Assembly (NCBI GenBank): GCA_002731695.1
Contig: PCCK01000057.1
Location: 1 to 43,689, forward strand
Direction of reading: 5' to 3'
Length of the DNA: 43,689 bases
DNA from: Porticoccaceae bacterium
GTDB lineage: Bacteria > Pseudomonadota > Gammaproteobacteria > Pseudomonadales > Porticoccaceae
Shown: piece by piece, positions 1-43,689 of the stretch
Layout: every line of letters begins with the position of its first letter
Position numbering within the stretch: position 1 is the first letter of the stretch
The notes under the pieces: model-generated
Told to the model about the DNA's origin: nothing
The model's input: the letters and a program-made list of their open reading frames with translations, nothing else
The model's database searches: none
Position numbers and translations under genes: made by a program

Positions 1-1410
1 CATTTGGCGAGATATTCGATTCAGTTTGTTTATAGTCTCTATCATATGCACTGGAATACGAATAGTTCTCGCCTGATCTGCAATAGAACGAGTAATTGCC
101 TGGCGTATCCACCAAGTGGCATATGTTGAGAATTTATAACCGCGCCGGTATTCAAATTTGTCGACGGCTTTCATTAATCCAATGTTTCCTTCTTGGATCA
201 AATCTAAAAATTGGAGGCCCCTGTTGGTGTACTTTTTGGCAATCGATATGACTAGTCTTAAATTGGCCTCCACCATTTCTTTTTTTGCGCGTCGGGACAT
301 CGCTTCTCCAATTGTTAAGCGACGATTAATATCCTTGATTTGAATAATACTGAATCCCGTGTCGGTCTCAATTTTTCCTAATTTCTTTTGTGACCGTTGA
401 ATTTCAGCCAGCTCAATTTGAATATATCCAGCCCAGGAGGAATCTGACATTGAGATTGTTCGCGACCATTCCGGGTTGCTTTCGTTTCCAGGGAAATTTT
501 GAATAAACAGCTTTCGAGGCATCTTAGCTCGCCGGACGCAAAGTTCTTGAATATGTCTCTCTTCACGACGTATGCCGTCTATGGAGGTTTTTATGGCGGC
601 TACAAGCGGATCAAATTGTCTGGGAGTCAATTTGAAAAATTTGAATAGATTAGCCAATTCCTGCATATTTTTTGTCGCGCTCTTGGACATACGACCATAG
701 CGAGAAATCGACCGAGCTGTTTTAACGAATTGTTTCTTTAGTTCTGTGAAGCGTTCCAATGCTTCCTCTGGATCAAGACCACCCTCGTGCTCTTCTTCAG
801 ACGTAGGATCTTCACCGTCATGCTCATCATTTCCTGCTTTCATCGCCTCCGCCGCTTGTTGTTGAGCTAAAGCAGAGGGTACATGATCCATTGGATTGAG
901 GTATCCACATATAATGTCAGTCAGGCGTCGCTCTCCTAACGGTATTTTGTCATATTCTGAAATAATTTTTTCCACCGAATTTGGCCACTCTGCAATGGCG
1001 GCCATTAACTCTCTAGTTCCCTCTTCGATTCTTTTCGCGATTTCTATTTCGCCCTCTCGGGTAAGTAATTCAACAGACCCCATTTCCCTCATGTACATCC
1101 GGACAGGATCAGTAGTTCTATGTTGCTCTGACTCGACGGATGCGAGGGTTGCCGCTGCTTCTGCCGCCGCAACTTCATCAGGTGTGTTATCTCCGGCCAG
1201 CATCAAAAGTGACTCAGCGTCTGGTGCTATTTCAAACACTGTTATACCCATATCGTTGATCATTTGTATTATATCTTCAACTTGCTCCGGATCTGCGATA
1301 TGCTCAGGTAGATGGTCGTTGACCTCCGCATAAGTGAGGTAACCTTGCTCGCGGCCTTTGGCTATAAGGTCTTTGATTCCGGATTGCTGCTTATGATTGT
1401 TGTCAGACAT
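1..1410 (-). CDS. rpoD: RNA polymerase primary sigma factor sigma-70 (3' end cut by window)
   Basis: This is the housekeeping sigma factor, which directs core RNA polymerase to -35/-10 promoters. The visible 470 codons are open throughout and run off the window start, so the end of region 3 and region 4 are missing. Region 1.1 is clear near the N terminus ([14 protein letters not shown], then [12 protein letters not shown]). Region 1.2 follows with [12 protein letters not shown] less conserved acidic stretch of about 250 residues comes next, then region 2 ([57 protein letters not shown]). The visible part ends in early region 3 ([15 protein letters not shown]). The start is the ATG at 1410-1408; no strong ribosome site is visible. 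It is the last gene of an rpsU-dnaG-rpoD operon, 72 bases after dnaG. Confidence 0.97.
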
Positions 1411-1482
1411 ATGAATAATGAAAATAAATTTGGGCGCGCCAGTATAGCTGATATGTTGTGAAGTGTCTCAGACTATTTAGCT

Positions 1483-3429
1483 TTATTGGCTACTTTTTTT
1501 GGCACTTACAAGCTTCTGTTTTATATCTTTTTTTAAATCTTTTTCGGGAGGCTCGTCCGATAGTTCGAAGAGTAATCTATATAACTGTTTCACATCATTT
1601 TCCTTGAGGATTTCGCGTTTTAGTATTACTTTTGCTTGTTGAACGAGGGGCAATGCAGAAAAAAGCTCCTTGGAAACGTGGTCATACGCATCGCAAAACT
1701 CATCAGCGTTCCGTCTTTTTGTATCCAACGATGCACTATACATATCATCTTGGGTAAAGCTTTTCAGGTACTCCACATCTTTCTTAAGTTTAGGATTACT
1801 TATCCAGTAGGTTAAAATTTGATGAGTGTTATATTTAGGATGTTGGCGGATGAAATTTAGCAACTGCACAAAGATAACAATTTCATTATTTTCAGATTGT
1901 TGAAGAATTGAAGCATCTCGGATATTTTGTGAGAGAGTTGGATAATTAATAAGTAATCCAGTGAGGTAGTGAATGGGGGATAATCTCAGTTTTTTCCTTA
2001 GTTTTTGATGAGGTAGTCCCAATCCAATTGTCTCGTATATCCTCACTGCGCCATCTTTAACGGACGATCCTGTTATTTCTGAATCTGTTAAGCTCTCATT
2101 TACATGAGTATATTGTGAATGGGTGCTGTTATTGTCAGATATAAAATGTTCCAAATCTTCTTTTGGTACTCCAGCTCTTACAGCAAGCTCTTTAAGCATA
2201 AGGTGTTTAAAAACACCGTCAGGAATTTTGTGTATATGAGGAGCACAGATTTTGCAGAATTTTGCTTTTCCATCAACCGTACTGAGATCTATACCATCCA
2301 TCATTCGAGAAAAAAAGAATTCAGAAAGAGGCAGAGATGTCTCAATTAAATCTAGGAACACTTTTCTCCCTCGATCACGAATTAAGCTGTCCGGGTCATG
2401 ACCCTCAGGCAAGAAGAGAAAGCGAGCAGTTAAACCATCATTTAGTTCGGTTAAGGAGGTATCTAAAGCTCGACCGGCGGCAGCTCGACCGGCGTTATCT
2501 CCATCAAAACAAAATATGATTTCTGAAGTATTGCGAAAAATCTTTTCGAGATGATACTTGCTAACAGATGTCCCTAATGTGGCTATAGCATTGTTCACAC
2601 CGTGCTGAGCGAGAGCTATGACATCAAAATACCCCTCTACCAAGAGAAGTTTTGGTATGTTCTTTAATTCTCTTCGCGCCTCGTAAAGTCCATATAGTTC
2701 CCGACCTTTTACGAATATAGGTGTTTCTGGGGAATTTATGTACTTAGGTTTACTTTTATCCATAACGCGCGCACCAAAGCCAATGGTGCGTCCACGGTTA
2801 TCACGAATTGGAAAAATAATGCGATTACGAAAACGATCATACAGCCCGCTTTCATCCTTTCTTTTGATAATCATCCCAGATTCATATAGGAGACTTTTTT
2901 TATGTGCGTCAACTCCCACATCCAGGAGAAGGTTATCCCAACCGGGGGGAGCGAAGCCGATACCGTATTTTGCTGCAATTTGACCGCTTAAACCGCGGTT
3001 TTTTAGGTAGTTAGTAGCGTTAGCTGCATCTTTATTAGTCCTAAGCTGTAGCCGAAAAAAATTGTCACATTGATTGAGAGTGGAATATAAGCTTTTTCGT
3101 TTTTCGTCCTCGTTGTTTAGCCCACCGATTGTTGATGGCACTTGTACCCCAGCAATTGTAGATAGCACTTCTATCGCGGCAATAAATTCGATTCTTTCAA
3201 ATTCCATTATGAAGTTCAATGCGCTGCCGCCCCGACTACATCCGAAACAGTAATAAAATTGCTTATCCTGTGCTACTGAAAACGAGGGTGTCTTTTCATC
3301 ATGAAAAGGACAGCATGCTGAGTAATTCTTACCGGCTTTTTTTAATTTAATTCTTTTTCCGATAACGTCAACGATGTCAATGCGCGATAAAAGATCGTCG
3401 ATGAAATGTTGTGGTATAAGTCCGGCCAT
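1483..3429 (-). CDS. dnaG: DNA primase
   Basis: Primase makes the RNA primers for replication and works with the DnaB helicase. The 648-residue product has the N-terminal zinc-binding domain with C40, H43, C61 and C64 (CPFHDEKTPSFSV, then YYCFGC). The RNA polymerase core follows, and its TOPRIM fold carries the catalytic EGYFD (E265) and DGDNAG (D309, D311) motifs. The C-terminal part of about 200 residues fits the helicase-interacting region and is poorly conserved. The protein is longer than the 581 residues of E. coli and close to other gammaproteobacterial versions. It lies between rpsU and rpoD on the same strand, 121 bases after rpsU and 72 before rpoD, the classical order. The start is an ATG with a weak ribosome site. 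Confidence 0.97.
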   Translation of the reverse strand: MAGLIPQHFIDDLLSRIDIVDVIGKRIKLKKAGKNYSACCPFHDEKTPSFSVAQDKQFYYCFGCSRGGSALNFIMEFERIEFIAAIEVLSTIAGVQVPSTIGGLNNEDEKRKSLYSTLNQCDNFFRLQLRTNKDAANATNYLKNRGLSGQIAAKYGIGFAPPGWDNLLLDVGVDAHKKSLLYESGMIIKRKDESGLYDRFRNRIIFPIRDNRGRTIGFGARVMDKSKPKYINSPETPIFVKGRELYGLYEARRELKNIPKLLLVEGYFDVIALAQHGVNNAIATLGTSVSKYHLEKIFRNTSEIIFCFDGDNAGRAAAGRALDTSLTELNDGLTARFLFLPEGHDPDSLIRDRGRKVFLDLIETSLPLSEFFFSRMMDGIDLSTVDGKAKFCKICAPHIHKIPDGVFKHLMLKELAVRAGVPKEDLEHFISDNNSTHSQYTHVNESLTDSEITGSSVKDGAVRIYETIGLGLPHQKLRKKLRLSPIHYLTGLLINYPTLSQNIRDASILQQSENNEIVIFVQLLNFIRQHPKYNTHQILTYWISNPKLKKDVEYLKSFTQDDMYSASLDTKRRNADEFCDAYDHVSKELFSALPLVQQAKVILKREILKENDVKQLYRLLFELSDEPPEKDLKKDIKQKLVSAKKSSQ

Positions 3430-3550
3430 TTAATTGCTACAGGAACCCTAACTGAGGAGCGTATGGTGTACCCTTTGGCAGAAAAGTTGAATGACACGCT
3501 TCGGAGCTAAACTTAAATTCAATTAGCTGACGCAACGCTGTGTTGCTGTA

Positions 3551-3766
3551 TTAGTATAGCCTAGTGAACTTTCGAGATTCTCTGGAGACCTTTTTTTGAT
3601 TCCTCTTAACCGCTGCAGCCGCCTTTCGTTTTCGTTCCCACGTAGGTTTCTCATAAAATTCGCAACTTCTTACTTTTGCCAGTATTCCGGCTTTTTCACA
3701 TGACCTTTTGAACCTACGAAGCGCTATATCAAAGGGCTCATTTTCTTTTATACGCACGCTTGGCAT
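3551..3766 (-). CDS. rpsU: Small ribosomal subunit protein bS21
   Basis: This 71-residue, very basic protein is bS21 of the 30S subunit, which helps base-pairing between mRNA and the 16S rRNA 3' end. It is full length and keeps the family signature: [20 protein letters not shown], then a C-terminal Lys/Arg-rich tail ([17 protein letters not shown]). The start is an ATG preceded by an AGGAAG ribosome site about 8 bases upstream. It is the first gene of the rpsU-dnaG-rpoD operon, with a good sigma-70 promoter 66-94 bases upstream (3832-3860). It diverges from tsaD, as in most gammaproteobacteria. Confidence 0.97.
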
Positions 3767-3831
3767 TGAATTAACTTCCTGTTTACCACCTTCTTATGAA
3801 GAATCGTGGATTTTATTTAATAAAGGTTAGT

Positions 3832-3860
3832 AGTATAGCGAGTAATTTTTTATCATGCAA
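3832..3860 (-). promoter_or_regulatory. Predicted sigma-70 promoter of rpsU-dnaG-rpoD
   Basis: On the minus strand a -35 box TTGCAT (3860-3855) and a -10 box TATACT (3837-3832) are separated by exactly 17 bases. The -10 differs from TATAAT at one position. It lies 66 bases upstream of the rpsU start and is the best promoter match in the window. Transcription from it has not been shown. Confidence 0.7.
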
Positions 3861-3896
3861 AGATTCTAAAGCTTAAGTTTATGAGATCATAGGTGA

Positions 3897-3925
3897 TTGA
3901 ATAGGTAACCTTAATACCCAATATA
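3897..3925 (+). promoter_or_regulatory. Predicted sigma-70 promoter of tsaD-folB-folK
   Basis: A -35 box TTGAAT (3897-3902) and a -10 box AATATA (3920-3925) are 17 bases apart, about 78 bases upstream of the tsaD ATG. With the rpsU promoter it makes a compact divergent promoter region in which the two -35 boxes are about 37 bases apart. Confidence 0.5.
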
Positions 3926-4002
3926 CGCATGAGTAAAATTTGAAAAATAATTTATTGAGTGTAAGTATCACAAATTTACAGTGATTGACGGAAATTAGAG
4001 AA

Positions 4003-5037
4003 ATGCGCGTTTTAGGAATTGAAACCTCATGTGATGAGACAGGCATCGCGCTATACGATAGTAAGGCAGGATTATTAGCAAATCGTGTTTACTCTCAGGC
4101 CCATATTCACTCTGATTTTGGTGGAGTTGTTCCAGAGCTTGCCTCGCGCGATCACGTAAATAGAATATTGCCGTTAATATCGTTGGTTTTAAGAGATATC
4201 TCTCTTAAAACGACTGATTTGCATGCAATTTCGTACACGAGAGGTCCGGGGTTAGCTGGGGCTCTTATGGTGGGGGCTGGAGTGGCATCATCATTAGCCT
4301 TCGCTTTGAATATTCCAGCATTGGGCGTACACCATATGGAAGGCCATTTATTGGCGCCAATGTTAGAGGAGGACCCTCCAAAGTTTCCTTTCATAACACT
4401 GTTAGTTTCAGGAGGGCATACCCAACTAGTCCATGCTGAGGCTTTCGGAAAATATAGAATTATAGGAGAATCGAGAGATGACGCAGCCGGAGAGGCATTT
4501 GATAAGATAGCCCAGATAATGGGTTTAGGGTATCCCGGAGGTGCCGAAATTTCGAGAATGGCTCAATTTGGCGATATGAATCGATTTAATTTCCCGCGTC
4601 CGATGACTGACCGTCCGGGACTTGATTTCAGCTTTTCTGGGTTAAAAACTCATACTAAAAAGTTAGTCTTAGATAATAGCCAAGAGGGGGGCTTGCCTCA
4701 CCCTAACACCATCGCGGATATCTGTGCCGGACTTCAAGAAGCGATAGTAGATACATTGGTCGTGAAGAGCTTACGGGCGCTCCGAGTAGAGGGTTTGTCG
4801 AAGTTAGTTATTGCTGGAGGTGTAGCTTCTAATGCTAGATTACGTGAAAAGCTTAGTAATATGGTTTTGGACATTGGTGCGACAGTTTTTTATGCGAGGC
4901 CCGAATTTTGTACCGACAATGGGGCAATGATAGCCTATGCTGGTTGTCAGCGGCTACTTGCAGGAGAATCTAGTAGTCTATCGATTTCCATAAAACCGCG
5001 TTGGCCAATTTCCTTGCTATCGGTCGTGGGAGACTGA
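4003..5037 (+). CDS. tsaD: tRNA N6-adenosine threonylcarbamoyltransferase
   Basis: TsaD transfers threonylcarbamoyl from TC-AMP to A37 of tRNAs reading ANN codons, making t6A, together with TsaB and TsaE. The 344-residue protein begins with the typical [19 protein letters not shown] and carries the metal-binding pair H111 and H115 (HHMEGH). It also has the nucleotide-binding stretch [11 protein letters not shown] and a C-terminal [16 protein letters not shown]. The start was set at the ATG at 4003, because the family begins at this methionine; a TTG 18 bases upstream in frame would only add six unconserved residues. It is followed after 6 bases by folB, and both are probably co-transcribed. 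The TC-AMP synthase relative in the window is YciO (27800), which is not the canonical partner TsaC. Confidence 0.97.
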
Positions 5038-5043
5038 AAGTAT

Positions 5044-5409
5044 ATGGACATAGTTTATATATCAGATCTTCAAATAGAGACTGTGATTGGCATTTTTGAT
5101 TGGGAGAGGGAGGTGAAGCAAGTTGTAAGTCTCGATATCGAAATGGCAACAGATATTCGCAAGGCTGCGGACACTGACGATATCCAATTTGCGCTCAACT
5201 ACAAAGCTATTGCAAAAAGAGTCATTAAGTTTATACAAGAAAGTGACTTTTTTTTGGTTGAGCGGATGGCTGAGGAGGTTGCAAAGCTAATCATTCAAGA
5301 GTTTTCAGTAACTTGGATACGTTTGCGGGTCAGCAAACCTGGTGCGCTCAGGGGCTCAAAGGATGTGGGTATAATAATAGAGCGCGGAGCAAAAGCCTCT
5401 TGTCTTTGA
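5044..5409 (+). CDS. folB: Dihydroneopterin aldolase
   Basis: FolB converts 7,8-dihydroneopterin to 6-hydroxymethyl-7,8-dihydropterin and glycolaldehyde in folate synthesis. It is full length at 121 residues. It shows the usual opening (IVYISDLQIETVIGIFDWER), the substrate-binding tyrosine in FALNYKAIAKRV, the conserved glutamate in FFLVERMAEEVA and the catalytic lysine in VSKPGALRG. The ATG lies 6 bases after tsaD. Its TGA stop overlaps the likely TTG start of folK, which makes the next step of the same pathway, so the two are probably translationally coupled. Confidence 0.95.
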   Translation: MDIVYISDLQIETVIGIFDWEREVKQVVSLDIEMATDIRKAADTDDIQFALNYKAIAKRVIKFIQESDFFLVERMAEEVAKLIIQEFSVTWIRLRVSKPGALRGSKDVGIIIERGAKASCL

Positions 5410-5921
5410 TTTACTTGAGTCTTGGAAGCAACATTGATGCCGCGAAAAATATTCACTCTGCTTTAGATAACTTAGAGCAGCACTTCGGAATATGTTTGAT
5501 TTCTTCCGTCTATGAGAGTAAATCTTTAGGTTTCCATGGGAAAAATTTTCTAAATTTAGTAGTGACAATCGAGTCCAATCTGCCCATAAATGAGCTTTTG
5601 AATGTCTTAAAAAAATTTGAGGATTTACTTAAAAGAGATAGGAGTGCACCAAAATTTTCAAATCGTACCATCGATATAGATATCTTATGCGTTGATGACC
5701 TTTCGGGAAATTTTGATGGCATTCATTTGCCTCGCGCGGAGATTCTAAAAAATGCGTTTGTATTATTACCTTTGGCCGAGATTGCTCCAGATTGCAAACA
5801 TCCTTGTACCGGATTAACTTACTCTGATCATTGGCAGATGTTTAACATGGGATTTCAATCGCTGTGGAAGGTGGACTTTCTCTGGCGCGGAGAACAAATC
5901 AGTTTCAGGCAATATACCTAA
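5406..5921 (+). CDS. folK: 2-amino-4-hydroxy-6-hydroxymethyldihydropteridine pyrophosphokinase (HPPK)
   Basis: FolK transfers pyrophosphate from ATP to the FolB product, preparing it for dihydropteroate synthase. The conserved protein begins IYLSLGSNI and has the Mg-binding aspartates in RTIDIDIL, which match RTLDLDI in other HPPKs. No ATG lies near the conserved start. The TTG at 5406 overlaps the folB stop in the sequence TTGA and gives 171 residues, close to the usual length; a TTG at 5400 would add two residues. The reading frame stays open upstream to 5313, but that part is folB in another frame. A short hairpin (5916-5935) straddles its stop codon. Confidence 0.9.
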   Translation: MIYLSLGSNIDAAKNIHSALDNLEQHFGICLISSVYESKSLGFHGKNFLNLVVTIESNLPINELLNVLKKFEDLLKRDRSAPKFSNRTIDIDILCVDDLSGNFDGIHLPRAEILKNAFVLLPLAEIAPDCKHPCTGLTYSDHWQMFNMGFQSLWKVDFLWRGEQISFRQYT

Positions 5922-5935
5922 GGCTTCTCTTAGGT
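5916..5935 (+). terminator. Weak hairpin at the folK stop, possible terminator
   Basis: ACCTAA (5916-5921) and TTAGGT (5930-5935) pair perfectly around an 8-base loop and are followed by TTATTATAG. The stem is only six mostly A-T pairs and includes the folK TAA stop, so termination strength is doubtful. It sits in the 28-base space between the convergent folK and folM-like genes. Confidence 0.35.
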
Positions 5936-5949
5936 TTATTATAGAAAGG

Positions 5950-6699
5950 TCAAAGAAGACTATTGGATGCGCCTCCATCAACTGCGATAGTTTGTCCAGT
6001 AACGTATGTTGCGATATTTGACAAAAAAAATGTTGTCTCTGCTATATCAGACTCTGAACCCAGTCGGCCAATTGGTATAGAGGAGAGGATTTTTTTGTGT
6101 TTGACTTTATCGTCTTTCTCATGTGCTGGCCATAAAATTGCTCCCGGAGCCACACTGTTTACCCTCACGTCAGGTGCAAGCTCAAGGGCTAATGATTTGG
6201 TCATGGCAATATTACCAGCTTTGGCGATGGTATATATAGAGTGTTTTTTAAGGGCTTGTCTAGCGTGCATATCAGAAATATTTACTATGGAACCCCGACT
6301 CCTTTTAAGCAAAGGTGCGAGTTTTTTGCTTAAAAAGAATGGACCTTTAAGATTAGAGTTGATTAAGTCATTCCAAGCACTTTCATCAACGTTTTCAAGC
6401 GCTGTAGGATAAAAACTGGAAGCATTATTCACCAGAACATCAAGCCGTCCTATTGACTCAAGTAGATTTATTATTCTCTCAATGCTTGCGGGTTCATTCA
6501 AATCGCCCTGCACTAACCAAGCGCTTTCTGAACGTTTTTCATTTAAGGTATCGCAAAGTCGGTTAGCCTCAGCCGCAGATTTATTATAGTGGATAATGAC
6601 TTTGAAATTCCTTGAATGGAAGACATTTGTTATTTCAGAACCAATACGCTTAGCGGCGCCCGTTACCAGTATTACTTGGGTACTTCTCGATTCGAACAT
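5950..6699 (-). CDS. Short-chain dehydrogenase, pteridine reductase type (FolM-like)
   Basis: A 249-residue SDR probably reduces dihydropterins or dihydrofolate with NADPH. The cofactor motif is TGAAKRIG, whose KRIG ending is typical of pteridine reductases rather than the TGxxxGIG of ordinary SDRs. NNAS, a conserved serine in VNISD and the catalytic pair in IYTIAKAG (YxxxK) follow, with VDGGAS near the C terminus. The ATG at 6699 has an AAAAGG ribosome site about 6 bases upstream, inside the end of cca, so the first 50 bases overlap cca. It converges on folK, which supports a pterin role. FolM is the likely orthologue; substrate preference cannot be read from sequence. Confidence 0.85.
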   Translation of the reverse strand: MFESRSTQVILVTGAAKRIGSEITNVFHSRNFKVIIHYNKSAAEANRLCDTLNEKRSESAWLVQGDLNEPASIERIINLLESIGRLDVLVNNASSFYPTALENVDESAWNDLINSNLKGPFFLSKKLAPLLKRSRGSIVNISDMHARQALKKHSIYTIAKAGNIAMTKSLALELAPDVRVNSVAPGAILWPAHEKDDKVKHKKILSSIPIGRLGSESDIAETTFFLSNIATYVTGQTIAVDGGASNSLL

Positions 6700-7936
6700 T
6701 TTTAACCTTTTCTTCTCTAGTTACAGAAAAATGATAAGTTAATTTAAACTCGTCAAGAGCTTGGAGGCGTTTTATTTTTATTAAATCTCCAATTTCATCT
6801 CCTTTAAGAACGTTGCGAAGTATATCTGATACGTCAAGATTGGCTACTATTTTTTGCGCTGCTCTCAAGAAGGATGATATCTTGGGCGTATGGCTTGACT
6901 GAGTTTTAGCGGCTAAACAAATTAGTAAGTTTTCAAATTCGACATTTGATTGAATGGCGTTGACGCTTAGCAAAATTCTGAGTATTTCCTCCGAACTTAG
7001 TCTGTGAATTGTTTGGGGTAATTTTCGACAACGGTTTACATTTAAAGCAAGTCTTCGAAATTTGCTGGGAACTTTTAATCGATCACAGAGCTCGGCTAAC
7101 AGAGCTCCATCTTCTTTCTCTTCAACTAACTCCAGTTGAGTATTGGATTCTTCAGTTTTGTGGTTAATTTCGGAAAAAGTGGCTGCGAATCGAACCATAA
7201 CGCTCTCGGATAATTGAGCTGCGGTTATCAAAGAGTTTAAAGGGTTTTTCATCGACGATTTCTTTCTGTTGTAGCTAGAATCTTGTGATATTTTAATGGT
7301 CGCGTCTAATTCTGGTATCAAAGCCTCCAACGCCCCGCATTGATGCAAAATTTTGAAGTATATGTGGGGAGTTTTTTCTCCTAGAGCTTTTTGTGTTTCC
7401 CTCCAGACACGCTCGGCAACCAAAAAGCCGAGTTCTCCACTCGATGCCATCTCTTGCATCATTGAAATTGTGGGTTTGGCAATACGGAAACCAAGATGAT
7501 GGTAGCGCGCAGCAAAGCGTGCTGTGCGAAGAACTCTGACTGGGTCTTCACGAAACGCGCTCGAAACGTGGCGTAACTTTTTTTTTCTAATGTCTTTTTG
7601 ACCGTGGAACGGATCTATAAGGTATCCGTCAGAACTCTCTGCGATCGCATTTATCGTGAGATCTCGGCGTCTTAGATCATCTTTCAGTGTCACTTCGGCG
7701 GATGAAAAAAAAGTGAAGCCATGGTATCCATATCCGGTCTTCTTTTCGGTGCGTGCTAGCGCATATTCTTCTTTACTAATCGGATGTAAAAATACAGGAA
7801 AATCCTTCCCGACCGGACGGAAGCCAAGTTCGATCATTTTGTTTGGGGAGCCACCCACAACGACCCAATCATTTTCATTACTTGGATAATTTATTAATTG
7901 GTCTCGTACAGCTCCTCCAACACGATAAATTTTCAT
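6650..7936 (-). CDS. cca: CCA tRNA nucleotidyltransferase, with altered DxD and no HD motif
   Basis: Cca adds or repairs the 3' CCA of tRNAs. The start was placed at ATG 7936, giving MKIYRVGGAVRD as in E. coli; an in-frame start 60 bases upstream adds unconserved sequence. The 428 residues include VGGAVRD, RRRDLTINAIA (about 89-99), REDPVRVLRTARFAARY (about 129-145) and the HLGFRI and RVWRE neck region. Two points are odd. The catalytic DxD of the nucleotidyltransferase fold reads E21-N-D23. The C-terminal part, which in E. coli is an HD phosphohydrolase domain (CHDLGKG), has FSEINHK at that place and no paired His-Asp. The gene overlaps the next SDR by 50 bases. Confidence 0.93.
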   Translation of the reverse strand: MKIYRVGGAVRDQLINYPSNENDWVVVGGSPNKMIELGFRPVGKDFPVFLHPISKEEYALARTEKKTGYGYHGFTFFSSAEVTLKDDLRRRDLTINAIAESSDGYLIDPFHGQKDIRKKKLRHVSSAFREDPVRVLRTARFAARYHHLGFRIAKPTISMMQEMASSGELGFLVAERVWRETQKALGEKTPHIYFKILHQCGALEALIPELDATIKISQDSSYNRKKSSMKNPLNSLITAAQLSESVMVRFAATFSEINHKTEESNTQLELVEEKEDGALLAELCDRLKVPSKFRRLALNVNRCRKLPQTIHRLSSEEILRILLSVNAIQSNVEFENLLICLAAKTQSSHTPKISSFLRAAQKIVANLDVSDILRNVLKGDEIGDLIKIKRLQALDEFKLTYHFSVTREEKVKNVRIEKYPSNTGNGRR

Positions 7937-8038
7937 TCCAAAAGTCCTACCGATCTGTATTGTTTCAGCTGGACAAGCCCGATATGGAAGGCACATGTTT
8001 CTTGTCGGATACTAGAAAAAGAGTACCATTCGAGACCA

Positions 8039-8067
8039 ATAGTAGAGGCACTTGTTTATGTAGTAAA
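8039..8067 (-). promoter_or_regulatory. Possible sigma-70 promoter of cca
   Basis: On the minus strand, -35 TTTACT (8067-8062) and -10 TACTAT (8044-8039) are 17 bases apart, about 103 bases upstream of the cca ATG. Both boxes are moderate matches in AT-rich DNA. The 248-base divergent gap between cca and ccmA holds no other gene I can support, and I could not place a ccmA promoter in it. Confidence 0.35.
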
Positions 8068-8184
8068 CTATAAAGCCATTATTTTGAAGTTTTCTTTAGG
8101 ATTTAGCATGAGCGTATTTTTAATACACACCATCACTATAAGCATGCGCCCTGATGATGTTCTCTTACATCGCTTTTCCACTCA

Positions 8185-8832
8185 ATGAGTACAAAGAGAT
8201 TGGCGACATCCAAAGATAAAGCGTTACAAGCAGAGGATCTCATGTTTGAGAGGAATGGATGTACCATTTTTAGCGGGGTAAACTTTCATCTGGACGAGGG
8301 AGAGTTGCTCTTACTACAAGGTATCAATGGTTGTGGGAAAAGCACACTACTGCGTATTTTGACCTCTTTAATGAGACCTCATCAAGGTTTTGTGAGCTCT
8401 TATGGTGTAAATATCCATACTGATAGGTATAAATATCTTAGAAACATAACTTTTATTGGGCACCAATTAGCCTTGAAATCAGCCCTAAGTCCTCTAGATA
8501 ATCTCTGTTGGGCTGCCTCATCATCGAAAGATCGACAGTATGTTTTTCAGGCGATGGATGAGATGGGGTTAAGTGCTGTCAGCAGACTACCTTGCTATCG
8601 TTTATCAGCGGGGCAACTAAAAAGGGTTGCGCTAACCAGATTATTTCTAAGTGATGCAAAGTTATGGCTGTTGGATGAGCCATTTGCTGCATTGGATTTC
8701 TCTGGTGTATCGATCATAGAAAAGTTGATTGAGAGACATTTGAGTCAGAATGGAAGTGTTCTTATGACTAGTCATCAAGATCTGAGCTTATCAAACATTC
8801 GTAAGATCGACATGTCCATTTGGTGTCGTTGA
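8185..8832 (+). CDS. ccmA: Haem exporter ATP-binding protein CcmA
   Basis: CcmA is the cytoplasmic ATPase of the CcmABCD complex, which uses ATP to release holo-CcmE in cytochrome c maturation. The 215-residue protein has Walker A GINGCGKST (residues 46-54), the ABC signature as LSAGQLKRVALTRL and Walker B LWLLDEPFAALD, followed by a switch-region His in TSHQD. Length is normal. About 12 residues precede the conserved start of the fold, and no good ribosome site precedes the ATG at 8185. It is the first gene of the ccmABCDEFGHI operon; ccmB begins one base after it. Confidence 0.95.
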   Translation: MSTKRLATSKDKALQAEDLMFERNGCTIFSGVNFHLDEGELLLLQGINGCGKSTLLRILTSLMRPHQGFVSSYGVNIHTDRYKYLRNITFIGHQLALKSALSPLDNLCWAASSSKDRQYVFQAMDEMGLSAVSRLPCYRLSAGQLKRVALTRLFLSDAKLWLLDEPFAALDFSGVSIIEKLIERHLSQNGSVLMTSHQDLSLSNIRKIDMSIWCR

Positions 8833-8833
8833 T

Positions 8834-9526
8834 ATGTCTTCAGTAAAGATACGGCGCGATATTGGTTTTTATGTGTACTTTCGTCGAGAGCTTGTTTTGG
8901 CAAGGTCTGCAATTGGGGCCACTACCGCACCGATATTGTTTATGTTCATGGGAACCTCGCTAATCCCACTTGCGTTATCTAGCGACACTGCCTCGCAAAG
9001 TAGTATTGCACCGGGGTTCGTATGGATCATGGTCTTGCTCGCGTCTTTAATGTCAATAGAGAGAATTTTTACGTTTGATTATGACGATGGATCCTTAGAA
9101 CAACTGCTAATATCGCCGCAGCTTTTGGTTCAACCCATATTTGGGAAGGTTGCGGCACATTGGGTATTAACTGGATTACCTATGTCGCTTTCCTCGCCCA
9201 TGATGGCCTTTGTTCTGTCGCTTCCGGCTGAAGGATACTTACCTATGATGTTAAGCATAATAATCGGCAGTGCGTATCTGAGTTTAGTGGGTTCGGTGTG
9301 TGCATCGCTGACAGTATCGCTGGGGAGAGGGGGTTTTTTGTTACCGATTACTTTAATTCCACTTTACATGCCAATGATAATTTTTGGATCGGCAACAATT
9401 GACTTCGCAGTAAATAGTATGGATTGGTCATTTCCTTTAGCAGTTATGGGGACTCTTTTATGCCTAGCGATAGCGATTTGCCCAATTGCGGTTGCTGCCA
9501 TACTTCGCTCCACAATTTTATTTTGA
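8834..9526 (+). CDS. ccmB: Haem exporter permease CcmB
   Basis: CcmB is the membrane partner of CcmA. The 230-residue protein has about six hydrophobic segments and the typical N-terminal FRRELVLARS stretch, a family feature just before the first membrane span. It also has FDYDDGSLEQLLISPQ in the first cytoplasmic region, which is well conserved among CcmB proteins. It starts one base after the ccmA stop and is followed by ccmC after 10 bases, so the three are one transcription and translation unit. Confidence 0.95.
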   Translation: MSSVKIRRDIGFYVYFRRELVLARSAIGATTAPILFMFMGTSLIPLALSSDTASQSSIAPGFVWIMVLLASLMSIERIFTFDYDDGSLEQLLISPQLLVQPIFGKVAAHWVLTGLPMSLSSPMMAFVLSLPAEGYLPMMLSIIIGSAYLSLVGSVCASLTVSLGRGGFLLPITLIPLYMPMIIFGSATIDFAVNSMDWSFPLAVMGTLLCLAIAICPIAVAAILRSTILF

Positions 9527-9536
9527 AGGTATTTTT

Positions 9537-10307
9537 TTGATTCGATCTTTTTTTAGTTTGATATGGTTGTACAGGCTCAGTTCACCAAAATTTTTTTATC
9601 GCATCAGTGGTAGGGTCATTCCGTGGCTTTTTTTGGCTTCAATTACACTTCTAGCTGTTGGATTATTTTGGGGACTTTTGATTGCGCCCCCTGATGCTCG
9701 TCAAGGACATAGCTTTCGAATTATTTATATTCATGTGCCAGCTTCCTTCCTTGCACTAGCAGGATATTATTTCATGGCAGCCGCCGGTGCTGTCGGATTA
9801 GTATGGCGAACTAAAATGTCGTTTTGGTTTATGAAATCGGCTGCATCAATCGGTGCAGCCATGACTTTTATAGCATTATTTTCTGGAGCGATTTGGGGAA
9901 GGCCGTCGTGGGGCACTTATTGGGTTTGGGATGCTCGCGTGACATCAATGTTAATTTTACTATTTCTTTACCTCGGTGTGATGGCAATGATCAGGGCTTT
10001 CGATAATTCAGAGCTTGGCCAGAAGAATGGTGCAATTCTAGCTTTAATAGGCACGGTTAATGTGCCGATCATATATAAATCTGTTGATTGGTGGCACACA
10101 TTGCATCAACCCGCCACCCTGAAAGTTATGGCGGAATCTTCAATCCATATAGACATGTTGCAACCGCTTGTAGTTATGATTGCCGGCTTTTACTTGTTTT
10201 ATGCGCTAACGATTTGCCTTTTTTTGAGGGCTGAAATCTTGTACCACGAACAGGGTACCAGTTGGGTCAAAGAACTTTGCGCTCGAAGACCAAAAGGTCG
10301 GGGGTGA
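9537..10307 (+). CDS. ccmC: Haem chaperone-loading protein CcmC
   Basis: CcmC binds haem in the periplasmic leaflet and passes it to CcmE. The 256-residue membrane protein has the tryptophan-rich WGRPSWGTYWVWDARVTS motif and two periplasmic histidine regions (RIIYIHVPAS; VDWWHTLHQPAT), with six hydrophobic spans. The frame stays open into ccmB, but no ATG fits. The TTG at 9537 has an AAGG ribosome site 8 bases upstream, just after the ccmB stop, and gives the expected length. The start codon is the end of a run of seven T (9532-9538). Confidence 0.94.
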   Translation: MIRSFFSLIWLYRLSSPKFFYRISGRVIPWLFLASITLLAVGLFWGLLIAPPDARQGHSFRIIYIHVPASFLALAGYYFMAAAGAVGLVWRTKMSFWFMKSAASIGAAMTFIALFSGAIWGRPSWGTYWVWDARVTSMLILLFLYLGVMAMIRAFDNSELGQKNGAILALIGTVNVPIIYKSVDWWHTLHQPATLKVMAESSIHIDMLQPLVVMIAGFYLFYALTICLFLRAEILYHEQGTSWVKELCARRPKGRG

Positions 10308-10311
10308 TTTG

Positions 10312-10518
10312 ATGGCAATTCAGTTTTCTTCGTGGCTTGAAATTATTGACATGGGCGGACACGGGATCTTCGTTTGGACTACTGTATCGGTTTCGCTTCT
10401 GATCTTTGTGATTTTGGTATTGCTACCTATTTCTGCGCATAGTCGAACTCTAAGGAAAGTAGAGCTTAATAGGGAATTTGAGGCAAGATCATTGCAGAAT
10501 GCGGACGCTGAAAAATGA
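10312..10518 (+). CDS. ccmD: Haem exporter small protein CcmD
   Basis: CcmD is a small single-span protein needed to release holo-CcmE from CcmC. The 68 residues contain the family's GGHGIFVW motif just before one hydrophobic segment (about residues 21-40) and a basic, charged C-terminal tail. The ATG at 10312 was chosen over a TTG one codon upstream, because the GGGGG stretch before it is well placed. It starts 4 bases after ccmC and its stop overlaps the ccmE start as ATGA. Confidence 0.9.
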   Translation: MAIQFSSWLEIIDMGGHGIFVWTTVSVSLLIFVILVLLPISAHSRTLRKVELNREFEARSLQNADAEK

Positions 10519-10934
10519 TGCATCCACTTCGCAAACAGCGCATGCAGTGGATTTGCCTTATGCTAATTGCTGCTTCGGTAGCCACTGCTCTCATCGGATA
10601 TATGCTCCGACAAAACGCCAATTTCTTTTATACACCATCTCAAATTGCGAACGGGGAAGCTCCAATTGGTGTCTCTCTACGCGCTGGTGGTGAAGTGGTC
10701 ACAGGAAGTTTGAAACGTGCTAAAGAATCCTTGCTGATTGAATTCCGTGTCTCCGACGGCTCGAACAGTGTAAAAGTGACTTATGAAGGTATTCTTCCTG
10801 ATTTATTCAACGAGGGCCAGAGTACAGTCGTTACTGGAAAAATTGATAAGCAAAATACACTACATGCCGTCCAAGTTTTAGCCAAACACGATGAAAATTA
10901 CACTCCTCCAGAAATCGCTGAGATGTATGAATAG
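10515..10934 (+). CDS. ccmE: Periplasmic haem chaperone CcmE
   Basis: CcmE binds haem covalently in the periplasm and delivers it to the CcmFH ligase. The 139-residue protein has one N-terminal anchor (about residues 11-31) followed by a beta-barrel OB-fold domain. The covalent haem ligand is H125 in KHDENYTPPE, and Y129 matches the axial tyrosine in HxxxY-type CcmE proteins. It overlaps ccmD by four bases (ATGA) and ends 23 bases before the ccmF start. Confidence 0.96.
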   Translation: MMHPLRKQRMQWICLMLIAASVATALIGYMLRQNANFFYTPSQIANGEAPIGVSLRAGGEVVTGSLKRAKESLLIEFRVSDGSNSVKVTYEGILPDLFNEGQSTVVTGKIDKQNTLHAVQVLAKHDENYTPPEIAEMYE

Positions 10935-10941
10935 AGGGAAT

Positions 10942-10974
10942 ATGCAGAAAGCAAATCATGAATGTTTTTCTTAG
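10942..10974 (+). CDS. Possible 10-codon leader reading frame overlapping the ccmF start
   Basis: An ATG at 10942, with AGAGGGAA just upstream as a strong ribosome site, opens a frame of ten codons (MQKANHECFS) that ends with TAG at 10972-10974, inside ccmF. The ccmF ATG at 10958 lies within it in another frame and has only a weak site of its own (AGAAAG). The arrangement could couple or regulate ccmF translation. It may equally be chance, with ribosomes binding upstream and starting at 10958. Confidence 0.25.
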   Translation: MQKANHECFS

Positions 10975-12955
10975 CCCTGAGCTGGGCCACATAGCTCTTA
11001 TCATCGGGTCATGTCTTGCAGTAATTCAAGCGATCCTCCCCTTTGCAGGATCATACACCGGCACATTCCAATGGATGCAAATGGGGCGTTCACTCGCTTT
11101 CGGAAATCTATTTTTTATTTTTTTTGCGTTTTTGTGTTTATCGAATGCATTTTTGAGCGATGACTTTACGGTTCGATACGTAGCTCAGAATTCTAATACT
11201 CTCCTGCCCACGTACTTTAAATTCAGTGCTGTATGGTCTGCACATGAGGGTTCATTGTTGCTTTGGGTACTCATATTATCCATGTGGACCGCCGCCGTGG
11301 CTCTTTTAGGTAGTGAGCTTCCGTTACAATTTTTATCACGAACTCTAGCGATTTTGGGTTTAATATCGGTAGGATTTGGTTTTTTTCTGTTATTCACATC
11401 AAATCCGTTTGAACGGACATTTCCGTTGCCGCCAGTTGATGGTCAAGATTTGAATCCTCTTTTGCAAGATATTGCATTAATCCTTCATCCTCCACTTTTA
11501 TACTTTGGATATGTTGGGCTAGCGGTTCCATTCGCTTTTGCTATTTCAGCGCTGTTAGAATCAAGGTTTGATAGTGCTTGGGCTAATTGGAGTCGTCCTT
11601 GGACAATAGCTTCGTGGTGTTTTTTAACTGTAGGGATTTTTTTGGGAAGCTGGTGGGCTTATTATGAGCTAGGCTGGGGGGGATGGTGGTTCTGGGACCC
11701 AGTAGAAAATGCCAGTTTGATGCCTTGGCTGGTCTCCACCGCTTTGATACATAGCCTAATTGCGGCTGAACAGAGAGGTGTATTTCGGAGTTGGACAGTA
11801 TTATTAGCAATTTTTGCCTTTTCACTGAGCTTATTAGGAACATTTTTAGTGCGCTCAGGAGTCTTGACATCAGTTCATGCTTTTGCCAGCGATCCTGAGA
11901 GAGGCATGTACATATTGCTTTTTCTATCAATAATAGTTGGTAGTTCTCTTACCTTGTTTGCTATTCGCGGTCCAGTTTTGATGGCTACATCATCTTACTC
12001 GGGCGCATCACGAGAGACATTCCTTCTGATCAATAATCTCATCCTCACAGTGGCAGTTGCAGTTGTTCTGTTGGGAACAATGTATCCATTGATATCCGAT
12101 GCTTTTGGACTCGGCAAAATATCTGTGGGTCCTCCATACTTCAATTTCTTTTTTGTGCCACTAACATTTATTTTGTTGATATTTCTCCCCCTAGCTATGC
12201 GTTCATCCTGGGGCAATGTATCGGTTAAGATCTTGTCAAGCTGGTTGATAAAACCGCTTTTACTAAGTTTGCTCGTTGGTCTTACCGGGTCCAGTATGCT
12301 TGCCTATTGGGTTGGTGACGAGCAAAACTCACTAACGGCGTTGGTTACATTAACTTGTGTATCCTGGGTATTTACGATGATTTTTGTAGATTTTAGAGAC
12401 AAACTTAAGTCAGCAACCTTTACCACGTTACCTCTTCGCTACTACGGCATGGTTCTAGCTCATTTGGGAGTTGCGGTAACTGTACTTGGAGCTGGTTTGT
12501 ACGCTGCATCTGGAATTCAGAGGGATGTCAAGATGGGCATAGGCGATTATGCTTATCTTGGAGGTTATAAATTTTATTTTTCTGATATAAAGCGTGATCG
12601 GATGCCCAACTATTCATTTACTAGAGCAGAGATTATTGTTTCGAGAGCAGATCGAGAAATAGTGACTCTTAGGCCAGAAAAACGCCATTATTTTTCTAAT
12701 CCACAGACTATGACGGAGGCTGCAATCGATGCAGTGCTGCTGAGGGATTTGTATATTTCGCTGGGGGAACCTTTGGATAATGATCACTGGGCGATCAGAC
12801 TTCATGTGAAGCCCTTTGTAAGATGTATATGGTTGGGGGGCGCAATGATATCGCTAGGCGGCCTTCTTGCCGTTTTGGATAATCGCTATCGAAGACGGAA
12901 AATGAGTAGTCCGCGAGGTCTCAAAAACCTCCCAGACCAAGCTGCCCTCGAATAG
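10958..12955 (+). CDS. ccmF: Cytochrome c haem lyase subunit CcmF
   Basis: CcmF is the large membrane part of the CcmFGH/I complex that attaches haem from CcmE to apocytochromes c. The 665-residue protein has many hydrophobic spans and the haem-handling WWD region GWGGWWFWDPVENASLMPWL at about 243-262. It also carries conserved periplasmic histidines in ILHPPLLYFGYVG and AHEGSLLLW and a further His in LTSVHAFASDP. The length is normal for the family. The start is ATG 10958, and a short overlapping frame lies just upstream. It is followed after 13 bases by ccmG. Confidence 0.97.
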   Translation: MNVFLSPELGHIALIIGSCLAVIQAILPFAGSYTGTFQWMQMGRSLAFGNLFFIFFAFLCLSNAFLSDDFTVRYVAQNSNTLLPTYFKFSAVWSAHEGSLLLWVLILSMWTAAVALLGSELPLQFLSRTLAILGLISVGFGFFLLFTSNPFERTFPLPPVDGQDLNPLLQDIALILHPPLLYFGYVGLAVPFAFAISALLESRFDSAWANWSRPWTIASWCFLTVGIFLGSWWAYYELGWGGWWFWDPVENASLMPWLVSTALIHSLIAAEQRGVFRSWTVLLAIFAFSLSLLGTFLVRSGVLTSVHAFASDPERGMYILLFLSIIVGSSLTLFAIRGPVLMATSSYSGASRETFLLINNLILTVAVAVVLLGTMYPLISDAFGLGKISVGPPYFNFFFVPLTFILLIFLPLAMRSSWGNVSVKILSSWLIKPLLLSLLVGLTGSSMLAYWVGDEQNSLTALVTLTCVSWVFTMIFVDFRDKLKSATFTTLPLRYYGMVLAHLGVAVTVLGAGLYAASGIQRDVKMGIGDYAYLGGYKFYFSDIKRDRMPNYSFTRAEIIVSRADREIVTLRPEKRHYFSNPQTMTEAAIDAVLLRDLYISLGEPLDNDHWAIRLHVKPFVRCIWLGGAMISLGGLLAVLDNRYRRRKMSSPRGLKNLPDQAALE

Positions 12956-12968
12956 AGATGTGACGTAA

Positions 12969-13493
12969 GTGAGAATCATTCTTTTCGTACCTCTTTCGGT
13001 TTTTTTAGTTATCACTATATTGTTGTGGTCCTCACTTGAACGAGAGCCCGGTAACCTGCCCTCTGCTCTAATAGGAAGGCCATTCCCTGAATTTTCTTTG
13101 ACAACGTTACGCGCACAAGACCAATACTTATCTGAGAGGGATTTGAGTGGAGCCAAGGCTTTAGTTAACGTTTGGGGTACTTGGTGTTATGCGTGCAAAT
13201 TGGAGCATCCTTATTTGCAAAAGTTATCCTCAGAAGGGGTCAAAATTATTGGTCTAAACTATAAAGATAACCGTGAGGCTGCTATTGAGTGGCTTGAAAA
13301 GTTGGGAGACCCCTATTCGGTAACAATTTTTGATAAAGAGGGCTCATTGGGACTAGATATTGGCGTTTATGGCGCCCCAGAAACATATTTAATTGATGCG
13401 CAAGGAATTATCTTGCATCGGCGGGTTGGGATACTAGACCAAAAAGTGTGGGAAAAAGAGTTTTCTCAATATTTTGCAGACTCTGAGGGGTAA
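12969..13493 (+). CDS. ccmG: Periplasmic thiol-disulfide oxidoreductase CcmG/DsbE
   Basis: CcmG is a membrane-anchored thioredoxin-like protein that keeps the cysteines of apocytochromes c or CcmH reduced. The 174 residues have one N-terminal anchor (about 3-20), then a thioredoxin fold with the WCYAC active site (C73, C76) and a cis-proline segment, GVYGAPETYLID. The start is a GTG at 12969; no ATG suits the conserved length. It ends 4 bases before the ccmH ATG. Confidence 0.95.
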   Translation: MRIILFVPLSVFLVITILLWSSLEREPGNLPSALIGRPFPEFSLTTLRAQDQYLSERDLSGAKALVNVWGTWCYACKLEHPYLQKLSSEGVKIIGLNYKDNREAAIEWLEKLGDPYSVTIFDKEGSLGLDIGVYGAPETYLIDAQGIILHRRVGILDQKVWEKEFSQYFADSEG

Positions 13494-13497
13494 AGTG

Positions 13498-14016
13498 ATG
13501 CTTAATAAAAAAGCGCGTGTCTTTTTTTATCTTTTGGCAAGCTACTATGCTGTTTTGGGTTGCTCTGTTTTTAGTGTTGAAATCGTTTATGCGAAAACGA
13601 GCATGACTGACTTTACGGATGTGGCGCTTGAAAGGAGATATGTTACTTTGATTCAAGAACTTAGATGCCCAAAATGTCAAAACCAAAGCTTACAAGACTC
13701 TAACTCGACAGTGTCACTGGACCTAAAACATCAAATCCAGCGACTCTTGGAGAAGGGTAAAAGTGATGAAGAGATCAAATCTTATCTTACCGAGCGATAT
13801 ACAGAATATATTCTCTACCGACCTGTGTTAGGGTATCACACCCTTCTGCTTTGGGTTGGACCTTTATTTTTTGTGTTGATTGCGATAAGCGTACTTTTGT
13901 TTGTTCAACGGTTAAATGGTAGTTTTCAAATGAATAACAAAAATTTATCGCCAGCTCAGCCTCGGCCGGATCAAGTACGATTGCGTGAAGCCTCAGAAAA
14001 CTTTAAAAAAGAATAA
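13498..14016 (+). CDS. ccmH: Cytochrome c maturation protein CcmH (short form)
   Basis: CcmH is the periplasmic dithiol protein that, with CcmG, prepares the CXXCH motif of apocytochromes c. It has an N-terminal signal or anchor, the LRCPKCQNQSLQDSNS motif (C57, C60) and one C-terminal membrane span (LLLWVGPLFFVLIAISVLLF). At 172 residues it is the short form, separate from CcmI as in Pseudomonas, not the fused CcmH of E. coli. The ATG at 13498 lies 7 bases after a GAGGGG ribosome site; a GTG one codon earlier and a TTG at 13474 are possible but worse placed. Confidence 0.95.
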   Translation: MLNKKARVFFYLLASYYAVLGCSVFSVEIVYAKTSMTDFTDVALERRYVTLIQELRCPKCQNQSLQDSNSTVSLDLKHQIQRLLEKGKSDEEIKSYLTERYTEYILYRPVLGYHTLLLWVGPLFFVLIAISVLLFVQRLNGSFQMNNKNLSPAQPRPDQVRLREASENFKKE

Positions 14017-14034
14017 TCATAGGTCGGCTTAGAG

Positions 14035-15291
14035 TTGTTATATTTACTGTTGTTGTCAATCCTATTTGTCATTTTTCCGTGGCTGTTCAGATATCATGAA
14101 CCTGAACACTACAATAATATCGATAGGAAAAAAACTAATAAGAGGTTGTATGAGAGTCAGTGTCGCTATTTTCTAAACCAATTTCAGATGGGCGCAATAT
14201 CTGAGAACCAGTACACCAGTCTCATATTGGATACGCGTCAGATATTTTCTGATGAGGCTAAGGATAGTGTTGTGGAAACTACCCATAATAAAGGTCTTTG
14301 GTTAACCCCATTTGTAATTTCAGCATTATTTATTTCGGTATTTTTAATGTACTCGCATCTTGGTAGTGAGAGAGATCAGATAATATTTAATATCCTTTCT
14401 CGTGGTTCTTCAGGAGATGAGCCTAAAATTGTTGATGGTGAGGATACCGAAGCTCTTGTATCCCTCATAGAGGAACGAGTAAAGGAGAGGCCGAAGAACA
14501 TACATTACTGGATGTTGTTAGCTAAATTTGCTCAACATAACTTAGAATATCGAGACTCCCTGGACTATTATGCTTCCGCATTAGTTTTGGATCCGAACAA
14601 TAGTTATATTCTAGCGAATTATGCTGAGGCAATATTCCTTGCTGATGGTAGCCGCTTGACTGATCGAGTAATCGAGGCAATCCAAGTAGCGTTTATCTCT
14701 GATCCAAAGTCCTCAAAAGTTTTAGGACTCAAGGGCATCGAGGCCTATGTTGAGAAAAGATTTTTGGATGCAATAAGGTTTTGGCAGTCAGCCAAAAGAG
14801 GTTTAAATGAAGAAAGTAACGACGTAATTGCGATTCAAAAAGGTATTGACAGAGCTATAAGAGCCTTGACTGTCCCAGTCGAGGGTCACGCGACTGAAGG
14901 TTCGCACGATGGTGTGCCTTTGGATATTAATGAGCACCACGCTAATGGAACAACCGTAATAGATTTAAGCTTAGGAAATGTCCCTGCGCATTCTTCTAGC
15001 GATGAGGTATTTTTGTTAGTATTTGAAGCAGGTTCTTCTGATGTTCCGTTGATGGCTAAAAGCGTGCAATTAATGTCATTGCCCGCTTATGTTGTATTTT
15101 CAAATATAGATTTATTGGACCCATTGCGAGTGGCGTCAGACCTTAGACATGTAGAGGTAGTTGCCCGAATTTATGGCGAGGGGAGCGGGTCTTCGATAAA
15201 GAAAAATATAGAGATTAGGTCACGGCCGATAGATTTCTTCAGTGAACCGCTACCAATCGCTATCGCGCTCAATAAGAATAGTAGTGATTAA
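14035..15291 (+). CDS. ccmI: Cytochrome c maturation protein CcmI
   Basis: CcmI brings apocytochromes c to the CcmFH ligase by binding their C termini. The 418-residue protein has two membrane spans in the N-terminal third (about residues 1-17 and 88-105) and a cytoplasmic loop with the family's QFQMGAISENQYTSL region. A TPR domain follows (about 140-260: YWMLLAKFAQHNLEYRDSLD, DPNNSYILANYAEAIFL). The C-terminal beta-rich domain resembles that of Pseudomonas CcmI (VFLLVFEAGSSDVPLMAKSV). The start is a TTG at 14035. It is the last ccm gene; smc follows after 131 bases. Confidence 0.9.
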   Translation: MLYLLLLSILFVIFPWLFRYHEPEHYNNIDRKKTNKRLYESQCRYFLNQFQMGAISENQYTSLILDTRQIFSDEAKDSVVETTHNKGLWLTPFVISALFISVFLMYSHLGSERDQIIFNILSRGSSGDEPKIVDGEDTEALVSLIEERVKERPKNIHYWMLLAKFAQHNLEYRDSLDYYASALVLDPNNSYILANYAEAIFLADGSRLTDRVIEAIQVAFISDPKSSKVLGLKGIEAYVEKRFLDAIRFWQSAKRGLNEESNDVIAIQKGIDRAIRALTVPVEGHATEGSHDGVPLDINEHHANGTTVIDLSLGNVPAHSSSDEVFLLVFEAGSSDVPLMAKSVQLMSLPAYVVFSNIDLLDPLRVASDLRHVEVVARIYGEGSGSSIKKNIEIRSRPIDFFSEPLPIAIALNKNSSD

Positions 15292-15422
15292 GATCAGCTA
15301 GTCGAAAGTGCCTATCCCCCTTATGGTGGATTGGTTGTTTTATGATAACAGATCATGATATCGATTTTTGGAAGGCCTTCAGAGTAAGGCTTAGAAGAAC
15401 TAAAGGAAAAAAAAGAGCACTT

Positions 15423-18400
15423 ATGCGACTAAAACTAATCAAGCTTTCAGGATTTAAATCCTTCGTGGATCCAACAAAGGTTTCCTTGCCAAGTGAAATC
15501 TGCGCCGTGGTCGGCCCAAATGGGTGTGGTAAATCGAATGTGATCGATGCCGTAAGGTGGGTTCTAGGAGAATCGTCAGCACGAAATTTGCGTGGCGATT
15601 CCATGGCGGATGTCATCTTTAATGGTTCAGGTACTAGGAAGCCGGTGGGTCAAGCATCAGTGGAACTTATGTTTGACAATTCTAAGGGGCGCTTGAAGGG
15701 AGAACTTTCTGCTTATAATGAAATTGTCGTGCGTCGCACTTTGAATCGTGATGGACAATCGCAATATTTTCTAAACTCCAAGCTTTGTCGGCGAAAAGAC
15801 ATAACTGATTTATTTTTGGGGACTGGTTTGGGGCCAAGGAGCTATGCGATTATAGAACAGGGGACCATATCTCGGTTAATTGATGCAAAACCCCATGAAT
15901 TACGTTTCTTTCTTGAAGAAGCAGCTGGCATTTCTAAATATAAAGACCGACGGAGAGATACCGAAAATAGAATTGCACGGACGCGTGACAACTTAGAGCG
16001 CCTCTCCGATCTGAGGGAAGAACTGCATCGGCAGCTAATGAGATTAGAACGACAATCGAAGTCGGCGCAACAATATACTGAGTTGAAAGAAAAAGAACGA
16101 TGTAAGCAGATCCAGCTAAAAGTACTCCGATGGCTTGATCTCGACAAAGAAATACGAATAAATTTTACTGAAACCCAAAAATTGGAAGTAGAGAAATCTC
16201 GACTTGTAGCTGACCAGAATGAGTTGGAGTCGAGAATTGAGAGGTTTCAACTTGAACTTCTGGAGTATTCTGACGAAGTTGAAAAAAAACAAACTCGTTT
16301 TTTTCAAACTAGCGGAGACGTTACTCGAATAGAGCAAGCGATTCAACACCAGTTGCAACGAGAAAAAGAGTTGAAACGTGAGTTACATTTGATAACGATG
16401 AGTATCGACGAATCGCAACAGCAGCTTATTGAGGACAAACAGCGCTACGAAGAATTGGATTCGGAATATGCCGGGTGTCTGCCAGATCTTAAAGAAGCTG
16501 AAGAGGAGGAAAAATCGATTTCTTTGCGGATTGAGTCGGTGGAGGCTGCTATAAAAGAATGGCAGGAGAGTGCCGATGTCTATCATCGACGTCGCGCTGA
16601 GCCCTTAAAACAATCTGAGGTCCAGCAAACGCGTATTGATGATTTGGAGAAAAGAATCGTCGACCTCTCTCAACGATATAGCCAGTTGCGTGAGGAGGTT
16701 GGTAGTTTTCAGCTGTATTCTCAGCAAAATGAGATACAAGTACTTCAAACGAGGCTCTCTGAGCAGATTACGGCGCAAAGAGATAATGAGGATAAAAGAA
16801 CTCAGCTTGCTAATGATATTACTGAAAAACGTTTTTTGCAGGATCAATTAGAGGAAGAATTGAATGGATTGAGAGAGCGTTATCAGATATTAATTGGACG
16901 TTGCACAGCTCTTGAAGCGTTGCAAAGTTCCCTCGATGGTAGTGAGAAAAAGCAAAAATGGTTACTTCAGTCTGGATGGTATTATTCACATTTTGCTGAT
17001 TCCTTGAGAGTTTCAGAGGGTTGGGAGGAAGCTGTGGAAATTGTATTTGGAGGTCATTTGCAGGGGCTTGTCGTATCCAGCTTTGAGGATAAAACGGACC
17101 AGTTGAAAAAATTTGATTCGGGTGAAATAAGTTTAATTGACTCCAATGTCCGACTTGAGGAACAAACTAATCAGAGAATTAACCTTCCAAGATTGAGCAG
17201 ATTCATTCAATGTGATTATTCTGTATCAGTAGCCGAAAATGTTTTTGCGGCCGAGCACTTTAAGGAAGCGCTATCTTTTCAATCAGATCTCAGGTCATAT
17301 GAATCAATTGTCACGAAAGATGGAATTTGGCTAGGGTCTAACTGGGTTAGAGTCGAAAGAAATGTTAATAAATCTCAAGGATTCTTTAAGAGAAAGAGCG
17401 AATTAAACAAGATTGGTGCACAAGTTAAAGAGCTGAATACACAAATAAAATTGCTATCTGGCAATCGTAAAACTTTAGTGGAAGCAATTGAGATCGCTGA
17501 CTTAAATCAAAAGGAAAACGTTACTAAAATTAAGATACAGCAGGATAAAATCTCGGAGATGCGATCGGCGCTAAGCGCACTTGAGGTTAAATTTGATCAA
17601 TACGTCGCCAGAGGAAAGCGAGCGGCAGAGGAATTGTCTGAGGTGGAGGCTTTGCTAGATGACGACCAAAAGGCGCTGGCAGTTGCGAAAGAGGTATTGG
17701 CAATTGCAACTGATCGGGTGAAGCTGGATGAAAAAGAGGGTTATGAATTTCAGGAGAATAGGGTACGCCTTCAGACTGAATTTAGTGGTTACCGAAAAGA
17801 GTTAGGAGAGAAGCAATTATTGCTTACAGAATTGAGATTGAAGATTAAAGCATTAGAGATTAGACGAAACACGATAGAGGAACTCACTGAGCGTTTGGAG
17901 GCGCAGGTAAAACGATTAAAGACTCGAAAGACGGAAATAGAGAAAGTAAGTGCAAATGATCTCTCAGTACCTCAGATGCAAGAAGAATTGCAGCGCTTAC
18001 TAAAGAATCGAGTTTTAGCAGAACAGGATTATAAAGATGCTAAATTAGCTATGTCGTCGTCAGAGAAAAAGCGCATCGAAGTGGAACAGATGCGCGTAAA
18101 AATTAATACGCAGATAAATTCAATGAGAGAAGATTTAGAGAATGCGCGCCTTTCGGGACGTGAATCAATGACGTTGCAAAGAACTTTGGGAGAACAAATT
18201 TCATCGGATCCAACTGAGCTAACTGAGTTAGTTGAAAGTGTTGATGCTGGTATCGATTCCACATCCTTGATGGCTGAGCTGGATGTTCTCGAAGCAAAAA
18301 TTGGTAGGTTGGGATCCATTAATTTGGCGGCAATTGAAGAATATAAAATCGAATCTGAGAGAAAGGATTATTTAGATCGCCAGAATGATGAGCTTGTTTC

Positions 18401-18920
18401 TGCACTTGAAACTCTCAACGAAGCCATTAGAAAAATAAATCAAGCCACTAAAGCTAGGTTCAAAGAGACCTTCGATTCAGTAAACAACTATATTTGTGAA
18501 CTATTTCCCAAGTTGTTTGGTGGCGGTGAGGCTTACATGCAGCTTTCAGGGAACGACCTTTTGGAGGCAGGCGTTGTTTTAATGGCAAAACCTCCGGGAA
18601 AGCGAAATAGTACCATTCAGGCTCTCTCGGGAGGAGAAAAAGCACTTGCAGCGATTACAATGGTGTTTGCGATTTTTAAGTTAAACCCTTCGCCATTTTG
18701 TATTTTAGACGAAGTTGATGCTCCGCTAGATGATATAAACGTCAATCGATATCTTGGTTTAGTTAAAGAGCTGTCACTAAATGTTCAATTTATCATGATT
18801 ACCCATAATAAAATATCGATGCAAGCAGCCGATAGTTTGCTAGGAGTTACAATGTCTGAAGCAGGCGTGTCAAGATTAGTGTCAGTTGGAATGAATCAAG
18901 GATCTAATTTGTTCGGTTAA
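15423..18920 (+). CDS. smc: Chromosome partition protein Smc
   Basis: Smc is the ATPase of the bacterial condensin, with ScpA and ScpB (both in this window at 28517-29931). The 1165 residues comprise an N-terminal head with Walker A GPNGCGKSN (about 31-39) and a long coiled coil. A hinge lies around 500-680 and contains KDGIWLGSNWVRV. A second coiled coil leads to a C-terminal head with signature LSGGEKALAA (about 1068) and Walker B ILDEVDAPLDD (about 1094). The start was set at ATG 15423 because the family begins MRLKxIKLxGFKSFVDPT; an ATG 81 bases upstream adds an unconserved basic stretch. It is followed by zipA and ligA, the Pseudomonas order. Confidence 0.97.
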   Translation: MRLKLIKLSGFKSFVDPTKVSLPSEICAVVGPNGCGKSNVIDAVRWVLGESSARNLRGDSMADVIFNGSGTRKPVGQASVELMFDNSKGRLKGELSAYNEIVVRRTLNRDGQSQYFLNSKLCRRKDITDLFLGTGLGPRSYAIIEQGTISRLIDAKPHELRFFLEEAAGISKYKDRRRDTENRIARTRDNLERLSDLREELHRQLMRLERQSKSAQQYTELKEKERCKQIQLKVLRWLDLDKEIRINFTETQKLEVEKSRLVADQNELESRIERFQLELLEYSDEVEKKQTRFFQTSGDVTRIEQAIQHQLQREKELKRELHLITMSIDESQQQLIEDKQRYEELDSEYAGCLPDLKEAEEEEKSISLRIESVEAAIKEWQESADVYHRRRAEPLKQSEVQQTRIDDLEKRIVDLSQRYSQLREEVGSFQLYSQQNEIQVLQTRLSEQITAQRDNEDKRTQLANDITEKRFLQDQLEEELNGLRERYQILIGRCTALEALQSSLDGSEKKQKWLLQSGWYYSHFADSLRVSEGWEEAVEIVFGGHLQGLVVSSFEDKTDQLKKFDSGEISLIDSNVRLEEQTNQRINLPRLSRFIQCDYSVSVAENVFAAEHFKEALSFQSDLRSYESIVTKDGIWLGSNWVRVERNVNKSQGFFKRKSELNKIGAQVKELNTQIKLLSGNRKTLVEAIEIADLNQKENVTKIKIQQDKISEMRSALSALEVKFDQYVARGKRAAEELSEVEALLDDDQKALAVAKEVLAIATDRVKLDEKEGYEFQENRVRLQTEFSGYRKELGEKQLLLTELRLKIKALEIRRNTIEELTERLEAQVKRLKTRKTEIEKVSANDLSVPQMQEELQRLLKNRVLAEQDYKDAKLAMSSSEKKRIEVEQMRVKINTQINSMREDLENARLSGRESMTLQRTLGEQISSDPTELTELVESVDAGIDSTSLMAELDVLEAKIGRLGSINLAAIEEYKIESERKDYLDRQNDELVSALETLNEAIRKINQATKARFKETFDSVNNYICELFPKLFGGGEAYMQLSGNDLLEAGVVLMAKPPGKRNSTIQALSGGEKALAAITMVFAIFKLNPSPFCILDEVDAPLDDINVNRYLGLVKELSLNVQFIMITHNKISMQAADSLLGVTMSEAGVSRLVSVGMNQGSNLFG

Positions 18921-19005
18921 GTTAATAATTTGGCTAAAACACTTTTGTTTTTAAAAAGGCGAATTACAATGGTGAGCTACAAGAAATCAGGACTAATGGA
19001 TAGAC

Positions 19006-19836
19006 ATGGAATTTTTGGCTGCAAATAAAACTCTTATTGTGGTTGCAGGGTTAGTGCTCGTCGCTATTGTCTTGGACGGAATGCGCCGTGCGAAACGACA
19101 TAGATATGAGAACCTGCAGATGTCAACTCACCTTGAGAAGGTAGAGAAGCGCGGAGCTAAAGTGGAAAATGTGGAGAATCTATTCAGTGCTGATTCATCG
19201 TTGAATAAATCTGACGGGTATGGAATGACCCCTAAGGTGGGTATAGAGGATGTTCTTCTCAGTTCGAAAGATATAGTTCGTCGTTATTCGCGCACCACCG
19301 ACCTGAAACAAACAAATATTGATTTTGAAGGTTCTGGACTTGTCTCTCAGCCGGGCGAAGAGTCCGGTTCCCCAACTAGGAGAGTCATGGAATCCGATTC
19401 TACAAAGAATGAATTTGACATAATAATAGTTCATTTGATGGCGAATAGGGGCGAGTTTTTATCTGGATCCAATTTGCTTGAAACTCTCTTGCAGGCGGGG
19501 TTGCGTTATGGAGCTATGGGAATCTTCCATCGCCACGCCTACGAGGAGGGAGAGGGTCCAGTTCTGTTTAGTTTGGCGAACTTAGTTAAACCTGGGACCT
19601 TTGATTTGCAGACGATTTCTGCAATCGAAACTCCCGGAGTGACTCTTTTTTTAAATTTAAATGACGTAGAAGATGCTTGTGTTGGGTTTGAATCAATGAT
19701 CACAACTGCGCATACTGTGGCCCAAAGTCTAAAGCTCAATATTTTAGACGAATCGCGAAGCTCGATCACACCTCAGACAATCGATCATTATCGGCAACGC
19801 GCGCGTGACGTTGCCGGACGCCACGCACTTATTTGA
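19006..19836 (+). CDS. zipA: Cell division protein ZipA
   Basis: ZipA anchors FtsZ to the inner membrane and is restricted to gammaproteobacteria. The 276-residue protein has one N-terminal membrane span (about residues 9-24), a basic and then charged linker of roughly 100 residues, and the C-terminal FtsZ-binding domain (about 140-276). That domain shows FDIIIVHLMANRGEFLSG, LRYGAMGIFHRH and ETPGVTLFLNL. The linker is short and lacks the Pro/Gln-rich character of E. coli ZipA. It lies 85 bases after smc and 16 before ligA. Confidence 0.93.
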   Translation: MEFLAANKTLIVVAGLVLVAIVLDGMRRAKRHRYENLQMSTHLEKVEKRGAKVENVENLFSADSSLNKSDGYGMTPKVGIEDVLLSSKDIVRRYSRTTDLKQTNIDFEGSGLVSQPGEESGSPTRRVMESDSTKNEFDIIIVHLMANRGEFLSGSNLLETLLQAGLRYGAMGIFHRHAYEEGEGPVLFSLANLVKPGTFDLQTISAIETPGVTLFLNLNDVEDACVGFESMITTAHTVAQSLKLNILDESRSSITPQTIDHYRQRARDVAGRHALI

Positions 19837-19840
19837 GTAA

Positions 19841-21892
<2,052 letters not shown>

Positions 21893-22117
21893 ACATTTTT
21901 CAGCGTAGCCCTTTCGTTAAGAATTACGAATTTTATCGCTTTTATTGTCTCTTTCGAGCTAATTTGACGCGACTATGAATCTTTCTGCTTTTTAAAAGCT
22001 TAAATAAATATACTCATCCAAACCGCTCGTTTAAACTTGTCGATAGGGACATTATCCTTTTTGTCTTGTCGTTTTCTTCTCATTTGTGTTGTCCAGACAA
22101 TGATTTGGCCGTGACTC

Positions 22118-23332
22118 ATGACTAGCCCTATATTTTCTATTCAATACTATTTAGGAGCGATTGGCGCTAGTAGCATCGCTATCGGAATTCATTCCGTTTT
22201 ATTCCCTTGGTTGGTAATTGGTGTTCTCGGGGCATCAGCAAGTCAGTTAGGATTAGCACAGATGGCTATCCTACTTCCGAATACAATTTTCCTTCTTTTC
22301 GGCGGAGTGGTTTCAGATCGAGTTCATCGTGGGGCATGGTTATCACTGCTGTATATGCTTTATAGCATGCCCTTGACAATGCTCTGGTGGTCATACCAAT
22401 TTGATACTTTAACGTTTAAATTATTAATTTTGAGCGGAGTTATGTTTGGATTTTTGAACGCCTTTGTGCAACCTGCTCGGGAAAGTTTGTTAGTTTTTAC
22501 GCCGTCACAAGTAATGCATCAGTCTGTGGCTAAATCTATAATAGTCAAATTTATTGCACAAGGAGTTGGTTTTGGGTTTGCCGGATTGCTGGGTTATATA
22601 GATCTGCCTGCTCTGTTGGGTACTCAAATTTTCATGTTCGGGTTAGCCTCATATTTGATTTCGCGGGCCCACCGTTTAAATAAAAATTTTTCAAAAAAAC
22701 CAATAGTGAGTAAACCTTCGTGGAAAGACTTGGTAAATGGTCTGACATTATTTGTTGATAATAAGAGTTTTTTGCACCTTCTTTTTCTTGTTTTTGCAAC
22801 AGGATTATTACCCTTCGGGGTTTATTTGGTGGGAATGCCGGTTCTTGTAAAGCAAGTTTATGATGGCGGAGCTATGCTTTTGGCAGCGCTTCAATTACTT
22901 TTTACTTTTGGTGTAATTTTAGCCAATATTATAGTTGCAAGGAGGAAAAATAATTTTGTTAATCCAGGCAGACTTATGGTGATAAGTTTCTTTTGGCGTG
23001 GTTCGTTATTTGCTTTTACCGCATTTTCTCCTCCTTTTTGGATTTTATTTTTAGTAATTTTTTTGTGGGGGTTCTCTACAGGATTGTCGATGGTCGTGGG
23101 TCGGACTATTTTGCATAACAACATCTCTAAATCTTATCGTGCTCGAGCTTTGTCGATTTATCAGATATGTTTAGTTGGAGGCACTCCTTTGGGAGCTTGG
23201 TTATGCGGTCTTTTAATAGACGATCTCGGAATCAACATTGCTTTTATATTTATTTCTTTAGTTACTGTAACTCTAGCAATTGGGATGTCGTTACTTTCTC
23301 CACTTTGGAAGCTCCGAACAACTGATTCTTAA
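22118..23332 (+). CDS. MFS transporter, EntS/MFS_3-like exporter
   Basis: A 404-residue membrane protein with about twelve hydrophobic segments belongs to the major facilitator superfamily. The loop 2-3 motif is present as GGVVSDRVHRG (about residues 68-78), and a related motif occurs in the second half (VGRTILHNNISKSYRARALS). The overall pattern, with NAFVQPARESLLVFTP in the fifth span, resembles the EntS-like efflux group (MFS_3). The substrate cannot be inferred; no biosynthetic genes are adjacent. It follows a 225-base gap after ligA in which I see no gene. It converges on the next gene, and the two stop codons share the bases TTAA. Confidence 0.85.
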   Translation: MTSPIFSIQYYLGAIGASSIAIGIHSVLFPWLVIGVLGASASQLGLAQMAILLPNTIFLLFGGVVSDRVHRGAWLSLLYMLYSMPLTMLWWSYQFDTLTFKLLILSGVMFGFLNAFVQPARESLLVFTPSQVMHQSVAKSIIVKFIAQGVGFGFAGLLGYIDLPALLGTQIFMFGLASYLISRAHRLNKNFSKKPIVSKPSWKDLVNGLTLFVDNKSFLHLLFLVFATGLLPFGVYLVGMPVLVKQVYDGGAMLLAALQLLFTFGVILANIIVARRKNNFVNPGRLMVISFFWRGSLFAFTAFSPPFWILFLVIFLWGFSTGLSMVVGRTILHNNISKSYRARALSIYQICLVGGTPLGAWLCGLLIDDLGINIAFIFISLVTVTLAIGMSLLSPLWKLRTTDS

Positions 23333-24129
23333 GTTGAGGAAGCGTTTTTCGATCGCCTTTGAAAAACGAGGATTGCAGCCACAGCGGCAACATTAAGAGA
23401 TTCTACACCTCTATTTAACGGTATCCTGAGCGCATGGTTGGCGACTTGCCTAACGGCCGAACTTATACCATGGGTCTCATTTCCCAGAATGTGTATGATC
23501 GGAGAAGAGGGGGAGAAATCATAAATTGTGGTGGGGGCATTTGAATCGAGAATCGCTACCTCAAACCCCCTTTCTTTGAAGTCAGTGAGTGCTTCTGCAA
23601 GCTCTTCGCAACGAAGGATGTTGCATTTGAAAGCTGTTCCTGCGCTGGCTTTAACCGCAAGAGGAGAAATAACTGAGTTCCTTTTTGAAGGGATCAAAAT
23701 GCCAAATGCGCCACTAGCTGTTACACTACGGATAATCATTCCAAGATTGATCGGGTTTGTAATCCCGTCAAGAGCAATCAGTTTGGTGGTCTGACCCAAT
23801 GGTATGGAGTCTATGATTTCTGTGTAATGTCCGTACCCTGGGCATTGGATATCACAGGCTACACCTTGATCTTGTTTCCCATTTCGTGAAATCCGTGCCA
23901 ACTGGGGTCGACTATGCCAACGTATACTTATTTTGCGGCTGTTAGCTAGTAATATGAGCTGTTTAAGCGACTTACTGTATTTATTTGTGTCTGCTAAATG
24001 AAGCCGGTATATGTTCAAACTTTCATCGCATAGAACTTCATGGCATATATTGCGCCCATATATCGTGATCAAGTTTTCAAGAGATTTTTTTTTTGCTATG
24101 TAGTGCAAGGTGTCGACTTTTCTGTTCAT
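23329..24129 (-). CDS. TrmH/SpoU-family RNA 2'-O-ribose methyltransferase
   Basis: A 266-residue SPOUT enzyme that should methylate a ribose 2'-OH in rRNA or tRNA using S-adenosylmethionine. The C-terminal catalytic domain has motif 1 NPINLGMIIRSV (catalytic Arg), motif 2 HILGNETHGIS and motif 3 IPLNRGVESLNVAAVAAI. The N-terminal part of about 100 residues looks like the L30e-like substrate-binding domain of RlmB (YGRNICHEVL), but it is diverged. RlmB is possible, though I would not fix the symbol. It probably shares the minus-strand transcript with pdxJ, 112 bases upstream. Confidence 0.85.
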   Translation of the reverse strand: MNRKVDTLHYIAKKKSLENLITIYGRNICHEVLCDESLNIYRLHLADTNKYSKSLKQLILLANSRKISIRWHSRPQLARISRNGKQDQGVACDIQCPGYGHYTEIIDSIPLGQTTKLIALDGITNPINLGMIIRSVTASGAFGILIPSKRNSVISPLAVKASAGTAFKCNILRCEELAEALTDFKERGFEVAILDSNAPTTIYDFSPSSPIIHILGNETHGISSAVRQVANHALRIPLNRGVESLNVAAVAAILVFQRRSKNASST

Positions 24130-24241
24130 ACTTCACCATCCTAATTTTTTACCCCACTCGCTCCTTTCTGAGGTTTTTTAAATTATCGTTTTTGTAAAAT
24201 ATTTTTGACAGTAATCAAGCAATTGATAAAAAGCGGACTAA

Positions 24242-24988
24242 CTAATTCAACGCTGATCGGAAGGCTTGGAGTGCATCTTTCAATCCTCGGGTGATTGCCT
24301 CAACAGTCAGCGCATGACCAATTGATACCTCAGTAAGCTCGGGTATTGATGCAAATTGTTTTAAATTCTGTAAGTTTAGATCATGACCGGCATTAACCTC
24401 CATTCCTAGCTCTGCTGCTAACTTTGCGGCGGCCAAGTATTGCAAAAATATTTGTTCCGATAATTCACTGCCCCAAGCTTGGGCGAAAGGGCCGGTGTAT
24501 AGTTCAATACGATCGGCACCTATTCGGGCGGCTCTCCTAACTTGCTCCAGATCTGGATCTATGAAAATACTAGTACGAACTCCAAGGGATTTTATTCGGT
24601 TGATAATTGGCACAAGTTGGGTTTCGTATTCTCGCAAATTGAAACCGTGGTCGGAAGTTAACTGATCACTGCTGTCCGGAACTAATGTGCATTGATCGGG
24701 CTTTGTGTCTTCTATCAAAGCCAAGAATCCAGGGTATTTTCCAGTCGGCATACAAAAGGGATTACCTTCAATATTCAGCTCAATATCCTTCAGCGGGGCA
24801 ATAAGATGGGCGAGTTGTCTTGCATCTGTCGGCCTTATGTGTCGCTCATCTGGCCGAGGATGGATAGTGATCCCATGTGCTCCAAGGTGGATACAACTTT
24901 GAGCAAATGTAAGCACACATGGGAAATTCCCCGGCCTAGAATTCCGAAGTAAAGCAATTTTGTTAACATTTACGCTTAGAGCAATCAT
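24242..24988 (-). CDS. pdxJ: Pyridoxine 5'-phosphate synthase
   Basis: PdxJ condenses 3-amino-2-oxopropyl phosphate with deoxyxylulose 5-phosphate to make vitamin B6. The 248-residue TIM barrel keeps the active-site groups: HPRPDERHIR, the Glu in ELNIEGNP, the Glu in DRIELYTGPF and the His in VNAGHDLN. The opening SVNVNKIALLRNSR replaces the VNIDHIATLRNARG of the E. coli enzyme, and several stretches fit the alternative PdxJ clade known from Xanthomonas and Bacteroidetes. The start was set at ATG 24988, just before the conserved strand and 7 bases after the preceding cyclophilin stop. Starts 30 or 45 bases upstream would overlap that gene. Confidence 0.93.
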   Translation of the reverse strand: MIALSVNVNKIALLRNSRPGNFPCVLTFAQSCIHLGAHGITIHPRPDERHIRPTDARQLAHLIAPLKDIELNIEGNPFCMPTGKYPGFLALIEDTKPDQCTLVPDSSDQLTSDHGFNLREYETQLVPIINRIKSLGVRTSIFIDPDLEQVRRAARIGADRIELYTGPFAQAWGSELSEQIFLQYLAAAKLAAELGMEVNAGHDLNLQNLKQFASIPELTEVSIGHALTVEAITRGLKDALQAFRSALN

Positions 24989-24995
24989 TTTACAT

Positions 24996-25619
24996 TCATC
25001 CCGATACTTGAGTTTCATTGGCGACCGACACATTACAAAGTCTTTGTTGAAGTTCTCGTGCTTTAAGAATCCTTATTGGCGCGATTGGTACATCCTTAAA
25101 TAAGCTGTTGCTTTGGGTTTTTTTAGCTGCGATAGCATCAACTGTGGCCATTCCGTCTACTACTTTGCCAAATACAGCATAACCGTGACGAGTTGCGGAT
25201 GAATCAAGCGATGGATTGTCTGCAATGTTTATAAAAAACTGTGATTGCGCGCTATGCGGATCTGAAGTCCTCGCCATAGCTACACTTCCTCGGACATTTT
25301 TTAATTTATGAGTACCCTCATTTTGTACGGGAGGAGTTTGGCTCTTACGGGGCGTAAAATCGAAGGTATACCCACCTGTCTGGATCACAAATCCGGGTAC
25401 TACTCGGTGAAAGATTAGCCCATCATAGTGAAAATCGTTAATTAATCTTAGAAAGTTCGCGGATGTAAGTGGGGCATCATCGGGATATATTTCGATGCTA
25501 AATTTCCCAGAGTCTGTAATAAATTCAACTTTGTTACATTTACCTGCTGCGACCTGGGAAACAGTGATGCACCAAATAAGTAGACTTATATTGGTCCGAC
25601 GACTAAGATTTTTATTCAC
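24996..25619 (-). CDS. Exported cyclophilin-type peptidyl-prolyl cis-trans isomerase
   Basis: A 207-residue cyclophilin that should catalyse proline isomerisation in the periplasm. A signal peptide is visible (basic start, hydrophobic core, QVAA-G near residue 26), followed by the cyclophilin fold. The catalytic arginine region is FHRVVPGFVIQTGG; MARTSDPHSAQSQFFIN and HGYAVFGKVVDGM are also typical. It resembles PpiA. A C-terminal extension of about 20 residues follows the conserved domain. It begins 11 bases after the SH3-domain gene and ends 7 bases before pdxJ, so the three probably form one transcript. Confidence 0.9.
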   Translation of the reverse strand: MNKNLSRRTNISLLIWCITVSQVAAGKCNKVEFITDSGKFSIEIYPDDAPLTSANFLRLINDFHYDGLIFHRVVPGFVIQTGGYTFDFTPRKSQTPPVQNEGTHKLKNVRGSVAMARTSDPHSAQSQFFINIADNPSLDSSATRHGYAVFGKVVDGMATVDAIAAKKTQSNSLFKDVPIAPIRILKARELQQRLCNVSVANETQVSG

Positions 25620-25630
25620 TATCGTTTACC

Positions 25631-26488
25631 TTATTGCCAATTGGATAAGCGCCTTCTTCCCCGGATCTTTGGAATGAGCGCTGTCAAGAGGGCCCCTAAA
25701 AAAACTAATATGCCACCATACAGGAAAAACTGGCGTCCTTCGTTTTGATATGACGACTGCAGTTGAGCTTTTAACACATCATTTTCTTGGATGAGCAAAT
25801 GGTTTCTTTCAACCATTCGCTGAATATTTTCATCGGTTACCGAGTTGGTAGCGTCATCGTTGTTGCTGGTAGCTTTTTCCCCTTCGTTTTTTTGGTCAAG
25901 TGCTAAAGATTTTAATTGATCGTTTTTTAGTGCGAGAGCGTTTTTAAACCTCTCAGAGGTGCTTTGTTCCTCTTTCAACATTTGCTCTAAAATTTTTTTA
26001 GCTTCTCGCTCTTCGGTCAGTAAAGTGGCTGAGATTGGACTTTCTGATATGAATCGTTTCTCAATCCAACCCTGCTGACCGAAGTCAGTGAGGATTTTTT
26101 TCCATTGCCCATCGTTGTCAATTACTGTTACTGGTGTACCGCTCTTGAGACCGTTATGGGTAACTTTTCCATTTCTATTGGGTACACTTCTAACCGGAAC
26201 ATAGTAAACATCACTTATGTAACCCCGCCTGTGTTGTACATTACTTGCTACGATGGCCGATTGACTGCCATCGGTGGTCGATCGGGCTTGCGATCCAGTT
26301 GATTCATCTAACGTTTTAATGTCAAAGTCTTCGTCATATTCGTTTTCATTTATAGAATCAATGTTGTTGCGTTCAATAATGATTGTTTCGGCATGATTAT
26401 CATTGGATTCTCGAAGTTCTTGGGAAATCCCGATCTTGGTAAGGATACCTAAAGCAAGCAGTGGCCCATAAAGCATCAGTTTTAGCAT
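25631..26488 (-). CDS. SH3-domain and coiled-coil membrane protein (YgiM/TIGR04211-like)
   Basis: This 285-residue protein has a short N-terminal signal peptide, an acidic low-complexity stretch (about 25-70), and a bacterial SH3 domain at about 88-152 (GYISDVYYVPVRS, GTPVTVIDNDGQWKKI, GWIEKRFIS). A coiled coil rich in Glu, Lys and Asn runs to about 245, and one C-terminal membrane span (about 256-272) ends in a basic tail. This architecture matches the YgiM/TIGR04211 family, whose function is unsettled. The bulk should be periplasmic. E. coli ygiM is next to cca; here they are far apart. It is directly upstream of the cyclophilin gene. Confidence 0.8.
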   Translation of the reverse strand: MLKLMLYGPLLALGILTKIGISQELRESNDNHAETIIIERNNIDSINENEYDEDFDIKTLDESTGSQARSTTDGSQSAIVASNVQHRRGYISDVYYVPVRSVPNRNGKVTHNGLKSGTPVTVIDNDGQWKKILTDFGQQGWIEKRFISESPISATLLTEEREAKKILEQMLKEEQSTSERFKNALALKNDQLKSLALDQKNEGEKATSNNDDATNSVTDENIQRMVERNHLLIQENDVLKAQLQSSYQNEGRQFFLYGGILVFLGALLTALIPKIRGRRRLSNWQ

Positions 26489-26562
26489 AAGATTTCTCTT
26501 TTAATTTGGGGTGATATCATGCTCCAATAGGCATGAGTAATTAGGTGTCATTTTTAATAAGA

Positions 26563-26862
26563 TTACGGTAGTACATGTTTAAAGGGATTCACTTCAATTT
26601 TTTTATAGACGCCCACTCTTAAATATGGATCTTCACTCGCCCATGTTTCTGCTTCTTGCAGTGAGCTAAACTCAGCAATTATTAAACTTCCTTTGAAACC
26701 ATGTCTTCCAGGATTTGCGTTATCAATCTTTGGGTATGGTCCTGCTAGTAATAGTCGCCCCAAGTCTTTTAATTGCTCCAATCTGGCTAGATGCTCTTTT
26801 CTCGCCAATGATCTTAATTCTATAGTGGCTGGAAAATCCTCACAGTTAATTACATACCACAT
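26563..26862 (-). CDS. yciI: YciI family protein
   Basis: A 99-residue protein of the YciI family, small ferredoxin-fold proteins of unclear function. It has the family's N-terminal strand (MWYVINCEDFP), a conserved His in RKEHLARLEQLKDLG, the LLAGPYP motif, then GSLIIAEFSSLQEAETWASEDPY and a final VEVNPFK-like strand (here IEVNPFKHVLP). It starts 3 bases after the VC0807-family gene, and the SH3 protein gene follows after 74 bases. In Pseudomonas yciI also lies beside a membrane septation-type gene and a YgiM-like gene, so the grouping is conserved. Confidence 0.9.
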   Translation of the reverse strand: MWYVINCEDFPATIELRSLARKEHLARLEQLKDLGRLLLAGPYPKIDNANPGRHGFKGSLIIAEFSSLQEAETWASEDPYLRVGVYKKIEVNPFKHVLP

Positions 26863-26865
26863 ATG

Positions 26866-27609
26866 TCAGGTTGTCGTTTTGTTCTTCAGTAAATCTTCCA
26901 GCGGAAGGCCTGTAATGCGTTTGATACCCATCAGAAGATAATAAAGGTTTGCGACCAAGATGAGCGTTACCGGCAATGCTATCACGGGAAAACTGAGCGC
27001 CCACATTGTGCCAAGTTGTTCGTTGAAGGCCACGGTTCCCGGTTGAGCGGTCAAAATTATGGTCGCTAATGAGTAATTTAAAATAGCCGAAATTAAAAAA
27101 CCGGCCGCGAGAATCCAAGAGCCATTAACTAAAAGAGATTCAAATTCTGTACCGCATTCATTAATCCTTAGTGACTCATTAATTAGCTCTATATCGAAAA
27201 CAAATTCAACAAATATACGTATTACGGGCTTTGATGATTTCAGGGACATAAGGGTAGCAATTGCAAAAATGGAGGGTATTGAAGCCTCTTTGATGGCAAT
27301 GTAGTGAGCATTTAGCTCCATTAGACTAATGCCTCCCGTCAATAAAACACTGATCACACCGAGGGCAGAAAAAAAGTTTATGTTTTTTCTTACTATGAAA
27401 TCCCGAATGCCATAAAGTAAAGGAAATACTAAGGCGGTTATTATCGCGAGTTTTATTCCTAAATAATCCTCGCCGCTAAGTTTCATGAAGGTGAAAGAAG
27501 GTATTATTAAATTACACGCGAAATTGAGGAATAAATTCTCCTGAGGAACAGGTTTTGTGTTTTTAACGTCACTTCCGTCTTCGATCTTGGGACTGTCAGA
27601 ATAATTCAT
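26866..27609 (-). CDS. VC0807-family multi-spanning membrane protein
   Basis: A 247-residue membrane protein with about six hydrophobic segments after a polar, acidic N terminus of about 25 residues. It shows features I associate with the VC0807 family: LFLNFACNLIIPSFTFMKLS, LVFPLLYGIRDFIVRK, FFSALGVISVLLTGGI and NAHYIAIKEASIPSI. This family is distantly related to YciB septation protein A, and its function is not known. It occupies the position ahead of yciI where Pseudomonas relatives carry yciB. It heads the minus-strand group of six genes and diverges from yciO. No good promoter could be picked for it. Confidence 0.75.
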   Translation of the reverse strand: MNYSDSPKIEDGSDVKNTKPVPQENLFLNFACNLIIPSFTFMKLSGEDYLGIKLAIITALVFPLLYGIRDFIVRKNINFFSALGVISVLLTGGISLMELNAHYIAIKEASIPSIFAIATLMSLKSSKPVIRIFVEFVFDIELINESLRINECGTEFESLLVNGSWILAAGFLISAILNYSLATIILTAQPGTVAFNEQLGTMWALSFPVIALPVTLILVANLYYLLMGIKRITGLPLEDLLKNKTTT

Positions 27610-27741
27610 GTTTAAGTTATAACTCTATTTTTCCGTAAGTCCTTAAGGAGAACTTGTCCAACTCTCGTTAAAATTTGTAGACTTATCGCGTTTATTAGGT
27701 AATGTTCAGTTCACTTTCGTCTGGACTCTATACCTCTATTA

Positions 27742-27764
27742 TGCTTAAAAATTATAATTAAGCA
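27742..27764. promoter_or_regulatory. Inverted repeat enclosing a TATAAT box upstream of yciO
   Basis: TGCTTAA (27742-27748) and TTAAGCA (27758-27764) form a perfect 7-base inverted repeat with a 9-base spacer. A TATAAT lies at 27753-27758, so a protein bound here would cover a -10 box. No good -35 lies 17 bases upstream. It is 36-58 bases before the yciO ATG, in the gap between yciO and the divergent VC0807-family gene. An operator is plausible; chance in AT-rich DNA is also possible. Confidence 0.3.
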
Positions 27765-27799
27765 CAAGCAATATCAAGTTTGGCACACAGGAATTACTA

Positions 27800-28420
27800 A
27801 TGAGTTTGTTTTTAACAATTCATCCCGCGAATCCACAAATTCGTTTAATCCAGAAAATCACCGATATACTTAATTCAGGCGGTATACTGATTTATCCGAC
27901 TGATTCAGTATATGCGATAGGTTGTAAAATTGGTGAAAAGCGTGCTGTTGATCGGATTCGCATGATTCGTGGGATTGGGAAAGATCAAGATTTTACACTT
28001 TTATGTCGAAATCTCTCTGAAGTTGCAAAGTTCGCCAAAGTAAGCGACAGTAATTTCCGTATTTTGAAGGCAAAGACTCCAGGGCCCGTTACTTTTTTAT
28101 TGCCAGCTTCCTCCTCTTTACCTACTCGATTGTTTCAGCCCAAAAGGAAGGTGGTGGGGATAAGAATACCGCAAAATAATATTGTTATGGCGCTATTGAC
28201 CGAGCTCGATGAGCCTCTAATGAGCCTTACTTTTGCAATAAAGAATGATCCATATGGTTTATCAGACCCTGATGAAATTAGGCAACGCTTTGAAAGTGTT
28301 GTTGATGGCATCATTAATGGAGGATATTGCGGTATTGAGCTTACTTCTGTTGTTGATTTGACGGGGCAGGTACCGAAACTTATTCGCGCGGGGTTAGGTG
28401 ATTTGGACTCAATAATGTAA
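27800..28420 (+). CDS. yciO: YciO, Sua5/YrdC-family protein
   Basis: A 206-residue member of the Sua5/YciO/YrdC family, exactly the length of E. coli YciO and clearly closer to it than to TsaC. Matching parts are FLTIHPANPQIRLIQK, GGILIYPTDSVYAIGCKIG, RIRMIRGI, FTLLCRNLSEV, PKRKVVGIRIP and VDGIINGGYCG. The family fold binds RNA and ATP. Whether YciO makes TC-AMP for t6A in this organism is uncertain; the true TsaC may be elsewhere. It lies 96 bases upstream of scpA, as in Pseudomonas. Confidence 0.9.
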   Translation: MSLFLTIHPANPQIRLIQKITDILNSGGILIYPTDSVYAIGCKIGEKRAVDRIRMIRGIGKDQDFTLLCRNLSEVAKFAKVSDSNFRILKAKTPGPVTFLLPASSSLPTRLFQPKRKVVGIRIPQNNIVMALLTELDEPLMSLTFAIKNDPYGLSDPDEIRQRFESVVDGIINGGYCGIELTSVVDLTGQVPKLIRAGLGDLDSIM

Positions 28421-28516
28421 GCTTGGGAATATACCTTAAATAAAGTAACCTTGCATTGAGCAATGATTTGTTAAAACGAACTTGGGTTAGCAGAAAATTA
28501 CGCGAAAAGGACTTCT

Positions 28517-29344
28517 TTGTCTCGGATAAAGCCTAAAAAAATCCCAAATAATGCCTTTCCGCGGCAAGTAGAAATGCCCTTTGCGGTTGTGCAAGGGCAA
28601 ACGCTCTCCGTATTTCCTGATGACCTTTATATTCCACCTGATGCGTTGGAAATAATCCTTGAAGCCTTTGAGGGACCTCTAGATTTATTGCTATACCTAA
28701 TAAGACGACAGAACTTGGATATTTTAGATATTGATGTTTTGGAGATAACGCGGCAATACACTGCCTATATTGGCTTTATGCATGGTCTTAAGCTTGAGTT
28801 GGCATCGGACTACTTAGTTATGGCTGCTATGTTAGCAGAAATTAAATCTCAAATGCTACTTCCCCGAGTCTGTGAAATCAGTGACGAGGCGGTGGATCCT
28901 CGCGCGGAATTAATTCGAAGGCTTCAAGAATATGAGATATTTAAGAACGCGGCCACGAATATGGATAAGTTAACGCGACTTGATCGTGATGTTTTTCTAG
29001 CTCGAGCAGAATTTAGCGGTCCAGAGCGCGTTATCTTGCAACCAACCGTTACTTTGGATGACATTAAAAAGGCTTTGCAATCGGTGTCTGAGCGCTCTCG
29101 TTTGTCGCAGCATCATGAGATCTCTAAGGAATTTATCTCTACTCGTGAGCGTATGGCCGACATTTTAAAGCATGTAAACAATCAATCGTTTGTCACCTTT
29201 GGAAGTTTATTCGATCTTTCAGAGGGAAAGTTGGGAGTTGTAATTACGTTTTTGGCCATGATGGAGTTGATGAAAGAAAGGTTAGTAGAAATCGTTCAGC
29301 CCGATTCTTTCGGGATAATCTACGTTAGAGCGCAAGAATTATGA
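28517..29344 (+). CDS. scpA: Segregation and condensation protein A
   Basis: ScpA is the kleisin that bridges the two Smc heads. The 275-residue protein has the hallmark N-terminal helix region FEGPLDLLLYLIRRQNLDIL, then ITRQYTAYI and LASDYLVMAAMLAEIKSQMLLPR. A C-terminal winged-helix part binds the Smc head (VTFLAMMELMKERLVEIVQ). The start is a TTG at 28517 with an AAAAGGA ribosome site 6 bases upstream; an ATG at 28571 would also keep the conserved domain. It overlaps scpB by four bases (ATGA), so the two are coupled. Smc is encoded at 15423-18920. Confidence 0.95.
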   Translation: MSRIKPKKIPNNAFPRQVEMPFAVVQGQTLSVFPDDLYIPPDALEIILEAFEGPLDLLLYLIRRQNLDILDIDVLEITRQYTAYIGFMHGLKLELASDYLVMAAMLAEIKSQMLLPRVCEISDEAVDPRAELIRRLQEYEIFKNAATNMDKLTRLDRDVFLARAEFSGPERVILQPTVTLDDIKKALQSVSERSRLSQHHEISKEFISTRERMADILKHVNNQSFVTFGSLFDLSEGKLGVVITFLAMMELMKERLVEIVQPDSFGIIYVRAQEL

Positions 29345-29931
29345 AATCTTTGTTGCTTCGTCAAATTATTGAAGGTGCTTTACTTGCGTCTCCAACGCCC
29401 TTGGCGATCAAAGATTTAGAACAACTATTTTCTGACTCGGAAAGGCCGCACAAAGATCAAATATTGGCAACTATCGAGGATATCCAATTAGATTGCCGAG
29501 ATCGAGGTTATGAATTAGTGGCGGTTGCTAGCGGTTTTCGGTTTCAAATTAGGGAGCAGCTAGCCGGTTGGATGCATCGACTTTGGGAGGAAAAGCCGAA
29601 GCGTTATTCTAATGCAATGCTTGAAACTCTCGCACTAATTGCATACCGGCAACCGCTCACTCGTGGGGATATTGAGTTAGTGCGCGGAGTGGCAGTAAGT
29701 TCAGATATGATTAGAACATTACTTGAACGAGAGTGGATAAAAATTGTGGGGCATCGTGACGTGCCAGGAAAGCCGGCCCTTTATGCGACTACAAAGCAGT
29801 TCTTAAATTATTTTAATTTGAGCGATCTTGAGCAGTTACCAAAATTAACAGGCGTTACAACTATTGAGGGTGGACACTATTCGACGCTCGGTTCACTGGA
29901 AAGAGCCAGTGATGGGGTGATAGAGCGCTAG
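29341..29931 (+). CDS. scpB: Segregation and condensation protein B
   Basis: ScpB is the dimeric winged-helix partner of ScpA in the Smc complex. The 196 residues contain two winged-helix domains. The conserved parts are IIEGALLASPTPLAIKDLEQL in the first, and RYSNAMLETLALIAYRQPLTRGDIE and IVGHRDVPGKPALYATT in the second. Its ATG overlaps the scpA stop. The C-terminal tail is short. The rluB gene follows after 74 bases, the usual scpA-scpB-rluB order. Confidence 0.95.
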   Translation: MKSLLLRQIIEGALLASPTPLAIKDLEQLFSDSERPHKDQILATIEDIQLDCRDRGYELVAVASGFRFQIREQLAGWMHRLWEEKPKRYSNAMLETLALIAYRQPLTRGDIELVRGVAVSSDMIRTLLEREWIKIVGHRDVPGKPALYATTKQFLNYFNLSDLEQLPKLTGVTTIEGGHYSTLGSLERASDGVIER

Positions 29932-30005
29932 AGCCAGTGAGTCAGTTCTAGAGATGCCACTTGGTACCAGCGCCTTTATAGAGACAAAATCAATTGGAAA
30001 AATCG

Positions 30006-30866
30006 ATGTCTGACAAAATTCACAAAGTGCTTGCTATGTCTGGTCTTGGATCTCGCCGTGAGGCGGAGCGTTGGATTGCTCAAGGACGAGTATTTGTGAA
30101 CGGTAAGATTGCTAAGGTGGGTGACCGAGCAGTCTCCTCGGACAAAATTGTGTTGGATGGCAAATTAATACCAAGTGCCTCTCAAGGGTATACAAGGATT
30201 TTAATGTACAATAAACCGGAGGGAGAGATATGCAGCACAATCGATAAAAAAGGGCGTCCGACGGTCTATGAGCAATTGCCGCGTTTATCCACAGGGCGTT
30301 GGATATCTGTAGGTCGGTTAGATGTCAACACCAGCGGGTTACTCTTATTCACGGATAATGGCGAATTGGCAAATCGCCTCATGCATCCTAGCTATGAAAT
30401 TTCTAGACAATATCTCGTAAGGATATACGGAGTTGTCAACCTTTCAATGATTACTCGTTTAATCAAAGGCGTTGCTCTGGACGATGGAATTGGCAAGTTT
30501 GACTCCGTAAAGGCGAATCTGGATTATCGTTCCGATAATGAGATTAATTCATCCAACAAATGGTATCGTGTTACCATTTCAGAAGGCCGAAAGCGTGAAG
30601 TGCGGCGCTTGTGGGAATCGCAAGGTGTTGAAGTTAATCGTTTAAAGCGCATTAGTTTTGGACCAATTGAATTACCTTCTATTGTTCGCAAAGGTGAATT
30701 CATGTTTTTAGACGAATTTCAAACTAAGTCTTTGTTGGGTATTGTCAAGCTTGAAGCTAAGAGTTATCCGGAAAAAGAAATTTACAAACATATGCGGAAG
30801 CGCAAAGAAAAAAAATTGCGAGCCAGAGGAAATAATAGTAGTCATCAAAGAAAAAAAAGAGCTTGA
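30006..30866 (+). CDS. rluB: 23S rRNA pseudouridine(2605) synthase
   Basis: RluB isomerises U2605 of 23S rRNA to pseudouridine. The protein has an N-terminal S4 RNA-binding domain (KVLAMSGLGSRREAERWI, GRVFVNG) and the RsuA-type catalytic domain with its aspartate in GRLDVNTSGLLLFT (D106). GRKREVRRLWESQGVEVNRL follows, and a Lys/Arg-rich tail ends in KKKRA-like sequence. The start was placed at ATG 30006 (286 residues); a TTG four codons earlier has no better ribosome site. The tail is typical of gammaproteobacterial RluB. A 123-base convergent gap separates it from yciK. Confidence 0.92.
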   Translation: MSDKIHKVLAMSGLGSRREAERWIAQGRVFVNGKIAKVGDRAVSSDKIVLDGKLIPSASQGYTRILMYNKPEGEICSTIDKKGRPTVYEQLPRLSTGRWISVGRLDVNTSGLLLFTDNGELANRLMHPSYEISRQYLVRIYGVVNLSMITRLIKGVALDDGIGKFDSVKANLDYRSDNEINSSNKWYRVTISEGRKREVRRLWESQGVEVNRLKRISFGPIELPSIVRKGEFMFLDEFQTKSLLGIVKLEAKSYPEKEIYKHMRKRKEKKLRARGNNSSHQRKKRA

Positions 30867-30909
30867 AAGAGTAACGAAGAATCCTCAACGACGTTTTTGT
30901 CCACAGATA

Positions 30910-30930
30910 TGTTGATTGTTCTCATCAACA
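30910..30930. terminator. Stem-loop between the convergent rluB and yciK genes
   Basis: TGTTGAT (30910-30916) pairs perfectly with ATCAACA (30924-30930) around a 7-base loop. It lies between the ends of two convergent genes, 44 bases after rluB and 60 before the yciK stop. Neither side has a clear T run, so it is not a textbook intrinsic terminator, but it may protect 3' ends or help stop transcription from both sides. Confidence 0.35.
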
Positions 30931-30989
30931 GGCCCAAAAATACCTCTAAAGAAACTAGTAGATTTAACGAGCGTTACAAGCGGTTTGTC

Positions 30990-31751
30990 TCACAATTGGG
31001 CGTGTATTGTTTTTCCGTTGATCCCAAGACTATCATCACCAAGCAAGTACAGGTATGCCCAAGTAATTTGATCGGCGCTTATTAAGTTAGTTGGATTTTC
31101 TGCAGGATACGCTTTTGAACGCATTGCCGTGCGCGTAGGTCCTGGATTAATGGCATTAATCCTAAGTTTCCCCAAGTTTTCTTGTTCCGCGGCCCAGCCT
31201 CGCATAAGTGCCTCCACTGCACACTTTGAAACGGCATATGCGCCCCAAAATGCGCGCCCCGCTTGCCCTGCTCCAGAGGTGGTGAAAATGACAGATGCGC
31301 CATGACTGGATTGTTCTAGAAGAGGCATTAATGATCGAGTGAGCAGAAACTGCGCGGTTGCATTAGTGTGAATTACTTTTTCCCAGAGCTCTGACTTGTA
31401 TTGGTTAAGCGGCATCCTATCTCCCAGAATCGCTGCGTTATTCACTAACCCATCCAAAGCTCCGAACTGGACCTCTACTTGATTTTTTAATTCAACGTAG
31501 TCAGAGTCTTTTGCATACTCCAAATCGAGAGGACATATCGCTGCTCTGGGACCCGCTTTGCGCAATACTTTGTCGTAAGTACTCTCAAGAGAATTGATGT
31601 TGCGACCCGCAAGCAATACTGTTGCGCCATGCTGAGCGATTGAAATCGCTACGGCTCTCCCAATCCCACTACCTGCGCCAGTAATCAAAATAACACGTCC
31701 GCTCAATAAATCACTCGGTGCTGTGTATGAGGAGATAGGAAACTTTGTCAA
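30990..31751 (-). CDS. yciK: YciK family SDR oxidoreductase
   Basis: A 253-residue short-chain dehydrogenase. It has the NAD(P)-binding ITGAGSGIGRA, the NNAA motif with the following AILGDRMPL, the catalytic serine region FTTSGAG and the YAVSKCAVEAL active site (YxxxK). INPGPTRTAMRSKAYP matches YciK proteins. The physiological substrate of YciK is not established. It begins 12 bases after mupP in the order ubiG-mupP-yciK that is conserved in Pseudomonas and relatives, which supports orthology more than the SDR motifs alone do. Confidence 0.9.
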   Translation of the reverse strand: MTKFPISSYTAPSDLLSGRVILITGAGSGIGRAVAISIAQHGATVLLAGRNINSLESTYDKVLRKAGPRAAICPLDLEYAKDSDYVELKNQVEVQFGALDGLVNNAAILGDRMPLNQYKSELWEKVIHTNATAQFLLTRSLMPLLEQSSHGASVIFTTSGAGQAGRAFWGAYAVSKCAVEALMRGWAAEQENLGKLRINAINPGPTRTAMRSKAYPAENPTNLISADQITWAYLYLLGDDSLGINGKTIHAQL

Positions 31752-31763
31752 TCTTCCAGTTCC

Positions 31764-32420
31764 TTAAAAAAGAAGATCAAAGAGTTTCTTAGGAGTAAGT
31801 GTAATCCAGTTGGCATCCCAATAAGAAATATTTTCATTTTCATTTATGTACCCCCAGGCAGCCACAATGGATCGCATCTTCGCATTTTTAGCCGCTAATA
31901 TATCTCTTGAATGATCGCCTATGTATATACACTCATCTGCCCTTAAGCCTAAATGCTTAATGCCAAGTTCCAGTGATTCGGGATGTGGCTTGGGCTCTTT
32001 AACATGATCGGAGCAGATCACACAGTGGGCACGATTAATTAGATTTAGTCTAGTTAACAAAAGCTCGGTATATAACCAGTGTTTATTTGTAACTACGCCC
32101 CATGGTATTGCTCTGAGGTCGCATTCGGTTAATATTTCGTTAATGTTTGGAAACATTTTCGTTTTCTTTCCAGCATGTTCAAAATAGATAGTCAAAAGTT
32201 CGCTCTGCAGTGTTTCGAAGTTTGAGTCGGTGGGTGAAATGTTAAATGCAAGTTCTAGTAATCCGATTGAACCATCACTAACTCTGTTCCGCACGGCCTC
32301 AGAGTCGAGCTGGACACGATCGTATCTTTTTAAGAGGGTGTTTATAGTGGTCACAAAGTCAGGTGCTGTATCAAGCACCGTTCCATCTAAATCAAAAAGT
32401 AGACCATTAAAATCGATCAT
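31764..32420 (-). CDS. mupP: HAD phosphatase, probable N-acetylmuramic acid 6-phosphate phosphatase MupP
   Basis: A 218-residue HAD-superfamily phosphatase. Motif I is FDLDGTVLDT (nucleophile D10, general acid D12), motif II GVVTNK, motif III the lysine in KEPKPHPE, and motif IV IGDHSRDI. It could be read as a phosphoglycolate phosphatase. The position between ubiG and yciK is that of MupP, the cell-wall recycling phosphatase acting on MurNAc 6-phosphate in Pseudomonas. The assignment rests on position as much as sequence, and no other recycling genes are in the window. Confidence 0.8.
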   Translation of the reverse strand: MIDFNGLLFDLDGTVLDTAPDFVTTINTLLKRYDRVQLDSEAVRNRVSDGSIGLLELAFNISPTDSNFETLQSELLTIYFEHAGKKTKMFPNINEILTECDLRAIPWGVVTNKHWLYTELLLTRLNLINRAHCVICSDHVKEPKPHPESLELGIKHLGLRADECIYIGDHSRDILAAKNAKMRSIVAAWGYINENENISYWDANWITLTPKKLFDLLF

Positions 32421-32444
32421 CGTAATTACTATCCAAGAATTTTC

Positions 32445-33146
32445 TTAGGTTAGTTTTTTCGCGTGAATAATGTAATTGACGTCCACTTGATCCGGCACAA
32501 GTTGGAAGTTCCTTGTGAAAGGATTAAAGGATAATCCAGTGATGGTCTCTATTTTTAGCTCAAATCCTCTAGCCCATTTGGCGAGTTCGGATGGTCGAAT
32601 AAATTTGTGGTGTTGGTGAGTTCCAATAGGCAGCAAGCGTAACAGATATTCAGCGCCCAATATAGCGAATATAGCCGATTTAACATTTCTATTAATGGTG
32701 GAGAAAAATACACTTCCACCGGGTTTGAGGAGTGTGGCGCAAGCCTCTACGACTGCAATCGGGTTTGGGACGTGTTCTAACACCTCCAAGCATGTAATTA
32801 TGCCAAATTTTTCAGAGTGGTTGGAGGCGAAGTTTTCTGCAGTTGAAAGTTGATAATTTATTTTTAGCCCAGATTCAAAACTATGTTTTTTAGCAATATC
32901 CAAGGCGGCTCGCGCAATATCAATTCCTGTGATGTTGCCTCCACGTCTGGCAAGAGCCTCTGATAAGATTCCACCTCCGCATCCCACATCCAAAACGTCA
33001 CAGCCCGCTATGGGTGACATTTGGTCTATCCAATTCGCTCGCAATGGATTGATTTTATGCAGCGCTTTAAAGTCTCCGTTGCAATTCCACCAATCGCTAT
33101 TAGTCGAGTTAAATTTCTTTACTTCGGTTAAGTCGATGTTATTCAT
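32445..33146 (-). CDS. ubiG: Ubiquinone biosynthesis O-methyltransferase UbiG
   Basis: UbiG makes both O-methylations of the ubiquinone ring using S-adenosylmethionine. The 233-residue protein has the family start (DLTEVKKFNSTNSDWWNCNG), the SAM-binding DVLDVGCGGGILSEALAR, GIDIARAAL and CLEVLEHVPNP. A C-terminal part follows with FSTINRNVKSAIFAILGAEY and HQHHKFIRPSELAKWARG, which is diagnostic for UbiG. The ATG is 30 bases after the amidohydrolase gene, and mupP follows 24 bases later. The presence of UbiG implies ubiquinone-based respiration. Confidence 0.96.
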   Translation of the reverse strand: MNNIDLTEVKKFNSTNSDWWNCNGDFKALHKINPLRANWIDQMSPIAGCDVLDVGCGGGILSEALARRGGNITGIDIARAALDIAKKHSFESGLKINYQLSTAENFASNHSEKFGIITCLEVLEHVPNPIAVVEACATLLKPGGSVFFSTINRNVKSAIFAILGAEYLLRLLPIGTHQHHKFIRPSELAKWARGFELKIETITGLSFNPFTRNFQLVPDQVDVNYIIHAKKLT

Positions 33147-33176
33147 TAATTCACCAAGTTTGGAGTCAGATTTTTG

Positions 33177-34496
33177 TTACAAATCAACATTAATCGCACT
33201 TTTTGCCCAGTTTTTACGTTTTCGTAGCAAGAGCTCTTCATTCAATGTCTCAAGATTACCATTTATCATCAGGGGCCGGCCTCCAACAAAGCTGTGGGTG
33301 ATCCGATGATTATAACTTTTATGCACTAATCCGGCCGCAAGGTTGTTAATAGTTTGCTCTTCAATGTAATTAATTTCAATTGCGATAATATCGGCGAGTT
33401 TGTTGGGCTCAAGTGTCCCAATTTCTTCCTGCCAACCCAGAGCTGTCGCTCCGTCTAGAGTAGCCATACGAAGTGATTGATGCGGTGATAAAGACAAACC
33501 ATAGTTGGTTGATGCTTTGCTTAGCAGCAATGCGAATTGTAAATCATTGAACAAATCGAATGAAAGATCTCGTGTGAATCCACCAGACCCTAGTGCAACA
33601 TTAATGCCCATCTTTTTAGCCTCCTCAAGTGGACGGAATCCAACTGTTTGTATGAGGTTGAATCGAGGACAATAAATAATGTGACTATTAGACTCTTTCA
33701 AGAGTAGTAAGTCGCTTTTTTCAAGTTGAGTTATATGAGTCAATTGACTTTGCGGTGTGAGGAGTCCACATTCCGCTAATCTTTGAATTGGTCTTGCATT
33801 GAAGTTTTTCGTTGAAGATGAAATTTCTTCAAGGCTGTTGTGCGCATCGATTTGTAAAGGAAGTTCTATTTCATGAACATAGGTGGCTAGATCGGTGAGT
33901 TTATCATTATTTAATGACGAGATTGATTGTGGTGCGCAAGCCACTCTTACATGTGCGCTATCCTTGTAATCATCAAACAGTCGGAGACCGTCACTCATCT
34001 GAGATTCCCAGCTGTTATTGATTAGCTTTGAATACTCGGTCATGGGAAAACTAATTTGACTTCTCATTCCACACTCTCTGACGACGTTTGCCGCGATATT
34101 TGAAAAAAGGGCTAAATCCGCGAAGCATGTTGTACCAGTCTTTATCATTTCGGCGATGGCAATTTGCGTTCCATCACGCACGAGTTGAGGAGTAATTGAA
34201 TATCTAGCCAGCACCTTTGGTAAGGTTTCAGAGCAATCGTTGTTAGGCTGCTTAAAAATGATTTTTGCTAGTATATTCAAGGATGCGTGAGTGTGGCTGT
34301 TGATCAGCCCCGGCATAACTAAGTGTCGGTCCAATGAATAGGTTGCGGCCGCTTCGAACTTCTCTAAAGCCTCTGATTGTTCGCAAATTGCGATTATTCT
34401 CTGATTATGAATTGCAATTGAGACCCTCTCAAACACATGGTTTTCTGGACTTATTGGAATGACCCACCTACAGTTTAGTAAAGTATCAATAAACAC
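33177..34496 (-). CDS. MtaD-like TRZ/ATZ amidohydrolase lacking several active-site residues
   Basis: A 439-residue protein aligns along its whole length with 5'-methylthioadenosine/S-adenosylhomocysteine deaminases: MPGLINSHTHA, IAEMIKTGTTCFADL, LTHITQL, SLRMATLDGATALGW and GTLEPNKLADIIAI. The first metal pair is present (H68, H70), and so is H254. By eye alignment, however, the third metal His (first His of HLHET) is Asp at 217, the catalytic Glu is Asn at 220, and the metal Asp of GTDG is Gly at 305. So it is probably not an active deaminase of this type. The start was set at GTG 34496, preceded by AGGAGGTG with five bases between GGAGG and the start. It lies upstream of ubiG, as mtaD does in Pseudomonas. 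Confidence 0.85.
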   Translation of the reverse strand: MFIDTLLNCRWVIPISPENHVFERVSIAIHNQRIIAICEQSEALEKFEAAATYSLDRHLVMPGLINSHTHASLNILAKIIFKQPNNDCSETLPKVLARYSITPQLVRDGTQIAIAEMIKTGTTCFADLALFSNIAANVVRECGMRSQISFPMTEYSKLINNSWESQMSDGLRLFDDYKDSAHVRVACAPQSISSLNNDKLTDLATYVHEIELPLQIDAHNSLEEISSSTKNFNARPIQRLAECGLLTPQSQLTHITQLEKSDLLLLKESNSHIIYCPRFNLIQTVGFRPLEEAKKMGINVALGSGGFTRDLSFDLFNDLQFALLLSKASTNYGLSLSPHQSLRMATLDGATALGWQEEIGTLEPNKLADIIAIEINYIEEQTINNLAAGLVHKSYNHRITHSFVGGRPLMINGNLETLNEELLLRKRKNWAKSAINVDL

Positions 34497-34499
34497 TGG

Positions 34500-34507
34500 C
34501 ACCTCCT
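34500..34507 (-). promoter_or_regulatory. Full-length ribosome binding site of the MtaD-like gene
   Basis: The minus strand reads AGGAGGTG, a perfect complement of the 16S rRNA tail, followed by CCA and the GTG at 34496. An alternative GTG at 34502 is part of this site and has no spacing. The position therefore decides the start at 34496. It is the strongest ribosome site seen in the window, on a gene whose product seems catalytically impaired. Confidence 0.6.
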
Positions 34508-34592
34508 CATGCCACTCAAGGATTACCCGCTGCTACATCTATGTTACAACGGATTTTGAGAATTTTCTGAACTCGATCGTTCATTTCTCTCG

Positions 34593-34620
34593 AATATAAT
34601 TGCGCCGCAAAGCCACACAA
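34593..34620 (-). promoter_or_regulatory. Possible sigma-70 promoter of the MtaD-like/ubiG/mupP/yciK operon
   Basis: On the minus strand -35 TTGTGT (34620-34615) and -10 TATATT (34598-34593) are 16 bases apart, about 97 bases upstream of the GTG start. It lies in the 228-base divergent gap with gyrA, which holds no other gene. Confidence 0.35.
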
Positions 34621-34660
34621 TATGTTATTATTATATACAAATAGAGAGTCGTTTTTGTGG

Positions 34661-34689
34661 TTGTTTTTCCAAGAGTAATGGACTATGTG
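34661..34689 (+). promoter_or_regulatory. Possible sigma-70 promoter of gyrA
   Basis: TTGTTT (34661-34666) and TATGTG (34684-34689) are 17 bases apart, with the gyrA ATG 36 bases further on. The -10 is a weak match. An AT-rich stretch upstream (34621-34642) could serve as an alternative promoter or an UP-like element. Confidence 0.3.
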
Positions 34690-34724
34690 AACTTGCGAGT
34701 AGTCAACGATATACATGGAGACAT

Positions 34725-37292
34725 ATGAGTAATTTGGCGAAAGATATTGTACCCGTCAAGATTGAAGAAGAACTGAAGCAATCTTATCTTGATTACGCGA
34801 TGAGCGTGATAGTAGGGAGAGCATTGCCTGATGTTAGAGATGGGCTCAAGCCGGTCCATAGAAGAGTGCTTTTTGCGATGCACGAGTTAAATAACGAGTG
34901 GAATAAGCCTTACAAAAAATCTGCTCGAATCGTAGGTGATGTTATTGGTAAGTATCATCCTCACGGTGATAGTGCGGTCTATGACACCATTGTTCGTATG
35001 GCACAATCATTCTCGTTACGACACATGTTAATCGACGGACAAGGAAATTTTGGCTCAATCGACGGTGATTCTGCTGCTGCAATGAGATATACCGAGATTC
35101 GAATGACGAGGATAGCGCATGCGTTGCTCGAGGATTTAGATAAGGAAACAGTTAACTTTCAACCCAACTATGACGAATCTGAGTCAATACCAGTCGTCAT
35201 GCCTACTCGCATTCCAAACTTATTAGTAAATGGATCGTCGGGCATCGCGGTGGGTATGGCAACTAACATACCACCTCATAATCTCTCGGATATTATCAAA
35301 GGGTGTCTCGCTTTGATTGAGAACAACGAGATCACTATTGATGAGTTAATGGAACATATACCCGGACCTGATTTCCCAACCGGCGCAATAATCAATGGAA
35401 GAGCTGGCATTGTTCAAGCCTATAAGACTGGGAGAGGCCGGATATACGTTAGAGCATCAGCGAGTGTTGAAATTAACGATAAAAGTGGTCGAGAGTCTAT
35501 CATTGTCACGGAGATTCCATATCAGTTAAACAAAGCACGCTTAATCGAGCGAATTGCGGAACTGGTGAAAGAGAAAAAGATTGAGGGAATTTCTGAATTG
35601 CGAGACGAGTCAGATAAAGATGGATTACGAGTTGTTGTCGAAATCAAGCGAGGAGAGATTGGTGAAGTTGTGCTAAATAATTTATATGCACAGACTCAAT
35701 TACAAAGCGTGTTTGGAATAAATATCGTTGCATTAGTTGATGGTCAGCCAAAGATTTTAAATCTCAAGGAATTACTTGAGGCTTTTATTTCGCATAGACG
35801 CGAAGTAGTTACCAGACGTTGTATTTTTTTGTTACGGAAAGCGCGTGCGCGGTCACATACCCTTGCCGGCTTTGCAATAGCTCTGGTAAATATTGATATC
35901 ATAATATCTGTTATTAAAAACGCTGAAAATCCCGCTGAAGCAAGGGCGGCACTTTTGGGGAGAGCGTGGATTCCGGGTTCGGTAGAGGCGCTACTGGAGA
36001 GAGCTGGTAATGAGTCTTCGGTTAATATTTTCCCTAGCGAAGATGGATTTGGATTAATCGATGGACAGTATTATTTATCTCCTAATCAGGCTCGCGACAT
36101 TCTCGATTTAAGATTACATCGTCTTACAGGTTTGGAACAACAAAAAATATTGGATGAGGCGACGCAAAAGTTTGATGAGATATCAGAATACCAGAACATC
36201 TTGTCAGACACCCAAAAGCTAATGGCTGTGATAAAGGATGAATTGGAGAGTGTTATCACGGATTTCAGTGATCCGAGGAGAACTCAGATAGTGGAATCAC
36301 AGCATGATCTCACTGTCGAGGATTTGATTGCTGAAGAAGACCGGGTAGTTACCATATCTCATGGGGGGTATGCGAAAACACAGCCTCTCTCCGACTATCA
36401 AGCACAAAGACGCGGTGGAATGGGTAAATCTGCTATTGCGGTGAAAGAGGCCGATTTTGTGGAGCACTTATTAATTGCAAGCACGCACGCAACGATACTA
36501 TGCTTCACGAGCGCCGGAAAAGTATATTGGCTAAAGGTGTATCAGATTCCTGTTGCTAGTCGGAACTCGAAGGGCAGGCCGGTGATAAATTTACTTCCGT
36601 TAGATGCTGAAGAAAGGATAAACTCTATATTGCCAGTTGAGGGCTACAGCGTCGACCATTACGTCATCATGGCAACAGCTAATGGAACAGTAAAAAAGAC
36701 GCAGCTATCTCAATACTCTAATCCTCGCAAGGCAGGGTTGCGTGCGGTTGAGCTTGTTGAGGGAGATGTTTTAGTTGGGACTGCTGTGATAAGTGATAGG
36801 CAAGATATTATGTTGTTTAGCAGCGAAGGCAAAGCAGTTCGTTTCGCAAGCTCAGATGTGCGTCCGATGGGTCGTGTATCAAAGGGAGTCAGAGGTATGC
36901 GGCTGACAGATGGAGCCAAAGTGATTTCGATGGTCATACCAGAAGAAAATGGGTACTTGTTGACAGTTTGTGATAATGGATTTGGTAAACGTACCGAATG
37001 TTCGGAGTTTCCGACTAAAGGTCGAGGTGGAAAAGGAATGATTGCCATTCAGGCAAGTGATCGCAATGGCCCACTTGTGGGTGCGACTCAACTTTTTGCT
37101 GGAGATCAAATAATGTTGATTTCAGATCAAGGGACAATGGTAAGGACGCGCTCTGAGGAAGTTTCAGTGGTCGGTAGAAATACGCAGGGAGTAAGAGTGA
37201 TTCGTTTAAAACACAGTGAGCGTTTGGTGAGTTTAGCGCGAATTGCTGAAGCGGAAGAAATGGATATTCTTGAAAGATCTGATGGGGCTTAA
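34725..37292 (+). CDS. gyrA: DNA gyrase subunit A
   Basis: GyrA is the cutting and rejoining subunit that introduces negative supercoils with GyrB. The 855-residue protein has the catalytic Y122 (AMRYTEIRM), the quinolone-determining region [20 protein letters not shown] with the sensitive-type S83 and D87, and a coiled coil. The C-terminal beta-pinwheel (about 530-850) carries the GyrA box QRRGGMG near residue 561, so this is GyrA and not ParC. The ATG has a GGAG site 5 bases upstream. The next gene is pheA, 23 bases later; serC, usual between them in Pseudomonas, is absent. Confidence 0.98.
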
Positions 37293-37315
37293 TATACGCG
37301 AGATAAATTTCTAAT

Positions 37316-38401
37316 ATGAAAGACAAGGACCTTCTTTCCAGTATTCGATCTGAGATAGACGTTATCGATAACCAAATTAGTCAAGCAATAAATAATCGTG
37401 CGAGATGTGCTCAACGAGTTGGAGAGCTGAAACGAGAACAGGGGGATAATAGCTTTTATCGACCAGAACGAGAGGCGCAAGTCCTACGACGTGTGATGGA
37501 AGCGAATACTGGTCCTGTAACAAACGAAGATTTGGCGCTGGTATTCAGACAAATCATGTCTATGTGTCTGTCGATGGAAAGGCCCTTAAAAGTTGCATTT
37601 CTGGGACCAGAGGGAACATTCACGCATGAGGCGGCATTAAAGCATTTTGGAAAATCTGTCATAAACGCGCCGCAGTCGGCTATTGATTGCGTTTTCCGAG
37701 AAGTCGCAGCTGGAGAGTGTGACTTCGGTGTGGTACCTGTTGAGAATTCTACAGAGGGCATGGTAAGTCAGACACTGGATAATTTTGTAGATTCGACGCT
37801 ATCAATTGTTGGTGAGGTTGAGCTGCGGATTCATCATTATTTGCTTATCGGATCTAATTCGGATGCGAAAAAAATTACTCGGGTATATTCTCATGCGCAA
37901 TCTTTAGCACAATGCAGGAAATGGTTGGACTCAAATTATCCAAAAATTGAGCAAATTTCTGTTAGTAGTAATGCTATCGCAGCTAAATTGGCGCAGGGAG
38001 AATGGAACTCTGCGGCTATTGCAAGCCTTTCCTCTTGTGACATATATGGGTTAAGACAGTTAGAGAGTAAAATTGAGGATCAGTCAGACAATTCTACGAG
38101 ATTCTTGATTATTGGTCGAGAAAGAGTATTGGCAAGCGGGCACGATAAAACCTCAATCGTAGTTTCGATGCATAATAAACCGGGATCACTTTTTGGTCTA
38201 TTGAAGATCTTTTATGCTGCCGGTGTTGACTTAACAAGAATCGAGAGCCGGCCCGCGAAAGGAAGCAAGTGGTCTTATATTTTTTTTATTGATTTTGTCG
38301 GTCATTGTGATGAGCAGAGAATTGATCAGTTGTTAGAAAAGTTGAAAAACCAGAGTATTTCTATAAAGCTTCTCGGTTCTTATCCTCAATCAGTTCTCTA
38401 G
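37316..38401 (+). CDS. pheA: Bifunctional chorismate mutase/prephenate dehydratase (P-protein)
   Basis: PheA converts chorismate to prephenate and then to phenylpyruvate for phenylalanine. The 361 residues contain an AroQ-type chorismate mutase (about 1-85: IRSEIDVIDNQISQAINNR, RVGELKRE, YRPEREAQVLRRV) and the dehydratase (about 90-270: VAFLGPEGTFTHEAAL, VVPVENSTEGMV, and NSTRFLIIG with the catalytic Thr). A C-terminal ACT domain (about 280-355: KPGSLFGLLKIF, LTRIESRPAKG) would bind phenylalanine as feedback inhibitor. The order gyrA-pheA-tyrA/aroA fits the gammaproteobacterial block. Confidence 0.97.
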   Translation: MKDKDLLSSIRSEIDVIDNQISQAINNRARCAQRVGELKREQGDNSFYRPEREAQVLRRVMEANTGPVTNEDLALVFRQIMSMCLSMERPLKVAFLGPEGTFTHEAALKHFGKSVINAPQSAIDCVFREVAAGECDFGVVPVENSTEGMVSQTLDNFVDSTLSIVGEVELRIHHYLLIGSNSDAKKITRVYSHAQSLAQCRKWLDSNYPKIEQISVSSNAIAAKLAQGEWNSAAIASLSSCDIYGLRQLESKIEDQSDNSTRFLIIGRERVLASGHDKTSIVVSMHNKPGSLFGLLKIFYAAGVDLTRIESRPAKGSKWSYIFFIDFVGHCDEQRIDQLLEKLKNQSISIKLLGSYPQSVL

Positions 38402-38458
38402 GTTGGCATACACAATTTTTAATAAATCTTAGTAAATGTCTAGAAACCGAGTGTGTAT

Positions 38459-40717
38459 ATGAGGGATGAACTGCCAGTAAAAGACGTACTTATTAACCGT
38501 CTTGTTATAATCGGACTGGGATTAATAGGTGCAAGTGTTGCTCTTGCAGCGAAAAAGAAAAAAATCTGTCATGAGGTAATCGGATTAAATCGACAGTTTT
38601 CTATCGTTATAGCAGCAAAAAACTCGGGGGTAATTGATAGAGCAGTCGAGGACTTATGTGAGATCTCATTAAATCTAAATAAGAACGATCTGATACTAAT
38701 TTGCGTGCCTACGCTAGAATTTGAGAGTGTCTTGAGGGAGTGCCAAAGATTATTGCGAGACTGTGTTACCATAAGCGACGTTTGTAGTGTGAAGGGGTAT
38801 ACAGTCGAAACCGCGAAAGCACTCTATGATTGTAATCCATCTCAGTATGTTCCAGGTCATCCTATAGCGGGGTCTGAAAAAAGTGGATTGGGGGCAGCGG
38901 ACCCCGAATTATTTGCTAACCATCTCGTTATTTTAACTCCCACCTTAAAAACTGGTTCAAAAAATCTTGAGCTTGTGAAACGCTTCTGGGAAGAATTTGG
39001 AGCTTCAGTGTGTTGTATGGATACCTCTCGTCATGACGAAATTCTTGCTTCAACAAGTCATCTTCCGCATATGCTCGCATATTCTCTTGTTGGAACCTTG
39101 GCGTCACGCGCAGATCATCAAGATATTTTTCGTTTTGCTGCTGGGGGCTTCAAAGATTTTACTCGAATTGCCGCTAGTGATCCAAGAATGTGGAGAGATA
39201 TTGCGTTAACGAACAGACGGGCTATAGTAAATGCGTTGGACTGCTCATTAACCGATCTCCATGCTTTGCGAAATGCCGTAGATTCTTGTGATTCAAATAC
39301 CTTGATGGAAATCTTTACCAAGGCTCAGAGCGCGCGGAAGCACCTTATTGGCATCCATCCAAATGTGTTTAAGAACCGAGGTAATTCTGATGGTTCAAAA
39401 GACTCTTGCGAAATTAAATACCTTATAAGACCAGGAGGACATTGTTGTGCTGAATTGAGAATCCCCGGCGACAAGTCAATTTCACATAGGTCCCTTATGA
39501 TTGGTGCTATAGCAACGGGATTAACCAGTGTTGCTGGTTTTTTGGAGGGCGAGGATACTCTAGCCACTTTGCAGGCGTTCCGGGATATGGGAGTGGTAAT
39601 AGAGGGCCCTTCCGAGGGGAAATTATTAATTTATGGCGCGGGTTTAAATGGTCTTCAGAAGCCCCTTCAACCGCTTTATCTTGGTAATTCTGGAACATCT
39701 ATGCGACTTCTAAGCGGTCTCTTAGTTGGCCAAGATTTTGAAGTTGAGTTGGTGGGAGATGCTTCGCTGTCAAAGCGTCCTATGAATCGAATCGCAACTC
39801 CTCTGAAGCGAATGGGTGCATGTATTGAGACTTTAGCAGATGGATTTCCGCCAGTAAAAATCCAAGGCAGTGGAAACCTTAAAAGTATAGACTATGATAT
39901 GCCGATGGCTAGCGCGCAGGTCAAGTCAAGCATTCTCTTGGCGAGTCTTTATGTCAACGGAGAGTGTTCCGTTACTGAGCCAGCTCCGACAAGGGATCAC
40001 ACAGAGCGTATGCTAAAGGAGTTTGGATGTGATGTGACAACTGAAAAGTCTAAGATCGTTATTCGGGGTGATAAGAAGTTAATTGGGAAGTGTATAGAGA
40101 TTCCCTCTGATATTTCTTCCGCTGCTTTTTTTATGGTTGCTGCGGCTATAACTCCCGGATCTTCAGTTTTGTTAAGGAATATAGGCGTCAATCCGACTCG
40201 CGTCGGCGTAGTGAACATCTTAAGGATGATGGGAGCAGATATTAAGTTTTTGTATACTTCCAATTATGGAAAAGAGCCGGTTGCGGATATACAAATAAAA
40301 TATAGATCTTTAGTGGGAATTGATATTCCAGAAGATCAAGTTGCACTAGCAATCGATGAGTTTCCAGTAATCTTCGTAGCTGCCGCATGTGCCACGGGCA
40401 CTACTCGGCTAACAGGTGCAGCCGAGCTCCGTGTAAAAGAAAGTGATCGTATAAAAGCCATGTCCGATGGGCTGAAGATATTGGGGATAGAGGTATTCCC
40501 TGCGACAGACGGCCTAACCATAATTGGCGGTGCAATTGGTGGCGGTGAAGTAGACAGCTTAGGTGATCATCGGATTGCAATGGCTTTCAGCATTGCAGCA
40601 TTGAGAGCCGAGTCTGAAATTTGTGTTTTGAATTGTAAAAATGTGGCTACATCTTTTCCTACGTTTGTTCAACTATCTAGCGAGATAGGACTTGATTTGG
40701 TCGCGGAGAGCCAGTAG
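38459..40717 (+). CDS. Fused prephenate dehydrogenase and EPSP synthase (TyrA-AroA)
   Basis: One 752-residue chain joins two enzymes. The N-terminal part (about 1-300) is a TyrA-type dehydrogenase with the NAD motif IIGLGLIGAS, HPIAGSEKSGLGAADPELF (catalytic His) and STSHLPHMLAYSLV. The C-terminal part, from about 317, is 5-enolpyruvylshikimate 3-phosphate synthase: RIPGDKSISHRS, EGEDTLATLQAFRDMGV, LGNSGTSMRLLSGLL, SLSKRPMNR, RDHTERMLKEFG, KESDRIKAMSDGL and GDHRIAMAFSIAA. Both keep their key motifs. Similar fusions occur in Pseudomonas. The ATG at 38459 was chosen; a GTG two codons earlier is equally possible. Pseudomonas has hisC before this gene; here it directly follows pheA after 57 bases. 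The cmk start is 2 bases after its stop. Confidence 0.95.
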   Translation: MRDELPVKDVLINRLVIIGLGLIGASVALAAKKKKICHEVIGLNRQFSIVIAAKNSGVIDRAVEDLCEISLNLNKNDLILICVPTLEFESVLRECQRLLRDCVTISDVCSVKGYTVETAKALYDCNPSQYVPGHPIAGSEKSGLGAADPELFANHLVILTPTLKTGSKNLELVKRFWEEFGASVCCMDTSRHDEILASTSHLPHMLAYSLVGTLASRADHQDIFRFAAGGFKDFTRIAASDPRMWRDIALTNRRAIVNALDCSLTDLHALRNAVDSCDSNTLMEIFTKAQSARKHLIGIHPNVFKNRGNSDGSKDSCEIKYLIRPGGHCCAELRIPGDKSISHRSLMIGAIATGLTSVAGFLEGEDTLATLQAFRDMGVVIEGPSEGKLLIYGAGLNGLQKPLQPLYLGNSGTSMRLLSGLLVGQDFEVELVGDASLSKRPMNRIATPLKRMGACIETLADGFPPVKIQGSGNLKSIDYDMPMASAQVKSSILLASLYVNGECSVTEPAPTRDHTERMLKEFGCDVTTEKSKIVIRGDKKLIGKCIEIPSDISSAAFFMVAAAITPGSSVLLRNIGVNPTRVGVVNILRMMGADIKFLYTSNYGKEPVADIQIKYRSLVGIDIPEDQVALAIDEFPVIFVAAACATGTTRLTGAAELRVKESDRIKAMSDGLKILGIEVFPATDGLTIIGGAIGGGEVDSLGDHRIAMAFSIAALRAESEICVLNCKNVATSFPTFVQLSSEIGLDLVAESQ

Positions 40718-40719
40718 TT

Positions 40720-41403
40720 ATGAGCATTGTAAATGTTGTGACTTTAGATGGACCGAGCGGGGCGGGTAAGGGTACCTTGGGAGTCAGCTTAGCGAAAAAG
40801 TTATCATACAATTATCTTGATAGCGGCCTGTTTTATAGGGCACTAGCTTTGGCAGCAGAACGTCATGATGTTGAGTTAAACGATAAAGAAGGACTTAAAA
40901 AGCTTACGAATAACTTAGATATATTCTTCCAAGTTGAGGTTACATCAATTATTAAACTTTTTTTAGAGGGCGAGGATGTAACGCGAGAGCTGACGCTTGA
41001 GAGCACTGCGTCAAGGGCGTCAATATTGGCATTAGACTTTGGAGTAAGAGCGGCACTGACGGCGCGTCAACGACTTTTCGCTATTTCACCGGGGTTGGTT
41101 GCTGATGGACGTGATATGGGAACTGTTGTATTTCCAAATGCTATTTTGAAATTTTTTTTAACCGCGAATATAGAGACTAGAGCAAAACGACGATATAAAC
41201 AGTTGCTCCTTAGGGGGGATAATGTTAGTCTGCCGGCCATTTGGCGGCAGCTCGAGGAACGAGACGACAGAGATGCTAAACGAAGTGCTTCTCCTCTGGT
41301 GCCTGCGAAGGATGCTATCAAGCTTGATACTACCAATATGGTGCCAGGGGAGGTTGTGGAAGCTGTAATGAACATTTTCGTAGACCGCGGATTTTTTAAA
41401 TGA
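40720..41403 (+). CDS. cmk: Cytidylate kinase
   Basis: Cmk phosphorylates CMP and dCMP for nucleotide supply. The 227-residue protein has the P-loop GPSGAGKGT (about residues 11-19), YLDSGLFYRALAL in the NMP-binding region, GRDMGTVVFPNA, and FLTANIETRAKRRYKQL with EERDDRDAKRSASPL in the lid region. SGLFYR replaces the more usual SGALYR. It is two bases after the tyrA-aroA stop and is followed by rpsA after 148 bases, the classical cmk-rpsA pair. Confidence 0.96.
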   Translation: MSIVNVVTLDGPSGAGKGTLGVSLAKKLSYNYLDSGLFYRALALAAERHDVELNDKEGLKKLTNNLDIFFQVEVTSIIKLFLEGEDVTRELTLESTASRASILALDFGVRAALTARQRLFAISPGLVADGRDMGTVVFPNAILKFFLTANIETRAKRRYKQLLLRGDNVSLPAIWRQLEERDDRDAKRSASPLVPAKDAIKLDTTNMVPGEVVEAVMNIFVDRGFFK

Positions 41404-41551
41404 GCCAGCAGCCTAAGCTTTGCCAGTACGTGGGCTTCGGTTGCAACGAAATTAATAACGTCGCACTCACTAGTAATGCGAAACACAGAAGTTTGGAGAA
41501 AGCGAAAGGTTTACTACAAACGTAATGATCATACTCTGAAGGTAAAATTTA
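41404..41551 (+). promoter_or_regulatory. cmk-rpsA intergenic leader
   Basis: The 148 bases between cmk and rpsA are where gammaproteobacteria have an rpsA promoter and the leader to which S1 binds to control its own synthesis. I see no convincing -35/-10 pair. The rpsA ATG has a GAAGG ribosome site about 9 bases upstream at 41538-41542. The leader role is inferred from position only. Confidence 0.3.
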
Positions 41552-43228
41552 ATGAGTGAAAATTTTCAAGAATTGTTCGAAGAAAGTCTCAAAACCGTCG
41601 AGATGAACCCTGGTGCAATAATAACGGGCGTCATCATTGATATTGATAAGGATTGGGTCACTGTACATGCGGGCCTTAAATCCGAAGGAGTGATACCTGC
41701 AGACCAGTTCTATAATGACAGAGGTGCCGTCGAAGTGGTGGTCGGGGATGAAGTTCAGGTGGCACTTGAAGCGGTTGAGGATGGCTTTGGAGCAACGCGC
41801 TTGTCGAGAGAAAAAGCACGACGAGCTGAGTCGTGGCTTGATCTTGAGGCTGCTCATAAATCAGATGAAACTGTGATTGGAATCATTAGTGGCAAAGTAA
41901 AAGGTGGGTTTACTGTTGATGTCAGGGGATTACGTGCTTTTTTGCCTGGCTCGTTGGTTGACGTTCGGCCTTTGCGAGAAATTACGCATTTAGAGGGCAA
42001 AGATTTAGAATTTAAAGTCATAAAGTTAGATCCAAAACGTAACAATGTGGTTGTCAGTCGGCGTGCGGTGATGGAGAGCGCAAATTCCGCAGAGCGCGAT
42101 GCATTACTTCAGAATCTTGAGGAAGGTGTGTCTATTAAAGGTGTCATTAAAAACCTCACTGATTATGGGGCGTTCGTAGATCTTGGTGGAATTGACGGAT
42201 TACTGCATATTACAGATATGTCTTGGAAACGAATCAAGCATCCGTCAGAAATGATTAATGTAGGGGACGAAATCGATGTAAAAGTGCTGAAGTTTGATAG
42301 GGAGCGTAATAGAGTATCTCTCGGTATGAAGCAAATGGGGGAAGATCCTTGGGGAGACATAAAAGGTCGTTATCCAGAGGGAGCCAGAGCGACAGCAAAA
42401 ATTACTAACTTGACTGACTATGGCTGCTTTGCTGAATTGGAGGATGGAGTTGAGGGGCTAGTTCATGTTTCTGAGATGGACTGGACCAATAAAAATGTAC
42501 ACCCCTCTAAAATAGTGCAGTTAGGGGATGATGTGGAGGTTATGGTGCTGGATATTGATGAAGAGCGCCGACGCATTTCTCTGGGTATCAAACAGTGTTT
42601 CCCAAATCCTTGGGATGAGTTCGCTAGCAGTATGGAGAAAGGTAAAAAAATCTCAGGAAAAATCAAGTCAATCACGGATTTTGGTATTTTCATTGGTCTG
42701 GACGGTGGAATTGATGGACTTGTGCACCTCTCCGATATTTCATGGACTGACTCTGGCGAAGAGGCAGTGCGCAATTTTAAAAAGGGTGAAGAGGTGGATA
42801 CCGTTGTGCTAAGTATAGACGCCGAAAGAGAGCGTATTTCACTTGGTATAAAGCAACTTTTGGATGATCCTTTTAGTGTTTACGTTGAGAATTACGACAA
42901 AGGTTCGGTGGTCAAAGGCACGGTCAAAGAGATTGATCAAAAAGGGGCTATAATTCAGTTAACAGAATATGTCTCAGGATTTTTAAAGGCAGCGGAAATG
43001 TCCCGAGATCGTGTAGATGATGCGCGATCTTTCGCGACCGTTGGTGAAGAAATTGAGGCTAAAATTATGCTAGTTGATAATAAAAGCCGGACCATAAGTT
43101 TGTCGATTAAATCCAAAGATGTTTCAGAAGAAAAAGCCGCGATTAAAGCACATCGTAAGAGTGAGCCCGAGGTTGTGACTGCGCCAACCACGATTGGGGA
43201 TTTGATAAAAGCTCAGATGGACAAATAG
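41552..43228 (+). CDS. rpsA: Small ribosomal subunit protein bS1
   Basis: bS1 binds mRNA on the 30S subunit and unwinds structured leaders. The 558 residues match the E. coli length and contain six S1 (OB-fold) domains in tandem. The later ones share the signature seen in [39 protein letters not shown] and [20 protein letters not shown], each followed by an RISLGIKQ-like ending. The first two are the diverged ribosome-binding domains ([19 protein letters not shown]). The ATG follows a leader after cmk; ihfB comes 171 bases later. Confidence 0.98.
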
Positions 43229-43289
43229 TTTCCTCGGCTTTGCTAGCTCTTGTAAACAAACAAACTAGTGTTTTTTAATCAAATATAAT

Positions 43290-43317
43290 TTGCTTTATTG
43301 TATCTATCTATTATCAT
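43290..43317 (+). promoter_or_regulatory. Possible sigma-70 promoter of ihfB
   Basis: TTGCTT (43290-43295) and TATCAT (43312-43317) are 16 bases apart, 83 bases upstream of the ihfB ATG, within the 171-base rpsA-ihfB gap. The gap is AT-rich and shows no clear terminator for rpsA. Confidence 0.4.
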
Positions 43318-43399
43318 AAGTATTAGAGAAGTTTAAAGTTTTTTGTGATCGAGAGATCTAAGCGCGGCCTTTGCCAAGAGGTATGAAAAGGCGATTCAA

Positions 43400-43684
43400 A
43401 TGACGAAATCAGAACTAATAGAAAAAATTTCTGCTAGCCAAGATCATTTGTCTCCTAGAGACGTAGAGTTAGCGGTCCGGATGATCTTGGAGAGAATGAC
43501 TACCTCTTTGGCAAGTAATCGTAGAATAGAAGTCCGAGGCTTCGGAAGTTTTTCTTTACATTATCGAGCTCCAAGATTGGGACGTAACCCAAAAACTGGA
43601 ACTTCTGTGAAACTAAACGGTAAACACGTGCCCTACTTTAAGCCGGGCAAGCAACTGCGTGATCGTGTAAATAATTTGCTCTAG
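43400..43684 (+). CDS. ihfB: Integration host factor subunit beta
   Basis: IHF-beta pairs with IHF-alpha to bend DNA at specific sites in replication, recombination and transcription. The complete 94-residue protein begins [10 protein letters not shown] and has the HU/IHF signature [20 protein letters not shown]. The arm contains the intercalating proline in RNPKTG, and [10 protein letters not shown] is near the end. [11 protein letters not shown] and the conserved Arg before GFGSF favour IHF-beta over HU, as does the position after rpsA. An AAAAGG ribosome site lies about 8 bases before the ATG. It ends five bases before the window does. Confidence 0.96.
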
Positions 43685-43689
43685 AGCGA

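Follow-up and report, generated by a model that had tools for sequence, protein, structure and literature searches.

The window, a stretch of 43,689 nucleotides that forms one contig of a 2.35-Mb genome, encodes a full length ortholog of the MtaD-family deaminases that has lost part of the catalytic set of the family. This protein, together with its counterparts in five Porticoccaceae relatives (clade A), is probably a pseudoenzyme that selection retains for some non-catalytic property, and its working part is more likely the β-sandwich than the barrel. The reading, drawn from sequence comparison, is based on the positional orthology of the gene, a missing partner enzyme, the changed catalytic residues, purifying selection and a sandwich under tighter constraint than the barrel. 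Pseudoenzymes are mostly encountered after the transition is complete; in this marine family several stages coexist at a single syntenic locus, and the same genomes also reveal the likely trigger, namely loss of the partner enzyme. The family allows one to ask when a stranded enzyme is discarded and when another use preserves it.

Marine Porticoccaceae are the nearest named relatives of the window genome, and the SAR92/HTCC2207 group lies close by. The altered gene lies between divergent gyrA and ubiG (Table 1), the order also found among intact relatives. The same order is present at all 20 loci that carry an altered gene, which makes the altered genes orthologs and not paralogs. The names ubiG, gph/mupP-like, yciK-like and gyrA are those that we presume for the neighbouring genes. 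Two records titled Flavobacteriaceae TMED48 and Acidimicrobiaceae (loci L059 and L118) carry the gammaproteobacterial gyrA-mtaD-ubiG order, and it looks as though their titles or bins are wrong.

The frame given in the open reading frame list (33177–34502, minus strand) is open throughout, and residue numbers are counted from 34502, the real first residue being residue 3. The start at 34496 given in the original prediction is preferred, given that the GTG chosen first by the ORF tool, at 34502, sits within the AGGAGG site itself. A short hairpin (TGGCAT/GTGCCA with the loop GAGGAG; 34497–34514, minus strand) covers this Shine-Dalgarno sequence directly before the GTG.

Table 1. Features of the mtaD locus in the window.
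Feature	Position	Strand	Basis or remark
MtaD-family amidohydrolase ortholog with an incomplete catalytic set	33177..34496	-	439 aa, GTG start; frame and family matches
Shine-Dalgarno AGGAGG	34502..34507	-	5 nt before the GTG at 34496; overlapped by a small hairpin
β-sandwich, N-terminal half (residues 5–62)	34317..34490	-	Predicted secondary structure; stays constrained; limits set by the authors
H70-T71-H72, retained HxH pair	34287..34295	-	His-Thr-Tyr in 3 of 6 clade-A genomes
D219 replacing metal-ligand His	33846..33848	-	Asp or Cys within clade A
N222 replacing catalytic Glu	33837..33839	-	Alignment
H256, retained third His	33735..33737	-	Clade-A comparison
G307 replacing metal-ligand Asp	33582..33584	-	Within clade-A motif GSGGF(S/T)RDLSFD
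β-sandwich, C-terminal half (residues 371–432)	33207..33392	-	Predicted secondary structure and constraint; limits set by the authors
ubiG, ubiquinone methyltransferase	32445..33146	-	Next gene downstream of mtaD, 30-bp gap; ORF list; same place in 20 of 20 altered-gene loci
gph/mupP-like phosphatase	31764..32420	-	Gene 3 of the run; ORF list, locus comparison
Short-chain dehydrogenase (yciK-like)	30990..31751	-	Gene 4 of the run; ORF list, locus comparison
gyrA	34725..37292	+	Divergent upstream neighbour anchoring orthology; ORF list, locus comparison

Membership of the amidohydrolase superfamily is clear from a match to Pfam PF01979 (Amidohydro_1) of 128.7 bits, against a gathering cut-off of 25. 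The more specific NCBIfam model NF006549/PRK09045 (MtaD-type TRZ/ATZ hydrolase) gives the window protein 359.5 bits, under its curated cut-off of 540; three intact relatives score 628–697 bits with this model and six altered proteins, the window's included, 353–492. The protein is full length, as first described from the sequence. Its frame is open and full length in all six clade-A genomes, and the window protein aligns to the solved P. aeruginosa enzyme (4dyk/4gbd, E 3e-74) with no gap in the relevant stretches. In this alignment the residues opposite D219, N222, G307 and Q192 are His, Glu, Asp and His, respectively. The three losses called in the original prediction, of a metal-ligand His (of the HLHET motif), the catalytic Glu (of the same motif) and a metal-ligand Asp (of GTDG), are therefore correct, and the His at position 192 is lost in addition. 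Both His of the HxH pair (H70 and H72) and the third ligand His (H256) are still present. Positions 219, 222 and 307 are H, E and D in each of 81 intact rows (79 family genomes, one second copy and one genome from another family), and we take their TM0936 counterparts to be His200, Glu203 and Asp279, with numbers from the original prediction, and that of H256 to be His228. Ordinary zinc-deaminase chemistry would be expected to fail in such a protein, and altered mtaD genes should not be annotated as working deaminases. The accompanying statement that the rest of the fold is conserved was too strong: of 108 positions at which 93% or more of 49 intact relatives agree, the window protein retains 59 and has changed 49.

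Six catalytic positions (70, 72, 219, 222, 256 and 307; HHHEHD when intact) were read across the family. A match to mtaD at E 1e-30 or better was present in 103 of 112 genomes; the gene was intact in 79, full length but altered in 20, broken in frame in one and unjudged in three (two contig-edge fragments and one with unread bases). The 20 altered orthologs show 12 residue combinations: HHDNHG, HYCNHG and HHCNHG in clade A (six genomes, window included), QCREHE in clade C (four genomes), HHNEHD in locus L071 of genome G004, HHQEEA, HHLEGS, HYLEGS and QNQEGV in clade D (the UBA7375 type, five genomes), RDQTHS in clade E (two genomes), and YQLEGD and DQVNGA in genus g13. All 14 genomes examined from the window's genus, its own included, carry a full or nearly full length copy. 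At L071 (6001–7287) Asn has replaced the ligand His, the only one of the six catalytic positions affected, and a few residues close to the HAPYT stretch are lost, with the Glu and Asp kept; the protein may still be an active enzyme and possibly a living intermediate. In G108 the gene is intact at the readable catalytic sites with a broken frame, and at this locus (L142, about 3544–7599) mtaD matches in three pieces and the adjoining gyrA in two overlapping ones, within an assembly of about six contigs; these breaks look like residual indel errors and not biology.

A sequencing, binning or gene-calling artefact was considered for the clade-A changes, given that MAG appears in the record titles of four of the five relatives named in that clade, and was rejected. 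The combination of N222 and G307 is common to all six clade-A genomes, in assemblies of different species with conserved gene order, which makes chance or sequencing error unlikely. Moreover, the records of AG-907-E05 (clade A) and AG-905-B21 (clade C) are not titled MAG, and their names are presumably of the single-cell-genome type.

The number of separate losses was approached with trees. On an mtaD tree computed with the motif columns left out, A, C and D each form one clade (100/100) on long stems of 1.02, 0.71 and 0.93, respectively. A fast tree of five neighbouring genes places D and E together (100) with g13 adjoining (83), apart from the genus of A, C and L071, indicating two separate losses or more. 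Clade A plus L071 and clade C may represent one loss or two, depending on the placement of the intact clade B, on which the neighbour-gene trees disagree: one has C beside A plus L071 (83), whereas the fast tree has clade B in that place (99.4) and C outside. Clades A and C are joined on the mtaD tree (81/89), with a warning of long-branch effects. The differing residues suggest, without proving, more than two loss events.

The altered gene also coincides with a missing partner. In P. aeruginosa, methylthioadenosine (MTA), a waste nucleoside, is recycled by MtaD-type enzymes; the review PMC6302742 describes a route there of deamination and then phosphorolysis. A methylthioinosine/MTA phosphorylase (TIGR01694) was matched in none of the 14 genus genomes and in 10 of 14 control genomes, and mtnA (TIGR00512) in none of the 14 and in nine of the 14 controls. 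Across the family, 50 of 112 genomes have a match to the phosphorylase model at E 1e-20 or better, and just four of these matches exceed the curated cut-off. Matches occur in 46 of 79 genomes with intact mtaD versus none of 20 with an altered gene (Fisher p 5e-7, a value overstated given that related genomes are not independent). The remaining 33 genomes with intact mtaD have no phosphorylase match, which fits an order in which loss of the partner came before loss of the active site. SpeE is a source of MTA, and among the 14 genus genomes speE was matched only in G004, the genome of L071; ahcY was matched in all 14, over the cut-off in 11. No MTA/SAH nucleosidase (TIGR01704) exceeded the cut-off in 38 genomes, a weak negative since seven of 14 control genomes also fell under it. 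A second deaminase that might replace MtaD in the window genome (G000) was considered and not seen: the two other amidohydrolase matches listed for that genome score as 8-oxoguanine deaminase (640 bits against a cut-off of 532) and guanine deaminase (580 bits against 375).

On these observations, the window protein would be a vertical descendant of an MtaD deaminase that was stranded once the surrounding salvage route had vanished. With the partner lost, deamination would no longer have been beneficial and the pocket would then have drifted; in the sequence, further residues of the pocket are changed besides the two metal ligands and the catalytic Glu. The benefit left would be binding or scaffolding involving the β-sandwich, and selection would act on the folded protein for something other than catalysis. 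The molecule bound might, as a guess, be an operon neighbour such as UbiG.

Selection on the altered genes was measured between pairs of relatives. Values of ω (dN/dS) for mtaD since the loss were 0.29–0.34 in clade A (four pairs), 0.19–0.25 in clade C (two pairs) and 0.20–0.27 in clade D (two pairs), and ω = 1 was rejected in each (likelihood-ratio statistic 15–122 across these pairs). No stop or frameshift is present in the mtaD sequences of the six clade-A genomes, and neutral simulation of six pairs added a mean of 4–22 stops per pair against zero in the real sequences. The window protein thus appears as an enzyme homolog without catalytic residues under purifying selection, the pattern of a pseudoenzyme, and the finding that relatives share its changes under purifying selection, which the original prediction had named as support for a new role, agrees with the kept non-enzymatic or changed role first proposed for it. 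For intact mtaD, ω was 0.02–0.16 in eight control pairs and 0.08–0.10 in two clade-B pairs. The clade-A neighbours ubiG, gph and the short-chain dehydrogenase gave 0.12–0.49 and gyrA 0.07–0.09, all above most controls, so that ω of clade-A mtaD ranges from slightly below to 2.7 times that of the first three and is about four times that of gyrA.

The excess of clade-A ω over that of intact genes is what would be expected if the protein were idle and its gene on the way out, as in related streamlined genomes, with the frame still open since stops would be polar on ubiG and a misfolded protein costly. Such slow decay deserves weight but is unlikely as the account of the window gene. For clade D, and possibly for clade E, it is the preferred explanation. 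In clade D, three to five of the six catalytic sites are gone, mtaD evolves at 5.5–10.5 times the rate of neighbouring genes (three genomes), and the neighbours have very low ω (ubiG 0.00–0.03, gyrA 0.02–0.03), making the clade-D gene clearly relaxed. Outright deletion also speaks for decay: in three genomes gyrA and ubiG stand next to each other without mtaD, less than 200 bp apart in G016 and in G117 and roughly 600 bp apart in G074. In G076 (L219, 3334–3767) a remnant of approximately the first 72 and last 70 residues lies between gyrA and ubiG, with the barrel gone. These four genomes represent three lineages on the fast five-gene tree, and deletion in at least three related lineages means that any role of mtaD is dispensable there; in the other five genomes without the gene, the ubiG match is absent in three and a contig edge intervenes in two. 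For clade A, however, polarity alone would not hold amino-acid changes at ω of 0.2–0.3, and the rate of mtaD relative to its neighbours stays near that of intact genes, although the faster neighbours of clade A qualify this comparison. The suggestion of very recent decay in the original prediction is not supported for this clade, as the six species that have N222 and G307 in common now differ at up to about a quarter of residues.

The distribution of constraint within the protein points again towards a pseudoenzyme whose working part is the β-sandwich. In intact proteins the ratio of sandwich to barrel differences has a median of 1.48 (5–95% range 1.14–2.04), with 1.5% of 816 pairs at or below 1. 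In clade A all 15 pairs fall at 0.30–0.79, which by our count amounts to about five independent contrasts, and the ratio is also below 1 in clade D (0.53–0.97, 10 of 10 pairs), clade E (0.89) and g13 (0.82). Relative to neighbouring genes, the clade-A sandwich evolves at 1.36 versus 2.57 in 107 intact pairs and the barrel at 2.06 versus 1.61, although part of the slowing of the sandwich may be due to the faster neighbours in clade A. The corresponding rates for clade D are far higher (sandwich 5.35, barrel 9.07; three pairs) and those for clade C near intact (2.14 and 1.75). Of 26 active-site positions of our own choosing, 16 are invariant in clade A, 18 in C and nine in D, compared with 23–26 in six sets of intact sequences (three to six per set), though only 20 in intact clade B. 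Conservation in clade A is lowest in segment 81–100 (0.30), a segment that intact groups conserve (0.55–0.75) and that the structure model predicts with some of its lowest confidence. Counting against the pseudoenzyme reading are the raised ω of clade A, the deletions in related lineages, the sandwich to barrel ratio of clade C, which is not reversed (1.01–1.54 in six of six pairs), the 20 of 26 positions in clade B and the dependence of the structure model on intact homologs.

The most conserved segment of the clade-A protein is residues 301–317 (0.82 invariant), around the nearly fixed motif GSGGF(S/T)RDLSFD at residues 305–316. This would suit a changed enzyme in which H70, H72, Asp or Cys at 219 and H256 hold zinc or another metal and the loop serves a new substrate or reaction. 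Asp and Cys are themselves metal-capable, and with the remaining His, including H256 kept in six of six genomes, either could supply the substitute ligand at position 219 whose existence the original prediction had named as grounds for refuting it; no equivalent was found for D307 or E222. A new activity is nevertheless improbable, with both of these residues gone, H72 replaced by Tyr in half of the clade and positions 219, 221 and 223 variable within it. A working pocket should moreover be constrained, and that of clade A falls short of intact samples in the positions counted above.

A bolder proposal is that loss of the salvage route in Porticoccaceae repeatedly freed MtaD from catalysis and that clade A at least rebuilt it as a non-catalytic, sandwich-based partner protein, perhaps for UbiG. 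This is doubtful as a whole; if true, intact enzymes, orphaned but intact ones, pseudoenzymes, fading copies and deletions would all coexist within the family.

Among known systems the closest in family is the P. aeruginosa MTA deaminase, which we take to be PA3170. It shares 30% identity, the HxH pair and the third His with the window protein, which differs in having no equivalent of one ligand His, the ligand Asp or the catalytic Glu, in a genome with no phosphorylase match. AlphaFold2 with 63 sequences predicts a TIM-barrel fold (pLDDT 87.7; TM 0.93 to 4gbd). As most of that alignment (49 of 63) consists of intact relatives, and the six clade-A sequences alone give a pLDDT of 35, the fold is a deduction from homology and not an independent result. 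In the literature searched, which covered the field partially and included few subscription papers, no report of an inactive MtaD was found. The nearest confirmed precedent is the P. aeruginosa pseudo-dihydroorotase, described in PMC7053772 as an inactive, retained amidohydrolase-type chain needed for the activity of its aspartate transcarbamoylase partner. It belongs to another subfamily and has an identified partner, whereas the MtaD loss was reached by several lineages with differing residues. The superfamily fold is shared more widely, with TM values (by query length) of 0.75–0.88 to TrzN/AtzA and guanine deaminases, which are only 16–20% identical to the window protein. These are active metalloenzymes that work on other substrates. 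A more distant amidohydrolase, 21–24% identical, was also observed in some members of the genus, at L031, L032, L033, L034 and L038 (genomes G009, G007, G005, G003 and G012, respectively).
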